From Actinoplanes sichuanensis (lineage in GTDB: Bacteria; Actinomycetota; Actinomycetes; Mycobacteriales; Micromonosporaceae), in the NCBI RefSeq assembly GCF_033097365.1, contig NZ_AP028461.1, positions 1,798,001 through 1,862,000 of the forward strand: 64,000 nt of DNA, written 5' to 3'. The stretch's first letter is position 1. Every line of letters begins with the position of its first letter. The position numbers and the translations under genes were made by a program. This document shows positions 1 through 64,000 of this stretch, piece by piece. The notes beneath the pieces were generated by a model that worked only from the letters and a program-made list of their open reading frames with translations, had not been told where the DNA came from and searched no databases.

Positions 1-329
1 TCGTCGTCACCGTCGGTCAGCAGCTCCCGGGTGATCGCCGGCCACGCCGCCCGGTCCCCGACCTTCGACAGCGTGTGCAGCGCCTGACTACGTGCCCGCG
101 GATTCGCCGACCGAACCTGCTCGACCAGCCGTGGCACCGTCACCGCCGCCGGATGCCGGGTGATCGCCCAGGTGAGCATGTCCCGCACGTAGAAGTCCGG
201 CTCCACCGCGCACCTGCCGATGAGCCCGTCGACATACCCCGGGTCCGGCGCGGTGCCGATGGCCATCACGGCCTGCAACCGCACCGACGAACTGGTGTTC
301 TCCAACCCCTGGAGAGCCTGCATGATCAC
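1..329 (-). CDS. HEAT-repeat protein, N-terminal fragment (runs off window)
   Basis: Open frame on the minus strand that continues past base 1, so only about 109 N-terminal residues are visible. They form paired amphipathic helices typical of HEAT repeats: the text alternates short phrases such as SSVRLQAVMAIG, YVRDMLTWAI and ARSQALHTLSKVGD at about 30-residue spacing. HEAT proteins are protein-binding scaffolds; no enzyme motif is visible. I place the start at a GTG (329) because GGAGGT lies 7 bases upstream; an ATG two codons later is the alternative. It diverges from the exported protein at 421. The fold is fairly clear, the role unknown. Confidence 0.7.
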   Translation of the reverse strand, partial: MIMQALQGLENTSSSVRLQAVMAIGTAPDPGYVDGLIGRCAVEPDFYVRDMLTWAITRHPAAVTVPRLVEQVRSANPRARSQALHTLSKVGDRAAWPAITRELLTDGDD

Positions 330-420
330 CGAGATCACCTCCACGACCCAGTGAAGGCCTTACCACAGTGTCAAGGTCAAGGCCGATTCTCCTCGGCTCT
401 CCGGGCCGGCCGCCGATGCC

Positions 421-1008
421 GTGTCCGTGACGCCGCCGCGACTTTCTCCCCTCGCCCGTCGGGTGGCCGTCGGCGCCGGAGTCCTCGCCGTTGCGGGGAT
501 CGCCGCCGCCGTCGTGTTCGAAGTCGTGGGTGCCGACCGATCGGCTGTCCCGCCGTTCGTGGTGGCACAGACTCCCGAATCCGAGCTGGTCATCACCACT
601 GTCAAGATCATGAGAGGGCTGGGTGCGTCCCAGACTCTGACCGGCGCCGATGGCACCCGCGTCGAGATCGCCGCCCGCCTCGACCCGGACCGGCCGCCGC
701 TGGACATCGGCCCGGAGCGCACCCTGTTCTTCACCGTGCGCCTGAAGAACACCGGCCCCGTCCGGGCCTCGGCTGAACTCGCCCCGGGAACGAGACTGCT
801 CGACGGCTCCGGCGGTTCCTACCCGGCCGACCTCTCGCGCTCGGTCCCGATCGACCCCACCCTGGCCGACGATTGGCAGCTGGAGCCGGGTGACCAGGCC
901 GACCTGGCCCTCGTCGTCCCGGTCCGCACGGACACGAAGCCGTTCCTGCTGTCGATCGTGCATCCGATGGGCGGCACTCCCCGCGCCGAGTGGGTCTTCC
1001 CCAGCTAG
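421..1008 (+). CDS. membrane-anchored exported protein, unknown function
   Basis: 195 residues from a GTG start. A basic N-terminus and one hydrophobic segment (about residues 12-38) suggest a single-pass protein with the rest outside the cell. The outer part has a beta-rich look (TLFFTVRLKNTG, then an ADLALVVPV strand near the end) reminiscent of DUF4352-type immunoglobulin-like domains, but I see no decisive motif. It stands alone between a divergent HEAT gene and a convergent membrane gene. No strong ribosome binding site precedes the GTG, so the start is uncertain. Real gene likely from its frame structure; function unassigned. Confidence 0.6.
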   Translation: MSVTPPRLSPLARRVAVGAGVLAVAGIAAAVVFEVVGADRSAVPPFVVAQTPESELVITTVKIMRGLGASQTLTGADGTRVEIAARLDPDRPPLDIGPERTLFFTVRLKNTGPVRASAELAPGTRLLDGSGGSYPADLSRSVPIDPTLADDWQLEPGDQADLALVVPVRTDTKPFLLSIVHPMGGTPRAEWVFPS

Positions 1009-1041
1009 GGAGTTCCGAATGTCGGGTGGTGGTCCGAACGC

Positions 1042-1608
1042 CTACACCGGCGCGGTGTAGCGGGAATCGCGTGCCTGCAGCAGGGCGGCCGCGACGGTGC
1101 CGTAGAGACTGAGGCCGGAGCCGACTCCGGCGATCAGGGCGACCGTGGCGGCGGAGGCGCCGAGGGCGTACGCGACGAAGCCGGCCAGGCCGAGCAGGGT
1201 CATCGCGGCGCCCAGCCAGTGGAAGAGGGGGAGGCGCCAGGCCCACGCCAGGGCGAAGAAGTGGGTGCCGACCACCACGGCCACCCAGGCGATCCCGGTC
1301 TCCGGGCGCTGCAGCACCTGATTGATCACATACAGGCCGCCGAACAGGGCGATCACCTCGACGGCGACGATCACCTGATAGCGCCGGTCGGCGAAGCCGG
1401 CGCCCTCGGGTGACGTGGTCCGGCCGGTACGCGCGGTCCGGAGCAGCGCGACCACCAGGACCGCCGCGATCACGGCGCCCGCGGCGCGGATCACCAGGGG
1501 CCACGGCGCCGGCAACCCGCTGCTGTTCACCATCATGAACACCGTGCCGAACGAGATCGCGATGAGCGATCCGATCACCATGCCATCAGGCCGTCGAGTC
1601 CCCGTCAT
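1042..1608 (-). CDS. six-TM integral membrane protein, unknown
   Basis: 188 residues, nearly all hydrophobic, with about six predicted membrane helices (roughly 10-30, 37-56, 77-97, 106-124, 128-150, 153-177) and short loops. No transporter signature or catalytic motif is visible. It begins 24 bp after the ROK regulator stop on the same strand, so it is probably the third gene of the alpha-galactosidase/ROK transcription unit, though nothing in the sequence ties it to sugar use. Starts at ATG 1608. Family not recognised. Confidence 0.7.
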   Translation of the reverse strand: MTGTRRPDGMVIGSLIAISFGTVFMMVNSSGLPAPWPLVIRAAGAVIAAVLVVALLRTARTGRTTSPEGAGFADRRYQVIVAVEVIALFGGLYVINQVLQRPETGIAWVAVVVGTHFFALAWAWRLPLFHWLGAAMTLLGLAGFVAYALGASAATVALIAGVGSGLSLYGTVAAALLQARDSRYTAPV

Positions 1609-1632
1609 GGACGATGATCCTATCGATGCCCA

Positions 1633-3045
1633 TCAGCGGCGCAGGTGGGACTGCAGGACCAGGGCGGCGGCGCCGGTGGCCGAGGCGGTGGCGGCGGCCA
1701 GTGAGACGGTGACCGTCACTGATCGGCGCCACGTCTTGGTGTCGGCGGGGGCGACCCGGCGCATGATCGCCGGACCGTAGACGAAGGACGCCGCGGCGAA
1801 ACCGGGGCCGGTCAGCACCACCAGGTCCACGTCCAGGAGGTTCACCACCGATTCGGCGGCGGCTGCCACGTACCGCGCGGAATTCTGCAGCAGGGCCAGG
1901 CAATGGGGTGCACCGGCCCGCGCGGCCCGGGCCACCGCGGCGAAGTCGGCGGCGACGCCGCGGCCGGTCGCGTCGCCCAGGCCCGTCTCGGCCAGCGCGG
2001 TCGGGTCGGAGCGGGCGGCGACCACCACAGTGCGTGGCCCGGCCAGGGCCTCCAGGCAGCCGCGGCTTCCGCACCAGCAGGGTGGGCCGTCGACCTCGAC
2101 GCAGATGTGCCCGAATTCGCCGGCCGCGCCGCGCCCGCCGCGCAGGGCCCGGCCGTCGGCGACGATGCCGGCGCCGATCCCGCTGCCCATGTAGAGGGCG
2201 GCGAAGGCGCGTTCCGGGCCGACGCGGGCCACCCAGTATTCGCCCACCGCCGCGGCGGTCGCGTCGTTCTCGACCAGCACCGGCCAGCCGGTCTCGTCGG
2301 CCAGGCGGCGGCCGAGTCGGTCGGCGTCCCAGTCGCGCAGGTGCGGTGGGGAGTCCCAGCCGGGTGGCAGGCCGCCGGCCGGGGCCGGCCAGACGACGCC
2401 GATGCCGAGGCACCGCGCATGATCCACGCCGGACCCGGCGAGCAGCGTGCCGATCCCCTCGACGAGATGGGCGAGCAGGTCACCACCGGCGGGGGTGGAA
2501 GACAAGACCAGGGAGGCGGCGGCAGGCGAGGCCGGCGACACGATGGCGGATGAGGCCGAGGCGGCGGCAGGCGGGGCCGGCGACACGATGGCGGATGAGG
2601 CCGAGGCGGCGGCAGGCGGGGCCGGCGACACGATGGCGGATGAGGCCGGGGAGGCGACGGGGAGTTGCGGGGGAACGGTGGGGGCGGACGGAGCGGGGCG
2701 GGTCAGACGGGAGATCACGCCGCCGGTCTGGCCGGTCAGGACGAAGGTGGTCACGTCCCGGTCGAGGTGGACGCCGACGGCCAGCCGGGCGGCCGGGTCG
2801 AGGCGCAGCAGGGTGCGCGGTTTGCCGCCGGTCGGGGTGCGGCCGGTCTCGACGACGAGGCCCTCGTCCAACAGGCGGCGGACGGTCATCGACACGGCGG
2901 CCTCGGTCAGGCCCGTCACGGCGGCGAGCTCGACCCGGCTGAGTTGCTCGGAAGCCCGGATGGCGTCGAGGATGCTCTCGCGTGCGGCGGGCCGGCGGCC
3001 TCGGCCCGGGCGGCTCGGTGCCGGCTCGCCGACCGCTTCCCTCAC
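1633..3045 (-). CDS. ROK-family transcriptional regulator with repeat-expanded linker
   Basis: 470 residues. Residues about 22-70 form a winged helix-turn-helix (SRVELAAVTGLTEAAVS), and residues about 90-115 and 188-450 form the ROK sugar-kinase-like fold. The ROK zinc signature is intact: H313 followed by C323-x-C325-G-x-x-G-x-C330. Such proteins repress sugar genes until a sugar ligand binds. The GTG start at 3045 overlaps the TGA of the upstream alpha-galactosidase by 4 bp, so it is translationally coupled and probably controls that gene and the divergent mannosidase. Oddity: residues about 115-187 are a Ser/Ala/Pro-rich insert made of three 15-residue repeats inside what is normally a compact domain; typical ROK regulators are about 380-410 residues. 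Confidence 0.92.
   Translation of the reverse strand: MREAVGEPAPSRPGRGRRPAARESILDAIRASEQLSRVELAAVTGLTEAAVSMTVRRLLDEGLVVETGRTPTGGKPRTLLRLDPAARLAVGVHLDRDVTTFVLTGQTGGVISRLTRPAPSAPTVPPQLPVASPASSAIVSPAPPAAASASSAIVSPAPPAAASASSAIVSPASPAAASLVLSSTPAGGDLLAHLVEGIGTLLAGSGVDHARCLGIGVVWPAPAGGLPPGWDSPPHLRDWDADRLGRRLADETGWPVLVENDATAAAVGEYWVARVGPERAFAALYMGSGIGAGIVADGRALRGGRGAAGEFGHICVEVDGPPCWCGSRGCLEALAGPRTVVVAARSDPTALAETGLGDATGRGVAADFAAVARAARAGAPHCLALLQNSARYVAAAAESVVNLLDVDLVVLTGPGFAAASFVYGPAIMRRVAPADTKTWRRSVTVTVSLAAATASATGAAALVLQSHLRR
2516..2650. repeat. in-frame 45-bp tandem repeat inside the ROK gene
   Basis: Two near-identical 45-bp units (2531-2575, 2576-2620) flanked by partial copies. Each encodes 15 residues (SAIVSPAPPAAASAS on the minus strand), so copy-number change keeps the frame. 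It explains the unusual length of this ROK protein. Confidence 0.9.
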
Positions 3046-5174
3046 TCAGCCACCTCGGTCGGGGTCACACGGACGAGCAGGACACGGTCGGGATAGAGCA
3101 CCGGCGGCCGGAGCCCGGAGGCGCCCAGCGCGCGCCCGCTGAGGCGGACGCCGTGCGGCGTGCACCAGGGTAGCGCAGCGCCCCAGGCTGCGGCGTTGCC
3201 GTCGGGGACGTCGCCCGGTGGCTGCGGGCGGACGTGATAGACGCGGTCCGGATCGAGGCCGGGCAGGGTCACCACACCCGGTGGGTACGACACACTCGTC
3301 GCCGTCGCGGTCAGGGCGAACAGCGCGTCCTCGGGTCCGACCACTCCGGTGACCGAGTAGGCGGGATCGGCCACGTCACCGTGCACGAGCGTCCCGGTGT
3401 GCAGCAGCCCGCGGACCGATTTGTAGAGCGCGACCCAGGCCGTCATTTCGTCCCGCTCCTCCGGCGAGGTGAGCGACAGATCCCACTCGATACCGAAGTG
3501 TCCGAAAACGGCGGAGGCGGCTCGTACCGACAACGGCAGTGTCCGGTGTGTGGTGTGCGACGTGGGTGCCCCCACGTGCGAACCGATCAACTCTAGCGGT
3601 ACCAGCAACGACGTCCAGCGCTGGATCATCACCCGCTCGTGTGCGTCGATGCAGTCGGACGCCCACACCCGGTCGGTCCGCTCCAGGATCTCCAGATCGA
3701 CCCGCCCACCCCCGGACGAGCACGACTCGATCTCCACCTCGGGATGCCGCGTCCGCAGCTCGTCCAGCAGTCGATAGACGGCGAGCGTCTGGTCACGCAC
3801 CCCGGCCCGCCCGCTTCCGGGATGTCCGGCCTCGACCAGATCCCGGTTGTGGTCCCACTTGAGATAGGCGATGTCATTCTCGGTCAGCAGGGCGTCGAGG
3901 TGCTCGAGCACATGGTTGAACGCGTCGGCGTTGTGCAGGTCCAGAACCTGCTGCGACCGCGCCGCCGGTGGCCGACGGTGACCAACGCCCATGATCCAGT
4001 CCGGGTGGGCCCGGGCCAGGTCCGAGTCCGGGTTGACCATCTCCGGTTCGACCCACAGCCCGAACTCCATCCCCAGCGACCGGACCACCCGGATCAGCGG
4101 CCCGAGCCCGTCCGGCCACACGTCGGCCGAAACCGTCCAGTCGCCGAGCCCGGAGGTGTCGTCGCGCCGAGACCCGAACCAGCCGTCGTCGAGCACGAAC
4201 CGTTCCGCCCCGACCTCCGCCGCGGCCTGGGCCAAGGCGGTCAGCCGGTCGAGATCGTGATCGAAGTAGACGGCCTCCCACGTGTTGACGACGACGGGCC
4301 GCGGGCGGGTGGGATGATGCGGGCGAGACCGTAGATAGGTGTGGAAACGGTCGGCGATCGAGTCGAGCCCGTCCGTCCCGTACACCCCGTAGACCCACGG
4401 CGAGGTGTACGACTCACCCGCACCGAGCCCCACCTCACCCGGCAGCAGCAACTCGCCACCACCCAGCGCCGCATGCCCGTGATAGTCACGCTCGGCAACC
4501 GTCCGGGCCCCACCGGAGAACGCCGTATGCACGCCCCAGACCTGCCCGGACCGATTGGCGAAGCCGGCCGTCCCGGCGCACAGCACATACGCGGAGTCGT
4601 ATCCGGTCCGCCCGGTCCGGTTCTCCCGCACCCGCAGCCCGTGCGTGAACGCGGTCCGCTGTGGCGCCCGCTCCCGCAGATGGTGGCCGGTGAAATCCAG
4701 CAATTCCACCGCCGAATCCGGAACCGGCAGAAAAACCATCAACTGCTGAAGCCAGTACGTCCCCGGCGCCACACTGGTCAGCCGCGCGCGAGCGCGCAAC
4801 ACCCCACCGGGCAGCAACTCCAGGTCGACGGTCAGGTCCAGGCCCGCTTCCCGATCAAACCCATTGATTTGTACGGCTACGCCAACCTGATCGATGCCGG
4901 ACACCACGAATGCGCTGGACCATGCACGGCCATCCCGGTGTCCGGCGAGTCCGGGCAGCCCCAGCCATCCGGCCGACTGCTCCGGCAGGATCGAGATGCG
5001 GACCGTCCCGTCCACCGAGAACCCGATCGGCTGGGGCGCCGCCGCCAGCGCCAGCGAGTCGAGGTCGACGCGACCGAGTGCCGCTCCCCAGTGCACGATC
5101 GCCGGCAGTGCCGGACCCCGACAGTCCAGCACCACACTCACACCGTCCCTGCTCAGATGGGCGAAATCGGCCAC
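3042..5174 (-). CDS. alpha-galactosidase, GH36
   Basis: About 710 residues without a signal peptide, so cytoplasmic. It hydrolyses terminal alpha-1,6-galactose from galactosides such as raffinose-type sugars or galactomannan oligosaccharides. The GH36 nucleophile motif KWDHN sits near residue 438, followed by SCSSGGGRVD and the acid/base region WASDCIDAHER near residue 500. The frame stays open upstream to 5444 inside the divergent mannosidase gene, but that extension is low-complexity; I choose GTG 5174 because GGAGG lies just upstream (close, about 4 bases) and the length then fits the family. It is followed by the coupled ROK regulator and diverges from the beta-mannosidase, suggesting galactomannan-oligosaccharide degradation. 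Confidence 0.93.
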   Translation of the reverse strand: MADFAHLSRDGVSVVLDCRGPALPAIVHWGAALGRVDLDSLALAAAPQPIGFSVDGTVRISILPEQSAGWLGLPGLAGHRDGRAWSSAFVVSGIDQVGVAVQINGFDREAGLDLTVDLELLPGGVLRARARLTSVAPGTYWLQQLMVFLPVPDSAVELLDFTGHHLRERAPQRTAFTHGLRVRENRTGRTGYDSAYVLCAGTAGFANRSGQVWGVHTAFSGGARTVAERDYHGHAALGGGELLLPGEVGLGAGESYTSPWVYGVYGTDGLDSIADRFHTYLRSRPHHPTRPRPVVVNTWEAVYFDHDLDRLTALAQAAAEVGAERFVLDDGWFGSRRDDTSGLGDWTVSADVWPDGLGPLIRVVRSLGMEFGLWVEPEMVNPDSDLARAHPDWIMGVGHRRPPAARSQQVLDLHNADAFNHVLEHLDALLTENDIAYLKWDHNRDLVEAGHPGSGRAGVRDQTLAVYRLLDELRTRHPEVEIESCSSGGGRVDLEILERTDRVWASDCIDAHERVMIQRWTSLLVPLELIGSHVGAPTSHTTHRTLPLSVRAASAVFGHFGIEWDLSLTSPEERDEMTAWVALYKSVRGLLHTGTLVHGDVADPAYSVTGVVGPEDALFALTATATSVSYPPGVVTLPGLDPDRVYHVRPQPPGDVPDGNAAAWGAALPWCTPHGVRLSGRALGASGLRPPVLYPDRVLLVRVTPTEVAE

Positions 5175-5283
5175 CGTACCTCCGCTCCACCAGCGTTGAC
5201 GGACTTCGTTCAGTTGCTTAAGAATGGGGTGGCCCCGGCGCGGCGGCAACCCCCGAACCCCACTCGACAGGGAGTCTCCCGAC
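5175..5283. promoter_or_regulatory. divergent promoter region, alpha-galactosidase / beta-mannosidase
   Basis: 109-bp gap between two divergently read genes. It holds a relatively AT-rich patch (about 5207-5225, containing TTGCTTAAGAA) that is the best location for promoter or operator elements. I see no clean palindrome that I would name as the ROK site. Confidence 0.4.
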
Positions 5284-7752
5284 ATGCTCAAGACCGACCT
5301 GCACACCGGCTGGACCGTCCGGGCCGCCGGTGGACCGGTCCCGCCGGAGATCGCCGCCGCCCCGGTGCCCGCAACCGTCCCCGGCACCGTGCACACCGAC
5401 CTGCTCGACGCCGGTCTGATCCCCGACCCGTATCTGGGTGGCAACGAGGCCGACCTGAGCTGGTTCCACCGCAGCGCCTGGCGTTACGACACCACGGTCA
5501 CCGCCGCCCCGGCCGGGCCCGGCGAGCGCCTCGACCTGGTGTTCGACGGCCTCGACACGGTCGCCACCATCACCCTCGGCGACGAGGAACTGGGTCGCAC
5601 CGCCAACATGCACCGCGGATACCGGTTCGACGTGCGGCACCTGGTGACCGGCGGCGACGTTCCGCTCGGCATCCGCTTCGACTCGGCCCTGGAGTACGCC
5701 GAGCGGATCGAGCAGCAGCTCGGCAGCCGCCCCCGGCCGTACCCGCACCCGTTCAACGCGGTCCGCAAGATGGCCTGCTCGTTCGGCTGGGACTGGGGCC
5801 CCGACCTGCAGACCGCCGGCATCTGGAAGGGCGTGCGCCTGGAGCGCTGGCACACCGCCCGGCTCGCCGAGGTCCGCCCGCTGGCCACCCTCGACAGTGA
5901 CGGGCGCACCGGCCGGCTGACCGTGCACGTCACCGTCGAACGCGCCGCCGAGGAGCAACTCCGCGTCGAGCTGACGGCCGGTTTTCTGCGCGCCGAGGCC
6001 GTCATCGCGCCCGGCTCCGACCGTACCGTCCTGGAATTGGAAGTCCCCGGCGCACCGGTCTGGTGGCCGACCGGCCACGGTGACCAACCGCTCACCGACG
6101 TCGCCGTCACCCTCTCCAGCGGATCGGAGACACTCGACACCTACGCCACCCGGGTCGGTTTCCGGTCCGTTCGCCTCGACGAGACCCCCGATGCGTACGG
6201 CAGCCGGTTCACCCTGGTCGTCAACGAGCGGGAGATCTTCGTCCGCGGCCTGAACTGGATCCCCGAGGACCACCTCCTGACCCGGATCACCCGCGCCGAT
6301 CTGGAAGCCGCGGTCGACCGGGCCGTCGCCGCGAACGCGAACCTGCTGCGGATCTGGGGCGGCGGCATCTGGGAGTCCGACGAGTTCTACCAGGTCTGCG
6401 ACGAGCGTGGCGTGCTGGTCTGGCAGGACTTCCCGCTGGCCTGCGCCGCGTACAGCGAGGAGGACCCGATCCGGTCGGAGATCCTCGCCGAGGCCCGGGA
6501 AAATGTGGCCCGCCTCGCCCCGCACCCGTCGCTGATCCTGTGGAACGGCGGCAACGAGAACATCTGGGGCCACGAGGACTGGGACTGGAAGGCCGAGTTG
6601 AACGGCGCCACCTGGGGCGCCCGCTACTACTACGAGGACTTCCCGGCGCTGCTGGCCGAGCTCGACCCGTCCCGGCCCTACCACCCGGGCAGCCCGTCCA
6701 GCCCCGGTCACGATCCGGAGACCGTGCACCCCAACGACGACCGGTACGGCACACGGCACGAGTGGGACGCCTGGAACCGGGAGGACTACACCCACCACGC
6801 GAACTTCGTGCCGCGGTTCTGCTCCGAGTTCGGCTGGCAGGCGCCACCCACCTGGGCCACCCTGACCTCGGCGATCGCCCCGGAGGACCTGCGCAAGGAA
6901 TCACCGGTGTTCCTGCTGCACCAGAAGGCGGAGGACGGCAACGGCAAACTCGACCGCGGGCTCGCCCACCACATGCGGGTGCCGACCGACTTCGGGGACT
7001 GGCACTGGGCCACCCAGCTCAACCAGGCCCGCGCCACCACCTACGCGGTCGAGCACCTGCGCAGCCACGCCCCACGCACCATGGGCAGCGTCATCTGGCA
7101 GCTCAACGACTGCTGGCCGGTCACCTCGTGGGCCGTCGTGGACGGGGCCGGGCGACTCAAACCCTCGTGGTTCGCGCTGCGTCGGGCGTACCACCCGGTC
7201 CTGCTCTCGATCCGGGAGCGGGACGGACGGATCGTCCTGGCCGTGATCAACGACCGTGCGGAACCCTGGCGCGAAGGCGCCCGCCTGCGGCGCGTCCGGT
7301 TCGACGGCGCCGTCCAGTTCGAGACCGCCGTGGATGTCGACGTCGCGCCGAGGTCGGTGGCGCTGATCGAACTCGACGCCGAACTGCTCGCGGTGTCCGA
7401 AACCGATCGTGAGGTGCTGGTCGCCGACGCCGGTGGGCTGCGCGCGATCCACCTGTTCGCCGAGGACAAAGACCTGCACTACGACCCGGCCGCGGTCCGG
7501 GCGCACACCGTCGCGATCGAGGGCGGATACTCGGTGACCGTGACCGCCGCATCGTTCGCCCGCGACATCGCGCTGCTCGCCGACCGGGTCGCGCCCGACG
7601 CCGTCGTCGACGACATGCTGATCGACCTGCTGCCCGGCGAGACCCACACGTTCACCGTCCGCACCGCGGCCACCGTCGACGGCGAGGCCTTCAGCGCACC
7701 CGAGGTGCTGCGCTCGGCGAACGCGCTCACCCTGCCGGCCAAGGTCGGCTGA
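5284..7752 (+). CDS. beta-mannosidase, GH2
   Basis: 822 residues, no signal peptide. GH2 architecture: N-terminal jelly-roll (about 1-170, with PATVPGTVHTDL and FHRSAWRY), an immunoglobulin-like domain, then the TIM barrel. Catalytic residues are visible: acid/base E425 in the WNGGNEN motif and nucleophile E515 in FCSEFGW. These, and the WGGGIWESDEFY stretch, match beta-mannosidases (exo-release of mannose from beta-1,4-mannooligosaccharides) rather than beta-galactosidases. Start ATG 5284 has GGGAG about 9 bases upstream. Its stop overlaps the next ATG by one base, so the LacI-like protein is co-translated. Together with the divergent alpha-galactosidase it fits intracellular galactomannan breakdown. 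Confidence 0.93.
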   Translation: MLKTDLHTGWTVRAAGGPVPPEIAAAPVPATVPGTVHTDLLDAGLIPDPYLGGNEADLSWFHRSAWRYDTTVTAAPAGPGERLDLVFDGLDTVATITLGDEELGRTANMHRGYRFDVRHLVTGGDVPLGIRFDSALEYAERIEQQLGSRPRPYPHPFNAVRKMACSFGWDWGPDLQTAGIWKGVRLERWHTARLAEVRPLATLDSDGRTGRLTVHVTVERAAEEQLRVELTAGFLRAEAVIAPGSDRTVLELEVPGAPVWWPTGHGDQPLTDVAVTLSSGSETLDTYATRVGFRSVRLDETPDAYGSRFTLVVNEREIFVRGLNWIPEDHLLTRITRADLEAAVDRAVAANANLLRIWGGGIWESDEFYQVCDERGVLVWQDFPLACAAYSEEDPIRSEILAEARENVARLAPHPSLILWNGGNENIWGHEDWDWKAELNGATWGARYYYEDFPALLAELDPSRPYHPGSPSSPGHDPETVHPNDDRYGTRHEWDAWNREDYTHHANFVPRFCSEFGWQAPPTWATLTSAIAPEDLRKESPVFLLHQKAEDGNGKLDRGLAHHMRVPTDFGDWHWATQLNQARATTYAVEHLRSHAPRTMGSVIWQLNDCWPVTSWAVVDGAGRLKPSWFALRRAYHPVLLSIRERDGRIVLAVINDRAEPWREGARLRRVRFDGAVQFETAVDVDVAPRSVALIELDAELLAVSETDREVLVADAGGLRAIHLFAEDKDLHYDPAAVRAHTVAIEGGYSVTVTAASFARDIALLADRVAPDAVVDDMLIDLLPGETHTFTVRTAATVDGEAFSAPEVLRSANALTLPAKVG

Positions 7753-8594
7753 TGCCCGCACCGGGTGGCCTGATCGGGCTCGTCCTCACCGGCAGCACCG
7801 CCCGGATCGGCGTCGAACCGTTCATCATGGAGCTGATCGCGGGGATGGAGGAGGCGCTGTCCCCGCACGGCGTCACCGTCCTGCTCCTGGTCGTGCCCGA
7901 CCTCGACGCCGAACTCGACACCTACCGGCGGTGGGCCGGCGACCACACCGTGCAGGCGGTCGTGGTCGTCAACCTCGTGCACGGCGACACCCGTCCCGGC
8001 CACCTCGCCGCGCTCGGGCTGCCGGCCGTGCTCGCCGGACGAGCCGACGCCCCCACGTTCGGGCGGGTCGTCACCGACGACGCGGGCGCCGCCACCATCG
8101 CCGTCGAGATGCTGGCCGGGCTCGGGCACCGCGTCATCGGCCGGGTCAGCGGTCCGGCCGACCTGGTGCACACCGCCGAACGGACCACGGGCATGCATGC
8201 GGCGGCCGCCGACCACGACGTCCGGGTGCACATCGTCGAAGGAGACTACGGACCCGAGGCGGGGGTACGGGGAGTGCGCGCCCTCCTCGAAGCGGACCCA
8301 CCGCCGACCGCGGTCGTCTTCGACAACGACGTGATGGCGGTGGCCGCCGAACAGGAACTGATCCGGGCCGGGATCGGTGTTCCGGGCGGGGTCAGCCTGC
8401 TGGTGCACGATGATTCGCCACTGTGTGAACTGGCCGTGCCGCCGTTGTCGGCGCTCAGCATCGACGTGCACGAACACGGGATCACCGTCGGCCGGGCGGT
8501 GGTCGCCGCCCTCGACGGGGCGGAACCGGCCGAATATCCGGGCCCGCCGATCCGCGTCCTGCGCCGGGAGAGCACCGGCCCCGCCCCGTCATAG
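7752..8594 (+). CDS. LacI-type periplasmic-binding-like domain without DNA-binding head
   Basis: 280 residues. The whole protein aligns with the sugar-binding half of LacI/GalR regulators: it opens directly with a GLVLTGS strand, then VVTDD, HRVIGRVSG, TAVVFDNDVMAVAA and the LSIDVHEHGITVGRAVV ending. The usual 50-60 residue helix-turn-helix and hinge at the N-terminus are absent. The gene cannot be extended, because its ATG overlaps the mannosidase stop (TGATG). LacI proteins are normally about 330-350 residues. It may be a sugar sensor acting by protein contact, or a degraded regulator kept by translational coupling. Its stop overlaps the convergent GNAT gene by 6 bp. Confidence 0.85.
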   Translation: MPAPGGLIGLVLTGSTARIGVEPFIMELIAGMEEALSPHGVTVLLLVVPDLDAELDTYRRWAGDHTVQAVVVVNLVHGDTRPGHLAALGLPAVLAGRADAPTFGRVVTDDAGAATIAVEMLAGLGHRVIGRVSGPADLVHTAERTTGMHAAAADHDVRVHIVEGDYGPEAGVRGVRALLEADPPPTAVVFDNDVMAVAAEQELIRAGIGVPGGVSLLVHDDSPLCELAVPPLSALSIDVHEHGITVGRAVVAALDGAEPAEYPGPPIRVLRRESTGPAPS

Positions 8595-9155
8595 CCGGCG
8601 CCACATGTCCAGGGCGCCCACCTCGGTGAACCCGTGCCGCCGGTAGAACCGCCGGGCCCGCGCGTTGTCCTCGTGCACCCCACCGAACAGCACCACCACG
8701 TCCCGGCCGAGCCGGCGGATCGCCTCCCAGGCCGGGGGGATCAGGGCGTCGGCCAGTCCACGGCCCTGCCACCGGTCGGCCACACACGGGCCGAACCGGG
8801 CCGTGCGCTCCGGGTCGAGGTGGATGCCGTGCTCGGCGTACCGGGTGATCTCGTGTCCCTCGGGCAGCGACAGGCTCAGATCGACGACCCCGGCCAGGCC
8901 GACCCGGTCGACGGCGACCAGCCGCAGCTTGTCGTAACGGCCGATCGCCTCGATCCAGCCCGCCGCCGCGACCTCGTGGTCGGTGTCACCGTGCCAGAAC
9001 CGGCGGCTCGTCCCGGACAGCCCGGCCAGGAACGCCACCAGGGCCTCGCCGTCTCCGGGGAGCAGCGCGCGAATGCTCAACCCGGCACCGTCCACGGTGA
9101 TCGTCCGAGCGAGCGGCGACGGGTCGGCGGCGAGCGCGGCGATATCGGTGATCAT
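8589..9155 (-). CDS. GNAT-family N-acetyltransferase
   Basis: 188 residues. The acetyl-CoA binding core is visible: the beta4 strand (LAGVVDLSL), motif A (VADRWQGRGLADALI, the R/Q-x-x-G-x-G/A loop) and a C-terminal NARARRFYRRHGFTEVG stretch typical of GNAT motif B. Members transfer an acetyl group from acetyl-CoA to an amine; the substrate here is unknown. ATG 9155 start. It converges on the LacI-like gene. An 8-bp perfect inverted repeat lies 23 bp upstream of the start. Confidence 0.88.
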   Translation of the reverse strand: MITDIAALAADPSPLARTITVDGAGLSIRALLPGDGEALVAFLAGLSGTSRRFWHGDTDHEVAAAGWIEAIGRYDKLRLVAVDRVGLAGVVDLSLSLPEGHEITRYAEHGIHLDPERTARFGPCVADRWQGRGLADALIPPAWEAIRRLGRDVVVLFGGVHEDNARARRFYRRHGFTEVGALDMWRRL

Positions 9156-9177
9156 GGACGTGACGCCCTTCGAGTCG

Positions 9178-9201
9178 GTGACAGCCTCCTCATGCTGTCA
9201 C
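9178..9201. promoter_or_regulatory. inverted repeat upstream of the GNAT gene
   Basis: GTGACAGC (9178-9185) and GCTGTCAC (9194-9201) are perfect 8-bp arms around an 8-base spacer, just upstream of the GNAT start on the minus strand. Position suits an operator or a 5'-leader hairpin; no regulator is identified. Confidence 0.5.
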
Positions 9202-9280
9202 CCGTGGCGCAAACCGATCAGTTCGACGGCCGGGGGCTTCGACGCAGCCCTGGTGACCGGCCGGATCGAGATCTCGGGTG

Positions 9281-10168
9281 TCAGTCGTCCCGGTAGACGG
9301 GCTTGCCGTCGCCGGACGGGCGGCGCGGTGGGGGCGGCTCGGCGCGGTACCGGGGTTTGCCGTCGCCCTGGCGGGGCTGCTGCGGCGGGCGACCGACGGA
9401 CTCGTTGCGGTATCGAGGTGCACCGTCACCCGGCCGGGGCTCCGGGCGCTCCTTCCGGTATTCCGGTTGCCCGTCGCGGGACCGGTATTCCGGTTGCCCG
9501 TCGCGGGACCGGTTCTGGGCCCTCCCGTCGCGGGAGCGATTTTCGGTCCGGGCGTCGCGGGACCGGTATTCAGGCCGGCCGTCGCGGGAGCGATACCCGG
9601 CTCGGCCGTCGCGGCGGCCGGCGGAAGTCGAGCGGCGCGGCGACGGCGAGCGTCGAGGGGAGTCGGTGCGGCGGGAGCGGTGACGCTGGTCGCCGGTGGA
9701 TGAGCGGGACCGGGATGCCGGTCGGGTGGTCGGTGCCGGGCGTTCCCGCAGCGGCGCCGGAAACGCCCGGTTCAGCAGCGGAATCAGCATCAGCAGGACC
9801 AGGATCGCACCCCACCCGGTGAGGATCGGCACGAAGCTGAGCAACTCGACCGGGACCACGTAGTGCTCCAGCGTCCACGTTGTCACGACGAAGGCGGCCA
9901 GGAGCAGCGTGACCGTGCGGACGGTGACGGTCAGGGGGAGTCTGCCCCGGTTGCGGGCGGTCCAGAGGGCGATCAACCCGGCGAGCGGCAGGGCCAGACA
10001 GGCGAACAGCAGCCAGTGGTCGGATTTCGCCAGCTCGGCGGGATGGTGCCGGGAGACGTACAGCGCCGTGGCCGGCATCGCCAGCGTCGACCCGACCACC
10101 GGTGACAGGCAGAGACCGACCAACGACAGGCAGCCGGCCACGCCTGGGGATGCAGCTTTCACGGGCAC
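9281..10168 (-). CDS. four-TM membrane protein with long arginine-rich repeat tail
   Basis: About 295 residues. The first half holds roughly four hydrophobic segments. The second half is a highly basic, low-complexity tail of repeated nine-residue units (R/Y-R-S-R-D-G-x-P-E) followed by looser GDGxPRYR units ending PVYRDD. The open frame continues upstream to 10561 but that part is antisense to the NYN-FHA gene and non-membrane in character, so I start at GTG 10168 (GTG 10162 is equally possible). It diverges from the five-gene phospho-signalling cluster. The basic tail could bind nucleic acid, acidic polymer or phospholipid heads, but this is speculation; no known family is recognised. Confidence 0.65.
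   Translation of the reverse strand: MPVKAASPGVAGCLSLVGLCLSPVVGSTLAMPATALYVSRHHPAELAKSDHWLLFACLALPLAGLIALWTARNRGRLPLTVTVRTVTLLLAAFVVTTWTLEHYVVPVELLSFVPILTGWGAILVLLMLIPLLNRAFPAPLRERPAPTTRPASRSRSSTGDQRHRSRRTDSPRRSPSPRRSTSAGRRDGRAGYRSRDGRPEYRSRDARTENRSRDGRAQNRSRDGQPEYRSRDGQPEYRKERPEPRPGDGAPRYRNESVGRPPQQPRQGDGKPRYRAEPPPPRRPSGDGKPVYRDD
9455..9616. repeat. 27-bp in-frame tandem repeat (six units)
   Basis: Six consecutive 27-bp units at 9455, 9482, 9509, 9536, 9563 and 9590, each containing GTCGCGG near its 3' end. The first two are identical; the others diverge. On the minus strand each unit encodes nine residues of the Arg/Asp-rich tail of the membrane protein. Confidence 0.9.
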
Positions 10169-10244
10169 GACAGCGGAGCCTAATGATGCCGGTTCGGTGA
10201 ATGGAAATGTATGACCCGTGCGGATGAATGATTGCTGCGAATGA

Positions 10245-11441
10245 GTGACCGCGCCCGACGCCCGTTCTGAACTACTGTTCTGCGACGTGGCCGAGGAAGG
10301 TGTGGCAGAGAAGACCGAAGAGACGGTGCGACCGGCGATCCGTGGGCGCGTGGTGATCGACGCATCCAATGTGTGCCGGATGCGGGACCTGCCGGTGCAG
10401 GGCCGTTCCGGGGGCCGCCCGTCGGCCTCCAGGCTGCGCCGGGTGGTCGCCGAGTGGCGCCGCCAGCACGGCCGGTCAGCCGATCTCACCTTCGTCGCCG
10501 ACCGCAGTCTGCGCCACCGTTTCGACGATTGTCGGGCGTCCGACGAATGGGATTCCCTCATTCGTGAATTCGATTTCAGAATCGAGTCGTACGCCGATCC
10601 GGAGATTCTCGATCGGGCCGCCGCCGAACAGCGCTTCGTGCTGAGTGGCGATCTGTTCCGCGGTCATCGGCGCAGCGCCCGCTGGATCGAGCGGTACCCG
10701 GACCGGTTCCTGATACCGAAGCTGACCGGCGACGCGATGCGGTTCGTGCCGTCCGGGGTGAAGCCCGAGGCCGACCACGTCAAGACCTACAGCGAGGAGA
10801 CCGACTACCTGCGCGGGTTCGGCTTCTCCGCGGACCGCCACGACCACCGGCTGGAGTGGTTCAAGTTCCGCTGGCAGTGCCACGAGCCGGCCTGCTGGAC
10901 GGCCCGCAACCCGGACTGGGAACGGCAGATGATCCCGGTCCCGGGTCGTGACGGCCGCCCGAGGTGCTGGGAGTGCGGCGGCCCGCTGAAGGATCGACAG
11001 CCCCGCGACGCCTGGGCCGAGATCAAGGTCACCGACCTGGATCGTACCGTCGTCTGGCACCGCTTCCTGGTCGAGGCCGGCGACCCGGTGGTGGTCGGCC
11101 GGGGCCTGAGCGCCAACGGCATCAGCCTCGACCTGCTGGCCGACGTGCTCGGCGACACCGAGCTGCCGCGCGCGGTGAGCCGCCAGCACGTGCTGCTCAG
11201 CGTGGACGAGCACGGTGAGCTGACCGCCACCGACCTGGGATGGAAGCGCCGGACGACAGTGCACGACAGCACCCGGCAGTCGCACACCCTCGACCCGGAC
11301 GAGTCCCGCATCGTCCGCGACAAGGGCTGGATCGTGCTGGCCGGCGCGCTGTGCCTGGTCCGCTCGGCCCGCCGGTATGTGCCGACTGCCCGGGGCGCCC
11401 TGGGCCCGTCCGCCGACGACCGGACCACCCGGAACGCCTGA
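10245..11441 (+). CDS. NYN-type nuclease / zinc ribbon / FHA domain protein
   Basis: 398 residues, three modules. Residues about 34-165 look like a NYN (PIN-fold) RNase: VVIDASN with D39, FVADRS with D86 and VLSGDLFRGH with D136 supply the expected acidic residues. Residues about 210-250 carry two cysteine pairs (C212/C217, C241/C244), a zinc-ribbon-like knuckle. Residues about 275-345 read as an FHA phosphothreonine-binding domain: VVVGRG (R286) then VSRQH (S312, R313, H315). First gene of a run whose later members overlap by 4 bp and end in a Ser/Thr kinase, so the FHA domain plausibly reads that kinase's marks. Start GTG 10245 is uncertain; GTGs at 10287 and 10302 are alternatives. Domain calls are by eye; the function is inferred. 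Confidence 0.8.
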   Translation: MTAPDARSELLFCDVAEEGVAEKTEETVRPAIRGRVVIDASNVCRMRDLPVQGRSGGRPSASRLRRVVAEWRRQHGRSADLTFVADRSLRHRFDDCRASDEWDSLIREFDFRIESYADPEILDRAAAEQRFVLSGDLFRGHRRSARWIERYPDRFLIPKLTGDAMRFVPSGVKPEADHVKTYSEETDYLRGFGFSADRHDHRLEWFKFRWQCHEPACWTARNPDWERQMIPVPGRDGRPRCWECGGPLKDRQPRDAWAEIKVTDLDRTVVWHRFLVEAGDPVVVGRGLSANGISLDLLADVLGDTELPRAVSRQHVLLSVDEHGELTATDLGWKRRTTVHDSTRQSHTLDPDESRIVRDKGWIVLAGALCLVRSARRYVPTARGALGPSADDRTTRNA

Positions 11442-11505
11442 GCGGGAGGGGAGCGGGACATGCCGGACCACCCGGAACGCGTGAGCGGGGAGAGCGAGAC
11501 ATGTT
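11420..11505. repeat. imperfect 43-bp tandem duplication at a gene junction
   Basis: The segment spanning the NYN-FHA stop codon and the next start is present twice, 43 bp apart (from 11420 and from 11463); both copies share CCGGACCACCCGGAACGC and a GAGCG(G/A)GACATG end. The first copy makes a second ATG (11460) opening a 15-codon frame whose TGA overlaps the true ATG at 11501. Confidence 0.75.
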
Positions 11506-12571
11506 GAACGGTGTGATCCTGGTCGGTGCCCTGCGTCAGCGGGTGGAGAAGGCGATCGGCTGGCACGGCCCGGCACCCACCGGGAAGGCCCGGGGTCCGG
11601 TCGGGATGACCACGACCGCGGGCCTCTCGGTGCTGCGCCCGCCGATGACCTGGTTGGGCAGCCCCGCCGCCCGCCAGGACTGGGTGCGGGCGATGGCCGC
11701 CACCCTGACCGCGGCCCCGGGTAGGCCGCTGCCGCCCGGTGTGAACGGCATCGCCTCGGCCGTGGACCGGCATGTGCTGGAGGTGGGTTCGGCCGCCGAG
11801 CAGACCGTGCTGTGCAATCTGATCCGCCGACACTCACCGGTGCTGATCGCTCTGACCGGCCGGTCCGGTACCGGTACGCGACGGCTGGGCGCGGCGCGTG
11901 ACCAGGTCGCCGCCCGGCACCTGGACGCCGCCGACCCCGAGTTCCGCACCCTGTTGGAGGCGCACCTGCGCCGGGTCGAGGGCTTCGAGGCGATCGACCG
12001 TACCGACGTCCATCCGTCCACCGAACCGGACGGCACACCCACCGTGACCGTCCAGTGTGTCGATGCCGCCGCCACCCTGGCCGCGGTCCGCGCGCACGCC
12101 CTGCTGCTGGCCGCGTTCGCGCTGCGTGCCCGGCGGCTGGTCCAGGAGGGCGTCGCGGTGGAGACGGTGCCGCAGCGTGTCGTCGACGAGAACCGGGCCC
12201 GTGCCGTCGCCAGCGGTCTGCGGGCCCGACCGACCGACGACGTCGGGTCCACGCTGCGCCACCGTACCCGCGGGCTGCTCGCCGACGTGCTGGCCATCGA
12301 GCTGGACAATCTGGACACCCAGCCGGAGGAGCTGTTTCCGATCCTGGCTCCGATCGAGCGCCTGGCCGACGACGACAGTGTCCTGACCGGCAACCCGGAC
12401 ACGATCAGCCGCGCACTCACCGACACGACGGCCGGCGGCCCCTGCCTCGCCGCCGCGCGCCGCGCGGCCGAGGGCCGCACCTGGTTGCTGGTGGAGAGGT
12501 GGGCGGGCGTCATCGCGGCCCGCGGCGGAGGCGTCGAACCATCGAGGGGTACGGCCGGAGCGCGCCGATGA
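11501..12571 (+). CDS. GCS2-like (glutamate-cysteine ligase family 2 / carboxylate-amine ligase) relative
   Basis: 356 residues. The middle resembles the GCS2 fold: a helix and strand ending in HSPVLIALTGRSG (family form: SPVLLALTANSP), a strand pattern TVTVQCVDAAATL (family form: TLEVRVCDA...T), then a helix with ENRARAVASGL (family form: ENRW.AAR.GL). Family members join an amino acid or amine to a carboxylate using ATP. Several residues expected in the ATP/metal site are not obvious, so this may be divergent or inactive. ATG 11501 has GGGGAGAG upstream; the stop overlaps the next ATG (ATGA). The family call is inference from pattern similarity and needs profile testing. Confidence 0.6.
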   Translation: MLNGVILVGALRQRVEKAIGWHGPAPTGKARGPVGMTTTAGLSVLRPPMTWLGSPAARQDWVRAMAATLTAAPGRPLPPGVNGIASAVDRHVLEVGSAAEQTVLCNLIRRHSPVLIALTGRSGTGTRRLGAARDQVAARHLDAADPEFRTLLEAHLRRVEGFEAIDRTDVHPSTEPDGTPTVTVQCVDAAATLAAVRAHALLLAAFALRARRLVQEGVAVETVPQRVVDENRARAVASGLRARPTDDVGSTLRHRTRGLLADVLAIELDNLDTQPEELFPILAPIERLADDDSVLTGNPDTISRALTDTTAGGPCLAAARRAAEGRTWLLVERWAGVIAARGGGVEPSRGTAGARR

Positions 12572-13866
12572 CAGCCGTGGACGTGATCCTCGACCTGCGG
12601 TCCTGGCCGGACCGAGTCCGTGACCCGGCTGGTCTGACCGCCCTCTGGGACCAGGTGGAACGAGCCCTGAACGGCACCGATCTGCGCCGCCGCCCGATCA
12701 GCCGGGTGACCCTGCCCCGCGGTGTGGTGGCCGTGCACCTGGCCCGGGCCGAGTCGGCCGCCGTGATCCGTCCGGACACCGCCGTCCGGGTGGTGAACGT
12801 CCTGGAGAGACCACATCTGCAGCACCCGTGCCGGGCCTGCACCGCTCCCGGGGCGCAGAGCGAGGGAGTCTTCCGCTGCCCGGGCTGTGACAGCGCCGGC
12901 TGGCTGTGCGCGGGCCACGCCCAGGTGCTCGACGGCGCCCTGATCGGCACCTGCCGGAAACACCGCCCGGCCTGTGTCGAGTGCGGCAAGGCGGCCACCT
13001 ACCGCTGCGCCGGCCCCGGCTGCCGGGGTCAGTCCACACACTGTGACCAGCACCGACGCAACCCGGCCGGGGGTTCCGGGTGGGGGTACTGCCCGGGCTG
13101 CCACGGCACGCTGTTCCCGGACTGCGCGATGACCGAGTGCGGCAACGTCGGCTCGGCGGGCTGCGAGTTCACCGACGACCGGCTGCGCGGCTGCGGCCGG
13201 CGGCTGTGTCCTGAGCATCTGCGCCGCTGGCAGGTGTTCGGCCCGGAACGTCTCGGCCTGGCCCTGTGCGCCCGCCACGAGACGGCTCTCGGCGGTGTCC
13301 CGGCGGCCGAGCTGGTCCGGCGGATCGTCGGCGGCACCTACGCCCGGCACCAGGGCGACCGCAACGCCGACCCGCTGCCGAGCCTGCGGGCGGTCGGTTA
13401 CACACTGCGTAACTTCAAGCACTTCACCCAGGCCAACGACCCGCACTGGATCCGTAAGACCCTGCAGACCTCGGGTGACGCCTTCGGGCCGGGCGCCGAG
13501 AAGGTACGCCAGTTCGTGCGACAGCGCGACGAGAAGGGTCTGCCGCGGCCGTGGAAGCGCGAGATCGAGGAACTCGACAGTGTCCGCGGCAGCGGCGAGA
13601 AGCTGCTCGACCAGGCCCGGGCGGTGCTGCGGGCCCAGGGCGGCCGGGACGGCGCCCGACTGGCCGGGGAGCTGAGCCTCGGCGGGTACATCGCGCCCCG
13701 CCGGATCGGCGGCGAGGACCGGCCCGGCCAGTTGTACCTGCTCGTGCCCCGCCACCGGCGGGACCTGTTCCGGAAATGGCAGTCCGCGATGAGCCGAGAC
13801 CTCACGCAACGTAAAGGCAGCGAGATCCTGGTCCTGCCGGACCGGGGGAGCGGGGGCGTCCGGTGA
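12568..13866 (+). CDS. zinc-finger array protein (B-box/treble-clef-like)
   Basis: 432 residues. Residues about 88-237 hold many Cys/His pairs: C88-x2-C91, C104-x2-C107, C114-x2-H117, C129-x2-H132, then C136-x2-C139, C147, C152, C159-x2-H162, then C175-x2-C178, C186, C191, C199, C209, C214-x2-H217 and C234-x2-H237. The repeating CxxC...CxxH rhythm resembles tandem B-box or treble-clef modules. The N-terminal 80 residues (LDLRSWPDRV, VVAVHLARAESAAVI) and the helical C-terminal 190 residues are unassigned. It overlaps its neighbours by 4 bp on both sides. Likely a binding adaptor of the cluster; no enzyme motif seen. Confidence 0.8.
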   Translation: MTAVDVILDLRSWPDRVRDPAGLTALWDQVERALNGTDLRRRPISRVTLPRGVVAVHLARAESAAVIRPDTAVRVVNVLERPHLQHPCRACTAPGAQSEGVFRCPGCDSAGWLCAGHAQVLDGALIGTCRKHRPACVECGKAATYRCAGPGCRGQSTHCDQHRRNPAGGSGWGYCPGCHGTLFPDCAMTECGNVGSAGCEFTDDRLRGCGRRLCPEHLRRWQVFGPERLGLALCARHETALGGVPAAELVRRIVGGTYARHQGDRNADPLPSLRAVGYTLRNFKHFTQANDPHWIRKTLQTSGDAFGPGAEKVRQFVRQRDEKGLPRPWKREIEELDSVRGSGEKLLDQARAVLRAQGGRDGARLAGELSLGGYIAPRRIGGEDRPGQLYLLVPRHRRDLFRKWQSAMSRDLTQRKGSEILVLPDRGSGGVR

Positions 13867-15653
13867 AGGTCGACTCCACCACCCATCGCACGGTCGCCGT
13901 GCCGTCGATCGCCGCCGGTGTGTCCGTACAACTGGCGGTGTCTCGGAAAGGACCGCAAGGGCCGGCCCTGCTGGAGGTCGACGACGGCGGGCGACGGACC
14001 GCGGTCGCCGTCGACGTGCACCGTCATGACGGTGTCCCGGACGGGGCGCTCGTGGTGCCCCAGGAACTGCACGACGAACTCGGTCTGGACGGCGGCCGGT
14101 GGACGCTGCGGGAACGGCCCGCGGTGCAGGCGCGCGGTCTGGTGCTGGAACCGGCCACGGTGCGCGCGCCGGACCGGATGACCCGGGAGATCGCCACCGG
14201 TGGGCTGGCCGGCGCGCTGCTCACGCCCGCTCCCGGGGGCTGGGAGCCGCTGGTGGTCGGCGGGTCGACGTACGAGATCAAGGAGGTCCGGGGCGCGGGC
14301 CGGGACTCGATCGTCCGGATCGGCCCGGAGACCACCGTGGAGATCTTCGCGCCGGGCGCTCGCGCCGGCGTCGACATGGTGATCCTCGCCGACGTCAGCG
14401 AATCGATGGACGTCGCCGACGTGCCGAAACCGTCCGGCGGGTACGTCAAACGCATCGACGTGCTGAAACGGTCGTTGCGGGCGCTGCTCACGGTGCGGGC
14501 CGCGGCGCTCGGCCCGGCGTCGCAGGTGGCACTGCTCGCGTTCGACTCGAAGGCGCGGACCCGGTTCCCGACCGCCGGTGGGATGGCCACCCTGGACTCG
14601 GCGTCACCGAAGGCGGTCACCGAGAGTTTCCGCAAGGCCGTCGACCAGCTCGCGCCGCGGCCCGGCAGCCACACCGACATCCAGCGCGCCCTGCACGCCG
14701 CCGCCGAGTTGCTCAACCGGCACGGACGGCCCGCCAACGAACGGGTCATCGTGCTGGTCAGTGACGGTGCCGACTGTCCGCCGCGGCGCCCCGAGGACAC
14801 CGGCCGGGTGTTCGGGGCGCTGGACGAGCCGGTCAGCCTGATGGAGCACCTGCACCGGGACATGAAGGTGCGGCTGCACGCCGTCGGAATCAGCACCGAG
14901 GAGTGGTTCCACAAGCGCTGCGAACCCAACGCCCGCCTCGTCCCCGACCATCGCCTGCTGCAGAAGCTGCTGCTCGCGGCCGGTGGCGGACGGCCCACCA
15001 TCGGCGGGGTCGACGACGTCGGCGACTACTTCTCCGAGGTCGGCACCGGCCTGCGCTACCCGGTGACCGGCCGGCTGACCGCACTGCCGGCGTTGCGCCT
15101 GGACCGGAAGATGCTGCAGAAGCTGACCGTCCGCCGGGCGGCCGGGCCGGACCGCGACAAGCTCGCCGACGAGTTCGCCGGGCTGGTCCGGTCGGTCAAC
15201 GAGCGCAGCCAGCAAGCGCTCGGCGGGGCCTTGTTCCAGCGTGGGGTGCTGCCGCAGGTCGAGTATCTGCTGCTGCGGGATGTGCCGGCCGACATCGCGG
15301 AGTTCACCAGGCAGCTCAGCAGCCACCTGCGGCGCCTCGGCCCCTTGCCGCCGGGGGCTTCGGACGCCGCGTGTGTACGCGAGTGGACCGCTCTGATGAA
15401 GCGGCTCAACCAGGCGCTCGTCGCCGAACGCGACCTCAGCGAGGTGTCCCGGGTCTGCCAGTGCCCGTCCCGGGAGATCCCGGACGTCGCCGTCGCCGTG
15501 CTCGGCACGCTGTGCCGGCAGCTGCGGGCCGTCGACGACGGGCTGCGGAGACTGCCGACCCGCTCGGCCGGGGCGCCGACCACCCGCCGTCCCGTCACCG
15601 GCGGTGCCGTCCGCGCGCTGGAACGCACCGGCACCCTCTCGTTCCGGTCATGA
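13863..15653 (+). CDS. vWA-domain protein with CDC48-N-like N-terminal region
   Basis: 596 residues. Residues about 170-390 are a von Willebrand A domain with a full metal-binding MIDAS: D177-x-S179-x-S181, T271 (GSHTD) and D301 (LVSDG). Residues about 55-160 look like the two-part CDC48/VAT N domain: a double-psi-barrel-like GALVVPQELHDELGLDGG stretch and a VRIGPETTVEIF ending. Residues 390-596 are helical with a cysteine pair near CQCPS. In conflict and stress systems vWA proteins act as metal-dependent scaffolds; CDC48-N domains usually bind partner proteins. GTG 13863 overlaps the previous stop (GTGA) and its stop overlaps the kinase ATG. The vWA call is secure, the N-domain call is inference. 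Confidence 0.85.
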   Translation: MKVDSTTHRTVAVPSIAAGVSVQLAVSRKGPQGPALLEVDDGGRRTAVAVDVHRHDGVPDGALVVPQELHDELGLDGGRWTLRERPAVQARGLVLEPATVRAPDRMTREIATGGLAGALLTPAPGGWEPLVVGGSTYEIKEVRGAGRDSIVRIGPETTVEIFAPGARAGVDMVILADVSESMDVADVPKPSGGYVKRIDVLKRSLRALLTVRAAALGPASQVALLAFDSKARTRFPTAGGMATLDSASPKAVTESFRKAVDQLAPRPGSHTDIQRALHAAAELLNRHGRPANERVIVLVSDGADCPPRRPEDTGRVFGALDEPVSLMEHLHRDMKVRLHAVGISTEEWFHKRCEPNARLVPDHRLLQKLLLAAGGGRPTIGGVDDVGDYFSEVGTGLRYPVTGRLTALPALRLDRKMLQKLTVRRAAGPDRDKLADEFAGLVRSVNERSQQALGGALFQRGVLPQVEYLLLRDVPADIAEFTRQLSSHLRRLGPLPPGASDAACVREWTALMKRLNQALVAERDLSEVSRVCQCPSREIPDVAVAVLGTLCRQLRAVDDGLRRLPTRSAGAPTTRRPVTGGAVRALERTGTLSFRS

Positions 15654-17443
15654 GCGGCGCCCTGTGGGTCGACGGGCCACTCGGCCGCCGGGAGTTCCGG
15701 CTGGTCCGGCGCGTTCGCAGCGGCGGTGAGGGTGAGGTCTGGCAGGCCGAGCGCACCGACAACGACGTCACCGCCCGATGGGCGGTCAAGATCCTGCTGC
15801 CGGAACGCATCGCACCCGACCGCAACCCCCGCCGCGTGCTCAACGAGTGGATGCGCCGCTGGCAGCAGACCATGATGCGGGTCGGTGCCCTGAACCTGCC
15901 CGGTGTGGTCTTCCCGGCCGGTGTGTTCACCGGGCCGCGTCCCTACACCGGCGGCGGGCCGGACGACTCGGCCGGCCGCGCGCTCTACATGGTCAGCCGC
16001 TGGGTCGACGGCGGTCAGGACCTCGACCGCTGGCGCACCGGACATTTCGAGGTGGCCGCCTGTCGAGGGCTCCTCGACCAGATCTGCACGCTCGTGGAGA
16101 GCCTCGGCGACGAGGGCATGGTCCACGGCGACCTGACACCGGGCAACATCATGGTCGAACACGGTGAGGTACGTTTGATCGACTTCACCCGACTCACCCA
16201 CACCGACGCCACCCCGGTCCTGCCCGGCGGCACCCGCGGGTACATGGCGCCCGAGCTCAGCCGTCCCGGTGTCCGTGTCGACCCGGCCATCGACCGGTAC
16301 GCGGTCGGCACGGTCGCGTACTTCCTGCTCGCCGGGGTCGACCCGGCACATCAGGACGCGGCCCGCACGGTGCGCCGGCAGCTGCCCCGGTACGGGTATC
16401 CGCAAGCCCTGGCCGACCACGTGGCGGCCCTGCTGGATCCGCGGCCGGAGCAGCGTCCCCGGCTCAGCGCGTGGGCCCGCGACCTGGGGCGGCTCATCGG
16501 TGGCGCGTACCACTCCGACGGTTTCGAAGAACTGGCCCTGACCGTCGACGCCACCGGGACCACGCAGATCGCCGCGGCCGGTGGCCGCCGCATCGCGGTG
16601 GCCCAGGCCGGAAGCCGTCACCAGCCGCTGCTCGACCACCTGCCGCTTCCGGCACCCCAGGGGGTACGGGCGATCGCGCTCGCCCGCCGAGGCAACGGCG
16701 ATGTGGCGGTCTTCGCCCGAGGTAACGACCGAAGTGTCACGGTACGTGTCGACGGCACCTGGCGAGTCCTACCCGGGGTGACCGCACACGGGCCGCTGCG
16801 GGCCGCGACCAGGGCCGACGGCGGGGTGAGCGCCTACCTCGCCGGTGCTACCGGCCTGACCGTGCTCACCGTGGGCCTCGACGGGGAGCCGACGGTCGAG
16901 CACCTGACCGAGAGTGCCCGCCGGGTCCTGGCGGTCGCGTCCGGCCCGGCCGGTGACGTCCACCTCGCCGTGGAGGACCACACCGGACAGGTACGGTGCG
17001 GCCCGGTCGGGGGCCTGCGCCCGGCCGGTCTGGCCGACGTCGACACGGCCGCCCTGTGCGTGAACAACCACGACGAGCCGGTCCTCATCGCCGCCCAGGT
17101 CGGAGCGGCCGAACTCACCGAGATCACCGACCCGGCATCCGCCGACCGGGCCGGCCGGCGCCCGCTCCCGGGCCGTCCCGGCATTCGTGACGTGTCGTGC
17201 CTGTGCCTGCGTACCGGTCTGCTGCTGGCGGTGGCCGCCGACAGCGGCCTGTGGGTCCGCCCCGAGCGGGGCGACTGGACCTGCCTCTGGCCGGAGCCGG
17301 TCCAGCAGGTGGCCGCGGTCCAGGGTTACGGCTGGCGGGTCCAGTTGGTCGCGCTGGCCGAGGGCCGGGTCCTGTTCGCCGAGGAGGACGCCCCGGACCG
17401 CTGGCCCCCGAGAGCCCATTTCCTGAAGTCCCCCGGCGACTGA
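15650..17443 (+). CDS. Ser/Thr protein kinase with C-terminal beta-propeller-like domain
   Basis: 597 residues. Kinase domain about 15-300: glycine loop SGGEGEV (25-30), lysine K47 (AVKIL), catalytic loop HGDLTPGN (D161, N166; HGD replaces HRD), metal motif DFT (D178; DFG lost its glycine), then GTRGYMAPE and DRYAVG. Key catalytic residues are present, so activity is likely. Residues about 310-597 form repeated short strands (for example RIAVAQAG, DVAVFARGND, LAVASGPAGDVHLAV) like a beta-propeller. No membrane segment, so soluble, unlike PknB-type sensors. It is the last of the five coupled genes and converges on the next gene 3 bp away. Probable partner of the FHA protein at 10245 (inference). 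Confidence 0.9.
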   Translation: MSGALWVDGPLGRREFRLVRRVRSGGEGEVWQAERTDNDVTARWAVKILLPERIAPDRNPRRVLNEWMRRWQQTMMRVGALNLPGVVFPAGVFTGPRPYTGGGPDDSAGRALYMVSRWVDGGQDLDRWRTGHFEVAACRGLLDQICTLVESLGDEGMVHGDLTPGNIMVEHGEVRLIDFTRLTHTDATPVLPGGTRGYMAPELSRPGVRVDPAIDRYAVGTVAYFLLAGVDPAHQDAARTVRRQLPRYGYPQALADHVAALLDPRPEQRPRLSAWARDLGRLIGGAYHSDGFEELALTVDATGTTQIAAAGGRRIAVAQAGSRHQPLLDHLPLPAPQGVRAIALARRGNGDVAVFARGNDRSVTVRVDGTWRVLPGVTAHGPLRAATRADGGVSAYLAGATGLTVLTVGLDGEPTVEHLTESARRVLAVASGPAGDVHLAVEDHTGQVRCGPVGGLRPAGLADVDTAALCVNNHDEPVLIAAQVGAAELTEITDPASADRAGRRPLPGRPGIRDVSCLCLRTGLLLAVAADSGLWVRPERGDWTCLWPEPVQQVAAVQGYGWRVQLVALAEGRVLFAEEDAPDRWPPRAHFLKSPGD

Positions 17444-17446
17444 CGG

Positions 17447-18055
17447 TCAACCCGGGCTGTCGTGGCCGGTCGGCAGGGCGACGGCGAGGTAGGCACCGTC
17501 CGGAGTGACGGCGTATTCGAGCCGGTCGACGGTGTCGTCGTGGATCGACAAGCGGACCACGACCGCGCCCTGGGGAAGGTCGCCCGGATCCACCTCGTCC
17601 TCGTCTTCGCCGAAACCGCCCAGGCCCCGCCAGGGCAGCGGCCCGGTGGAGACCGGCTCGGCGGCCGGGCCGACCGCGCACAACGCGGCCAGCAGCACGA
17701 GATCGGAGATGTCGGCGTAGACGACGGGCGGACGAACCGGCCAGTGCTCGTGATCGACCGCCGCCGCCACCTCGGCGACGTCCGGAATCCAGACGCCCGG
17801 GTCGATCGGGCCCCGTTCGAAAGCCGGCCAGCGGCGCCGGATCCAGCCGGTCAGATCGTCGAGCCCGGCCCACTCGTCCGGCGTCGTGGCCGGCACCACC
17901 CGGAAACCGCGGACCACTTCGCGCACGATGGCGTCGAGGGTGATCACATCGTCGCGCCCGACCGGGAAGACCTGTTCACCGGCGGGGAAGAAGCCGCGCA
18001 GGACACCCGAGGAATGGACCGTGAGCGCGTCGGTGCTGCGCATGCCGGACAGCAT
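17447..18055 (-). CDS. hypothetical protein
   Basis: 202 residues from ATG 18055 (ATG 18043 is an alternative). Soluble, acidic, with several tryptophans (TPDEWAGLDDL, GWIRRRWPAF, DHEHWPVRPP) and an acidic loop (FGEDEDEVDP). No family recognised. It converges on the kinase gene 3 bp away but lies on the opposite strand, so it is not part of that operon; it diverges from the APH-type gene at 18123. Confidence 0.65.
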   Translation of the reverse strand: MLSGMRSTDALTVHSSGVLRGFFPAGEQVFPVGRDDVITLDAIVREVVRGFRVVPATTPDEWAGLDDLTGWIRRRWPAFERGPIDPGVWIPDVAEVAAAVDHEHWPVRPPVVYADISDLVLLAALCAVGPAAEPVSTGPLPWRGLGGFGEDEDEVDPGDLPQGAVVVRLSIHDDTVDRLEYAVTPDGAYLAVALPTGHDSPG

Positions 18056-18122
18056 ACGCCGGGGTTGTCGCGGTGCTGCAAAATGCTACAAATACCGCAC
18101 GGCCACCCAGGGAGCCCCCACA

Positions 18123-18980
18123 GTGTCTGACCCGATCGGCAAACTCGCGCCACACCAGCGGGCTCTGCTGGACACCTGGCTCCCCGGCGCGCGGGTGGTG
18201 CGCGACCACAGCTGGGGCATCGTGGAGACCACGGTTCTGGAGCTCACCCACGGTGACCGGCGGTTGATCCTGAAAGCCGGCGGCGCCACCGACCACCACA
18301 TCGCCCGTGAGCTTCGCGCCCACCGCGAGTGGCTGACCCCGTGGACGAGCCGGGGCCGGGCGTCGTCTCTGGTGCACGGCGACGTCGACGCGAAACTACT
18401 GGTCACCACCTATCTGCCGGGTGAGCTGGTGACGGCGGTCAGCCCCGACGTCTTCCGTCAGGCCGGCGAGTTGCTGGCGATGCTGCACGACCGCCCGTCC
18501 GGCACCGACGACTACGAGCGCCGGGAGAACGCCAAGTGCCTGAGACTCCTGGACGGCCCGCACCGCATCGCCCCGGCCACGGTCGACCGGCTGCGCGAGC
18601 TGATCACCGGTTGGCCTGCCGAGCCCGAACCCGTCGTACCCACGCACGGTGACTGGCAGCCCCGCAACTGGCTGATCCACGAGGGCGTGGTCGCCGTCAT
18701 CGACTTCGGCCGGGCCGCGCTGCGCCCCGCCTACACCGACCTGTCCCGGCTGGCGGCCCAGGACTTCCGCGACGATCCCGCTCTGGAGACGGCGTTCTTC
18801 GAGGGGTACGGGTCGGATCCGCGCACGCCCGGCGGATGGGATCGGGGCCGGATGCGGGAGGCGATCGGCACCGCCTGCTGGGCCTACGCGCAGGGCATCG
18901 ACGACTTCGAGGCGCAGGGCCACCGGATGATCGCCGAGGCGCTCGCGGAAAATTCTTCGTCTGACGTGTCAACCGGCTGA
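18123..18980 (+). CDS. aminoglycoside phosphotransferase (APH)-family small-molecule kinase
   Basis: 285 residues. The APH/choline-kinase core is clear: catalytic loop THGDWQPRNWLI (H-G-D-x4-N) and metal-binding VIDFGRA. An N-terminal strand LILKAGG supplies the ATP-binding lysine. Such enzymes phosphorylate hydroxyl groups of small molecules; the substrate here cannot be told, and resistance should not be assumed. GTG start 18123 is supported by AGGGAG about 8 bases upstream. The end of the gene overlaps the predicted ECF-type promoter of the sigma factor that follows. Confidence 0.87.
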   Translation: MSDPIGKLAPHQRALLDTWLPGARVVRDHSWGIVETTVLELTHGDRRLILKAGGATDHHIARELRAHREWLTPWTSRGRASSLVHGDVDAKLLVTTYLPGELVTAVSPDVFRQAGELLAMLHDRPSGTDDYERRENAKCLRLLDGPHRIAPATVDRLRELITGWPAEPEPVVPTHGDWQPRNWLIHEGVVAVIDFGRAALRPAYTDLSRLAAQDFRDDPALETAFFEGYGSDPRTPGGWDRGRMREAIGTACWAYAQGIDDFEAQGHRMIAEALAENSSSDVSTG

Positions 18981-18996
18981 TCCATCGAACCCGTCT
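18971..18996 (+). promoter_or_regulatory. putative ECF-type promoter for the SigE-family sigma gene
   Basis: AACC (18971-18974) and CGTCT (18992-18996), separated by 17 bases, match the general ECF -35/-10 pattern and sit 35 bp before the sigma factor start. This would allow autoregulation. Pattern match only. Confidence 0.4.
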
Positions 18997-19030
18997 CAGT
19001 CGCGAAACACCTGACGGGGAGGGTACGACG

Positions 19031-19543
19031 ATGAGGGCTGGCTCGGATGACGAGTTCACCGAATACGTCACGGCACGGATTCCCGTGCTGCGGCGTCTGG
19101 CGTATCTCCTGACCGGTGACGGTCATCGGGCCGACGATCTGGTCCAGCAGACGATCACGACGCTGTATGTGAAGTGGCAGCGGGCGAGGGCGGCCGACAA
19201 CCTGGACGCCTACGTGCGCAAGATGCTGGTGCGCACCTATGTGGACGAGAAACGCCTGGCCTGGGCCCGGGTCGGCCTGTTCCGTGAGGCGCCGGAGTCC
19301 GCTCCGGTCGCCGACGGCGGAGCAGAGGACCGCCAGGTGGTACGCGCCGCGCTGTCCCGGTTACCCCGGCGCCAGCAGGCCGTCCTGGTGCTGCGCTTCT
19401 ACTACGACCTGCCTGTCGACGAGGTCGCGGCCATGCTCGGCTGCACCTCCGGCACGGTCAAGACCCACACCTCACGTGGCCTGGCCACGCTCCGGCGCCT
19501 GCTCGGTGACTCCGACGCGGCCGCTTTCCAGTTCGCGAGCTGA
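19031..19543 (+). CDS. ECF sigma factor, SigE-family
   Basis: 170 residues. Region 2 (about 10-75: LRRLAYLLTGDGHRADDLVQQT, then NLDAYVRKMLVRTYVDEKR) and region 4 (about 105-160: LSRLPRRQQAVLVLRFYYDLPVDEVAAMLGC, then TVKTHTSRGLATLR) are complete and match the actinobacterial 'SigE family' of about 165-180 residues. It directs RNA polymerase to a specific promoter set. ATG 19031 follows GGGGAGGG. Its partner at 19559 begins 15 bp downstream, the usual sigma/membrane-regulator arrangement. Confidence 0.92.
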   Translation: MRAGSDDEFTEYVTARIPVLRRLAYLLTGDGHRADDLVQQTITTLYVKWQRARAADNLDAYVRKMLVRTYVDEKRLAWARVGLFREAPESAPVADGGAEDRQVVRAALSRLPRRQQAVLVLRFYYDLPVDEVAAMLGCTSGTVKTHTSRGLATLRRLLGDSDAAAFQFAS

Positions 19544-19558
19544 CTACTTCCAGGAGCG

Positions 19559-20722
19559 ATGATGCGCACCGAGCATGACCTGATCCAGTTGCTCGACGAC
19601 GAGCCACCCACTCCGTCCGCCGTCGACGTCCGTGGTGCGATCGCCACCGGCCGCCGTCGCCGGGCGATCCGCAACGCCGGTTTCGCCGGGGCCTCCGTGA
19701 CCGCGCTGGCCGTCGCCGGTGTCGTCGCGGTCAGCAGCAACCTGTTCGTCCCGGGCCCGGCCCCGGACGAGTTCGCCGGTCCGGTCCCGGTCCCGACGGC
19801 CTGCACCGTGCAGGATCCGGCCGGGGTGGCCGGGTCGGTGGTCCGGGGATCCGACCCGACCGGCCGTTACCTGGTCGGGCGCACCGAGCCGACCGCCGAG
19901 GCGGTGCTCTGGCGGGACGGTCGCGGCGCCGTCGTGGATCTGCCCGGCGCCGGGCGGTCGGCTCTGACCGGGGTCAACAGCTCCGGGACGGCGGTCGGCT
20001 GGCGGTTCGAGGCGGACGGCCGGCCCGAGCCGGTCCCGTTCGTGGTCGAGGACGGCAAGGTGTCGCCGCTGCCGGGTTCCGGGCACGGCCTGCCCCTCGC
20101 GATCAACGACGCCGGGACGATCGTGGGTGACTCCGGCGGGCACCCCGTGCGGTGGTCGTCGGCGACCAGTGAGGCGGTTCGTCTGGCGCTTCCGCCCGGG
20201 GCGGTGCGGGGTAGCGCGATCGACGTCGACGAGGACGGCACCGTGGTCGGTGACGTCGACTGGAAGGGGTTCGTCTGGATGCCGGACGGCCGCCGGTTCG
20301 CGTTGCCCCTGCCGGAGATCGGCGGTGAGAAGGCGTCGATGAGCACGATCTTCGGGATCCGTAACGGCTGGGTCGTCGGCTGGGCCGCCACCACTGAGCG
20401 TCCGCCGTCCGGGAGCGCCTCGGTGATCGCCCGGCAGACGGTGTCGATGCGGTGGAACGTGCACACCGGCGAGACCAAGATCTTCCCGGCGACGCAGCTG
20501 GAGCCGACCGCGGTGAGCGCGGAAGGCTGGCTGGTCGGCATGGCGAGCGGCCGGGGCCCGGTGCTGGTGGCGGGAACGACCACGCTGGACCTTCCCCTTC
20601 CCGGGGGAGCCATGGCGGCGGCCGACGCGCAGTTCTCGATCAGCGACGACGGCCGGACCATCACCGGCCTGATCGTCGACGCGTCCGCCGCGCGCCGCTC
20701 GGTGATCTGGCACTGCAACTGA
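19559..20722 (+). CDS. single-pass membrane protein with extracellular HAF-type repeats (sigma partner)
   Basis: 387 residues. A cytoplasmic N-terminus (1-37), one membrane helix (about 38-62) and an extracellular domain of repeated units of the HAF type (ALTGVNSSGTAVGW, AINDAGTIVGDSGG, AIDVDEDGTVVGDV, FSISDDGRTITG), which probably fold as a propeller. Situated 15 bp after the SigE-family gene; the short cytoplasmic part resembles the N-terminal stubs of proteins that follow such sigma factors. Likely an envelope sensor or anti-sigma-like regulator, but no zinc-binding anti-sigma motif is present. A strong hairpin follows. Confidence 0.8.
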   Translation: MMRTEHDLIQLLDDEPPTPSAVDVRGAIATGRRRRAIRNAGFAGASVTALAVAGVVAVSSNLFVPGPAPDEFAGPVPVPTACTVQDPAGVAGSVVRGSDPTGRYLVGRTEPTAEAVLWRDGRGAVVDLPGAGRSALTGVNSSGTAVGWRFEADGRPEPVPFVVEDGKVSPLPGSGHGLPLAINDAGTIVGDSGGHPVRWSSATSEAVRLALPPGAVRGSAIDVDEDGTVVGDVDWKGFVWMPDGRRFALPLPEIGGEKASMSTIFGIRNGWVVGWAATTERPPSGSASVIARQTVSMRWNVHTGETKIFPATQLEPTAVSAEGWLVGMASGRGPVLVAGTTTLDLPLPGGAMAAADAQFSISDDGRTITGLIVDASAARRSVIWHCN

Positions 20723-20728
20723 CGGGGG

Positions 20729-20762
20729 AGCGGGGGCCGGCCACTTCGGGCCGGTCCCCGCT
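20729..20762 (+). terminator. GC-rich hairpin after the sigma-partner operon
   Basis: 14-bp stem, AGCGGGGGCCGGCC pairing with GGCCGGTCCCCGCT (one G-U pair) around a 6-base loop, 7 bp after the stop. No U-tract follows, as is common in actinomycetes. May serve both converging genes. Confidence 0.75.
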
Positions 20763-20808
20763 CGGGTTCCGGCCGGGTCCGATTGCCGTTTCCCGATCAG
20801 CGAAAGCA

Positions 20809-21351
20809 TCACCTGGGCGGCCCCGGAGGCGTGAGCGCGATCCGGTGGTGGCCGCCCGGCACCTCGACGAGCTGAGCCGATTCGGTCACGGCGAGGATCG
20901 GGAGCGGGAAGGCCGACATGACGTCGAGGACTGCCGCCCGATCGGTGACCCCGGTGGCGAGCGTGCAGTGCGGCAGGAGACGGTCGGGCCGATAGTAGGG
21001 CCGGATGTCCTCGGCGATGGGCTCGACGGCTTCGTGGACCCGCCGGTGCAGGGTCAGGAACCGCTGCGAGGGGATGGCGCCGAGGAAGGCCACCGACTCG
21101 TCGGTGAGGAAGAAGCCGAGGCTAGCCAGCGGCAGCGGGAGCCCGGTGGCGGTGGCGAGGACCGGCCGCAGGGCGTCGGCGATCCGCGCGGGGTCGTCGT
21201 GTTCGAGGACGGACAGGCTCACGTGCGGGTGGTAGTCGGCGCCGGGGCGGCTGCCGAGCGAGGGGACACCGTGCTCGTCGAGGGCCGTCCAGATCTGCCT
21301 GACCCGCCGGTCGGACTGCTCGTCCAGGAAGAGCTCGATCGCATGGGGCAC
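20809..21351 (-). CDS. 2H phosphoesterase / 2'-5' RNA ligase-like protein
   Basis: 180 residues with the two HxS/T motifs that define 2H phosphoesterases: HVS (H43, S45 in HPHVSLSV) and HCT (H128, T130 in LPHCTLA), 85 residues apart. Members open cyclic 2',3' or 1'',2'' phosphates or 2'-5' linkages in RNA-derived molecules. ATG 21351. Stands alone; the minus-strand metallopeptidase upstream of it ends in its own hairpin. Substrate unknown. Confidence 0.85.
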   Translation of the reverse strand: MPHAIELFLDEQSDRRVRQIWTALDEHGVPSLGSRPGADYHPHVSLSVLEHDDPARIADALRPVLATATGLPLPLASLGFFLTDESVAFLGAIPSQRFLTLHRRVHEAVEPIAEDIRPYYRPDRLLPHCTLATGVTDRAAVLDVMSAFPLPILAVTESAQLVEVPGGHHRIALTPPGPPR

Positions 21352-21400
21352 GACGGTCAGACTCTCACGGTATGGGCCACGCTCGGCGTCGATGGTGACG

Positions 21401-21426
21401 CCCGGCCGGCGGGGAAGCCGGCCGGG
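21401..21426 (-). terminator. hairpin terminator downstream of the metallopeptidase
   Basis: Perfect 10-bp stem CCCGGCCGGC / GCCGGCCGGG with a 6-base loop, starting 34 bp past the metallopeptidase stop on the minus strand and upstream of the 2H phosphoesterase start. Confidence 0.7.
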
Positions 21427-21459
21427 ACGGGGTTCACCTACTTGTGGGGGACGGCGCGG

Positions 21460-22278
21460 TCAGTATCCGTAGCGGCTCTTCAGGTGCCGCCACCAGTCGC
21501 GGAACATCCAGGCGTCGAACTCGGTGATCGACGCACTGCTGCCCGCCTTCATGATGAAGTTGCTGACGCCGCTCGGGGTCCAGTCGTAGAAGTCGTCCAG
21601 ACCCCAGGTGTGGCCGATCTCGTGCAGCAGAATCGTCATGTTGGCCGCGTTGAGGTTGTTCATGAAGTACTCGCGGCCCATCCGCTGACCCCAGTCGCCG
21701 CCCGCGCCGCCGCCGAAACCGTCGGTCAGCCACAGTGACTGGTCGTAGTGGCGTGCGTAGCCACCGGGACAGTTGGGGTACTGCCCGTTCTGGTTGAAGA
21801 ACCGCCCGCACGGGGTCGAGCACTGCGGGGCGTTCTCGCGGATGTCGTTGACGTAGATGTCGACCGACGTGTCCGTCCACTGCAGCTGCGAGCGGTTGCG
21901 GACGGCCCAGCCGACGACCTTGACCGGCACGTCACCGTACGGCCAGGCGTTGTGCCCGACCAGCTCGTCCATCCACTTCTTGTGCTGCCGGGCCAGGGTG
22001 GCGTGGATCTGGTCGCGCTGGGCGGCCGTCACCGACGCCGACGAGTCCCAGCGGACGCAGTAGTTGATGTACCCACGGTTGGCCATGATCTGGTCCCAGC
22101 CGTAGTTGCGGAACCCGTACAGGTTGCCGTTGTTGTAGGTCTGCTCCTGGTGCTGCCAGACCTGGTTGAGCGGGGTGACCAGGTTGGCCGGCGGACTCCA
22201 GGTGGCCGGCGCGGCCAGCGCCGCCGAGGCCGGGGTCAGGAAGATCGCCATGAGGATGGCGATCAATCTCCTGCGCAT
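21460..22278 (-). CDS. secreted zinc metallopeptidase
   Basis: 272 residues with a signal peptide (basic start, hydrophobic 5-20, cleavage near ALA-AP at about 22). Residues 219-228 give the zinc motif HEIGHTWGLD (H219, E220, H223, D228), the extended HExxHxxGxxD/H form of metzincin-like peptidases. Four cysteines in the 150-170 region suggest disulfides. It is read divergently from the arabinoside operon across a 259-bp region with four operator-like palindromes, the nearest 23 bp from its start. Co-regulation with arabinoside enzymes would fit a role in cutting a plant glycoprotein backbone; this is inference. Confidence 0.85.
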   Translation of the reverse strand: MRRRLIAILMAIFLTPASAALAAPATWSPPANLVTPLNQVWQHQEQTYNNGNLYGFRNYGWDQIMANRGYINYCVRWDSSASVTAAQRDQIHATLARQHKKWMDELVGHNAWPYGDVPVKVVGWAVRNRSQLQWTDTSVDIYVNDIRENAPQCSTPCGRFFNQNGQYPNCPGGYARHYDQSLWLTDGFGGGAGGDWGQRMGREYFMNNLNAANMTILLHEIGHTWGLDDFYDWTPSGVSNFIMKAGSSASITEFDAWMFRDWWRHLKSRYGY

Positions 22279-22300
22279 GGATCCCTCCTTCTAGGACGTA

Positions 22301-22320
22301 ACATCGAACCGTTTCGATGT
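22301..22320. promoter_or_regulatory. 20-bp operator-like palindrome O1
   Basis: ACATCGAA-CCGT-TTCGATGT: perfect 8-bp arms around CCGT, 23 bp from the metallopeptidase start. The CGAA/TTCG core resembles LacI-family operators of actinobacteria. Confidence 0.8.
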
Positions 22321-22338
22321 TCCGGCCACGCTGCCTTA

Positions 22339-22352
22339 CGAAACCGTTTTCG
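22339..22352. promoter_or_regulatory. operator-like palindrome O2
   Basis: CGAAA-CCGT-TTTCG, perfect 5-bp arms with the same CCGT spacer as O1. Lies between O1 and the importer promoter. Confidence 0.75.
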
Positions 22353-22391
22353 GCAAGATGTCCGCCGGGTTACGCGCCGCGCCGCGAAGCC

Positions 22392-22418
22392 TTGACAGGG
22401 CGTTTGCTGGAGTATTAC
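22392..22418 (+). promoter_or_regulatory. possible promoter of the arabinoside operon
   Basis: TTGACA (22392-22397) is a consensus -35; TATTAC at 22413 is a weak -10 at a short 15-base spacing. O3 lies just downstream, where a repressor would block it. Confidence 0.4.
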
Positions 22419-22424
22419 GTTCCT

Positions 22425-22436
22425 GAAAACCTTTTC
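22425..22436. promoter_or_regulatory. operator-like palindrome O3
   Basis: GAAAA-CC-TTTTC, 5-bp arms, immediately downstream of the putative promoter of the importer operon. Confidence 0.6.
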
Positions 22437-22502
22437 GGTACAGCATGGACGCCAGATATTCCAGGTGAGCCGCAGGATTCCATCGCGGCTGCTGAAACCT
22501 TC

Positions 22503-22513
22503 CGAAACTTTCT
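22503..22513. promoter_or_regulatory. operator-like palindrome O4
   Basis: CGAAA-C-TTTCT, one mismatch from CGAAACTTTCG, the same form as the perfect site at 46519; 25 bp upstream of the binding-protein start. Confidence 0.6.
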
Positions 22514-22537
22514 GAAAGCGATTCATGGAGGTACTCC

Positions 22538-23830
22538 GTGCGAAGAATCCTGGTGTGGACCGCGCTGGCGGCCCTGATGGCGGGCCCGCTCGTGGCCTGT
22601 TCGTCGGAGGGCGGCCAGGGTGAGGCGCAGGCACCCACCGGAGCCGGGGTGGACGGTGTCGACGACGGCTCCGAGTTGACGCTGTGGACCCGGGCTCCGC
22701 TCGAGCTTCAGGCCAAGGCCCTGGTCGACGCCTACAACAAGTCCCACAAGAACCAGGTCAAGCTGACCATCGTCCCCAACGACGACTACGTGGCCAAGGT
22801 CGGCGCCGCGGCCGGAAGCGGTGACCTGCCCGATCTGTTCGCGGCCGACATCGTCTACGTGCCGAACTGGACCGAGGCCGGGCTCTTCTCCGACCTCACC
22901 GAGAGCATCGCCAAGCTGCCGTACGCCGACAAGATCAACCAGGGGCACCTGACGGCCGGCACGCACGAGGGCAAGAAGTACGTGCTCCCGTTCGTCCTCG
23001 ACCTGTCGGTGATCTTCTGGAACAAGGCGCTCTACAAGGAGGCCGGCCTCGACCCGGAGAAGGGCCCGACCACCCTCGACGAGTTCAAGCAGCAGGCCCT
23101 GGCCGTGCAGAACCTGAAGAAGGCGGACACCTACGGCACCTACTTCGGCGGCAACTGCGGTGGCTGCAACGTCTTCACCTGGTTCCCGATGGTCTGGGCC
23201 AGCGGCGAGGACGTGATGGACCCGGAGGGCAAGAAGTCGCTGCTCAACGGTTCCGCCTCGCAGAAGGTCTACAGCACCTGGCGTGACCTGCAGACGGCCG
23301 GCGCGATCGCACCCGGCTCGAAGGACGAGACCGGCGCCACCTGGGTCGCCGCGTTCCAGGAGGGCAAGATCGGCGTGATGCCGTACCCGGCGACCCTGCT
23401 GCCGACCGCGTCGAAGACGGTCGACGTCGGCGTGACCGGCATCCCGGGCGTCTCCGGCGGCCAGTCGACGTTCGTCGGCGGCGACGGCATCGGCATCTCC
23501 AAGGACGCCGAGAAGACCCAGCAGGCGTGGAACTTCATGGCCTGGCTGATGTCCGAGAAGGCACAGGTCGACGTGCTCGCCGCCGGCAACAGCACGGTCG
23601 CCCGGACCGACCTGGCCGACAACCAGTACTCGGCGAAGGACCCGCGGGTCGCCACCATCAACAAGGTCGCCGGCCTGCCGACCAGCAAGACCCCGGTCGC
23701 GGTCAACTTCCAGCAGGCGTTCAACGCGCCGGGCAGCCCGTGGGTCACCCTTCTCCGCAACCAGGTGTACGGCGACGCGTCCACCCTGGAGAAGGACAAC
23801 GAAGCAGTCACCCAGGTTCTCGGCCAGTGA
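22538..23830 (+). CDS. ABC importer sugar-binding lipoprotein (arabinoside locus)
   Basis: 430 residues. N-terminal lipoprotein signal with lipobox LVAC (lipidated Cys near residue 21), then an extracellular solute-binding family 1 fold (ELTLWTRAPLE, FVLDLSVIFWNKALYKEAGL, GGDGIGIS). It captures an oligosaccharide for the two permeases that follow; by comparison with the bifidobacterial hyp locus the ligand may be a beta-L-arabinobiose-type disaccharide (inference). GTG 22538 is preceded by GGAGGT at good spacing. No ATPase gene is in the operon, so a shared MsiK-type ATPase encoded elsewhere is expected. Confidence 0.92.
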   Translation: MRRILVWTALAALMAGPLVACSSEGGQGEAQAPTGAGVDGVDDGSELTLWTRAPLELQAKALVDAYNKSHKNQVKLTIVPNDDYVAKVGAAAGSGDLPDLFAADIVYVPNWTEAGLFSDLTESIAKLPYADKINQGHLTAGTHEGKKYVLPFVLDLSVIFWNKALYKEAGLDPEKGPTTLDEFKQQALAVQNLKKADTYGTYFGGNCGGCNVFTWFPMVWASGEDVMDPEGKKSLLNGSASQKVYSTWRDLQTAGAIAPGSKDETGATWVAAFQEGKIGVMPYPATLLPTASKTVDVGVTGIPGVSGGQSTFVGGDGIGISKDAEKTQQAWNFMAWLMSEKAQVDVLAAGNSTVARTDLADNQYSAKDPRVATINKVAGLPTSKTPVAVNFQQAFNAPGSPWVTLLRNQVYGDASTLEKDNEAVTQVLGQ

Positions 23831-24735
23831 GCGTGGCTTCACGGATCAGCGTCACCGAGCGGTCCGGCCTGGTCTCCAGGCCGGCCGCCGCCCGGAAGCG
23901 GAAGTTGACCGGCTGGGCGTACGCGGCACCGACCGCCCTGTTCGTGCTGATCTTCTTCGTGACGCCGATCCTGCTGGTGGGCCGGATGTCGGTGTCCGAC
24001 TGGGGGCTGTTCGCCGGCAACCGCGGCCTGAACGCGCCGGAGAACTTCACCGACGTGGCCGAGTACCGGCTGTTCTGGCCCGCGGTCTGGTTCACCGTCA
24101 AGTACACCCTGGTCACCACGGTGATCCTGCTCGGCCTGGCCCTGCTGCTCGCCCTGATCGTGCAGGAGTCGAGCCGCTGGACCGGGTTCCTGCGCACCTC
24201 GTTCCTGGTGCCCAGCGCGCTCGGCCTGGCGTCGGCGTCGCTGCTGTTCTACGCCCTCTACTCACCGCAGAGCAGCCCGTTCGGGTTCCTCGGGGTGTCG
24301 TTCCTGGGCACCCCGACGGCGGCGCTGTGGTCGACGGTCGCGCTGATCGTGTGGCGGTTCGCCGGCTTCTACATGCTGCTGCTCCTGGTCGGGTTGCAGG
24401 GCATCTCAGCCGACGTGTACGAGGCGGCCCGGCTCGACGGCGCCGGCCGCTGGCAGACGTTCCGCTACGTCACGCTGCCGCTGCTGCGGTCGTCGATCGC
24501 GCTGTGCACGATCCTCTGCGTCACCGGGTCGATGCTCGCGTTCGACCAGTTCTACCTGCTCACCAAGGGTGGTCCGGACAACAGCACGCTGACCATCGTC
24601 CAGCTGATCTACAACTTCGCGTTCTTCGGCGGCAACGACCTGGGCCGCGCCGCCGCACTGTCGATCATGCTGCTGGCCGCCCTGCTCATCGCCAACGTCC
24701 TGCAGTTCCGGGGACTGCGCGGGAAAGAAGGGTGA
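23827..24735 (+). CDS. ABC sugar permease, MalF-type
   Basis: 302 residues, six membrane helices, with the cytoplasmic EAA loop that docks the ATPase (DVYEAARLDGAGRWQTFRYVTLPLL). GTG 23827 overlaps the binding-protein stop (GTGA), so translation is coupled. Forms the channel with the next permease. Confidence 0.93.
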   Translation: MSVASRISVTERSGLVSRPAAARKRKLTGWAYAAPTALFVLIFFVTPILLVGRMSVSDWGLFAGNRGLNAPENFTDVAEYRLFWPAVWFTVKYTLVTTVILLGLALLLALIVQESSRWTGFLRTSFLVPSALGLASASLLFYALYSPQSSPFGFLGVSFLGTPTAALWSTVALIVWRFAGFYMLLLLVGLQGISADVYEAARLDGAGRWQTFRYVTLPLLRSSIALCTILCVTGSMLAFDQFYLLTKGGPDNSTLTIVQLIYNFAFFGGNDLGRAAALSIMLLAALLIANVLQFRGLRGKEG

Positions 24736-24739
24736 CGCG

Positions 24740-25546
24740 GTGATCCGTACCCCGCAGAAGGTTTTGACCGGCGGTCTCGCCCTGTTGTTCCTGTTCCCGC
24801 TGCTCTGGGCGAGTGTCGCGTCGGTGAGTCCGCAGGCGGGCTCGGCGCAGATCGACGGGTGGGGGTTGGGCAACTACCGGACTCTCGCGAACTACCAGGC
24901 CGGCATCGGTCAGTACCTGCTGAACTCGACCGCGGTGTCGCTGATGACGGTGGCGTTCACGCTGTTCGTGTCGCTGCTCGGCGGCTACGCGTTCGCCCAG
25001 TTCCGGTTTCCCGGCCGGGACCTGCTGTTCCTGGTCACGCTGGCGATCCTGATGGTGCCCTACGCGACCCTGTTGATCCCGCTCTACGTGTTGCTCAACC
25101 AGCTCGGCCTGCAGGACTCGCTGCTCGGCCTGGCACTGGTGCTCACCATGTTCCAGCTGCCGTTCGCGACGTTCATGATGCGGATCTCGTTCGAGTCGGT
25201 GCCCAAGGACCTGTCCGAGTCGGCGCAGGTCGACGGCTGCGGAACCCTGCGCACCCTGCTGTACGTGCTGGTCCCGGCGGTCAAACCGGGCCTGATCACG
25301 GTCGGCCTGTTCGCTTTCCTCGCCGCGTGGAACGACTTCATCACCCCGCTCGTGCTGATCAGCGACTCGGCGAAGATGCCGCTCCCGCTGGCCGTGGCGA
25401 ACATGCGCCAGCAGGTGATGGGGATCGTCGACTACGGCGCGACCGAGGCCGGCGTGGTGGTGCTCGCGCTGCCCTGCGTCGTCCTGTTCCTCGCACTCCA
25501 ACGGCACTACGTCCGCGGTTTCATGTCCGGCGCACTCAAGGGCTGA
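24740..25546 (+). CDS. ABC sugar permease, MalG-type
   Basis: 268 residues, six membrane helices, EAA loop as DLSESAQVDGCGTLRTLLYVLVP. Partner of the preceding permease, 4 bp downstream. Starts at GTG 24740. Its stop shares one base with the ATG of the GH127 gene. Confidence 0.93.
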   Translation: MIRTPQKVLTGGLALLFLFPLLWASVASVSPQAGSAQIDGWGLGNYRTLANYQAGIGQYLLNSTAVSLMTVAFTLFVSLLGGYAFAQFRFPGRDLLFLVTLAILMVPYATLLIPLYVLLNQLGLQDSLLGLALVLTMFQLPFATFMMRISFESVPKDLSESAQVDGCGTLRTLLYVLVPAVKPGLITVGLFAFLAAWNDFITPLVLISDSAKMPLPLAVANMRQQVMGIVDYGATEAGVVVLALPCVVLFLALQRHYVRGFMSGALKG

Positions 25547-27438
25547 TGATTCACATGACGATCGACGAAACACTGGCCACCGCCGTGTCCGGAATGCCGG
25601 TGGCACCCACCCGGGGCCGGCTGCGGCCACTGGGCGTGGGCGAGGTGACCCTGCGGTCCGGCTTCTGGCAGCGGCGCCAGGACACCAACTCGGCGCACAC
25701 GCTGGCGCACATCGAACGCTGGCTGGAGAAGGCCGGCTGGCTGGCGAACTTCGAACTGGTCGACGTGGGGGATCGGCGGGGGCGGGAGTTCGCCGACACC
25801 GAGGTCTACAAGTATCTGGAGGCGCTGGCCTGGGAGTACGGCCGGACCCGCGACCCGGAGATCGACAACCGGTACCGGGCGATCGTGCGCCGGGTGGTCG
25901 CCGCCCAGGAGCCGGACGGCTACCTCAACACCCTGTACGGCCGCCCCGGCCAGGCGCCCCGCTACAGCGACCTGGAGTGGGGGCACGAGCTCTACTCGTT
26001 CGGCTACCTGATCCAGGCCGCCGTGGCCCGGGCCCGCACCTACGGCCCGGACGAGCTGCTGGAGGCCGCGCTACGGGCCGCCGACCACGTGTGCGCCGAG
26101 TTCGGTCCGGAGGGCCGCAACGGGATCTGCGGCCACGCCGAGATCGAGCTCGCCCTGGTCGAGCTGTACCGGCTGACCGGGGTGCGCCGCTACCTCGACC
26201 AGGCCCGGCTGTTCGTGGAGCGGCACGGGCACGGGACGCTGGCCGACATCGAGTTCGGTCGGTCCTACTTCCAGGACGACATCGCGGTCCGCGACGCCGA
26301 CGTGTTCCGCGGGCACGCGGTCCGGGCCACCTATCTGGCCGCCGGGGCGGTCGACGTGGCGGTCGAGACCGGGGACGCCGGGCTCCTCGACGCGGTCACC
26401 AGGCAGTGGCGCAACACGGTCGCCAGGCGTACCTACATCACCGGCGGCATGGGGTCCCGGCACCAGGACGAGGCGTTCGGCGAGGACTTCGTGCTGCCGC
26501 CGGACCGCGCCTACAGCGAGACGTGCGCCGGGGTCGGGTCGGTGCTGCTGTCCTGGCGGCTGCTGCTGGCGCACGGCGATCCGCGGTACGCCGACCTGAT
26601 CGAGCGGACCCTGTTCAACGTCATCGCCACCTCGCCCGGCGACGGCGGGGACCGGTTCTTCTACACCAACACGCTGCACCAGCGGACTCTCGGCGCCGAA
26701 CCGCCGGCCGACGTGCAGGTGCCCCGGGCCGCCTCCAACCTGCGCGCCCCCTGGTTCGACGTGTCCTGCTGCCCGACGAACCTGGCCCGCACCTTCGCCA
26801 GCCTGGCCGCCTACATCGCGACCGTCGACGACGACGGCCTGCAGATCCACCAGTACACCTCGGCGGTCATCCGGACCAGCGCCTACCACGTCGAGATCGA
26901 CACCGCCTACCCGGAGGACGGCCTGGTCTCGATCCGGATCGTGGCCGGTCCGGACACCCCGTGGACGCTCAGCCTGCGCGTCCCGGCCTGGGCGTCCGGC
27001 GCCACCCTGGACGGCCTGCCGATCAGCCGCGGTCTGGTGCAGCTGCGCCGCGACTTCACCGCGGGCCAGGTCCTGCAACTTCGGCTTCCGGTCCAACCCC
27101 GGCTGGTCACCGGAGACGATCGGATCGATGCGGTACGCGGGGCGGCCGCCGTCGAACGCGGCCCGGTCGTCTACTGCCTGGAGTCGGTGGACGTGCCACC
27201 GGACGTGGCGTTCGACGCGCTCCGCCTGGACCCGGGCACCGTCCCGGTCGACGCGGACGGCACCGTCCTGGTCACCTGCCGCCCGGCCGCCGCCGCCGAC
27301 CACGACTGGCCGTACCGCCCGGCGACACCCCCGACCGACGCCACGCCGGTGCGGGTCGCCCTGCACCCCTATCACCGGTGGGCCCGCCGCGGCCCGTCCA
27401 CCATGCGCGTCTGGATCCCCCTGACCCCCGAGAGGTGA
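25546..27438 (+). CDS. beta-L-arabinofuranosidase, GH127 (HypBA1-like)
   Basis: 630 residues, no signal peptide, so cytoplasmic. The (alpha/alpha)6 barrel carries the GH127 set: acid/base E309 (DEAFGE), zinc ligands E325-x-C327 (SETC) and C408-C409 (VSCCPTN), the first of which is the expected cysteine nucleophile. Spacing between E309 and E325 is the same 16 residues as in bifidobacterial HypBA1. It releases L-arabinose from beta-1,2-L-arabinobiose and related units. Start ATG 25546 (or ATG 25555). Placed right after the importer, it would process imported disaccharide. Confidence 0.92.
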   Translation: MIHMTIDETLATAVSGMPVAPTRGRLRPLGVGEVTLRSGFWQRRQDTNSAHTLAHIERWLEKAGWLANFELVDVGDRRGREFADTEVYKYLEALAWEYGRTRDPEIDNRYRAIVRRVVAAQEPDGYLNTLYGRPGQAPRYSDLEWGHELYSFGYLIQAAVARARTYGPDELLEAALRAADHVCAEFGPEGRNGICGHAEIELALVELYRLTGVRRYLDQARLFVERHGHGTLADIEFGRSYFQDDIAVRDADVFRGHAVRATYLAAGAVDVAVETGDAGLLDAVTRQWRNTVARRTYITGGMGSRHQDEAFGEDFVLPPDRAYSETCAGVGSVLLSWRLLLAHGDPRYADLIERTLFNVIATSPGDGGDRFFYTNTLHQRTLGAEPPADVQVPRAASNLRAPWFDVSCCPTNLARTFASLAAYIATVDDDGLQIHQYTSAVIRTSAYHVEIDTAYPEDGLVSIRIVAGPDTPWTLSLRVPAWASGATLDGLPISRGLVQLRRDFTAGQVLQLRLPVQPRLVTGDDRIDAVRGAAAVERGPVVYCLESVDVPPDVAFDALRLDPGTVPVDADGTVLVTCRPAAAADHDWPYRPATPPTDATPVRVALHPYHRWARRGPSTMRVWIPLTPER

Positions 27439-27447
27439 GTCCACCAG

Positions 27448-29967
27448 ATGTCCGACAACGCCATGAGCCGCCGGCTCTTGCTCCAAGCGGGCGCCGCCGC
27501 CACGGTAGCGACCATGATCCCCTCCCCGGCCGACGCCGCCCCCGCCAAGTGCGCCACCTCCGTCAACGGCCTGCCGGTGCCCCGTTCCTGGCGGGCGGTG
27601 CCGTTCTCGCTGAACCAGGTCGACCTGGCGCCGAGCGTCTTCACCGAGAAACGGGACCGCATCCTGGCGTACGCCCGCGCCTACCCGGCCGACCGGATCG
27701 TGGCCAACTTCCGGGCCGCGGCCGGGCTGGACACGCTCGGTGCGCAGCCGCCCGGAGGCTGGGACGACGCCACCGGTAACCTGCGTGGCCACTACAGCGG
27801 GCACTTCCTGTCGATGCTGGCGCAGGCGTGGGCCGGCACCGGCGAGGCGGTCTTCAAGGAGAAACTCGACCACATCGTCACGGCGCTCAAGCAGTGCCAG
27901 GACGCGTGGGCCACCCAGGTCGGCCTGCCCGGCACCCCGCCACCGCCGGCGACCTGGACCGGCGGCGGTCTGGAACTGTCCGGCGACGGCCAGTACGTGG
28001 GGCTGCCGGACGCCACGATCGACGGGCTGACCGCGGCCACCATCGTGATCCGGCTGCGGATCGACGAGCTGCGGACCTGGTCGCGAGCGTTCGACTTCGG
28101 GGTCGGCCCGGCCGTCAACATGTTCCTGACGATCCACGACGGCACCGGCCCGCGGTTCGCGATCACCACCTCCGGCAGTGGCGGTGAGCAGCGCATCCCG
28201 GTCGCGACCGCACTGCCGGTCGGCGAGCCGGTGACCCTGGCCGTCACGCTGGACGGTCAGGTCGGCACCCTCTACGTCAACGGTGTCGCGGCCGGCACCA
28301 ACCCGGCGATGACGTTGACCCCGGCCGACCTGGGCGCCCCGAAGAACAACTGGATCGGCCGGTCCCAGTACGGCGACGCCGGCCTGAAAGCCGTGGTCGA
28401 CGAGTTCCACCTGTTCGACCGGGCACTGTCCGCCGAGGAACTGGCCACCGCGACCGGCAACCTGGCCTGGTACCGGTTCGACGAGACCTCCGGGACCACG
28501 GTCGCCGACTCGTCCGGCCGGGGCTGGGACGCCGCCGTCGTCACCGGCGCCGGCGGCCCGCCCGGCCCGAGTCACGCCGGGTTCCTGGCCGCCTACCCGG
28601 AGACCCAGTTCATCCAGCTCGAACAGTACGTGACCTATCCGGCGATCTGGGCTCCCTACTACACCTGTCACAAGATCATGCGGGGGCTGCTGGACGCGCA
28701 CACGCTCGGCGGCAACGCCACCGCCCTGACCGTCGCCCGGGGCATGGGGGAGTGGGTGCACTCCCGGCTCAGCAGACTGCCCCGCGAGCAGCTCGACCGA
28801 ATGTGGTCGCTCTACATCGCCGGTGAGTACGGCGGGATGAACGAGGTGATGGCCGACCTGGCCACCCTGACCGGCGACCGGACGTTCCTGACCACGGCCG
28901 GCTACTTCGACAACACGAAGCTGCTCGCCGACTGCGCGGCGGACACCGACACCCTCGACGGTAAGCACGCCAACCAGCACATCCCACAGTTCCTCGGCTA
29001 CCTGCGGATGTTCGAGCAGGGCGCGAGCCGCGACTACCGGGCGGCGGCCGCGAACTTCTACGAGATGGTCGTCGGGCACCGCACCTACGTGCACGGCGGC
29101 ACCGGCCAGGGCGAGGTGTTCCGCAAACGCGACGTCATCGCGGGCAGCATCGTGACCTCGACCAACGCCGAGACGTGCGCGGCGTACAACATGCTCAAGG
29201 TCGCCCGGAACCTGTTCGCCCTGACCCCGGACGCACGGTTCTTCGACTACTACGAACGGACCCTGGTCAACCAGATCCTCGGTTCGCGGCGCGACGCCGA
29301 CAGCACCACCGATCCGCTGGTCACCTACATGCTTCCGGTCGGTCCCGGGGTGCGGCGCGGCTACGGCAACATCGGCACCTGCTGCGGCGGCACCGGCCTG
29401 GAGAACCACACCAAGTACCAGGACGCTGTCTGGTTCCGATCACCCGACAACGGCACCCTGCACGTCAATCTCTACATCGCCTCCACGCTGCGGTGGGCCG
29501 AGCGGGGCGTCACCGTCACCCTGGCCGGCGACTACCCGAGGTCGCCTTCGGCGACGCTGACGATCACCGGCCGGGCCCGGTTCGACCTGCGGTTGCGGGT
29601 TCCGTCGTGGGCCCGGACTGACTTCACCATCAAGATCAACGGCAAGGCTCAGAGGGTACGGGTGACCGAAAGCGGTTACGTCAGCCTCCACCGGGACTGG
29701 CGTACCGGCGACCGGGTCGAGGTCACCTTCCCGTTCCGCCTGCACGTCGAGCAGACCATCGACGATCCCTCGTTGCAGGCGCTGCTCTACGGCCCGCTCA
29801 CCCTGGTCGCCAAATCAGCCGCGACCGACTACCTGCAGATCTCCGCGGACCCCACCACCGCGGTCCCGGGCCCCCGCCCGCTCACCTTCACCCTCGGCGA
29901 CGTCCTGTTCGAGCCGCTCCTGCTCGGCGACAACGCCGTTCATCACACCTATTTCCGCCGTACCTGA
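27448..29967 (+). CDS. secreted GH127/GH146-like beta-L-arabinofuranosidase with nested LamG domain
   Basis: 839 residues. A twin-arginine signal (SRRLLLQ, cleavage near ADA-AP at 31) predicts Tat export. The barrel is split: an N-terminal piece (about 45-160, ending KQCQDAWATQ) and the remainder (from about 372, SHAGFLAAYPE) are family sequence that would normally be continuous, and residues about 165-370 between them form a LamG/concanavalin-like carbohydrate-binding domain. Catalytic signatures are kept: E575-x-C577 (NAETC) and C645-C646 (GTCCGG). The enzyme probably trims arabinofuranose outside the membrane. The exact family number (127 or 146) needs a profile search. Confidence 0.85.
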   Translation: MSDNAMSRRLLLQAGAAATVATMIPSPADAAPAKCATSVNGLPVPRSWRAVPFSLNQVDLAPSVFTEKRDRILAYARAYPADRIVANFRAAAGLDTLGAQPPGGWDDATGNLRGHYSGHFLSMLAQAWAGTGEAVFKEKLDHIVTALKQCQDAWATQVGLPGTPPPPATWTGGGLELSGDGQYVGLPDATIDGLTAATIVIRLRIDELRTWSRAFDFGVGPAVNMFLTIHDGTGPRFAITTSGSGGEQRIPVATALPVGEPVTLAVTLDGQVGTLYVNGVAAGTNPAMTLTPADLGAPKNNWIGRSQYGDAGLKAVVDEFHLFDRALSAEELATATGNLAWYRFDETSGTTVADSSGRGWDAAVVTGAGGPPGPSHAGFLAAYPETQFIQLEQYVTYPAIWAPYYTCHKIMRGLLDAHTLGGNATALTVARGMGEWVHSRLSRLPREQLDRMWSLYIAGEYGGMNEVMADLATLTGDRTFLTTAGYFDNTKLLADCAADTDTLDGKHANQHIPQFLGYLRMFEQGASRDYRAAAANFYEMVVGHRTYVHGGTGQGEVFRKRDVIAGSIVTSTNAETCAAYNMLKVARNLFALTPDARFFDYYERTLVNQILGSRRDADSTTDPLVTYMLPVGPGVRRGYGNIGTCCGGTGLENHTKYQDAVWFRSPDNGTLHVNLYIASTLRWAERGVTVTLAGDYPRSPSATLTITGRARFDLRLRVPSWARTDFTIKINGKAQRVRVTESGYVSLHRDWRTGDRVEVTFPFRLHVEQTIDDPSLQALLYGPLTLVAKSAATDYLQISADPTTAVPGPRPLTFTLGDVLFEPLLLGDNAVHHTYFRRT

Positions 29968-29982
29968 GAGGTGTCTCCGTCC

Positions 29983-32900
29983 ATGCCGACACCCCGCTCC
30001 ATAATCGGCACCACCACCACCGCCCTTCTCCTGCTCTCCGTCCTCTCCCCGGTCGCCGCGCACGCGGCCCCGAATGCGAACACCCCCTACCCGGTGTTCA
30101 AGGGCGACGCGAACCCGGTCCCCGACGACCGCACCGGATACCACACCCGTAACCAGCTTCAGGCGATCTTCGACGCCGACCTTGCGGCCGGGGCCGGCAG
30201 CGCGCCGGGCCGGGACTTCTGGATCGACCGGATGCTGGCCCGTACCGGCAACCAGCCCGGCGGTTCCAACGGCGACGCCAACCAGTACCTGTTCAGCCGG
30301 GGCCGGGCCGTGTTCATGAAGACCCACCAGCCCGGTGTCCTCGGGTTCGGTGGTGAGATCGCCTACATCGAGTCGCTGGCCCAGAGCGGCTACACGATCA
30401 CCGCGTCGGTCGGCGGGACCGAGGTGGCGCTCACCGAGGACCCGGCCCAGCGGCGGCAGACGCCCAGCTACTGGCAGAGCGTGTTCACCGACAGCGGTGC
30501 CGGGCTGAAGGTGGTGCAGACCAAGTTCATCACCGACGCGAACGTCGCGGTCACGAACCTGGAGCTGTCGGCCACGAACGGGGCGGCCAAGGACGTCGTC
30601 CTCACCGCCCGGTCGCCGCTGGCCCGTACCGCCGCCGGGTCCGATCCGGAGTTGACCGGGGCCGTGCGGGCCTTCAACAAGCTCACCGACCTGTTCCCGC
30701 GCTTCTCCGGTGACGGGTTCGCGCCCGCCGACGGAACGCTGCGGCGGACCGTGTCGGTGCCCGCGAGCGGCGCTGCCGCCACCAAGCTGCAGCTCGGCCT
30801 GGTGGCCAAGGAGGTGCCGGCGTCGGCGACCGATTACGCCCACGTGCGTGGGCTGGCGCCGGGCGCGGCGTTCACCGAGCACGTCACCGCCTACAACAGA
30901 TGGTGGGCGCAGAACGTGCCCTACCTGGACACCCCCGAGGACAACATCGACAAGACGTTGTTCTACCGGTGGTGGCTGATGCGCTACAACTTCCTCGACG
31001 CCGACCTGCCCGGAAACGACTACCAGTTCCCGACCTCGATGGAGGGGGTGCTGGGCTACAACAACGCGATCGTCCTGACCGTCGGCATGTTCGTCGACGA
31101 CCTCAAGTACTTCCGCGACCCGGCCTACTCCTACGGGCCGTGGCTGTCCGCCGGTGAGGTCGCCGAGAGCGGAAAGTACGTCGACAACCCGGGTGACCCG
31201 GCGAACTGGTCGAACAGCTACACCCAGTACATCTCCGAGGCGGCGTGGCGGTCCTACCAGCTGCACGGCGGCCCGGCCGCGGTCGCCCGCAACCTCGGCG
31301 AGTACGCCGAGTACGACGTCAAAGGGCTGCTCGACGCCTACGACAACGACGGCAACGGACTGATCGAGTACAACTGGGGCGCGATGACCGGCAACGACGC
31401 CGACGCGGTGTCGTTCGACTGGCGGGCCGGCAACCTGGACCGGACCGAGAGCGCCTACCTCTACTCGAATGCGAAGGCCGCGGCGGCCGCCTACCGGACC
31501 GCCGGGGACACCGCAAAAGAGGCCGAGATGGAGGCGTTCGCCGAGCGGATCAAGGCCGCCGTCCTGCAGTACCTGTGGGAGCCGGCCCGGACCACGCCCG
31601 ACGAGATGGGCCACTACGGCAACCTGCTCAAGCACCGGCACGTCGCCTCCGGTGACCTGGTGCCGTGGAAGGAGATCAACAACTACTACCCGTACTCGGT
31701 GGGGCTGATGCCGAACACCGCCGAGTACCGGGAGGGGCTGCGGCTGTTCGCCGACGACGCCCAGTACCCGATCTTCCCGTTCACGACCGCGAATCAGGCC
31801 GACAAGGCCGCCGCGGCCGCGCAGGGCGACCCGGGCAGCAACAACTTCTCGGTGATCAACTCGACGGTGACGTTCCGGATGCTCTCCTCGGTGCTGCGCA
31901 ACTATCCGACGTCCTATGTGAACGCCGAGTGGTACAAGAAGCTGCTCTACTGGAACGCCTGGGCCCACTACCAGGGCAACGGCGACAACCGGTACCCGGA
32001 CCAGAACGAGTTCTGGGCCGACGGGTCGGCGGCGAACCAGAGCATCGGCTACCGGTCCTGGATCCACCACACCATCCTCGGGGCCACCAACTTCACCGTC
32101 ATCGAGGACGCGATGGGGTTGCGCCCGCGCTCCGACGCGAAGATCGAACTGGACCCGATCGACATCGGCTGGGACCACTTCACCGCCAACAACGTCCGCT
32201 ACCGCGACCGTGACCTGACCGTCGTCTGGGACGCGCCGGGCGGTACCGACTACTACGAGTCGGCGCCCGACGGCTACTCGGTGTATCTCGACGGGCAGCT
32301 CGCGTTCACCGCGTCCGCCCTCGGGAAGGTCGTCTTCGACCCGGCCACCGGCGACGTCGAGTCCGCCGTCCCGGTCACCGTCGGCTCCGCGCCCGCGGTC
32401 AAGGCGCCGCAGGACGTCACCTTCGCCGCCGACGCGCGGATCACCGACGTGCTGGCCAAGGCCGGTGTCGACCCGTCGGTGAACGTCGCACAGAGCCGCC
32501 CGACCACCGCCTCCTACTCGGCGTCCGGTCGCGGCCCGGCCGGCGCGGTCAACGGCACGACGATCAACGAGCCCTTCTGGGGTACGGCCGGATCGACCTC
32601 CGCGTCCGACCAGTTCACCATCGACCTGCAGGGTTCCCGCACGGTCGACGACGTGCGCGTCTACTTCTACAAGTCGACGACCACGGCCACCGTCCAGGGC
32701 TACGCGCCACCCGCGCAGTTCCTGGTCGAGTACCACGACGGCACCTCGTGGCAGGTCGTGCCGGGGCAGAGCCGGTTCCCGGCCTACCCGCGCGGCAACC
32801 TCAACCAGGTCCGGTTCCCGGCGGTCACCGCGACGCAGTTGCGGGTCACCGTGCAGCACGCGCCCGGCTTCAAGACCGGCATCAAGGAGATCCAGGCGTA

Positions 32901-35400
32901 CGACACCGGCGTGCCCGCGCCGGACGCGGTGAACGCTCCGCCGCTCGCCGACGCGTGGCTCGACTCCACCTACAGCCAGGCCGGATCGGTACGCCTGATC
33001 GGACTGGCCCAGGACGACGGCGTACCCGGCACCCCACCGGCCGCGCAGTGGTCGGTGGTGTCCGCACCGGCCGGTGGCTCGGTGGCGTTCGACCCGGCCA
33101 CCTCGCCGGCCACCGTCGCCCGGTTCACCGTCTCCGGCCGTTACACGTTGCGCCTGACCGTCGGACAGTCCACGAAGGACGTCGTGGTCGACGCGACCGC
33201 ACTGGCCGAGGGTGAGATCAACGTGGCGTCGACGGCCACCCCCTCGGCCGGTTACACGGCCGGGTGGAACAACGTGAACGCGGTGAACGACGGTAAGCCG
33301 TCGCTGTTCACCGGGGGCGCGCAGACCGACCTGTGGGGCACCTGGACCGGCAACGAACCGGCCACCCGCTGGCTGCAGTACGACTTCCCACAGGCTGTCC
33401 GGGTGGACCGGGCGTCGATCGACTTCTGGTCCGACAGCACCACCGGCGGCAGCGGTGTCGCCGTGCCGTCCTCCTGGAAGATCCAGTATTGGGACGGGCT
33501 GAACTGGCAGGACGCCAACGGCTTCGTCGCGGCTGTTCGTGGCCGGACCAACGAGGTGTCGTTCGACCCGGTCACCACGACGCGGCTGCGGGCCACGTTC
33601 AACGCCCTGCCGAACGCGACCGGTACCGCCTGGTCGGCGGTCGGCGTCTCCGAGTGGCGGGTGTACGCGGCGGCGGCGAGTTCGATTCAGGGCGTCGACG
33701 TGCGTACCGACACCGGGGTCCTGCCGCAGTTGCCGGCGACCGTCGAGGTGACCTACGCCGACGGGACACGCCTGCCGGTCGCCGTGGCCTGGGGTGCCGT
33801 CGAGGCATCGCAGGTGGCGCAGGTCGGCGACTTCCGGGTGACCGGGTTCGTCGCCGGGACGACCCTGACCGCGTCCGCCCACGTGTGGGTGCGCGGCACC
33901 GACCCTGTGCAGATCAACACCGTCGACCCGGTCGCCGTGACGACCAGCGTCGGGGTCGCGCCGGTACTGCCCGCCGGGGTGACCGTCGGTTACAACGACG
34001 GCTCGCGGCAGAGCGGCATCGGGGTCACCTGGGCCGCGATCGATCCGGCGTCGTATGCCGCGGCGGGCACGTTCGAGGTGTCCGGGCAGGTCGCCGGCAC
34101 CGACAAACCGGCCACCGCCACCGTCACCGTCGGCTCCGGCGGACCGGCTGACACGTCATCGCCGGTCACCACGCTCACCGCCGATCCGGCCGACGCGTGG
34201 ACCTCCGCGGCTTCGGTGAGGGTGACCGCCACGGCCACCGACAACCGGGACCAGTCGCCGTCGATCGAGGTCGCGGTCGGCTCGGGGGACTGGCGCGACT
34301 ACAACGGGCCGGTCACCGTCGACGACGAAGGCGCGACGACCGTCAAGGCGCGGGCCACCGACGACGCCGGGAACGTCTCGGCGGTCACCCAGCGGATCGT
34401 CGGCATCGACCGGACCAGACCCACCGCGTCGGCGACGTTCGACTCCGCGGCCCGGGCCGTCACCATCACCGGCACGGACGCGCTGTCTGGGATCGGGGCG
34501 GTGCAGTACCGGCTGACCGTCGGCGGGGTCGTCACCCAGGACTGGACGACCGCCTCCGGCGCCGTGCCGATCGGATCGTCGGCGACCACCGTGGACTACC
34601 GCTCGGCCGACCTGGCCGGCAACACGTCCGACGTCGGGACCCTGCCGGTCGCGGCCGGTCAGTCGCCGGTCAACGTGGCCCGCACCGGCACCGCGTCGGC
34701 GTCCTACACCCCGGCCTGGATCACCGTCGACAACCTCAACGACGGCGTGCCACCGACCGGGGCTAACGGACCGAACACGGACGTGTGGAACACCTGGCCG
34801 CAGGTCGGGGACCAGTGGATTCAGCTCGACTGGGCCGCACCGGTGACCGTCGACCGGACCCGGATCTGGTTCACCTCCGACCTCGACGACTCCGGGGCCG
34901 GGGTGGCGCCGCCCAGCGTCTGGAAACTCCAGTACTGGGACGGGACGGCGTTCCGGGATGTCGGTCACCCCGGCGCCTACGGCACGTCGGCCACCTCGTG
35001 GAACACGGTGACGTTCGACAAGGTGACCACCACGCGGATGCGGGCGCTGCTCACCGCCGCGGGCACCGAGGAGGGCAAGGGCGCGCCGGGAGTCCAGGAG
35101 TGGGAGGTGTACGACGTGCCGGCCACCCCACCGTCGGCTGACGTCGAGGTCCAGGCCCGGGCCCAGTGCACGGCCGGGAAGGTGTACGTCGCCGTCACCG
35201 CCCGCAACACCGGTACCGCGCCGCTGAACATCCAGCTGATCACGCCGTACGGCACCCGAACCGTGCTCGACGTGGCCGCCGGGAAACCGGCCTACCAGGC
35301 GTTCAACAGCCGCCTGGCGATCCTGCCGGCCGGCACCGCCACGGTCCGGGTCGGCGACGTGGAACTGTCCGCCCCCTACGCGGCCCTCAGCTGCGGCTGA
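29983..35400 (+). CDS. giant secreted (alpha/alpha)6 glycosidase, GH121-like, with discoidin and Ig-like domains
   Basis: 1805 residues from ATG 29983 (GAGAGGTG about 10 bases upstream). Sec signal, cleavage near AHA-AP. Catalytic region about 30-790 resembles the MGH1/GH63/GH142/GH121 barrel group (for example YQFPTSMEG, NNYYPYSVGLMPN, NEFWADGSAANQS). Then F5/8-type discoidin domains at about 835-975, 1080-1230 and 1564-1710, an Ig-like domain near 990-1075, two Big_4-type domains (1230-1385), two Ig/OmpL47-like repeats (1392-1560), and a terminal module (about 1715-1805) shared with the next gene product. Synteny with hypBA2 suggests beta-L-arabinobiosidase; sequence alone supports only the barrel clan. 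Confidence 0.8.
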   Translation: MPTPRSIIGTTTTALLLLSVLSPVAAHAAPNANTPYPVFKGDANPVPDDRTGYHTRNQLQAIFDADLAAGAGSAPGRDFWIDRMLARTGNQPGGSNGDANQYLFSRGRAVFMKTHQPGVLGFGGEIAYIESLAQSGYTITASVGGTEVALTEDPAQRRQTPSYWQSVFTDSGAGLKVVQTKFITDANVAVTNLELSATNGAAKDVVLTARSPLARTAAGSDPELTGAVRAFNKLTDLFPRFSGDGFAPADGTLRRTVSVPASGAAATKLQLGLVAKEVPASATDYAHVRGLAPGAAFTEHVTAYNRWWAQNVPYLDTPEDNIDKTLFYRWWLMRYNFLDADLPGNDYQFPTSMEGVLGYNNAIVLTVGMFVDDLKYFRDPAYSYGPWLSAGEVAESGKYVDNPGDPANWSNSYTQYISEAAWRSYQLHGGPAAVARNLGEYAEYDVKGLLDAYDNDGNGLIEYNWGAMTGNDADAVSFDWRAGNLDRTESAYLYSNAKAAAAAYRTAGDTAKEAEMEAFAERIKAAVLQYLWEPARTTPDEMGHYGNLLKHRHVASGDLVPWKEINNYYPYSVGLMPNTAEYREGLRLFADDAQYPIFPFTTANQADKAAAAAQGDPGSNNFSVINSTVTFRMLSSVLRNYPTSYVNAEWYKKLLYWNAWAHYQGNGDNRYPDQNEFWADGSAANQSIGYRSWIHHTILGATNFTVIEDAMGLRPRSDAKIELDPIDIGWDHFTANNVRYRDRDLTVVWDAPGGTDYYESAPDGYSVYLDGQLAFTASALGKVVFDPATGDVESAVPVTVGSAPAVKAPQDVTFAADARITDVLAKAGVDPSVNVAQSRPTTASYSASGRGPAGAVNGTTINEPFWGTAGSTSASDQFTIDLQGSRTVDDVRVYFYKSTTTATVQGYAPPAQFLVEYHDGTSWQVVPGQSRFPAYPRGNLNQVRFPAVTATQLRVTVQHAPGFKTGIKEIQAYDTGVPAPDAVNAPPLADAWLDSTYSQAGSVRLIGLAQDDGVPGTPPAAQWSVVSAPAGGSVAFDPATSPATVARFTVSGRYTLRLTVGQSTKDVVVDATALAEGEINVASTATPSAGYTAGWNNVNAVNDGKPSLFTGGAQTDLWGTWTGNEPATRWLQYDFPQAVRVDRASIDFWSDSTTGGSGVAVPSSWKIQYWDGLNWQDANGFVAAVRGRTNEVSFDPVTTTRLRATFNALPNATGTAWSAVGVSEWRVYAAAASSIQGVDVRTDTGVLPQLPATVEVTYADGTRLPVAVAWGAVEASQVAQVGDFRVTGFVAGTTLTASAHVWVRGTDPVQINTVDPVAVTTSVGVAPVLPAGVTVGYNDGSRQSGIGVTWAAIDPASYAAAGTFEVSGQVAGTDKPATATVTVGSGGPADTSSPVTTLTADPADAWTSAASVRVTATATDNRDQSPSIEVAVGSGDWRDYNGPVTVDDEGATTVKARATDDAGNVSAVTQRIVGIDRTRPTASATFDSAARAVTITGTDALSGIGAVQYRLTVGGVVTQDWTTASGAVPIGSSATTVDYRSADLAGNTSDVGTLPVAAGQSPVNVARTGTASASYTPAWITVDNLNDGVPPTGANGPNTDVWNTWPQVGDQWIQLDWAAPVTVDRTRIWFTSDLDDSGAGVAPPSVWKLQYWDGTAFRDVGHPGAYGTSATSWNTVTFDKVTTTRMRALLTAAGTEEGKGAPGVQEWEVYDVPATPPSADVEVQARAQCTAGKVYVAVTARNTGTAPLNIQLITPYGTRTVLDVAAGKPAYQAFNSRLAILPAGTATVRVGDVELSAPYAALSCG

Positions 35401-35442
35401 TCGTCTCCCCGACCCCTCATCATCCGGACAGGAATCGCCACC

Positions 35443-38400
35443 GTGAGACCGCTCAAAGCGGCGGTCGCCGGGCTGGTCGCGGCCGGGCTGCTCCTCGTAG
35501 CGCCCGCCGCACCGGCCCGCGCGGCCGACCCGTACACGTTCACCCGGACCGTGAATCCGATCCTCGCCGACGGCTCCTACTACTCCGCCGACCCCGCACC
35601 TCTCGTCGCCGACGGGCAGCTGCACATCTACACCGGCCATGACGAGGCCGGGCCGGCCGTCAACGACTTCGTCATGAACGAGTGGGGCGTACTGCGTACC
35701 TCCGACGTCGCCGAGGGTGAGTGGACGCACCACCCGTCACTGATGCGCCCGGACGGGGTCTTCGCCTGGGCGTCGCCCGGCCGCGCCTACGCCGGTCAGG
35801 TCGTCCGCGGACCCGACGGCCGCTACTACTGGTACGTCCCCATCCACGAACGGGATTCGCCCGCGCCCAACAAGTTCGCCATCGGCGTCGCCGTGTCGAC
35901 CACCCCGACCGGGCCGTGGACCGACCACATCGGCAGGCCGCTGATCTCGCAACGCGTCCCGACCGCCAACACCATCGAGAACATCGACCCGACCATCCTC
36001 GTCGAGGGCCAGCGGGTGTTCGTCTACTGGGGAACCTTCGGGCAGCTGCGGATGCTCGAATTCCAGGCCGACATGAAGACACCGGTCGGCACCCAGCGGA
36101 CGGTCACCGGACTGACCGGCTACTTCGAGGCGCCGTGGCTGTTCGAACGCGGCAGCACCTACTACCTGGCCTACGCCGGCAACAACGCCGGGCCGACCTC
36201 GGCGTGCACCCCGGCGAGCTATCACGCCTGCATCGCCTACGCCACGGCGAGTGCACCGGACGGCCCGTGGACCTACCGCGGGACGATCCTGCCGCCGGTG
36301 TCGTCGACGACCAGCCACCCGGGGATCATCGAGTTCAACGGCCAGTGGTACCTCGTCTACCACACCGCCGACGCGGCCGGGGGCGGTCATTTCCGCAGGT
36401 CGGTGGCGATCGACAAGGTCGAGTGGGATGACACGGTCACACCGGCGCGGATCAAGCCGGTCGTCGTCACGCCGGTGAAGCAGGCCGACCGGACACCGCG
36501 CGCCAACATCGCCCAGGCCGCCGAGGTGACCGTGTCCAACGATCCGGTCCCCACCCAGTACTGGATCAAGGCACTCAACGACGAGATCGTGCGCGCCAAC
36601 CCGCTGCCGCCGGACATGTGGGGCACCTGGACCGCGGTCAACCCGAATCAACAATGGATCCAGTACACCTGGGATCAACCCATGCGGATCACCATGTCAC
36701 AGATCGAGTTCTGGAACGACCAGCCGCAAGGCACCGGAGTCGGAGTCGCCGCACCGGCGAAGTGGAAGATCCAGTACTGGGCTGACGGCCAGTGGACGGA
36801 CGTGCCGAACCCGAGCGGCTATCCGACCGGGACCCAGGGCTTCCAGAACACGACGTTCGATCCGGTCACCACCAGCCAGGTGCGGGCGGTCTTCGACGCG
36901 TCGACGAACGGGAGCACGTATTCGGCGGTCGCCGTCGAGGAGTGGAAGGTACTCGCGGCACAACCCGCCTCGATCGCGTCCGCACACGTCACCGTCGAGG
37001 TGGGCGAGACCGCGCTGCCCGGTGCGGTGCCCGTCGTCTTCGGGGACCAGACGCTGCGGGTGCCGGTGTACTGGGACGCGGTCGACCCGGCCGACGTCGC
37101 ACAACCGGGGACGTTCACGGTCGGCGGCAGTGTGCTCGGATATGCGGCCGGAAGGGTCAACGCCCAGGTCACGGTGATCTCACCGGGGGACACCGAAGGG
37201 GACGTCACCGCACCGGCGCTCACCCTCACCCCCAGCGGCAGTGCGGGGACCGGCGGATGGTTCCGGTCGGCGGTGAACGTGCGGGCCGCCGCAGTAGACG
37301 ACCGTGGCGGACGGATGACGATCCGGACCACTGTCGACGGCGTCGAATCCGTGGCGTCCGCCGTCCGCACCGTGGACACCACGGTCACCGGCGACGGGCG
37401 GCACACGGTCAGCGCCGTGGCCACCGACCGGGCCGGGAACGATTCAGACGCCGCCCAGCTCGGCGTGCACATCGACGCCACCGCGCCGACCGTGTCCGGG
37501 GCCGTCGCCGATCGCCGGGTGACCGTCAGCGGCGCCGATGCGACCTCGGGACTGGCCCGGCTCGAATACGCGATCGGTGCCGGGGCATGGACCGTCTACA
37601 CCGGCCCGGTCGGCGCACCCGACTCCGGGAAGCACACCGTGTCGTTCCGGGCCGTCGACCAGGCCGGGAACACGTCGGCCGTGCAGCAGGCGGTGCTTCC
37701 CGCCGACCTGTCCGGGCCGCTCACCGGCAACGTCGGGCCGATCGCCGTACCCACCGCGTCCTACACGGCCGGGTGGAACAGCGTCGGCGCGCTCAACGAC
37801 GACGCCGACCCGGCCTCGCCGGGCCAGGCGCAGATCTGGGGCACCTGGTCCGGGACCCGGCCGGCGAGCCAGTGGATCCAGTACGACTGGACGCGGGCGA
37901 TCCGGCTCACCGGAGCCTCGATCAAGTTCTGGCGGGACAGCGCGGCCGGCACCGGCGACGGCGTCGCCGAACCGGACGGCTGGCAGCTGCAATGGTGGGA
38001 CGGTTCCGCCTGGCAGGACGTCACCAACGCCTCCGGGTACGGGACCAGCAGCACCGCCTTCAACACGGTCACCTTCGATCCGGTCGTCACGTCCCGGCTG
38101 CGGGCGGTCATCGCGGCCGACGGGAACGGAAGCACCTACTCGGCGGTGGCCGTCACCGAGTGGCGGGTGACCGCCGACGAGTCGCCAGTGGTGCCGGTGA
38201 CCGTCACGGCGCAGCCACGATGTCTGGCCGGGAAGGTCTACCTGGCCGTCGCGGCACGTAACGGCCACACCGCACCGCTCGACATCGAGCTCGATTCGCC
38301 GTACGGAAAAAAGGTCTTTGTCGGTGTCGCGCCCGGCGCGAACGTCTACCAGTCGTTCGCCGCCCGGGTGGCTTCGGTGCCCGCCGGATCGGCCACCGCG

Positions 38401-38466
38401 ACCGCCGGGACCAGCGTCCTCACCGCCCCATACAACGCCTTGCAGTGCTCTGGAGGAAGCAGTTGA
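35443..38466 (+). CDS. secreted GH43 glycosidase with discoidin domains (HypAA-like by position)
   Basis: 1007 residues from GTG 35443, Sec signal cleaved near ARA-AD (about 28). Five-bladed GH43 domain about 30-345 with the catalytic triad visible: D50 (YSADPAP), D182 (ENIDPT) and E229 (YFEAPW). Then discoidin (355-500), Big_4-like (505-577), two Ig/OmpL47-like repeats (590-760), discoidin (763-905) and the same 90-residue C-terminal module as the preceding enzyme. GH43 enzymes cut arabinofuranosides or xylosides; the locus suggests alpha-L-arabinofuranosidase. The stop overlaps the TTG start of the WxL-like gene. Confidence 0.88.
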   Translation: MRPLKAAVAGLVAAGLLLVAPAAPARAADPYTFTRTVNPILADGSYYSADPAPLVADGQLHIYTGHDEAGPAVNDFVMNEWGVLRTSDVAEGEWTHHPSLMRPDGVFAWASPGRAYAGQVVRGPDGRYYWYVPIHERDSPAPNKFAIGVAVSTTPTGPWTDHIGRPLISQRVPTANTIENIDPTILVEGQRVFVYWGTFGQLRMLEFQADMKTPVGTQRTVTGLTGYFEAPWLFERGSTYYLAYAGNNAGPTSACTPASYHACIAYATASAPDGPWTYRGTILPPVSSTTSHPGIIEFNGQWYLVYHTADAAGGGHFRRSVAIDKVEWDDTVTPARIKPVVVTPVKQADRTPRANIAQAAEVTVSNDPVPTQYWIKALNDEIVRANPLPPDMWGTWTAVNPNQQWIQYTWDQPMRITMSQIEFWNDQPQGTGVGVAAPAKWKIQYWADGQWTDVPNPSGYPTGTQGFQNTTFDPVTTSQVRAVFDASTNGSTYSAVAVEEWKVLAAQPASIASAHVTVEVGETALPGAVPVVFGDQTLRVPVYWDAVDPADVAQPGTFTVGGSVLGYAAGRVNAQVTVISPGDTEGDVTAPALTLTPSGSAGTGGWFRSAVNVRAAAVDDRGGRMTIRTTVDGVESVASAVRTVDTTVTGDGRHTVSAVATDRAGNDSDAAQLGVHIDATAPTVSGAVADRRVTVSGADATSGLARLEYAIGAGAWTVYTGPVGAPDSGKHTVSFRAVDQAGNTSAVQQAVLPADLSGPLTGNVGPIAVPTASYTAGWNSVGALNDDADPASPGQAQIWGTWSGTRPASQWIQYDWTRAIRLTGASIKFWRDSAAGTGDGVAEPDGWQLQWWDGSAWQDVTNASGYGTSSTAFNTVTFDPVVTSRLRAVIAADGNGSTYSAVAVTEWRVTADESPVVPVTVTAQPRCLAGKVYLAVAARNGHTAPLDIELDSPYGKKVFVGVAPGANVYQSFAARVASVPAGSATATAGTSVLTAPYNALQCSGGSS

Positions 38467-39080
38467 AATCGATAACCCGGCTGAGCGTGGCCGCCGCCTG
38501 CTCGCTGTTCGTCGCCGCCGTGCCGTCGGTCGCGTCCGCCGACCCGGGCGATCCCGCCCAGGTCGAGGTGACCGTCGACATCACCGAGATCGAGGAACCG
38601 GGCGTGCTCGCCCTGACCGTCGCCGGCAACTCCGTCGCGTTGCAGGAGAACGGCTCCGACCTGCTGGTTCGCCAGTTCACCGGCACCCTGCCGACGGTCA
38701 CCGTCACCGACACCCGCACCGTCGACGAGATTCCGGCCGGTGCCGCGTGGGCCGTCCTCGGTAGTTCCAGCGACTTCACCGGAACCGCCGGGCAGGCCCC
38801 GATCAGTGCCGCCCACCTCGGCTGGAAACCGCGCCTGCTGAACGGCGGCAACAGCGGCCTGGTCTCCGAAGGTGAAGAGGTGGTGACCGTTCTCGATCAG
38901 CCCACCCAGCCCGGTAACAATGTCGGCCTCGTCGACCAGGAGCTGCTCGTCTCCACCTACGACTCGGCCGAGGTGACCGGCGGCGCGTACACCGTCAACG
39001 CCGGTCTCACCCTGCGCACCCCCGTCGACGTGGCCGCCGGCTCCTACCGGTCCACCCTCACCCTGTCCCTGTTCGAGTAA
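38463..39080 (+). CDS. secreted WxL-like surface protein
   Basis: 205 residues from TTG 38463, chosen because GGAGGA lies 6 bases upstream and the TTGA overlaps the GH43 stop; an in-frame upstream ATG lacks such a site. Sec signal (cleavage near ASA-DP). The body resembles the WxL domain of Gram-positive bacteria: a tryptophan motif (AWAVLGSSSDFTG) followed by ISAAHLGWKPRL and a short-strand ending LTLSLFE. WxL domains bind peptidoglycan or partner proteins at the wall. The next gene encodes a DUF916-type partner, the usual WxL operon arrangement. Family call is by pattern. Confidence 0.7.
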   Translation: MKSITRLSVAAACSLFVAAVPSVASADPGDPAQVEVTVDITEIEEPGVLALTVAGNSVALQENGSDLLVRQFTGTLPTVTVTDTRTVDEIPAGAAWAVLGSSSDFTGTAGQAPISAAHLGWKPRLLNGGNSGLVSEGEEVVTVLDQPTQPGNNVGLVDQELLVSTYDSAEVTGGAYTVNAGLTLRTPVDVAAGSYRSTLTLSLFE

Positions 39081-39091
39081 GGACACCCACC

Positions 39092-40039
39092 GTGCGCCGT
39101 GCCGTCGCCGTTCTCGCCGCCCTGGCCGTGCTGCTTCCCGCGGCACCGGCGGCGGCCGCGCCCACCAGTGTGACGTGGACGGTTCAGCCCGCGTCGGCCG
39201 CCGGACCGGACGGGCGCCGCTGGATCGAACGCACCCTCGACCCCGGCCGGCGGATCACCGAACACCTCGCCGTCCGCAACCTCGGCGACACGTCGGCGGT
39301 GTTCGCCCTGAGCGCCGCCGACGGTTACCTGACCGCCAAGGGCCGCTTCAACATGCTGCCCAGCGACCAGAAGTCGGTCGGTGGCGGCACCTGGGTCAGT
39401 GTCCCCGAGTCGGTGACGGTCGGCGCCGGCAAGACCGTGGTGGTTCCGTTTTCGATCACCGCCCCGGTCGGCATCACACCCGGTGACCATCCGGCCGGCA
39501 TCGCCGCCTCGATCGCCGGCCGCCAGGGCACGGTCCAGATCGAAAGCCGGGTCGGCTTCCGGTTGCTGCTGCGCGCGTCGGGCACCCTCCGGCCGTCGGT
39601 CACCGCCGACGAGATCAACATGCGGTACGCCGGCACCTGGAACCCGTTCCAGCCGGGCGCGGTGGAGGTCTCCTACACGTCCGCGAACACCGGAAACGTA
39701 CGCCTGGAGGTGCCCGGCACCGCGGCCGTGTCCTCGCCGGCCGGCACCCGGACGGTCCAGGTCACGGCGGGCGAGCTGCTGCCCGGCGGAACGCGCTCGG
39801 TCTCCACCCGGATCGACGGCGTGTGGGGTCTGGGCCGCCTCCGCACCACGGTGACCCTGACCCCGGCCGGCGCCCCACCGGCGACGGCCACCCTGACCAC
39901 CTGGGTGATGCCGTGGCCCCAACTCCTGGTCGTGGTGGCCGCCGCGTTGCTGATCGCGGCCTGGCGCCTCCGCCGTCGGCACCTCAGGTCGATGCTGGCC
40001 CGAGCCCGCGAGGAGGGCCGCCGCTCCGCGACGCGTTGA
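39092..40039 (+). CDS. DUF916/WxLIP-type membrane-anchored surface protein
   Basis: 315 residues from GTG 39092. Sec signal (1-24), two beta-sandwich regions typical of DUF916 (SVTWTVQPAS, LDPGRRITEHLAVRNLGD, VVVPFSITAPVGITPGDHPAGIAAS), then a membrane helix near 270-290 (LLVVVAAALLIAAW) and a basic cytoplasmic tail. DUF916/WxLIP proteins dock WxL proteins on the cell surface. It ends the arabinoside operon, suggesting the secreted glycosidases or their products are handled at the cell surface. Confidence 0.75.
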   Translation: MRRAVAVLAALAVLLPAAPAAAAPTSVTWTVQPASAAGPDGRRWIERTLDPGRRITEHLAVRNLGDTSAVFALSAADGYLTAKGRFNMLPSDQKSVGGGTWVSVPESVTVGAGKTVVVPFSITAPVGITPGDHPAGIAASIAGRQGTVQIESRVGFRLLLRASGTLRPSVTADEINMRYAGTWNPFQPGAVEVSYTSANTGNVRLEVPGTAAVSSPAGTRTVQVTAGELLPGGTRSVSTRIDGVWGLGRLRTTVTLTPAGAPPATATLTTWVMPWPQLLVVVAAALLIAAWRLRRRHLRSMLARAREEGRRSATR

Positions 40040-40279
40040 CGAAGTCGATCACCCTTGACGCATGAAGGTCCTGTGCCGGTCCCGATCCGGCGAGTGGGTG
40101 AAGTGGCGGGTCGGCCGCCGCCACCGAACGCCCCGAGATCCGCCGCAGGGTCCGCGGCCGCAGGGCAGGCGACGCCCTGTCCCGAGAGTGGGCGGCCATC
40201 ATCGAACGCGACGGCTTCCTGGACCCCACGGTCGCCGATGCGAGGCCCGCACCCGCTCGTAGCTGAGGCCGAGATCGAG
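40040..40279. other. 240-bp gap with a possible gene remnant
   Basis: Lies between two converging genes. One plus-strand frame (about 40104-40263) encodes a protein-like stretch (ATERPEIRRRV ... SREWAAIIERDGFLDP) ending at TGA but has no start codon and is cut by an upstream stop, so it looks like a decayed fragment. No terminator hairpin was obvious. Confidence 0.35.
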
Positions 40280-41659
40280 TCAGGACGCCGCCGGAGCCGG
40301 TTCCGGCGGCGCCGCCATCGGCGCCGGGTCGTCCTGGGACGACAGGGCAGTGGACGACAGGGCTGCCGGCACCGGCTCGACCGCGACAACCTCGTCGGCC
40401 GAACGCATTCGCGGCGCTGCGGGCATCCACGGCTTGAGGTTCTGAATGACCTGAGCATAGAAGTCGTCGATGGCGTCGAGCACTGAGTCGATGAACGACC
40501 CACGGCCGCGTCCGCGCTTCGTGCCCGCGGCCGAGGTCAGCGCGATCCGGAACGTGCGTAGTTCCTTGGACGGGTCGCCGATCAGGATTGCCGGGTTCTC
40601 CCGGACCACCCGCAACAGCTCGGCGCTGCCCGCGCCTCGGGCGTGCGCGGCATACGACTCCAGACGGACCGTCTCCGGCGCGTCTTTGAGCTGACGGACG
40701 AGCCAGTTGACCCGGGTCGTCTGACGGCCTTCGCGGGGAGCCTCGACGTCGACGTGGCAGGTGATCCGTGCGGCGCGAAGGTCCGCGGTCACCGACAACG
40801 TGCCGACCGCTCCGGGGATCCGCAGGGCCGCAGTCATCGTGCTGGTCGTGGCGAGCTGGCTGACCAGAGCCTGCGTCCGCGTCATCGGCTCGGCCAGCTC
40901 GCGGCGTGTCAGTGCGGGAACCACATCGGTCCCCAGCTGCCGGCCGAGCCGGAGGCCCGCGTACCGGACCAGCGCGTCGAACCGTCCGGCGATCTCCGGA
41001 ACTGCGTTGTCCGTCGGGCGCAGCGTTCCGGCGCTGACGGATTCGCGCACCGGCACCCAGGAGGATCCCATGTCGCTGAACTCCAGCGCACCGGACTTGG
41101 GGTGTTCCAGGTAGCGGATCAGCTCACCGAGGATCCATGCCTGGTCCGGGTCCGCGACACCGCGGTACTCCTTCTGCATCACCGCCACGGTCAGCACCTC
41201 TGACCAGGGAATGTGGTGGAGGGCGACCTTCTTCAGCTTGCGTTTGTCGATGCGGGTCGGGTGCTGCCCGGCCATCGGCGGAATCTCGTTCGAGATCGTG
41301 ATGAGTGCGTCGAAGCCCTGCTCCTTGGCGATATCGAGGTATCGCTCCAACTGTTCCGTCTGGAGCTCGTTCGACCCGGTCTTGACCTCGACCAGCGCCG
41401 TCCACTGTCGCTGGCCCCGGGTCACCCGGATCAGACCGTCCGGGAACGACTTGCCGTCACCGAGGGTAAAGGGCACCTCGATGAAGGTCTGCACCAGGCC
41501 TGCGGGCGCGCCATACGGCTGGGTCAGGGACCGTCCGAATTCCCGGACTGCGCTCATCACCGCGAGCAGCGCCGATGTGGCCCGCCGTTCCTGTTCGTCG
41601 GCACCGTTGATGCCGGACGTCGGAATCAGTCGTGCGGCGTGCCAGCTCTCTTCCGCCAT
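40280..41659 (-). CDS. PD-(D/E)XK nuclease-like protein
   Basis: 459 residues from ATG 41659, preceded by GAGGAG at good spacing. The first 140 residues show a PD-(D/E)XK pattern: E61 (FIEVPF), D74 (FPDGLIRV) and E91-V-K93 (ALVEVKTG), followed by helices (QLERYLDIAKEQGF) and a DALITIS strand. This fold occurs in restriction, repair and defence nucleases. Residues 140-459 are unassigned, with a Pro/Ala-rich tail. No methyltransferase or helicase is adjacent, so it is an orphan rather than a recognisable restriction system. Upstream lie two direct CGAAACC copies. Confidence 0.7.
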   Translation of the reverse strand: MAEESWHAARLIPTSGINGADEQERRATSALLAVMSAVREFGRSLTQPYGAPAGLVQTFIEVPFTLGDGKSFPDGLIRVTRGQRQWTALVEVKTGSNELQTEQLERYLDIAKEQGFDALITISNEIPPMAGQHPTRIDKRKLKKVALHHIPWSEVLTVAVMQKEYRGVADPDQAWILGELIRYLEHPKSGALEFSDMGSSWVPVRESVSAGTLRPTDNAVPEIAGRFDALVRYAGLRLGRQLGTDVVPALTRRELAEPMTRTQALVSQLATTSTMTAALRIPGAVGTLSVTADLRAARITCHVDVEAPREGRQTTRVNWLVRQLKDAPETVRLESYAAHARGAGSAELLRVVRENPAILIGDPSKELRTFRIALTSAAGTKRGRGRGSFIDSVLDAIDDFYAQVIQNLKPWMPAAPRMRSADEVVAVEPVPAALSSTALSSQDDPAPMAAPPEPAPAAS

Positions 41660-41674
41660 TGTCACTCCTCGTCA

Positions 41675-41692
41675 CGAAACCTTCGCGAAACC
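41675..41692. promoter_or_regulatory. paired CGAAACC direct repeats upstream of the nuclease-like gene
   Basis: CGAAACC occurs at 41675 and 41686; the first also reads CGAA-ACC-TTCG as a short palindrome. Related to the CGAAA half-sites at 22.3, 46.5 and 54.3 kb, but weaker. Confidence 0.35.
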
Positions 41693-41766
41693 TACATCTG
41701 ACGAGGGTTGCGGAGCGGGTGGTGACGGCTGACGACCAGTCAGTTCTAAACCGCCATGTCGCTACT

Positions 41767-41786
41767 GTCCACCGTGAACAGTGGAC
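41767..41786. promoter_or_regulatory. inverted repeat GTCCAC / GTGGAC
   Basis: 6-bp arms with an 8-base spacer between the SDR gene and the nuclease-like gene (both minus strand). Could be the SDR terminator hairpin or an operator for the nuclease-like gene. Confidence 0.35.
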
Positions 41787-41835
41787 GGCCGTTCGCCTGA
41801 ACGCGCGATGTGATGTCCGTCGATCGAGTGCCGGC

Positions 41836-42594
41836 TCAGCGCGGGGCCATTCGGATGGCGCCGTCGAGGCGGATGGTCTCGCCGTTCAGCATCGGGTTCT
41901 GGATGACGGCCAGGGCCAGGTCGGCGAACTCCGACGGCTTGCCGAGGCGGGCCGGGTGGGGGACCTGGGCGCCCAACGAGGCCTTCGCGTCCTCGGGGAG
42001 TCCGGCCAGCATCGGGGTCTCGAAGAGGCCCGGGGCGATCGTGACCACCCGGATCAGGGACTGGGCGAACTCGCGGGCGATCGGCAGGGTCATCGCGGCC
42101 ACGCCACCCTTCGACGCGGAGTACGCGGCCTGGCCGATCTGACCGTCGAACGCCGCCACCGACGCCGTGTTGATGATGACACCGCGTTCGCCGTCGACCG
42201 GTTCGGCATGGGCGATCCGGGCGGCGGCCAGGCGGATCACGTTGAACGTGCCGATCAGGTTGACCTCGATGGTGCGGCGGTACAGGTCGAGCGGGAACGG
42301 GCCGTTCTTACCGACGACGCGGGCGGCGGTGCCCACTCCGGCGCAGTTGACCGCGATCCGCAACTGCCCCAGTGTGTCGGCGGCGTCCAGGGCGGTGGTC
42401 ACGGACTCCTCGCTGGTCACGTCGGCCGGGGCGAAGACGCCGCCGAGGCTTTCGGCGACCGCCTTGCCGTCCGACGACGGCAGGTCGACGATCACCACCT
42501 GCGCACCCTGGGCGGCGAGCGCCTGGACGGTGGCGAGACCGAGGCCGGAGGCGCCACCGGTGACGAGCGCGACGTCGTTCTGGGTCAGTCTCAC
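41836..42594 (-). CDS. short-chain dehydrogenase, 3-hydroxyacyl-CoA dehydrogenase type
   Basis: 252 residues from GTG 42594 (GGGGACC upstream); the frame is open further up but that part is not SDR-like. Rossmann motif [14 protein letters not shown], and catalytic Y-x3-K in YSASKGG with a serine on the [11 protein letters not shown] strand. The [14 protein letters not shown] context and the short length resemble type II 3-hydroxyacyl-CoA dehydrogenases (HSD10-like), which oxidise 3-hydroxyacyl-CoA with NAD. A TetR gene lies just upstream on the same strand, and both share an operator-like motif. Confidence 0.88.
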
Positions 42595-42640
42595 GGTGGG
42601 TCCCCTTCGGAGTGCGGCAGTCCGTGCTGAGTCTCGCCCG

Positions 42641-42672
42641 AGACAGCGGAAACAGTCAAGGCTGTCTGTTTC
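42641..42672. promoter_or_regulatory. putative TetR operator upstream of the SDR gene
   Basis: AGACAGC (42641-42647) and GCTGTCT (42661-42667) are perfect 7-bp arms; the right half overlaps CAGTCAAGGCTGTCTGTTTC (42653-42672), which matches the site near the TetR gene at 14 of 20 bases. Confidence 0.55.
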
Positions 42673-42747
42673 AGGCGGCAAGGGCGAGGGCCGGGCGGCG
42701 AGAGGGCCGGGCGGCGAGGGCGAGGTCCGGGCGGCGAGGGGCGCAGC
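42673..42747. repeat. purine-rich low-complexity spacer with GGGCGGCGAG repeats
   Basis: 75 bp between the TetR stop and the operator motif, made of several degenerate copies of a GGGCGGCGAG(A/G)G unit. No gene or hairpin seen. Confidence 0.5.
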
Positions 42748-43350
42748 TCAGGCGAGCAGTGCGTGCCGGGCGATCTCGTTCCAGTGCCCCAGCATCGGCT
42801 CGGTCCGTGGATCCCTCGAGTCGAAGGCGTAGCTGAGTGCCGTACCCCGCATGCTCGTGAAAAGCACCGGTCGGACCGGAAGATAGAGGGGCCGGGCGAC
42901 CAGATCGGGCCCGAAGAGCTGGTCCATCCGCTCGCGGATGGCCTGGCCGAGCCGCCGCTCGGCCGGCTGGATCGCCGCGGCCAGCGCCGGCTCGGTCCGG
43001 GCGGCGACCCACAACTCGGTCGCCGCCCAGAAGCTCGGCTCCTGGAAGCCGGCCCACAGGCAGTCGATGACCACCGTGATCCGCGACCCGGGGCCGGACG
43101 CCTCGGCGATCCGCTCGGTGAGCGGCCCCGGCACCGGAGCCTCCAGTTGCGCGGTGAAGATGTGGTGCGCCGCCGCGACCAGCAGCTCCTCCTTGGAGGG
43201 GAACTGGTGCAGCAGCCGACCGCGCGACATGCCCGCCTCGGCCTGGATCGACATCGTGCTGGTCCGGGCGTAGCCGTCGCGCAGCAGGCAGGTGACCGCG
43301 GCGTCGAGGATCCGGGAGCGGGACTCCAGGCCCCGGGTCGATGTGGTCAT
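42748..43350 (-). CDS. TetR-family transcriptional regulator
   Basis: 200 residues. N-terminal TetR helix-turn-helix (RILDAAVTCLLRDGYARTSTMSIQAEAGMSRGRLLHQF, about 12-50), then a helical ligand domain with WxG-type helices (AGFQEPSFWAATELWVAART). It lies upstream of the SDR gene on the same strand. Similar 20-bp motifs sit beside both genes, so it probably represses itself and the dehydrogenase. Ligand unknown; an acyl-CoA would suit. Confidence 0.9.
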   Translation of the reverse strand: MTTSTRGLESRSRILDAAVTCLLRDGYARTSTMSIQAEAGMSRGRLLHQFPSKEELLVAAAHHIFTAQLEAPVPGPLTERIAEASGPGSRITVVIDCLWAGFQEPSFWAATELWVAARTEPALAAAIQPAERRLGQAIRERMDQLFGPDLVARPLYLPVRPVLFTSMRGTALSYAFDSRDPRTEPMLGHWNEIARHALLA

Positions 43351-43363
43351 GGAGCCAGAATAC

Positions 43364-43383
43364 CGGTCAAGGTTGACTGTTCA
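43364..43383. promoter_or_regulatory. putative TetR operator upstream of the TetR gene
   Basis: CGGTCAAGGTTGACTGTTCA, containing GTCAA-GG-TTGAC as a palindrome, 14 bp upstream of the TetR start. Matches 42653-42672. Confidence 0.55.
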
Positions 43384-44223
43384 GCCTTTCACCGCCCCGG
43401 TCAGGCCGCCGACGATCCGGCGCTCGAAGAGGCTGAAGAACACCAGCGCCGGGATCATCGACAGCGACGTGAACGCGAGCACCTTCGCGGTGTCCACCGA
43501 GTACTGCGACGCGAACGCCTGCACCCCCAACGGCAGCGTGAACGACTCCTGGTCGTTGAGGATGAACAGCGGCAGCAGGTACGAGTTCCAGCTGTTGACG
43601 AACGCGAGGATGCCGACGGTGATCAGGCCCGGCACCGACAACGGCAGCACCATCCGCCAGAAGAACCCGAGCCGGCTGCACCTGTCGATGGCCGCGGCCT
43701 CCTCGAGTTCCTTCGGGATCGCCTGCAGGAACGGCACGAGGATGATGACGGTCGTCGGCAGGGTGAAGGCGATCTGCGGCAGGATGATGCCGGGCAGGGT
43801 GTTCACCAGACCCAGGTTCTTGATCAGTACGTACAGCGGGGTGATCGCGACGGTCGGCGGGAACATCAGACCGGCCGCGAACAGCGCGTACATCGCGCCG
43901 CGACCCCGGAAGTGATAGCGGGCGAGTACGTAGCTGGCCATCACGCCCAGGGTGACGACACCGGCCGTGGTGACCACGGCGGCGATCGTCGAGTTGGTGA
44001 CCTGCAACCAGAAGGTGTCGCCGGTCAGGACGTCGATGTAGTTGCCGAACTGCCACGGGTCGGGCAGGCCGGCGGGATCGGTGGTGATCTGCGAGTTGGT
44101 CCGGAAGCCCCCGATGATGATGTAGACGACCGGGCCGAGCATGACACCGATGAGGGCGAGGGCGGCGACGTAGACGACCGGATTGCCGCGCTGGGCGCGT
44201 TGGGCGTGGGTGGCCGTGGCCAT
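43381..44223 (-). CDS. ABC sugar permease, MalG-type (second importer)
   Basis: 280 residues, six membrane helices; EAA loop KELEEAAAIDRCSRLGFFWR. Third gene of a minus-strand importer operon (binding protein, MalF-type, MalG-type). ATG 44223 lies 2 bp after the stop of the previous gene. Confidence 0.93.
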   Translation of the reverse strand: MATATHAQRAQRGNPVVYVAALALIGVMLGPVVYIIIGGFRTNSQITTDPAGLPDPWQFGNYIDVLTGDTFWLQVTNSTIAAVVTTAGVVTLGVMASYVLARYHFRGRGAMYALFAAGLMFPPTVAITPLYVLIKNLGLVNTLPGIILPQIAFTLPTTVIILVPFLQAIPKELEEAAAIDRCSRLGFFWRMVLPLSVPGLITVGILAFVNSWNSYLLPLFILNDQESFTLPLGVQAFASQYSVDTAKVLAFTSLSMIPALVFFSLFERRIVGGLTGAVKG

Positions 44224-44225
44224 GT

Positions 44226-45203
44226 CTACCGTCCTCCGGTGAGCGCGCCCTGGGTGTCCCGGCGCAACACGAAACGCTGGTACACGAGCGCGATGATCAT
44301 CGAGATGATGAAGAGCACGACCGCCACCGCGTTGCCGTACCCGTAGTTGCCGGCGTTACGGCCCTCGGAGACCATGTAGGTCGCCATCGTCGACGTGCCG
44401 GCGGTCGACGCGACGTACTGGCCCCAGATGATGTAGACCAGGTCGAACAGCTGCAACGCGCCGATCACCGACAGGAAGCCCCAGATCCGGATGGTCGGCC
44501 CGAGCAGCGGCAGGGTGATCCGCCACTGGGTCTGCCAGTACGAGGCGCCGTCCATCGCGGCGGCCTCGGACAACTCCTCCGGGATGTTCTGCATGCCGGC
44601 CAGGAACAGGATCACCGCGAACCCGACGTACTTCCAGGTCAGGATGAGCATCAGCGTCCAGATGGCGATGGACGGGTTCGCCAGCCAGTCCTCAACCAGC
44701 CCCTCCAGGCCGATCGATCGCAGGACGCCGTTGACCGCACCCTCGGATTGCAGCAGTAGGGCCCACGCCGTACCGACGATCACCTCGGAGATCACGTACG
44801 GGACGAAGATCAGCACCCGGATGATCGACTGCCCGCGGATCTTCTGGTTGAGCAGCAGAGCGAAGGCGAGCGCGATCGGTCCCTGCAGGACCAACGACAG
44901 CACCACGATCTGGGCGTTGTGCCAGAGCGCCTCGTGGAACAGTTCGTCCTGCAGGATCGTGACGTAGTTGTCGAGCCCCACGAAGTTCGTCGGCGGGCCG
45001 AAGCCCTTCCACCGATAGAAACCGTAGTAGCCGGCCAGGATGACCGGGGTGATCACGAAGCCGAGGAACATCAGGATGGCCGGGCCGGACAGCGCCGCGA
45101 TCTCGAGGCGCTGTGCCCAGCCGATGCCGCGCCGGCGGGGCCGGGCCGGAGGCGGCGCCGCGACGCCGCCCCCGTCCCGGACTCGGGTGCTCAGGGAGAC
45201 CAA
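44226..45203 (-). CDS. ABC sugar permease, MalF-type (second importer)
   Basis: 325 residues with a Pro-rich cytoplasmic N-terminus and six membrane helices; EAA loop EELSEAAAMDGASYWQTQWR. The only in-frame start is TTG 45203, 5 bp after the binding-protein stop, with AGAAGGG about 10 bases upstream. Forms the channel with the 43381 product. Confidence 0.92.
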   Translation of the reverse strand: MVSLSTRVRDGGGVAAPPPARPRRRGIGWAQRLEIAALSGPAILMFLGFVITPVILAGYYGFYRWKGFGPPTNFVGLDNYVTILQDELFHEALWHNAQIVVLSLVLQGPIALAFALLLNQKIRGQSIIRVLIFVPYVISEVIVGTAWALLLQSEGAVNGVLRSIGLEGLVEDWLANPSIAIWTLMLILTWKYVGFAVILFLAGMQNIPEELSEAAAMDGASYWQTQWRITLPLLGPTIRIWGFLSVIGALQLFDLVYIIWGQYVASTAGTSTMATYMVSEGRNAGNYGYGNAVAVVLFIISMIIALVYQRFVLRRDTQGALTGGR

Positions 45204-45208
45204 CCCAC

Positions 45209-46498
45209 TCAGCCCTTCTTGGCCGCGTCGTTGACGGCCTGGATGATCCCGGCGACGTCACCCTTGCCGGCCAGCAGGTTCACCACGCCGACGTTCAGGG
45301 CGTTGCCGACGTTCTGGCCGTAGATGGTGTCGAGCCACTGGGACACGTACGGCGCCTTGTTGTAGGCCTCCAGCACCGCCTTGAGGTAGTCCTCGGTGAC
45401 CGCACCCTGGGCGTCCTTGCTGACCGGCAGCGCGTTGAACGCCTTGTAGTAGCCCTCCTGGACGTCCTTGGTGAGGATGTAGTTGAGGAAGTCGGAGCAT
45501 TCCTTCGGCGCCTGCGCCGAGCAGGAGTAGCCGTCCGCGCCGCCCATGATCGCGGCCGGGTCGCCCTGGCCGCCGGGCACCGACGGGAACGGGAAGTAGC
45601 CGAGGTCGGGCAGCGGCTTGGTGTCCTTGGTCAGCGAGGCGATGACACCCGGGTCCCAGGCGCCCATCAGCTCCATGCTCGCCTTGTAGTTGGCGACCAG
45701 ACCGGCCGAGCTGCCCGCGCCCTGCTGGGCCGAGGTGGTCAGGAAGCCCTCGTTGAACGGCTTGGTGTCGGCGAACGCCTTGAGGTCCTCACCGGCCTTG
45801 GTCCAGCACGCGTCGGTGAACGTCTTGTCCTTCGCGGCGGCGTCGAGCGCGGCCGGGCTGCACGCGCGCAGGGCGAAGAAGTAGTACCAGTGCGCGGCCG
45901 GCCAGGCGTCCTTGGCACCGAGAGCGATCGGCGTGCCGTTGGCCTTGAGCTTGGTCACCGCGGCGTTGAGCTCCTCCAGGGTGGCCGGCGGGGCGGTGAC
46001 ACCGGCCTTCGCAAAAACGTCCTTGGAGTACCAGAGACCCCCGGGCAGGATCGACACGGGTACGGAGTACGCCTTCCCGTCGACCTGCCCGGTCTTGAGG
46101 GCCGCCTCGCCGACCGCCTGCTTCGTCGCGTCGGTGATGTCGGCGGTGATGTCCTTGAGCTGGCCGGCTTCGACCATCGCGGCCATCTTGCCGCCGCCGC
46201 GCTGCAGGAAGATGTCCGGTGCGGAGCCCGAGTTCAGCGCGGTCTGCAGCTTGCCGTCCAGGTCCTCGTTCTGCACCTGCTGGATCTTGATCTTGACGTT
46301 CGGGTGTGCGGTCTGGAAGTCGGCGACCGTCTTCTCCCAGAACGCCTTGCCCGGGCCGGTCGTGGCGTTGTGCCACAGCTGCATCTCGACATTGCCGCCG
46401 CTACCGCCGTCGGAGGAGCCGTCGTCGGTGCAGGCGCTCATGCCCAGGGCGCTCAGCGCCACCGCGACAGCCACCGCAAGGGTTCTTCTGGGTGCCAT
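45209..46498 (-). CDS. ABC sugar-binding lipoprotein (second importer)
   Basis: 429 residues from ATG 46498 (GAGGTGGG upstream); the frame stays open further upstream but the lipoprotein signal fits this start. Lipobox MSAC near residue 23, then a family 1 solute-binding fold (VEMQLWHNATTGPGKAFWEK, PDIFLQRGGGKMAAM, YSVPVSILPGGLWYSKDVF). Ligand unknown. A perfect CGAAAGTTTCG palindrome lies 21 bp upstream. No ATPase or glycosidase is in the operon, so it relies on a shared ATPase. Confidence 0.92.
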   Translation of the reverse strand: MAPRRTLAVAVAVALSALGMSACTDDGSSDGGSGGNVEMQLWHNATTGPGKAFWEKTVADFQTAHPNVKIKIQQVQNEDLDGKLQTALNSGSAPDIFLQRGGGKMAAMVEAGQLKDITADITDATKQAVGEAALKTGQVDGKAYSVPVSILPGGLWYSKDVFAKAGVTAPPATLEELNAAVTKLKANGTPIALGAKDAWPAAHWYYFFALRACSPAALDAAAKDKTFTDACWTKAGEDLKAFADTKPFNEGFLTTSAQQGAGSSAGLVANYKASMELMGAWDPGVIASLTKDTKPLPDLGYFPFPSVPGGQGDPAAIMGGADGYSCSAQAPKECSDFLNYILTKDVQEGYYKAFNALPVSKDAQGAVTEDYLKAVLEAYNKAPYVSQWLDTIYGQNVGNALNVGVVNLLAGKGDVAGIIQAVNDAAKKG

Positions 46499-46518
46499 GA
46501 AGCCCACCTCATCACTAT

Positions 46519-46543
46519 CGAAAGTTTCGGAGTGTTTCCGGAA
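46519..46543. promoter_or_regulatory. LacI-type operator CGAAAGTTTCG plus TTCCGGAA
   Basis: Perfect 11-bp palindrome CGAAA-G-TTTCG (46519-46529) and, 6 bp further, TTCCGGAA (46536-46543), upstream of the second binding-protein gene. Same class as O1-O4 and the 54306 site. Confidence 0.75.
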
Positions 46544-46720
46544 GATGTCGCTCAAAATATGGAGCGGCAAACATGGATGTCAAGACGTGGGGGAAAGCAG
46601 AAGTGGCACGCCAGCGGTGACGGATAGCAACCGAGAACTATCGGAAGTTACGATCAGTCTCCCCGTTCGGCCGCCGCGAGCCCGGTGGGCCGGTATGCTC
46701 CGAGGTCGTCAAGCCATGGG

Positions 46721-48241
46721 GTGATCCACATCGACTTCGTGTTGTTTCCCGGCCGCCACCACCTGCTGACCCGGTTCCAGGCCGAGTACCTGCACCGGCT
46801 CGCCGCCGACCACGGGGCCACCATCGTGTGGGCGGTGACGTCGGCCAACCACGACAACACCCGACGCAACCCTGTGCCGTACCACCGTCGGGAGGCCGCG
46901 ATCGAGCGGTTCAGCCTGGTCAGCGGCCTGCGGTCACTGGTTGTGCCGGTTTTCGACACCGCGCCGACCGACGCGTTCGCCGACGTCACGCTCAAGAGCA
47001 TCGCGGTGGCCACCGGGATCGAGCTGACCCCGGAGGACACCGTGGTCGCGTGCTCCACGCCCGAGGTCGCGAAACTCTACGAGCGGCTCGGCTTCCCGAT
47101 CGCGCCGGTCGAGGCGGATCCGGAGTTGCGTACCGCGCCGGAACGCCCCTGGGATGTGCTGCTGCGACTGGCCGCCGGTGACGAAGAGTGGCGCAAACTC
47201 GCCCACCCGGCGACCATCGACGTCTTCGAGCGGTACCGGCTGGTCGACACGGTCCGGACCGTCGTCAACGACCCGCTCGTCGGCGACGAGGGCGGTCTGA
47301 CCGCGACCCGCGACTACCGGACGTACGTGGAGGCCTTCGCCGACGCCGCCGACCGCAAGTGGACGGCGGTCCGCCGGCACGTGCGGCCCGGCCGGATCGT
47401 CGACATCGGCTGCGGTGCCGGCGCCGTCCTGGAGCTCGCCGACCGCGAACCGGGCCTGCACGAGAGCGACCTGATCGGTGTCGAGGTGGCCCGCCACCTG
47501 TACTCGGAGTGTGTGCACAAGAAGGCGCAGGGCGTGTTCCGTAACGCCAATGTGTACTTCTACCAGCGCAACGTCCTCGGGGGCGCGATCTTCGCGGACC
47601 GGTCGGTGGACACCACGCTCACCTTCGCGCTGACCCACGAGATCTGGTCGTACGGCCGGCAGCGCGAGTCGTTGCTCCAGTTCGCCCGCCGCATCTTCGA
47701 CCACACCGCGCCGGGCGGCGTCTGGATCAACAGCGACGTGTGCGGCCCCGCCGACCGCCGCCGGACGGTGCTGCTGCGCCTGGCCGTCGACGACGGCGAC
47801 AACCCGGTCGGCCCGCGGCTCGATCTGGACACTCTCGAATCCGGGCCGGTCAAGCGGTACGTGGAAGGCCTCTCCACCCGAGCCCGGCTGGACCAGTTCG
47901 CGGCCGATTTCGCGTTCCCGTTCACGTTCGAGGCGGTCGGCGACGACACGGTCCGCCTGGAGCTGGGCGCGGCGATGGACTTCCTGACCCGCAAGGACTA
48001 CGTCGACAACTGGCTGTCCGAGACGAAGGAGCAGTTCTGCGGGCTGTCCTTCGCCGAGTGGTCCGACCTGCTGACCGAGGTGGGTTTCGAGCTGGATCCG
48101 GCGTCGACCCCGATCCGCAACGACTGGATCATCGACAACCGGATCGCCCCGGTCGCCGCCTTGATCGAACTCGACGGCGACCCGATCGACTGGCCCACCA
48201 CCCACCTGCTCGTGGTCGCCCGCCGCCCGCACAACAGCTAG
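46721..48241 (+). CDS. bifunctional nucleotidyltransferase / SAM-dependent methyltransferase
   Basis: 506 residues from GTG 46721. N-terminal part (about 1-130) resembles NMN-adenylyltransferase-like nucleotidyltransferases: FPGRHHLLTRFQ stands where GRFQPxHxGH is expected, followed by VTSAN and NPVPYHRREAAIERF (the NP...ER element). The C-terminal part (about 215-430) is a class I methyltransferase with VDIGCGAGAVLELA as the SAM loop. A fusion of the two is unusual; the altered HxGH motif means transferase activity is uncertain. A TATGCT hexamer at 46694 may be the -10 of a short leader. Substrates unknown. Confidence 0.75.
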   Translation: MIHIDFVLFPGRHHLLTRFQAEYLHRLAADHGATIVWAVTSANHDNTRRNPVPYHRREAAIERFSLVSGLRSLVVPVFDTAPTDAFADVTLKSIAVATGIELTPEDTVVACSTPEVAKLYERLGFPIAPVEADPELRTAPERPWDVLLRLAAGDEEWRKLAHPATIDVFERYRLVDTVRTVVNDPLVGDEGGLTATRDYRTYVEAFADAADRKWTAVRRHVRPGRIVDIGCGAGAVLELADREPGLHESDLIGVEVARHLYSECVHKKAQGVFRNANVYFYQRNVLGGAIFADRSVDTTLTFALTHEIWSYGRQRESLLQFARRIFDHTAPGGVWINSDVCGPADRRRTVLLRLAVDDGDNPVGPRLDLDTLESGPVKRYVEGLSTRARLDQFAADFAFPFTFEAVGDDTVRLELGAAMDFLTRKDYVDNWLSETKEQFCGLSFAEWSDLLTEVGFELDPASTPIRNDWIIDNRIAPVAALIELDGDPIDWPTTHLLVVARRPHNS

Positions 48242-48621
48242 CGCAGCAGGGCGGCCATCTCCGGGAGGCGGAAGTAGTCGGCGATCGCCAGCGCGGACGG
48301 GGCGCCGGCGGCCGGGTCGGCGCCCGCCCGCAGCAGGGTCTGCACGGTGATCGGGTTCTGCCGGAACACCGCCGCGGACAGGGCGGTCTGACCCCGGTCG
48401 TTCGTCCGGTTCGGGTCGGCGCCGTGTTCCAGCAGCGCGGCGACCGTCTCCGGGTGGTCGTGGTAGGCGGCGAGGATCAGCAGAGTGTCACCCTTGTCGT
48501 TGGTCAGGTTCGGCGGCAGTCCGGCGGCGACGTGGGCGACCAGTTCGGGGCCGTCACCGAAACGGGCCAGGTCGAACATGCGGTGGGCGTACGCGATCGT
48601 CTTGTCATCCAGCTGGGTCAC
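48238..48621 (-). CDS. small ankyrin-repeat protein
   Basis: 127 residues from GTG 48621; the longer upstream frame is antisense to the DGPF gene and not ankyrin-like. About three ankyrin repeats (NDKGDTLLILAAYHDHPETV, then NDRGQTALSAAVFRQNPITV). Ankyrin repeats bind proteins; no other domain. Converges on the 46721 gene with a 4-bp overlap. Confidence 0.8.
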   Translation of the reverse strand: MTQLDDKTIAYAHRMFDLARFGDGPELVAHVAAGLPPNLTNDKGDTLLILAAYHDHPETVAALLEHGADPNRTNDRGQTALSAAVFRQNPITVQTLLRAGADPAAGAPSALAIADYFRLPEMAALLR

Positions 48622-48667
48622 GTACGCAGGGGTACCCGGGATCCCGCCCGAGAAATCGCCGGGCCGG

Positions 48668-48694
48668 TGTCGGATCGAGGTCGCGGCGTTCGTA
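48668..48694 (+). promoter_or_regulatory. possible ECF42-type promoter
   Basis: TGTCGG (48668-48673), 17-base spacer, CGTA (48691-48694), upstream of the DGPF gene. ECF42 targets are described as TGTCGA with a CG(A/T)C-like -10, so this is a near match and would give autoregulation. Confidence 0.4.
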
Positions 48695-48726
48695 GCAGGA
48701 GAAAGCCTGAAACACGGGAGGTCGAC

Positions 48727-49050
48727 ATGCAGTACCTGGTCTCGGTCATCGCGGACGAGAGCAACTCCGGCACGGCGAGCGAGATGGCCGCCATCGACGT
48801 GTTCAACGCGCAGGCGCAGGCCGACGGGCACTGGGTCTTCGCCGGTGGGCTCGCCGATCCGGCCACCGCCACGGTCATCGACGGGCGCGGCGCCGAGCCG
48901 GTCTTCACCGACGGGCCGTTCATCGAGACGAAGGAGTTCCTCGCCGGTTTCTGGGTGTTCGAGGCGCCCGATCTGGACGTGGCGCTCAAACTCGCGGCCG
49001 CCGGATCGAAGGCCTGCAACCGGCGCGTCGAGGTACGGCCCTTCCTGTGA
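48727..49050 (+). CDS. DGPF (YCII-related) protein
   Basis: 107 residues, ATG 48727 with GGAGGT upstream. Contains the namesake motif in VFTDGPFIETKEFLAGFWV, typical of the YCII-related/DGPF family (ferredoxin-like fold, activity unknown). These genes are the regular neighbours and targets of ECF42 sigma factors, and here the sigma gene follows with a GTGA overlap. Confidence 0.93.
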   Translation: MQYLVSVIADESNSGTASEMAAIDVFNAQAQADGHWVFAGGLADPATATVIDGRGAEPVFTDGPFIETKEFLAGFWVFEAPDLDVALKLAAAGSKACNRRVEVRPFL

Positions 49051-50276
49051 CAGGTGACGTCCACGCGGCTGTCGTCCGCGCCCACCGTACCGAGTGGGCG
49101 CGGATCGTCGCCGGTCTGACCAGGCGATTCGGTGATCTCGACGTGGCTGAGGAGGCCGCCGCCGAGGCGTTTGCGACGGCTGTCGAACGGTGGCCGGCCG
49201 ACGGGGTGCCACCCAGCCCGGGCGCCTGGCTGACCACCACCGCGAACCGCAAGGCCATCGACCGGATCCGGCGGGAGCTCAAACGCGACGACAAACAGCG
49301 GGAGGCCCGGATGATGTACGACGACGACCCGCCCGAACCGGTCGGCGCGATCGACGACGAACGCCTCCGGCTGATCTTCACCTGCTGTCATCCGGCGCTC
49401 GCCATGGAGTCCCGGGTCGCGTTGACCCTGCGGATGGTCGGCGGACTGACCATGCCGGAGATCGCCCGGGCGTTCCTCGTCCAGGAGGCGGCGATGGGGC
49501 AGCGGATCACCAGGGCCAAAGCCAAGATCAAGGCGGCGCGGATCCCGTACCGGGTGCCGTCGGTGGACGACCTCCCGCGGCGGGTCTCGGGTGTGCTCGC
49601 TGTGCTCTACCTGGTCTTCAACGAGGGCTATCTCGCTTCGGGAGAGGACACCGATCCGGTACGGCAGGAGCTCACCGCCGAAGCGATCCGGCTGACCAGG
49701 CTGATCCGTGGCCTGCTGCCGGACGACGGTGAGGTGGCCGGCCTGCTCGCGCTGATGCTGCTCACCGAGGCGCGCCGGGCCGCCCGGGTATCGGCGGGTC
49801 AGCTGGTCACGCTGGCCGAACAGGATCGCGGGGCCTGGGACGCGGAACTGATCGCCGAAGGGCACCGGGTCGTCCGGGAACGGCTGTCGTCCGGAGTGGC
49901 GCCGGGGCGCTACCAGATCCTGGCCGCGATCAACGCGGTGCACACGTCGGCGCCTGATGTGCGCGACACCGACTGGGGGCAGATCGTGGCTCTCTACGAC
50001 CAGCTCGTCCGGATCGACTCGTCACCGATCGTGGCCCTGAACCGCGCCGTCGCGGTGGCCGAACTGGACGGACCCGAGGTCGCACTGGCCGCCGTCGACC
50101 GGCTCGGGGACCGCCTGGACCGCTACCACGCCTATCACGCGACCCGCGCCGAGCTGCTGCGCCGCCTCGGTCGGAGCGCACCCGCTCGGGACGCCTACGA
50201 CCGGGCCATCTCGTTGGCCGGCAACACCGCCGAAACCGCCTACCTGACCCGCCGCCGTGACCAGTTACGGCCATAG
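49047..50276 (+). CDS. ECF42-group sigma factor with C-terminal TPR-like extension
   Basis: 409 residues, about twice a plain ECF sigma. Sigma region 2 (RFGDLDVAEEAAAEAFATAVERWP, then GAWLTTTANRKAIDRIRRE) and region 4 (SRVALTLRMVGGLTMPEIARAFLV) are followed by about 220 residues of helical repeats (YLVFNEGYLASG, NRAVAVAELDGPEVALAAVDRL) typical of ECF42. In that group the C-terminal extension, rather than an anti-sigma factor, is thought to control activity. Coupled to the DGPF gene by a 4-bp overlap. Confidence 0.93.
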   Translation: MTGDVHAAVVRAHRTEWARIVAGLTRRFGDLDVAEEAAAEAFATAVERWPADGVPPSPGAWLTTTANRKAIDRIRRELKRDDKQREARMMYDDDPPEPVGAIDDERLRLIFTCCHPALAMESRVALTLRMVGGLTMPEIARAFLVQEAAMGQRITRAKAKIKAARIPYRVPSVDDLPRRVSGVLAVLYLVFNEGYLASGEDTDPVRQELTAEAIRLTRLIRGLLPDDGEVAGLLALMLLTEARRAARVSAGQLVTLAEQDRGAWDAELIAEGHRVVRERLSSGVAPGRYQILAAINAVHTSAPDVRDTDWGQIVALYDQLVRIDSSPIVALNRAVAVAELDGPEVALAAVDRLGDRLDRYHAYHATRAELLRRLGRSAPARDAYDRAISLAGNTAETAYLTRRRDQLRP

Positions 50277-50328
50277 GATCAGCCCGGCGGTCGCGTTTCG
50301 GTCGGTACCCGACGGCCGCCTCGCGTGG

Positions 50329-50354
50329 ACGGCCAGGGTGCTCCTTCTGGCCGT
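50329..50354. terminator. hairpin between converging sigma genes
   Basis: Perfect 8-bp arms ACGGCCAG (50329-50336) and CTGGCCGT (50347-50354) with a 10-base loop, in the 92-bp gap between the two converging genes. Confidence 0.6.
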
Positions 50355-50368
50355 ACGATATGAGGGTT

Positions 50369-52621
50369 TTAGCTGGTCATGACCGCGATGGTGATCGTCT
50401 TGGTGGTCGGCGAGGCCTTGCCGCGGCTGCGGTAGTCCGGGGTCTTGTCGACGAACGGCCAGGCCAGCGAGCCGTCGGCCCGGGGCACCAGATCGCCGCC
50501 GACCTGGACGTCGAGTCTGCGGGCCGTTCCGACCGGAGCGCCGGCAGCCGTGAGAACCTGGCCGTACGTGCCGGTGTAGCGGCCGTCGCAGACGCCGGCG
50601 CTGCAACCGCCGACCGCGACCTGATCCCAGACGACGAACGCGTTCCTGCCGAAGCGACCGATCCGGACGTTGACGTGATCGGACTTCGCGGTGCTGGTCA
50701 GGTAGCGGATCGCGCGCGTCGACGGGTCGGTGGTCAGGGGGATGGCCGGTGAGTTCTTGTCGCTGAGGGAGGTGACCGCGACGTTGTGGTTCTTCCAACG
50801 GGCGGTGACCAGATACCCGTAGTCGTCGGCCGGGTCGGGGGAGGTCTCGGACCAGCCGCGCGACTGCCAGGCCAGCAGATACCTCCCGTCGGTGAAGCGC
50901 ACCAGGTTGCTGTAACTTCCCCCGTCGCCGCCGAACGGCTCACCGCAGTAACCCGCCACGCATTCCTCGTGGTCGAGACGGGCCGCGCCGGGCCGCGGGA
51001 AGCCGATGCCCGTGTTGAGGAACAGGCCGTCCTTCCAGTCGTTGGCGCAGACCGACGCGAACGGCGGTTTCTTCTCGGCGGCCAGCGCGATGCCGGTGTT
51101 GTGGCTGCAACCCCACGTCCAGCCGCCGGAGACCGGGTCACCGTCCGCACTGCGATACGACAGCCGGTCACCGAAGTGCCCGGATTCGTCGCGGACCGCG
51201 AAGTACGCCCCGTACACCGTGCCGTTCCAGGCCAGATCACCGACCAGCATCGGCGTCGACGTGGCCGCGTCGGTCAGCACCGACGACCACGCCTGCTTCC
51301 CACTGCGGTAACGGAGCAGATAGGCGCTGCTGTCACCGAACGTGTTGCCGTTCGGATCGGCGCGCCGGGTCAGCAGGGCGAAACCGTCGTCGTGGGCGAT
51401 CAGGCCGCTCGCCTCCCGGCCGGGCACCACGACGTCGTCACCACTCCGCTGCAGATCCTTGTTGAGCGGTGTGACGTGCACGTTCGTGCCGTCGGCGGCC
51501 AGCCAGGCGAGCCACGCGGTGCCGTTCGGCGCCACCGCGAACGGTGTCCGGCGGCTGTGCTGCTTGCCGCTGTAACCGGGGATCCGGTAGGCGAACGGAA
51601 CCGGCAGAGTGATCGTCGTCGTGGTGATCGGCTTCTTGGCCACGGACGGTGACGGTGTCGGGGCCGCGCTCGGCGTGGCCACGACCGACGGGGGAGCGGC
51701 CACCACGACCGGCGGTGGCTGCTCCGGATCCCGGTCGATGAGCAGCAGCATCGCGGCCACCGCCGTGACGACCGCCGTCCCGGCGGCGACCAGCTTCCCG
51801 ACCGGAACCGCACTGGTCGGTGTGGTGCTGGTCAGCGTGGTGATCCGCGACTTCAGATCGATCGGGACGGCGATCAGGGCGGCGCCCGCCAGCAACCTCT
51901 CGGTCGGCACCAGCACCTTCCCGGCACCGCCGCAGGCGTCGCATTCGCGCAGGTGACGGGCGATCCGCTTGCGCCACAGGCGGCCCGGCACATCATCCCA
52001 GCCGGCCAGCGCCGCGGTCAGGCCCGGGCAGCGGTCCGGGGCGGCCAGAGCGACCACGATGGTACGGGCCAGATCGAGCTGTTCCCGCATGCGTTGGATC
52101 CGGACCCCGGCGTGCGCCGGCGACAGCCCCATCGACTCGGCGACCTCGGCCCGGGTGAGCGCACCGGCCGCCTCCAGCCACCACAGCGCGAGGGTCTCCC
52201 GGTGATCGTCGTCGAGCCACAGCGTGGCCTCGGCGGTCTGCCGCCGCTGCGTCGACAGGTCGAGCCGCAGTGCGGTCACCCCCGCGAAGTCGGGGTCCGG
52301 CTCCTGCAACTCCTCGTCGAACGGAGTGGTCCGGTTCGCGACCGTCTGTCGGGACCGGTGACGTTCGGTGACCTGGTGCCGGGCGATCGCCATGAGCCAC
52401 GGCCGGAACCGGTCCGGTTCGCGCAGCGCCGGCAGGTCGCGGACCGCGCGCAGCATCGTCTCCTGCACCACGTCGTCGACGTCCGCGTGCCGGCCCAGCA
52501 TGCGTCCCACGAAGTTGTAGACCAGCGGCAGGTGATCGGTTACCAGCGCGCTCAGCGCCTTGCGGTCCCCGGAGCGGGCGGCCACTACGACGTCGGTGGG
52601 GATCTGTTCTGTGGTGGTCAT
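50369..52621 (-). CDS. ECF sigma factor fused to zinc anti-sigma motif, TM helix and extracellular sensor
   Basis: 750 residues. Sigma region 2 about 25-90 (VDDVVQETMLRAV, FRPWLMAIARH) and region 4 about 130-190 (LTRAEVAESMGLSPAHAGVRIQRM); a zinc anti-sigma signature H223-x3-C227-x2-C230 (RHLRECDAC); one membrane helix at 277-296; a Thr/Pro-rich linker; then about 420 extracellular residues with propeller-like strands (APNGTAWLAWLAADGTN, RFGRNAFVVWDQ). Sigma, anti-sigma and sensor are thus one polypeptide. The extracellular part is homologous to the divergent lipoprotein at 52815. Release of the sigma part would need proteolysis (inference). Confidence 0.88.
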   Translation of the reverse strand: MTTTEQIPTDVVVAARSGDRKALSALVTDHLPLVYNFVGRMLGRHADVDDVVQETMLRAVRDLPALREPDRFRPWLMAIARHQVTERHRSRQTVANRTTPFDEELQEPDPDFAGVTALRLDLSTQRRQTAEATLWLDDDHRETLALWWLEAAGALTRAEVAESMGLSPAHAGVRIQRMREQLDLARTIVVALAAPDRCPGLTAALAGWDDVPGRLWRKRIARHLRECDACGGAGKVLVPTERLLAGAALIAVPIDLKSRITTLTSTTPTSAVPVGKLVAAGTAVVTAVAAMLLLIDRDPEQPPPVVVAAPPSVVATPSAAPTPSPSVAKKPITTTTITLPVPFAYRIPGYSGKQHSRRTPFAVAPNGTAWLAWLAADGTNVHVTPLNKDLQRSGDDVVVPGREASGLIAHDDGFALLTRRADPNGNTFGDSSAYLLRYRSGKQAWSSVLTDAATSTPMLVGDLAWNGTVYGAYFAVRDESGHFGDRLSYRSADGDPVSGGWTWGCSHNTGIALAAEKKPPFASVCANDWKDGLFLNTGIGFPRPGAARLDHEECVAGYCGEPFGGDGGSYSNLVRFTDGRYLLAWQSRGWSETSPDPADDYGYLVTARWKNHNVAVTSLSDKNSPAIPLTTDPSTRAIRYLTSTAKSDHVNVRIGRFGRNAFVVWDQVAVGGCSAGVCDGRYTGTYGQVLTAAGAPVGTARRLDVQVGGDLVPRADGSLAWPFVDKTPDYRSRGKASPTTKTITIAVMTS

Positions 52622-52680
52622 GGCGTCAGGGAGGGTACCGCCCGGATACCCCTTCCGGCGGTTTGAGATTCGTCTCCCCG

Positions 52681-52755
52681 GATTCCTGTTATGAGCGGCG
52701 TCGCTGTTCCGCCCGGGGACCTCGTCCCGAAAATCCTTCTCCGATTCCTGTTATG
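52681..52755. promoter_or_regulatory. duplicated GATTCCTGTTATG element in the divergent promoter
   Basis: Identical 13-bp copies at 52681-52693 and 52743-52755 between the sigma-sensor fusion gene and the lipoprotein gene. Likely recognition elements for one regulator or for the fused sigma itself. Confidence 0.55.
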
Positions 52756-52757
52756 CG

Positions 52758-52777
52758 ATGGCGGGCCACCCCGCCAT
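52758..52777. promoter_or_regulatory. hairpin ATGGCGGG / CCCGCCAT
   Basis: Perfect 8-bp arms with a 4-base loop, directly after the second GATTCCTGTTATG copy and 37 bp before the lipoprotein start; operator or 5'-leader hairpin. Confidence 0.5.
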
Positions 52778-52814
52778 ATCCGGCGTAAGGACGTTCGGAC
52801 CTCAGGAGAACACG

Positions 52815-54239
52815 ATGAAACCATTCGCGCGATGGCGGGCGACCAGGACGGTGATCGCCGCGGCGGTCGCGGTCGTCGCCCTGGCCGCATGCTCGACGAC
52901 CTCGTCCGGGGACTCCGGTTCCGGTGACGCCGTCGGCCCGGTGCCCGGTGAGCAGGTCGCGGCGGCCGGCGCCGCGCCCGCCCCGTCGGATGGTGCCGTC
53001 GCCTCCGCCGGCGCGGTCGCACCCTCGGCCCCGGTGTCCGGTTCGGCCGCCGCGCCCAAGGCCACGGCCACCGCCGCGGTCGCCGGTGGGTGCGCGCGCC
53101 AGGTGTCGGCCGCTCCGGCGGTGAAGGTGACGCAGGTGTCGCTGCCGTCGAAGGTCGTCGGCTACGGCAACGAGGGTGACACCGAGAGCCTGCCGATGGC
53201 CCTGGCCGCCCGCCCGGACGGCGGGTCGTGGCTGGCCTGGCTCGGCACCGACGGCAAGGTCTACCTCGGCCGACTGGGGTGCGACGACAAGCTGGTCGGT
53301 ACCCCTACCAGCTTCACCGGTATCGACCTGCAGGACGTGCAGGCCGACGCCAAGGGCGGGGTCCTTCTCCTGACGCGTAAGGGTGACTGCGGTGGTGGCG
53401 CCCTGTGCGGGGGAGCGTCCAGCCCGTGCAACACGATGCACATGGTCCGGTTCGACAACAACGGCAAGCTGGTGTGGGAGCGGCAGGTCACGAACCTGAC
53501 CGGTGGTAGGACGGGTTACGACGACGGTGCCCGGTTCATCTGGTGGTACCAGCACCACGGCCGGCTCGCGACCAACGGCTCGGACTGGGCCGCCTACTTC
53601 GGTGTCGCGATCACGGTGAAGAACGGCGACTGCGTCGACATCCACGAGGGTGACCGGATGCAGGTCGTCAACGCGAGCGGGAAGCTGGTCTCCGGCCACA
53701 AGGACGCCTTCGAGGTCGGCTGCAGTCACGCCTGGACCTCGCGGATCGTGTGGGATCCCCGGACCAAGCGCTTCGTCACCGTCTGCGCCACCGACAACTC
53801 GTGCCGGATCGCGCAGCCGAACCCGTACCGCACGGTCGCGGCCGGGACCTGTGACGGCACCCTTTTCGGTGGTGACCTGGTGCCGGCCGAGTCGAAGGGG
53901 TACTGGACCGCCTGGAGTCAGGGCGGCAAGGCCCGGTTGGAGAGGTTCACCACCGGGAAGTCGACCACGACGATCAGCACCGGCGCCGCCACCCAGCATC
54001 CGCATCTGGTGTCCTACGGCTCGGGCCGGATGCTGCTGGCGTGGCAGTCGGGTTCGGGCATCGCGGCGCAGGTGTACGACGCGGGCACCGGCAAGACTGT
54101 CGGCAGCCGTCTGAGCATCGCCGTGAAGGACCACTCCTACCAGGCGTTCAAGGCGTACGCCGACGGCAGCGTGGCCTACCCGGCGGCGGGCGCCTCGACC
54201 TCGTCCATCAAGATCGCCCGCGTCCTCCCGCAGGCCTGA
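52815..54239 (+). CDS. secreted lipoprotein homologous to the sensor domain of the adjacent sigma fusion
   Basis: 474 residues from ATG 52815 (AGGAGA upstream). Lipoprotein signal with lipobox LAAC, an Ala/Pro/Ser-rich linker, then a propeller-like domain with many cysteines. Stretches such as PDGGSWLAWLGTDGK, GGDLVPAESKGYWTAW and YADGSVAYPAAG correspond one-to-one with PNGTAWLAWLAADGT, VGGDLVPRADG and ADGSLAWPFVD of the divergent 50369 product. The pair looks like an ancient duplication. The lipoprotein may compete for or present the same ligand to the sensor (inference). Function otherwise unknown. Confidence 0.8.
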   Translation: MKPFARWRATRTVIAAAVAVVALAACSTTSSGDSGSGDAVGPVPGEQVAAAGAAPAPSDGAVASAGAVAPSAPVSGSAAAPKATATAAVAGGCARQVSAAPAVKVTQVSLPSKVVGYGNEGDTESLPMALAARPDGGSWLAWLGTDGKVYLGRLGCDDKLVGTPTSFTGIDLQDVQADAKGGVLLLTRKGDCGGGALCGGASSPCNTMHMVRFDNNGKLVWERQVTNLTGGRTGYDDGARFIWWYQHHGRLATNGSDWAAYFGVAITVKNGDCVDIHEGDRMQVVNASGKLVSGHKDAFEVGCSHAWTSRIVWDPRTKRFVTVCATDNSCRIAQPNPYRTVAAGTCDGTLFGGDLVPAESKGYWTAWSQGGKARLERFTTGKSTTTISTGAATQHPHLVSYGSGRMLLAWQSGSGIAAQVYDAGTGKTVGSRLSIAVKDHSYQAFKAYADGSVAYPAAGASTSSIKIARVLPQA

Positions 54240-54305
54240 CCGGTCGGCCGCCGTCTGTCCGGGCGGCGGCCCACCAGTTCATATTTAAAATTGTCGAAAC
54301 CTTGC

Positions 54306-54319
54306 CGAAAACGTTTTCG
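54306..54319. promoter_or_regulatory. LacI-type operator CGAAAACGTTTTCG
   Basis: Perfect 14-bp palindrome, 107 bp upstream of the secreted metallopeptidase start, with a further CGAAAC half-site at 54295. Same class as the sites at 22.3 and 46.5 kb. Confidence 0.75.
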
Positions 54320-54425
54320 TAGTTCAAGGTGACCTGTCATAGACCGCGGGCTATCGGATGAAAGATCACTGATGACCCGTACATCCCCAAGGTCTGGTCT
54401 TCGACAGCAGGAGGGCATTCCCCCA

Positions 54426-56642
54426 ATGCGGCTTCTCCATGCACTTCCCCGTTCCCGGACCCGCCTCACCATCGCGCTGGCGGCGGTGCTACTCGTCCTC
54501 GGTTCCGTGATTCCGCAGCTCATGCCACAGGCATCGGCGGCGGCCAAGACCCTGTACATCCCGTCGCGCTGGGTGCAGACCGGCGAGGTCCCCTGGTCGT
54601 CGAGTCGCAGCCGGGAGTCGACGAACTTCGTCCTGCTGTGGGGCGAGAAATCGGGCACCAACCCGGTGTCGGCACCGTCGCCGTACAACTTCGACCCGAA
54701 CAGCATCATCACCCAGCTCGAAAACCTGTACACGTTCTACGTCAGCACGATGAAGTTCACCCCGGAGACCGGGAAACTCGCCCAATACAAGATCATTGTG
54801 ATCGTCACGAACACCTGGAACCGCACCGAGCTCAACGCCTGGGCCACCGGCGGCTCGGTCGACGGACAGGTCGGCATCATCAACATCGACCCCCGCGCCG
54901 CACAGCCCGGATCGTGGGGACTCGCCCACGAACTCGGGCACGTGTTCCAGGCCTACACCACGATGAACCGGCCGGGCGCCGGGTTCATCGACGCGACCGC
55001 CGGTACGTTCTGGGAGACCAGCGCCGAGTTCATGGCCATGCAGGCGCTGCCGACGACGGCGGCCGGTGACCTGACCAGGTGGTTGCGTTCGGAGAACCTC
55101 TACTACAGCTCCAGCCGACACCACTACGGCAACTGGATGCTGGCGCAGTACATCAAGGACCGCGACGGGCTCGCGATGTTCAACCGGATCTGGAACGAGG
55201 CGGCCGGCAACGAGCATCCCCTCGAAACGTACCGGCGGATCTCCGGGATCACGCAGACCGAGCTCAATCGACGTCTCGGGGAGTACGCCACCCGAACCGT
55301 CACGTACGACTTCGGCAACCGGTCGACATTGATGCCGTTCATCAACAGTGTGTACGGGGCCGGGTTCCTCAATGCGTACAACGGCGGCAATGTCGATGCA
55401 GTCGACTCAAGTCAAGGCCACTACCGGATCAATACGAGGGTGGCGCCGTCCGACTACGGGTTCAACAAGATCAAGCTGGTGCCGTCCACCGATGGCGGGC
55501 TGGTCAAGCTGCGGTTGAAGGGACACGCCGAGACCGGGGCGACCGGGTGGACGTTCGGGCTGGTCGCGGTGCGCAACGGCACGCCGCGCTACTCGTCGCT
55601 GGTCACCGGCACGGACGGGCAGGTCGACTTCCAGCTCCAGTCCGGGGAGAGCGAGGTCTGGCTGGTCGTCACCGGCACGCCCAACGCCGTCCCGCACTAC
55701 GGGTTCCTCGACGGCTACACCAAGGCCCGCCGGTACCCGTACGAGTTCCGGGTCTCCGGTGCCACGCCGTCCGGTTTCGAGCCGGGCTATGTCAAGCCGG
55801 CCGCGACCAACGGCGGGCGCTGGCACTCCAACGGCGGCGGCTGGGTGGCCGGCAACGCGAGTGTCGCCTCCACCGCCTACGTCGGCCCGAAAGCCGCGGT
55901 GATGGGCGGAACCGTCACCGGCAACGCCCGGATCGAGGGCCTGGGCTGGGTCAACGGCGGCACCGTCGGCGGCAACGCGATCATCAAGGACAACGCACTC
56001 ATCCAGAGCGGCGCCAACCTGTCCGGCAACATCGTCGTCGGCGGGGACGCCGAACTCGCGATCTCCTGCTCGTCCGGCACCTACCTGATGTTCAGCACCA
56101 CCCGGGGCTGCGACGGCGGTGGCGGCGAGTCCGACATCAACCCGGCACACGGCACGTTCAGCACCGACGAACTCGCCATCGGCGGCGGCACCACTACCCC
56201 GCCGGCCGACAGCAACCTCGCTCGCAGCGCTACCGCATCGGCCTCGTACACGTCGTCGTGGGAGAGCATCGCCGCCATCAACGACGGCCTCGAACCGCCC
56301 TCGTCGAACGACACCACCAACCCGCGCTGGGGCACCTGGCCCGAGAGCGGCGAACAGTGGGCGGCGCTGACGTGGGCGAACACGGTGCGGGTCGGGCGCG
56401 TCCAGGTTTACCTCTTCGACGACAACGGAGGGGTACGCCCACCAGCGTCGTGGCGACTCCAATACCGGTCGGGCAGCTCCACCTGGGTCGACGTCTCCGG
56501 GGCCGGCGGGTATCCGGCGGCGGTCAACGCCTACAACACGGTGACGTTCACACCTGTCGACACGAGCGCGCTGCGGGTCGTACTCCAATCGAACGGAACC
56601 AGCTCGGTCGGCCTGCTAGAGGTTAAGGCCTTCGCCTCCTGA
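54426..56642 (+). CDS. secreted DUF6055-type metallopeptidase with beta-helix and discoidin domain
   Basis: 738 residues from ATG 54426 (GGAGGG upstream); an in-frame ATG 18 codons earlier lacks a binding site. Sec signal cleaved near ASA-AA. Residues about 30-330 hold a gluzincin-type zinc motif HELGH (GLAHELGHVFQ) with a downstream glutamate helix (FWETSAEFMAMQ). A beta-rich part follows, then hexapeptide-like repeats of a left-handed helix (GNASVASTAYVGPKAAVMGG, GGNAIIKDNALIQSGA), and a C-terminal discoidin domain resembling those of the arabinoside enzymes. The operator upstream links it to that locus. Likely acts on a glycoprotein; substrate inferred only. Confidence 0.85.
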   Translation: MRLLHALPRSRTRLTIALAAVLLVLGSVIPQLMPQASAAAKTLYIPSRWVQTGEVPWSSSRSRESTNFVLLWGEKSGTNPVSAPSPYNFDPNSIITQLENLYTFYVSTMKFTPETGKLAQYKIIVIVTNTWNRTELNAWATGGSVDGQVGIINIDPRAAQPGSWGLAHELGHVFQAYTTMNRPGAGFIDATAGTFWETSAEFMAMQALPTTAAGDLTRWLRSENLYYSSSRHHYGNWMLAQYIKDRDGLAMFNRIWNEAAGNEHPLETYRRISGITQTELNRRLGEYATRTVTYDFGNRSTLMPFINSVYGAGFLNAYNGGNVDAVDSSQGHYRINTRVAPSDYGFNKIKLVPSTDGGLVKLRLKGHAETGATGWTFGLVAVRNGTPRYSSLVTGTDGQVDFQLQSGESEVWLVVTGTPNAVPHYGFLDGYTKARRYPYEFRVSGATPSGFEPGYVKPAATNGGRWHSNGGGWVAGNASVASTAYVGPKAAVMGGTVTGNARIEGLGWVNGGTVGGNAIIKDNALIQSGANLSGNIVVGGDAELAISCSSGTYLMFSTTRGCDGGGGESDINPAHGTFSTDELAIGGGTTTPPADSNLARSATASASYTSSWESIAAINDGLEPPSSNDTTNPRWGTWPESGEQWAALTWANTVRVGRVQVYLFDDNGGVRPPASWRLQYRSGSSTWVDVSGAGGYPAAVNAYNTVTFTPVDTSALRVVLQSNGTSSVGLLEVKAFAS

Positions 56643-56655
56643 CCGCTTTCGGTCT

Positions 56656-56690
56656 CGTGAGGGGTTCCGGCCCCGCCGGAACCCCTCACG
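56656..56690 (+). terminator. strong hairpin terminator after the metallopeptidase
   Basis: Perfect 15-bp stem (56656-56670 with 56676-56690) closing a CCCCG loop, 13 bp after the stop; no U-tract. Confidence 0.85.
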
Positions 56691-56813
56691 GTTGCCGGCC
56701 CCGGAACCCCTTGCGGCGGCTGGTCCGCTGAACCTCCGCACCGGGCCGTTGAACCTCCCACACCGGCCGTCTCCTCCGGACCGCCGTCGACGGCCGGGGA
56801 TACCGGCGATGAG

Positions 56814-57746
56814 TCAGGTCGTGGGGGATCCGGGGAGTTCGTCGGCCAGGGCCGAATAGGTCGGAGCCAGCCGGCGCAGCGTCGCCGCGGCGGCCTTGTC
56901 ATTGCCGCTGACCAGGTCGAACTGCAGGCTGCCGACCAGCCGCGCCTGACCGGTCGCGATCGCCGCCGCCGGGCCGAGGCCGATCCCGGCCAGCCCGGTC
57001 GCCGCGTCGGCGAGGCGGCGCGCGCCGACCCGCACCGCGAAGTGGATCAAATGATCACGAACGGACGGTTCGAGCCCGGCGTCGATCTGCGAAGCCAGCC
57101 GGTACAACCCGTCCGCGCCGCCCACAGTCCCCGGCGGAACCGGCAGGTCACGGCCGCGCAGCCAGGCGGCGGCACCGGGCAGCGCGGCGCGCAGCGCGGC
57201 ATCGGCACGCACCGCGACAACCCGATCAAAACCACTGCGCATGGTGTACGGACGATCGCGATACCCGATCGTGTCGGCCCGCCAGGCCGCCAGAAAATCC
57301 GGGACGGGCAGAGTCGCGTAGGGAAAACCGTGCGGATCGTGGAACCGGACCACGTCCCCGTCCACTTCGAGCACCACCACGAAGTGATCCGACCGGATCG
57401 GCCCGGTCATCCCCGGAACATGCCGCAGCAGCCCGAACTCCACCGGCCCGACCAGCACCGGCCCGCCCGCGTCGCGCAGCCTGGCCAGCGCGGTCTGCTC
57501 GTCGTCCGCCCCGTCGCGCCGACACGTCCAGCCGAGCAGCCGGATCGCCTCGTCGAGTCCTTGATCGGGGTCCCAGCCGTACGGATCGAAGAGCGGAAGC
57601 CGCCCACCGAGCAACTCGAACCCGAACGGCGACCCGGTGAGCACCTCGACCACCGACGGCGGCGGAGCGTGTTCCCCGAGAACCATGGCCAGCGAGTTGG
57701 CGTAACAGTAGGGACCGGACCCGAGGTAGGAAGGCATGCCACTCAC
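56814..57746 (-). CDS. C39/BtrH-like papain-fold protein
   Basis: 310 residues from GTG 57746 (GAGGGG 5 bases upstream). Residues 1-170 look like a peptidase C39/BtrH-type papain fold: C14 in GPYCYANSLAMVLG as the nucleophile, H in RSDHFVVV and D in FHDPHGFPY completing a Cys-His-Asp set. Such domains act as peptidases or acyltransferases. Residues 170-310 are helical (SVRDHLIHFAVRVG, LADAATGLAGIGLG) and unassigned. No partner gene suggests a substrate; family call by motif. Confidence 0.65.
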   Translation of the reverse strand: MSGMPSYLGSGPYCYANSLAMVLGEHAPPPSVVEVLTGSPFGFELLGGRLPLFDPYGWDPDQGLDEAIRLLGWTCRRDGADDEQTALARLRDAGGPVLVGPVEFGLLRHVPGMTGPIRSDHFVVVLEVDGDVVRFHDPHGFPYATLPVPDFLAAWRADTIGYRDRPYTMRSGFDRVVAVRADAALRAALPGAAAWLRGRDLPVPPGTVGGADGLYRLASQIDAGLEPSVRDHLIHFAVRVGARRLADAATGLAGIGLGPAAAIATGQARLVGSLQFDLVSGNDKAAAATLRRLAPTYSALADELPGSPTT

Positions 57747-57801
57747 CCAAACCCCTCACACGGTGGCAGAGTCAACGCCGCCGCCCACGCGTTGTCCCGG
57801 T

Positions 57802-58479
57802 ATGGACCAAGACACAGCGCCACGACCCGCCGGTTCGGTGATCCTGGGTTGCGCCACCGCCGCGACGATCGCCGCCGCCTTCGCGACCGCGGTGCTGCTG
57901 CGCGATGAGGGCCGGTCCGGCTGGGATCACACGGTGCCCGCGTTCTGGCCGCTGCTCGCCACGGTGCTGGTGTCCGCACTGATCCTGCTGGTGTGGCCGC
58001 GCCACCACCGGGCCGCTGCCGTAGTGATCCTGGTCTGCGCGGTTCAGCTGATCGGCGGCGGGCTGGTGGCGTCCCGGGACTGGTTCCAGTTCGTCGCGCC
58101 CGAGGTGCTCAGGTTGGTGATGCCGTTGACCGTCCTGGTGGTGATGGCGATGACGGTGGTCGCCGGCGCGGCTCTCCTGCTGTTGTTCCGCCGACCGGCC
58201 GCGACGTGGCGCCCGCGGCACCCCGGTTGGCTGGTGATCGGCGTCCTGGTCGCGGCCGTGCTGCCGGCCTGGTGGGCGGTGTTGTCGGACTTCACGGAGA
58301 TGGCCTTCACCGGTCAGATCGCACTGGCGTGGTCCCTACCCTGGGGCGCCTGCCTGGCCGCCGGCGCCTGGCTCGCAAAGCCATTGCGCCGCCTGACCGC
58401 GCTGACCGTGGCCGCAGCCCCGCTGGTCACGCTGGCGCTCCTCCTCACCCCGATGTTCCCCGGCACCACCGGCGACTGA
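57802..58479 (+). CDS. seven-TM membrane protein, unknown
   Basis: 225 residues from ATG 57802, with about seven hydrophobic segments (from SVILGCATAATIAAAF to LVTLALLLTPMF) and an arginine-rich loop (RRPAATWRPRHP). No recognised family or catalytic motif. It diverges from the C39/BtrH-like gene and is followed by a small two-helix protein. Confidence 0.65.
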   Translation: MDQDTAPRPAGSVILGCATAATIAAAFATAVLLRDEGRSGWDHTVPAFWPLLATVLVSALILLVWPRHHRAAAVVILVCAVQLIGGGLVASRDWFQFVAPEVLRLVMPLTVLVVMAMTVVAGAALLLLFRRPAATWRPRHPGWLVIGVLVAAVLPAWWAVLSDFTEMAFTGQIALAWSLPWGACLAAGAWLAKPLRRLTALTVAAAPLVTLALLLTPMFPGTTGD

Positions 58480-58607
58480 TCCGGGCCGGACGGGGACGTC
58501 AACGCCGGAGAATTCGGCGCGATCGAGTCCGAATATGGACAGTGAAGACCGCGAGTTGATCTATCGCCGAGCGGTGTCGTCGGGCAGATGGCGGCGTTTG
58601 TGACGGT

Positions 58608-58829
58608 ATGGAACGAGACGCGGCGCGTAAGCCGGTGGCCGCCGCCGGTTTCGTGATCCTGGGAGTCGTGTTGATCGCCCTCGTCGTGGGGCTCTGGTCG
58701 GCACTCAGCGCGGTCGGCCGGGACGCCCTGATGATCGGGGCCGTAGCGGTGCTGTCGGGTGGGATCCTCGTCGGGTTGCGGCGGCGTCGGTCAGGCCGGT
58801 GGGCCGGCGAGCATGCTCGCCCGCAGTAG
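58608..58829 (+). CDS. small two-TM protein
   Basis: 73 residues: a short N-terminus, two membrane helices (about 12-33 and 40-57) and a basic tail (LRRRRSGRWAG). Its last 39 bases overlap the end of the convergent monooxygenase gene. Small size makes the call tentative. Confidence 0.5.
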   Translation: MERDAARKPVAAAGFVILGVVLIALVVGLWSALSAVGRDALMIGAVAVLSGGILVGLRRRRSGRWAGEHARPQ

Positions 58830-59837
58830 GCCGTCACGCATCGGCAGGGCGCGCCTGACGCGGCTCAGGTGGCCTGCGGCGGCGGCCATCCGGGCCAGGC
58901 GCCTGGTCGCCGGGCGGCGGCGACGGTCGTAGGCGGCCAGGCCGACGGGGATCGCCGTGGTCTCGCGCAGGCAGTCGGCCAGGGCGACCGCGTCGATCAG
59001 GGCCTCGCAGGCGCCGCGGCCCAGATCCGGGGTCATCGCGTGCGCGGCGTCGCCGATCAGGGCGGCGTTTCCGCTGACATAGGTCGGCAGAGGCGGAGTG
59101 ACGTACACATCGTGGCGCAGGATACCGCCCTCGGTGACCGTGTCGAGGACCTGGCTCACCGGCGCCGCCCAACCGCCGAACATCCGTCGCAACGCGGCGG
59201 CCTCCGCGCCGGGATGGAAGTCGCCCTCCGGGGCGCCGCCCGCCGCGAACCAGTTGGTCCGGCCGCCCTCCTGCGGGGTCACGCCGAACTTGACGCCGCA
59301 GCCCCACACCTCGACGAACGTGCTGGTCGCCATGCCGTCGACGGTGCCGCGCCAGGCCGTGCCGCCGGAGTAGCGCGCCCGATACCCGGAACCGAACAGC
59401 TGCTCTCGGGTCCGGCTGAACACGCCGTCGGCCACCACGACCAGGTCCGCGTCGAGGCTGTCGATCCGGTCGACCGGGTCGGAGAAGCGCAGGTCCGCGA
59501 TGGTGGTGGCGGTGCCGTGCAGGATCTTGAGCAGGGCGGGCCGGGAGATCAGGTGGATCGGGTCGGCGGCCGGGGTACGGATGGTGACGATCCGTGAGCC
59601 GTCGGGGCGGCGTACCTCGCCCGACTCCTGCCGGGTGCCCGTTTCGCGTACCGCATGACCTGTCTTCAAAGCGTCGAGTGCCCGCAAAGCGGCAGGCCAC
59701 ATGCCCAGTGCCGTGCCGGTGATCGGCAGGGCCGAGTCCCGTTCGTGAACGGTGACCCGCCAACCGTCATTACCGAGAGCGATGGCGGTGGCGAGTCCGC
59801 CGATGCCGCCGCCGATGATCGCCGCATGTCGTCGCAT
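58791..59837 (-). CDS. FAD-dependent monooxygenase (PHBH-type)
   Basis: 348 residues from ATG 59837. Class A flavoprotein hydroxylase signatures: FAD Rossmann motif IIGGGIGGLATAIAL, the DG motif VVVADGVFSRTRE and the second FAD motif ALIGDAAHAMTPDLGRGACEALIDA. Such enzymes hydroxylate aromatic or polyketide-like substrates with NAD(P)H and oxygen. It diverges from a TetR gene across a 63-bp gap with a clear palindrome, so it is probably induced by that repressor's ligand. The frame is open further upstream but the Rossmann strand should begin near this ATG. Confidence 0.92.
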   Translation of the reverse strand: MRRHAAIIGGGIGGLATAIALGNDGWRVTVHERDSALPITGTALGMWPAALRALDALKTGHAVRETGTRQESGEVRRPDGSRIVTIRTPAADPIHLISRPALLKILHGTATTIADLRFSDPVDRIDSLDADLVVVADGVFSRTREQLFGSGYRARYSGGTAWRGTVDGMATSTFVEVWGCGVKFGVTPQEGGRTNWFAAGGAPEGDFHPGAEAAALRRMFGGWAAPVSQVLDTVTEGGILRHDVYVTPPLPTYVSGNAALIGDAAHAMTPDLGRGACEALIDAVALADCLRETTAIPVGLAAYDRRRRPATRRLARMAAAAGHLSRVRRALPMRDGLLRASMLAGPPA

Positions 59838-59856
59838 ACCCACACCGTACAACAGA

Positions 59857-59874
59857 TGTAGTTCTTCGACTACA
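59857..59874. promoter_or_regulatory. TetR operator-like palindrome TGTAGT-N6-ACTACA
   Basis: Perfect 6-bp arms around TCTTCG, in an AT-richer patch of the 63-bp divergent gap between the monooxygenase and its TetR neighbour; well placed to block both promoters. Confidence 0.75.
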
Positions 59875-59900
59875 GGTGTTGTGAGCGGTAGGGTGATCAC

Positions 59901-60473
59901 GTGCCCTCCCGTCAGGAAGACCTGCTCGACGCGGCCATCGGCGTTCTCGGGAACCAGGGCGTTCGGGCGCTGACCCACCGAGCGGTCGACGCCGCCGCCG
60001 GGATGCCGCTCGGATCCGCCGCCAACTACTTCAAGACGCGGGATGCGCTGATCAGCGCCGTCGTCGAACGCTTCGCCGAACGTGACCGGATCGCCTGGCG
60101 CGCGATCGCCGGATTCGTCCAGCCGTCCGATCCGGGCGAGCTGGCCACCGCGTTGACCGGCTATGTGCTGCGGGCACTCGGTCCGGAGCGGCCGGTCACC
60201 GTCGCCCGTTACGGCCTGTTCATCGAGGCGGCCCTTCGGCCCGCACTACAGGAGCATCTCGCGGAGTCCGCGGCCGAGCTGCGCCGCTGGGCGACGCAAT
60301 GGTTACGGGCGATAGGTTCAACCCAACCCGACGCCGACTGTACGGCCATAATGGACTACCTCGACGGGCTGATCCTGCACCAGCTCGCTTTCCCAGGCCC
60401 ACCCGACACCCTGGCCGCGGCCATCGACCGCACCGTCCGCACCCTGATCACCGTCAACCGGGCCGCTCCCTGA
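59901..60473 (+). CDS. TetR-family regulator of the adjacent monooxygenase
   Basis: 190 residues from GTG 59901. Helix-turn-helix about 5-50 (DLLDAAIGVLGNQGVRALTHRAVDAAAGMPLGSAANYF), then a ligand-binding helical domain (QLAFPGPPD helix near the end). The HRAVDAAAG/GSAANYF recognition pattern is typical of TetR regulators next to flavin monooxygenases. Likely represses itself and the divergent gene through the palindrome between them. Confidence 0.9.
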   Translation: MPSRQEDLLDAAIGVLGNQGVRALTHRAVDAAAGMPLGSAANYFKTRDALISAVVERFAERDRIAWRAIAGFVQPSDPGELATALTGYVLRALGPERPVTVARYGLFIEAALRPALQEHLAESAAELRRWATQWLRAIGSTQPDADCTAIMDYLDGLILHQLAFPGPPDTLAAAIDRTVRTLITVNRAAP

Positions 60474-60673
60474 CCCGGACCGGAAAGGTGCCGGGGCGCC
60501 GGAAGAGTGGGCCCGGCCGGACCGACCGTGCCCCGGCAAGCGCCCGGGGCGGCGGACCGGACCGGCCGTGTCCGGCGGGGTGCGCTGGCGGCGGACCGGC
60601 CCGGCGGGGCGTTGGGGTGTCGGACCGGGCCGGACCTGCTGTGCCGCGGCGGGGCGCCCGGGCGGCGAGCCGG
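60474..60673. other. 200-bp GC-rich intergenic region
   Basis: Gap between converging genes, very rich in CGG/GCC and CCGGxCCGG words. Several weak hairpins can be drawn, none clearly better than chance at this base composition. No gene seen. Confidence 0.4.
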
Positions 60674-62632
60674 TCAGCAGATGCCGAAGTGTCGCCTGAG
60701 CTGATGTGACGCCGCTCCGGCCGCCGCGCGGACCCGCGGATCGGGGTCGTCACGAAGCTCCCGCACCGGCTCGGCGGCGGCTCGGTCGCCGAGCCGGGCC
60801 AACGCGCCGATGGCGTTCACGCGGGTGATCGGATCACTGTCGGTGAGCGCCTCCAGCAGCTCTTTCTGTGGTTTCCAGTCGGGCTTGCGGCCGAGCAGCC
60901 AGAAATAGGCGCGCCGGACATGGACGTCCGATCCCGCCAGGTACAGGTACTGCTTCGGCCCGTCGATCGCGGCCAGTGAGCGGCCCGCGGCATGCCGGGC
61001 GCGGCGGCCCGGGGAGGTCCGGAACACCTGCCACAGGGTCGGCACCGCCCGGGGGTCGCCGATCCGGCCCAGTGCCGCCGCGGCCCGGCCGACGTGAACG
61101 GTGTCGCACAGCCGGATCAGCGCGGTCACCGCCCGCTCGTCGCCGTGCCGGGCCAGGACCCGGGCCGCGCGGTCCCGGACCACCGGATCCGGATCATCGC
61201 AGGCCGTGACAGCGACGGCGGTGACCTCGGGGCCGCCGATCCGATCCAGCGCCCGCAGCGCGTGGTCGCGGACCTCGGGGTCGGTGTGGCCCGCCAGGTC
61301 GATGAGCGTGGGTACGGCGTCGCGGGAGCCGATCTTGCCCAGTGCCTCGATGGACGAGATCTGCGCGGATCCCGCCTGCGCCATCCGGGACAGTGTGGGC
61401 ACGGCCTCGACGGCTCGCAGCTCACCCAGCGCGAACGGCCCCTCGTGCCACCACAGTTGCTCGGTGACCTGTTCCAGAAGGAGGGGCAGGGCGCGGTCGC
61501 GGTTCGCGGCGAGCCAGCCCCGGTCGTCGCGCCACGGCGGGTCGACCGGATCCAGAGGACGGTCCCGCAGCGCTGCCTCGGCCGCCGGACCGCCGATGGC
61601 CCGCAGGCGCCGCACCGCCTCACGCCGGGTCCAGCGCAGTCGCGGCTCGATGCCGCTCACCACCTGCCGGAGCAGGCTGATCTCCGCGTCGTCGCCGGGC
61701 CCGGCCAGTCCGCTGATGGCGGCCGTCGCGACGTTCGGGTCGGCGAGGTCGACCCGGCTGAGCAGCAGCGCGCGGTCCGCCGGGTTCCGGGCGGCGGCCC
61801 GGGCCACCACCGCGACCGACCGCTCCCAGTCGTCGGCCGCATCCCACCACTGCTCGGACATCCGGCGGATCGGCTCCAGAGCGCTGGTGTCCGGCTTCGA
61901 CGCGAGCGCGTAGATCGAACCGCGAACCGCGGTGAGACAGCAGGTGCGGGCCGGCCCCGCGACCTCCGCCCGGTAGGCGGCCAGCAGCTCGGCCGCCGCC
62001 TGCGCGTCGGCGCGCTGTTGGCGGCCCCGCGCGAACGGTCCGAGATGCTCGCCCGGGGCGAGGGCGCCCGGCACGGGCGCCGTCGGCGGGGCGGCGAGGG
62101 CGTCCGGCACCGGCACGGACGCCGACGGCGGGGTGGCGAGGGCGTCCGGCATCGGCACCGGCACGGGCACGGACGCCGACGGCGGGGTGGCGAGGGCGTC
62201 CGGCGCGGGCGGAGCGGGCGCCGACGGCGGGGCGGCCAGGCCCAACGACTCGGCGAGGCGTAGGTGCTGCCGGCCGAACAGGTGCGGGTGGTCATCGCCG
62301 TTCTCGGTGAGCACCGCATACCGGATCAGGGCCGCCGCCGGGTCACGGAGAAGTCGTTCGGTGAACGTCTCCGGCCAGTCGGCCGGCCCCTGCTGAACGG
62401 TCTCGACGAGCCGGACCACCGCCGCCGGCACACCGGCCCGGTACAGCTCGGTCGAGGTGACCCCGCGCCGTGGCACCGCATACAGCCAGGCCGCCTGCAC
62501 CTGCGTGGCGCTGCCCCCGGCCGCCGCGACGTGCCCGGCAACCCGCTCCAGATGATCGGTGAAGAGCCCGTCGCCGAAGGTCTGCCCACGATGTGCCCGG
62601 CCCGCGATCCGGCGTGCCTTCCCGAGTCCCAT
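60674..62632 (-). CDS. HEAT-repeat protein with degenerate RelA/SpoT-type HD domain
   Basis: 652 residues from ATG 62632, 20 bp after the MurG-like stop; the frame stays open to 63097 but that part is antisense to the MurG-like gene. Residues about 5-115 follow the RelA/SpoT HD pattern (KARRIAGRAHRGQ, DGLFTDHLERVAGHVAA, VTSTELYRAGVPAAVVRLVETV), but the segment expected to read LLHDVVEDT is WLYAVPRRGVT, so the HD dyad is missing and hydrolase activity is unlikely. Residues about 165-220 are a Pro/Ala/Val-rich repeat linker, and 220-652 are HEAT repeats (DPEVRDHALRALDRIGGPEV and similar). Probably a protein scaffold. Confidence 0.78.
   Translation of the reverse strand: MGLGKARRIAGRAHRGQTFGDGLFTDHLERVAGHVAAAGGSATQVQAAWLYAVPRRGVTSTELYRAGVPAAVVRLVETVQQGPADWPETFTERLLRDPAAALIRYAVLTENGDDHPHLFGRQHLRLAESLGLAAPPSAPAPPAPDALATPPSASVPVPVPMPDALATPPSASVPVPDALAAPPTAPVPGALAPGEHLGPFARGRQQRADAQAAAELLAAYRAEVAGPARTCCLTAVRGSIYALASKPDTSALEPIRRMSEQWWDAADDWERSVAVVARAAARNPADRALLLSRVDLADPNVATAAISGLAGPGDDAEISLLRQVVSGIEPRLRWTRREAVRRLRAIGGPAAEAALRDRPLDPVDPPWRDDRGWLAANRDRALPLLLEQVTEQLWWHEGPFALGELRAVEAVPTLSRMAQAGSAQISSIEALGKIGSRDAVPTLIDLAGHTDPEVRDHALRALDRIGGPEVTAVAVTACDDPDPVVRDRAARVLARHGDERAVTALIRLCDTVHVGRAAAALGRIGDPRAVPTLWQVFRTSPGRRARHAAGRSLAAIDGPKQYLYLAGSDVHVRRAYFWLLGRKPDWKPQKELLEALTDSDPITRVNAIGALARLGDRAAAEPVRELRDDPDPRVRAAAGAASHQLRRHFGIC
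62040..62240. repeat. in-frame Pro/Ala-rich repeats in the HEAT protein linker
   Basis: Repeated blocks sharing GACGCCGACGGCGGGGTGGCGAGGGCGTCCGGC-type words (unit about 39-51 bp). They encode PDALATPPSASVPVP units on the minus strand. Confidence 0.7.
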
Positions 62633-62652
62633 CAGGACATTGCACCGTATCG

Positions 62653-63825
62653 CTACAAGGCCCCCGCCGCGGCGGTGAGGATCTCGGTCACCACCTGGTC
62701 GGCGGCGGCCGGTTTGCCGTGGCCGGCGGCGTTGCGGGCCAGCGTCTCCCGCCGTTGCGGGTCGGCCAGCAGCAGGTTGAGTGTGTCGCGCAGGTGCTCC
62801 GGGGTGGCCTCGGCACCGTCGAGCATGACCGCCGCGTCCTGCTGGGACAGGTGCCGGGCGGTGATCCGCTGCTCGTCGCCCGCCGCGTGCGGGTAGGGGA
62901 CCAGCACACAGGCCTTGCCGAGGGCGGTCAGTTCGGCGACCGTGCCGGCGCCGCTGCGGGCGACCACGACGGCGGCCGCGGCCAGGAGATCGGGCAGCTC
63001 GTCGTGGATGAAGTCGAGAACGTGGTAGCGGTGCGCCAGGTGCGGTGGCAGACCGGCGGCGACCTGCTGCATCTCGGCGAGGCTGAGGCTGCCGCACTGG
63101 TGCACGATCTGGCAGTGCTGGAGCAGGTCGGGCAGCGCCCCGGAAAGCATTCGGTTGATCTGCTGGGCGCCGGCCGCGCCCCCGGTGACCAGCACGAGCG
63201 GCACCGCCGGGTCGAGCCCGAACGCCGCCAGCCCCTTGGCCGCGTCGCCGGTCAGGACGGCGGGCCGGATCGGGTTGCCGGTGACGACCGCGCGGGCGCG
63301 CGCCTTGGGCGGCAGGTGCTCCAGCGACGCCTCGTGGCTGAGCAGGATACGGGTGGCGACCCGGGCCAGGATGCGGTTGGCCAGGCCCAGGCTGAGGGTC
63401 TGCTCGTGCATCAGATAGGGCACCCGGAACAGCGCGGCGGCCAGCCCGATCGGCACCGACACGAAGCCGCCGGTGCTGAGCACGACCGCCGGGCGGGTCC
63501 GGGCGACGGTGAACGCGGCCTGCAGGATGCCCAGCGGGATCCGGAACGCGTCGACGAAGTTGCGGCCCAGGTCACGGGGGCTGACCGAGCGCCGCAGCTT
63601 GCCGGTGGTGACCGCTTTGAACGGGATGTGGTTGCGGACCGCGATCTTCGCTTCCAGACCCTCGGCCACGCCGACCCACAGCAGCTCGGGGGCGGCCCCG
63701 GTCTCGGCGAGCCGGGTCTGGAGGGCGTTGACCGTGGTCAGGGCGGGGTAGGTGTGCCCGCCGGTGCCGCCACCGGTGACGATCATGCGCAGTCCGCGCA
63801 GACGTTGGGTGCCGTAGACGGACAT
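62653..63825 (-). CDS. MurG-like glycosyltransferase, GT28
   Basis: 390 residues. MurG hallmarks: N-terminal GGGTGGHTYP loop, a second-domain nucleotide-sugar loop VTGGAAGAQQIN, VVARSGAGTVAEL and the GNPIRP motif. MurG transfers GlcNAc to lipid I in peptidoglycan synthesis. The usual GGSxGAxxLN motif is altered, and no mur/fts division-cluster genes surround it, so this is more likely a second copy acting on a related lipid-linked or secondary-metabolite acceptor than the housekeeping enzyme (inference). It is followed 20 bp later by the HEAT protein on the same strand. Confidence 0.85.
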   Translation of the reverse strand: MSVYGTQRLRGLRMIVTGGGTGGHTYPALTTVNALQTRLAETGAAPELLWVGVAEGLEAKIAVRNHIPFKAVTTGKLRRSVSPRDLGRNFVDAFRIPLGILQAAFTVARTRPAVVLSTGGFVSVPIGLAAALFRVPYLMHEQTLSLGLANRILARVATRILLSHEASLEHLPPKARARAVVTGNPIRPAVLTGDAAKGLAAFGLDPAVPLVLVTGGAAGAQQINRMLSGALPDLLQHCQIVHQCGSLSLAEMQQVAAGLPPHLAHRYHVLDFIHDELPDLLAAAAVVVARSGAGTVAELTALGKACVLVPYPHAAGDEQRITARHLSQQDAAVMLDGAEATPEHLRDTLNLLLADPQRRETLARNAAGHGKPAAADQVVTEILTAAAGAL

Positions 63826-63875
63826 GTGAAACCACTCCGAGCGTGCCGTGCCGATGGGACGCCGCAGTCTACGCC

Positions 63876-63955
63876 GTCACCGGCGGCCGCCCACAAAAGT
63901 CACCGGCGGCCGCCCACGGAAGTCACCGGCGGCCGCCGACGAAAGTCACCGACGG
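63876..63955. repeat. 23-bp tandem repeat at the end of a gene
   Basis: Three 23-bp units (63876, 63899, 63922) beginning GTCACCGGCGGCCGCC plus a partial fourth. The unit equals the last coding bases and stop codon of the minus-strand gene entering from the right. Confidence 0.9.
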
Positions 63956-64000
63956 GACGGCCGCGGCCAGCGCCCAGTCGTGACCGATGTCGGCCGCGGT
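63923..64000 (-). CDS. C-terminal end of an unknown gene (runs off window)
   Basis: The last 25 codons of a minus-strand frame: TAADIGHDWALAAAVPSV, then TFVGGRR and TGA at 63923-63925. Too short to identify. It is upstream of, and probably co-transcribed with, the MurG-like gene. Its final 23 bases are duplicated twice past the stop. Confidence 0.4.
   Translation of the reverse strand, partial: TAADIGHDWALAAAVPSVTFVGGRR

Follow-up and report, generated by a model that had tools for sequence, protein, structure and literature searches.

A rare operon of a soil actinomycete, formed by five plus-strand open reading frames in the analyzed stretch of 64,000 nucleotides (the window), has in our judgement an even chance of being an undescribed MoxR-less vWA conflict or stress module, in which a conserved three-gene core is combined with exchangeable outputs, here an FHA-bearing RNase licensed by a kinase. 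Five plus-strand genes, the last four joined by 4-bp ATGA/GTGA overlaps, had been described in the earlier note, and both the coordinates and the overlap letters agree (Table 1); genes 1 and 2 are spaced by 59 bp. All five genes are under purifying selection (dN/dS 0.18–0.35 against two relatives), weakest on the putative RNase (gene 1), and recur in the same order, with 33–44% identity, in locus L005; hence, they are not chance frames.

Table 1. Features of the five-gene cassette (window coordinates).
Feature	Position	Strand
Gene 1: NYN RNase–zinc ribbon–FHA protein, 398 aa	10245..11441	+
NYN domain of gene 1	about 10347–10751	+
Four-Cys zinc ribbon of gene 1	about 10878–10976	+
FHA domain of gene 1	about 11088–11282	+
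Gene 2: GCS2-ligase-like core protein, 356 aa	11501..12571	+
Gene 2/3 overlap, 4 bp, ATGA	12568..12571	+
Gene 3: zinc-array core protein ZnA, 432 aa	12568..13866	+
Cys/His array of ZnA	about 12829–13278	+
C-terminal KH-derived stretch of ZnA, GxxG lost in the window copy	about 13720–13866	+
Gene 3/4 overlap, 4 bp, GTGA	13863..13866	+
Gene 4: vWA core protein, 596 aa, with N-terminal extension and C-terminal region	13863..15653	+
vWA domain of gene 4, intact MIDAS	about 14373–14891	+
Gene 4/5 overlap, 4 bp, ATGA	15650..15653	+
Gene 5: Ser/Thr kinase with propeller-like tail	15650..17443	+
Ser/Thr kinase domain of gene 5	about 15710–16372	+
Propeller-like tail of gene 5	about 16550–17440	+

Related loci were retrieved with two baits, ZnA (for most loci) and the GCS2-like protein; duplicates were dropped (L041, same as L021; L042, same as L020; L091, same as L016), L007, a decayed remnant whose ZnA and vWA frames are truncated, was tallied separately, and genes in L007, L009, L011, L014, and L016 were located by tblastn. 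Genes 2–4 (GCS2-like, ZnA, vWA) stand side by side in 21 of 21 non-redundant loci; since most of these were found with ZnA or the GCS2-like protein, the bait gene is present by construction, which does not hold for the other two core genes. The core is constant, and the flanking genes differ by clade: the NYN RNase–zinc ribbon–FHA protein with the kinase–propeller protein is found in 10 of the 21 loci, the window included; a kinase with a DUF7019 protein in six; EACC1 with a caspase in two; a two-transmembrane protein in two; and the core without a flanking partner in one. On a tree of 18 loci the partner changes three times, fewer than we would expect of a fast-shuffling defence system. The suggested co-occurrence of the set, in order, across actinomycetes is thus borne out by ordered relatives in several genomes and by the invariably present core; of the notion of five genes as one set, the recurring order stands, but the fixed unit is genes 2–4, while the NYN-FHA protein and the kinase are exchangeable.

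Relatives of the kinase are present in 16 of the 21 loci (one, L009, with a broken frame), and the NYN-FHA protein always accompanies a kinase (10/10 loci), being found in none of the five kinase-less loci. The six remaining kinase loci lack a NYN-FHA relative; their kinase must therefore have another target, and a kinase–FHA relay can apply to one clade only. The cassette is sporadic in the genus (5 of 60 genomes), occupying one place in three closely related Actinoplanes; a class-level search of 345 genomes yielded only the own genome, which is a lower bound.

Among the core proteins, gene 2 has no Pfam match up to E 1 and scores 24 bits (E 2e-5) against TIGR02050, the cut-off being 176. The gene 2 family aligns with GCS2 over 242 columns (hhalign probability 94.8, E 5e-8; one template alignment, made from the 7 of 25 fetched GCS2 loci that passed the motif filter), and the ENR-x-RA, DV-x-P, and R-C-x-D positions can be made out in this profile–profile alignment. 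Long-GCS2 relatives are present in Streptomyces and Pyrinomonadaceae. The N-terminal GVE-x-E segment of GCS2 enzymes has no aligned counterpart, and Val replaces Glu of the VE(L/M)R strand. A ligase role of gene 2 is therefore doubtful, and an intact ligase was rejected as the default reading; in GCS2 enzymes, the acidic residues of this segment and this strand have a metal role. The earlier label, GCS2-ligase-like, keeps its profile signal but lacks the acidic positions of genuine enzymes. A PF04107 search of the own genome matched seven genes, gene 2 not among them, and a sequence search of the PDB with the GCS2-like profile gave no useful match.

The window ZnA likewise has no Pfam match up to E 1. 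The KH RNA-binding domain (KH_1) is found in 13 of 23 ZnA proteins, the window copy not being one of them, and the PDB match of ZnA is the KH domain of Nova-1 (E 0.0017). In one genome search with the ZnA profile, eight of nine matching genomes match the KH end alone; these are likely RNase Y and were not counted as relatives. The proposed vWA protein with an intact MIDAS is confirmed for gene 4 by a VWA_2 match (Pfam, E 2.8e-12) and by the invariant residues D177, S179, S181, T271, and D301 in an alignment of 16 rows. Many rows end in an aromatic C-terminal motif, F-x-[YF]-R-[DE], which is degenerate in the window copy, ending in Ser instead of Asp or Glu. The vWA tail of the FHA-bearing loci shows no excess of Thr (p 0.71), and the seven PDB matches of the vWA profile include no ArnB or vWA2 entry.

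The partner proteins of the window also have the predicted architecture. Gene 1 matches RNase_Zc3h12a above the cut-off (Pfam, E 5e-6) and FHA slightly below it (19.6 bits against 20.7), and eight aligned rows share the NYN residues D39, D86, D118, and D136, the zinc ribbon C212, C217, C241, and C244, and the FHA residues G285-R286 and S312-R313-x-H315; the window FHA has lost the Asn-Gly pair. Gene 5 matches Pkinase (Pfam, E 7.9e-17), with K47, D161, N166, and D178 invariant in 13 rows. Pfam gave nothing useful for its tail; the propeller-like character rests on a repeat of about 43 residues (offsets 86–88, z 4.0–5.5; offset 44, z 3.1) and on a weak PDB match (E 0.033) to a lactonase, which we take to be a propeller.

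The nine nearest genes of the window copy are sugar-metabolism, APH-kinase, and sigma-factor genes, none of them defence genes, and a defence island around this copy was rejected on the basis of these nine. At least six of the 21 loci, on the other hand, carry components of known conflict systems or of TerY-P-like ones inside or next to the cassette; such counts are lower bounds, since neighbours were Pfam-scanned selectively. In L021, the core is immediately preceded by EACC1 and caspase-TPR genes, and EACC1–caspase lies beside it in L006 (by similarity, with an EACC1 match there too). Within the genus, EACC1 is uncommon, with 47 matches in 24 genomes (the sample in which the background rate was measured, for EACC1 and PP2C only); hence, its presence directly beside the core in both caspase loci, which represent one clade, is unlikely to be due to chance. 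It is absent from the window cassette, the own-genome EACC1 matches being elsewhere. A clean empty site was not found: six other genomes of the genus keep the upstream glycoside hydrolase and LacI genes, followed, in the 17 kb taken, by neither the cassette nor the downstream genes of the window. The ZnA searches found no ZnA in viral contigs, plasmids, or phages; carriage on these was therefore rejected, and the cassette shows no sign of mobility.

For the mechanism, we propose that a core complex with the zinc array (and, in many relatives, KH) would sense a nucleic-acid or protein cue, that the degenerate GCS2-like protein would bind a ligand or partner rather than form an amide, and that the vWA protein would serve as a scaffold. 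In the window clade, the kinase would license docking of the FHA-RNase, after archaeal ArnA–ArnB–ArnC: the FHA domain would dock, the zinc ribbon would provide another contact, and the NYN RNase would be recruited to its target RNA or activated there. The outputs joined to the same core in other clades would be a caspase with an EACC1 membrane component, a DUF7019 protein with a kinase, or a two-transmembrane protein. Both the relay and a possible role against phages are inferred. Counted in favour of a MoxR-less module with exchangeable outputs were the ordered co-occurrence, partner exchange by clade, two-bait retrieval of the core, invariant residues, KH_1 in ZnA relatives, linkage of NYN-FHA and kinase, sporadic spread, conflict-type neighbours, purifying selection, EACC1 adjacency, and the Arn and PIN-Zn/PIN-FHA precedents; counted against it were the six kinase loci without NYN-FHA, no Thr excess, no ArnB/vWA2 entry in the PDB, loss of the KH GxxG and the FHA Asn-Gly in the window, non-defence neighbours, no mobility sign, and few partner changes. 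More tentatively, the cassette could represent an undescribed actinobacterial class of abortive immunity, with a MoxR-less vWA scaffold, an RNA-sensing zinc-array/KH protein, a ligase-fold sensor, and interchangeable outputs, here a phosphothreonine-licensed RNase. If true, this would extend the vWA conflict systems known from multicellular bacteria by a new core, bring the phosphorylation-gated FHA–vWA docking of archaeal motility control, coupled to RNA cleavage, into bacterial immunity, and give a testable role to the degenerate GCS2 and zinc-array/KH proteins. The complete set is small enough to be transferred into a laboratory Streptomyces.

A physiological operon for phospho-signalling (in development or under nutrient or envelope stress), where RNA cleavage adjusts expression with no anti-invader role, is a somewhat unlikely reading: the nearest functional precedent, ArnAB–ArnC, regulates motility, and both the neighbours of the window copy and its single place in three close Actinoplanes fit, while the very patchy spread in the genus and the class, the exchange of outputs, EACC1–caspase included, and the conflict-type parts in or beside at least six loci do not. 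In GarA and OdhI, the unphosphorylated FHA inhibits a partner and a kinase releases it. That the FHA of gene 1 similarly restrains the RNase or a partner is rather improbable; an RNase needs an off state, and in the PDB the FHA part is most similar to TB39.8, OdhI, and GarA entries (E 0.028–0.062), but the similarity is weak, perhaps one that actinobacterial FHA domains share in general, and the conservation of the zinc ribbon points to ArnA-like docking.

Still less probable is an active carboxylate-amine ligase in gene 2 modifying a protein or peptide tail, e.g., the aromatic vWA C-terminus, with the modification as the signal: the GCS2 profile match, the three recognisable motifs, and the recurrent vWA C-terminal motif are set against the missing acidic positions, the absence of gene 2 among the PF04107 genes, and the terminal Ser of the window vWA. 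That the cassette branches off within the TerY-P (vWA-PP2C-kinase) stress triad family is very improbable. It would share a vWA and a kinase in one operon, and in L012, L014, and L043 a vWA/PP2C/kinase-like set is located close to the cassette; however, both sets stand there as separate gene runs, no PP2C is present inside any cassette, and BLASTP of the window vWA showed no significant similarity to the TerY-like vWA encoded close to the L043 cassette (best E 0.28, a single comparison). TerY-P membership as such was rejected, chiefly for want of a PP2C, and the difference from TerY-P pointed out earlier is upheld, with neither PP2C nor MoxR found in the cassettes and all cassette genes falling in the families given above.

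No named system found in PADLOC or in the literature searched matches the set, as the earlier note had supposed: PADLOC has no model for the core (GCS2-like, 0 of 16 rows; vWA, one of 16 rows, a weak ZorG hit with E 0.014; window ZnA without a match) or the window NYN-FHA protein, and no publication listed by the literature searches names the gene set. The PADLOC hits of the kinase, to PD-T4-6 (E 8e-20) and to 31 further models that include a kinase, are in our view generic. GCS2/YbdK-type ligases share the profile match with gene 2 but not its lack of acidic positions. EACC1–caspase, a two-gene system of Kaur et al. (2020; PMC7159879), is an added partner in one clade of the cassette and absent from the window.

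According to PMC7159879, MoxR–vWA (VMAP) ternary systems resemble the cassette in a vWA component, occurrence in multicellular actinobacteria, and variable outputs, among which are a PIN RNase fused to a Zn-binding domain, a PIN–FHA combination, and kinases related to propeller-fused ones. In contrast, their kinases mostly have disrupted catalytic residues, intact in the cassette; each output of the cassette has a gene of its own instead of being fused to the vWA; and a term search of that paper gave 0 occurrences of GCS2. In 19 of the 21 loci, no called gene inside the cassette has a P-loop motif, as expected of MoxR, and the contiguous cassette genes of L040 and L043 leave no room for MoxR either; VMAP membership was rejected for the cassettes scanned.

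According to PMC12852372 and PMC6509490, the zinc finger and FHA of ArnA bind ArnB (vWA), ArnC phosphorylates, phosphorylation tightens the FHA–vWA complex, and the system regulates motility (archaellum) in Sulfolobus. It is archaeal and, as described there, has no nuclease domain in ArnA and no GCS2-like or zinc-array/KH protein, unlike the cassette; no sequence relation beyond domain types was detected with the vWA profile against the PDB. The Arn-type combination of a zinc finger with an FHA reader having intact core residues is found in gene 1, although the window FHA is below the cut-off and lacks Asn-Gly, and ArnA–ArnB–ArnC and the cassette have in common a zinc-finger and FHA protein, a vWA protein with a C-terminal domain, and a Ser/Thr kinase.

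The GCS2-like protein, the zinc-array protein (ZnA), and the vWA protein are encoded side by side and in the same order in all 21 loci counted (the window, L005, L006, L009–L021, L040, L043, L088, L089, and L090); the bait gene is here present by construction, the other two core genes are not. Three duplicate loci and the decayed L007 are excluded from this count. The co-occurrence survey named in the earlier note bears out this trio as the fixed unit; the complete set, with the NYN-zinc ribbon-FHA protein (NYN-FHA) and the kinase, recurs in 10/21 loci. The genes flanking the core depend on the clade. Clade A (10 loci) has NYN-FHA upstream and the kinase–propeller protein downstream. Clade B (6 loci) lacks NYN-FHA and has a downstream kinase and a DUF7019 protein, Pfam-tested in L018 (E 2.9e-7) and assigned by similarity in the remaining loci; in L009 of this clade the kinase gene spans two frames, and other loci have intact copies. 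Clade C (L006 and L021) has upstream EACC1 and a caspase-TPR protein and no kinase, as identified by Pfam in L021 and by similarity in L006, where EACC1 is also found by an EACC1 search. Group D (2 loci), also without the kinase, has a protein of 401–407 aa whose C-terminal part contains two hydrophobic stretches and resembles CorA by eye, without a Pfam match; group E (L043) has the core alone, with another kinase-like gene in a neighboring run. In the concatenated-core tree of 18 loci (L088–L090 left out), B and C each form one side of a branch, and three changes are needed for all groups, hence, the outputs changed rarely. The preferred reading is a vWA-centered conflict or stress module without MoxR, with a conserved core and exchangeable outputs.

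The open reading frames of the window confirm the earlier claim of five plus-strand genes, the last four joined by successive 4-bp overlaps; the gap between genes 1 and 2 is 59 bp. Pfam supports NYN, vWA, and kinase, and places FHA about one bit below the cut-off; for genes 2 and 3, no family is found up to E 1. Comparisons among the window, L019 (Actinoplanes xinjiangensis), and L020 (A. philippinensis), the latter two being its closest relatives, yield dN/dS of 0.30–0.35 for NYN-FHA, 0.21–0.22 for the GCS2-like gene, 0.25–0.30 for ZnA, 0.18–0.24 for vWA, and 0.20–0.23 for the kinase, so each of the five is a gene on which purifying selection acts.

Coordinates of the cassette and of features observed in the window and in related loci
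Locus	Position	Strand	Feature	Remarks
Window	10245–17443	+	five-gene cassette	open reading frames
Window	9281–10561	−	long frame divergent from the NYN gene, overlapping its start	residues 104–253 membrane-protein-like, ~80% identical in L019; C-terminal part basic, repetitive; no match in Pfam search
Window	20809–21351	−	2'-5' RNA ligase superfamily gene (PF13563)	few kb downstream of the cassette
L005	14284–19414 and 3067–5694	−	GAP1-N2, DO-GTPase2-like, and CHAT genes	bracket the five-gene cassette of genome G021
L007	8766–10345	−	decayed remnant of ZnA and vWA
L009	13117–14939	+	two-frame kinase gene of an Amycolatopsis cassette	decay or sequencing error
L010	7355–8524	+	RtcB RNA ligase gene (PF01139, E 2.5e-121), Saccharothrix	directly upstream of the cassette
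L043	10269–18399	−	ThiF/E1, Prok-JAB, YukD-like ubiquitin fold, PP2C, TerY-like vWA; E2-looking protein without Pfam match; kinase-like gene with weak APH match only	single run convergent with the core operon

One flank of the window cassette holds a GH2/LacI pair and a GNAT gene, the opposite flank APH and sigma-factor genes. Two close relatives carry it at the same place, and six further genomes of the genus have different neighbors beside the GH2/LacI pair. Parts of described systems lie within or adjoining 6/21 loci: EACC1-caspase (L006, L021); CHAT, GAP1-N2, and sub-threshold DO-GTPase2 (L005); and vWA/PP2C/kinase-like sets (L012, L014, L043), with a ubiquitin-like protein, E1, and JAB in L043. 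EACC1 is scarce, with 47 matches across 24 genomes each about 10 Mb in size, so chance is an unlikely explanation for its adjoining the core in both caspase loci, although these two loci form a single clade. PP2C gives 154 matches in 24 genomes, about six per genome; at this rate about 0.3 would be expected across some 21 windows of 20 kb, and the three seen are an excess, the expectation applying the rate of this genus to all loci and the neighbors being scanned selectively. In L005, an additional small vWA gene immediately precedes the NYN gene. RtcB in L010 sets RNA repair beside a putative RNA-directed system.

All eight rows of the NYN-FHA alignment keep the four Asp, the four Cys of the ribbon, and, in FHA, G-R and S-R-x-H. 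The FHA N-G pair is kept in L005, L013, and L015, reads H-G in L016 and L017, and is missing from the window, L019, and L020. The catalytic-site Lys, Asp, Asn, and Asp are invariant in 13 kinase rows; the kinase tail repeats every ~43 residues, as expected of a propeller, with lactonase as a weak PDB match.

The GCS2-like protein of the window weakly matches TIGR02050 (YbdK/GCS2 family; E 2e-5), scoring 24 bits where the cut-off is 176, and is not among the seven genes listed by a PF04107 search of its own genome. The earlier label of a GCS2-ligase-like protein holds for the overall similarity: hhalign of 56 relatives (50 used) with seven genuine GCS2 proteins from related genomes gives probability 94.8 and E 5e-8 over 242 columns. 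It does not extend to the GVE-x-E segment, which has no counterpart in this alignment, or to the VE(L/M)R Glu, replaced by Val; we take these acidic residues to be metal ligands. The ZnA alignment of 23 rows has 23 invariant Cys/His positions, an array that by eye looks B-box-like. The ZnA C-terminus matches KH_1 in 13/23 members (best E 6e-5, matches counted up to E 1) and Nova-1 KH in PDB (E 0.0017); the GxxG loop is gone in ZnA of the window, P0006, P0007, and P0009. The vWA MIDAS is invariant in 16 rows. Many of these rows have F-x-[YF]-R-[DE] as their last residues, and the window copy has a degenerate version. This short aromatic motif follows a poorly conserved tail and is retained across clades with different partners, hence, it is perhaps a core contact.

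ZnA is found in 4/40 relatives, one being the decayed L007, and in 4/150 genomes of the family, own genome counted in both; in the class, the match is the own genome, i.e., at least 1/345, as at most five candidates per genome were scored. At the phylum level, 9/198 genomes match the ZnA profile, eight of them at the KH end only. The GCS2-like gene is present in 5/60 genomes of the genus, own genome counted, and a long relative in 4/246 genomes of what is almost certainly Streptomyces, one sharing the genes of L016. The genome-contig scan yields 13 named loci across Amycolatopsis, Saccharothrix, Nocardia, Lentzea, Actinomadura, Streptomyces, Goodfellowiella, Actinoplanes, and Pseudosporangium. 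No ZnA match is found in viral contigs, plasmids, or phages, and neither GCS2-like, kinase, nor NYN-FHA matches in 19.5 kb around L007 of its genome (G019).

The five-gene set is unnamed in titles and abstracts found by literature search, though Ter-system or amidoligase papers may mention it, and none of the PADLOC (2023) models covers the core. NYN-FHA is accompanied by the kinase in 10/10 cases and present in 0/5 kinase-less loci (hypergeometric 0.023, relatedness ignored); six loci have the kinase without NYN-FHA. In loci with FHA, the vWA tail shows no extra Thr (16 rows compared). Among the outputs of vWA systems, Kaur et al., 2020 (PMC7159879) report PIN RNases that carry a Zn-binding domain, PIN combined with FHA, and relatives of propeller-fused kinases in which the catalytic residues are mostly disrupted. 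Together with the co-occurrence and the Arn precedent, this makes a relay most likely for clade A, all steps of which we infer: the core would act as sensor, the kinase would license docking, FHA would dock, and NYN would cut. The worked precedent is ArnA–ArnB–ArnC (PMC12852372, PMC6509490), where the zinc finger of ArnA (zinc finger and FHA) binds ArnB (vWA), and phosphorylation of ArnB, ArnC being the kinase, exposes a C-terminal surface to which FHA binds.
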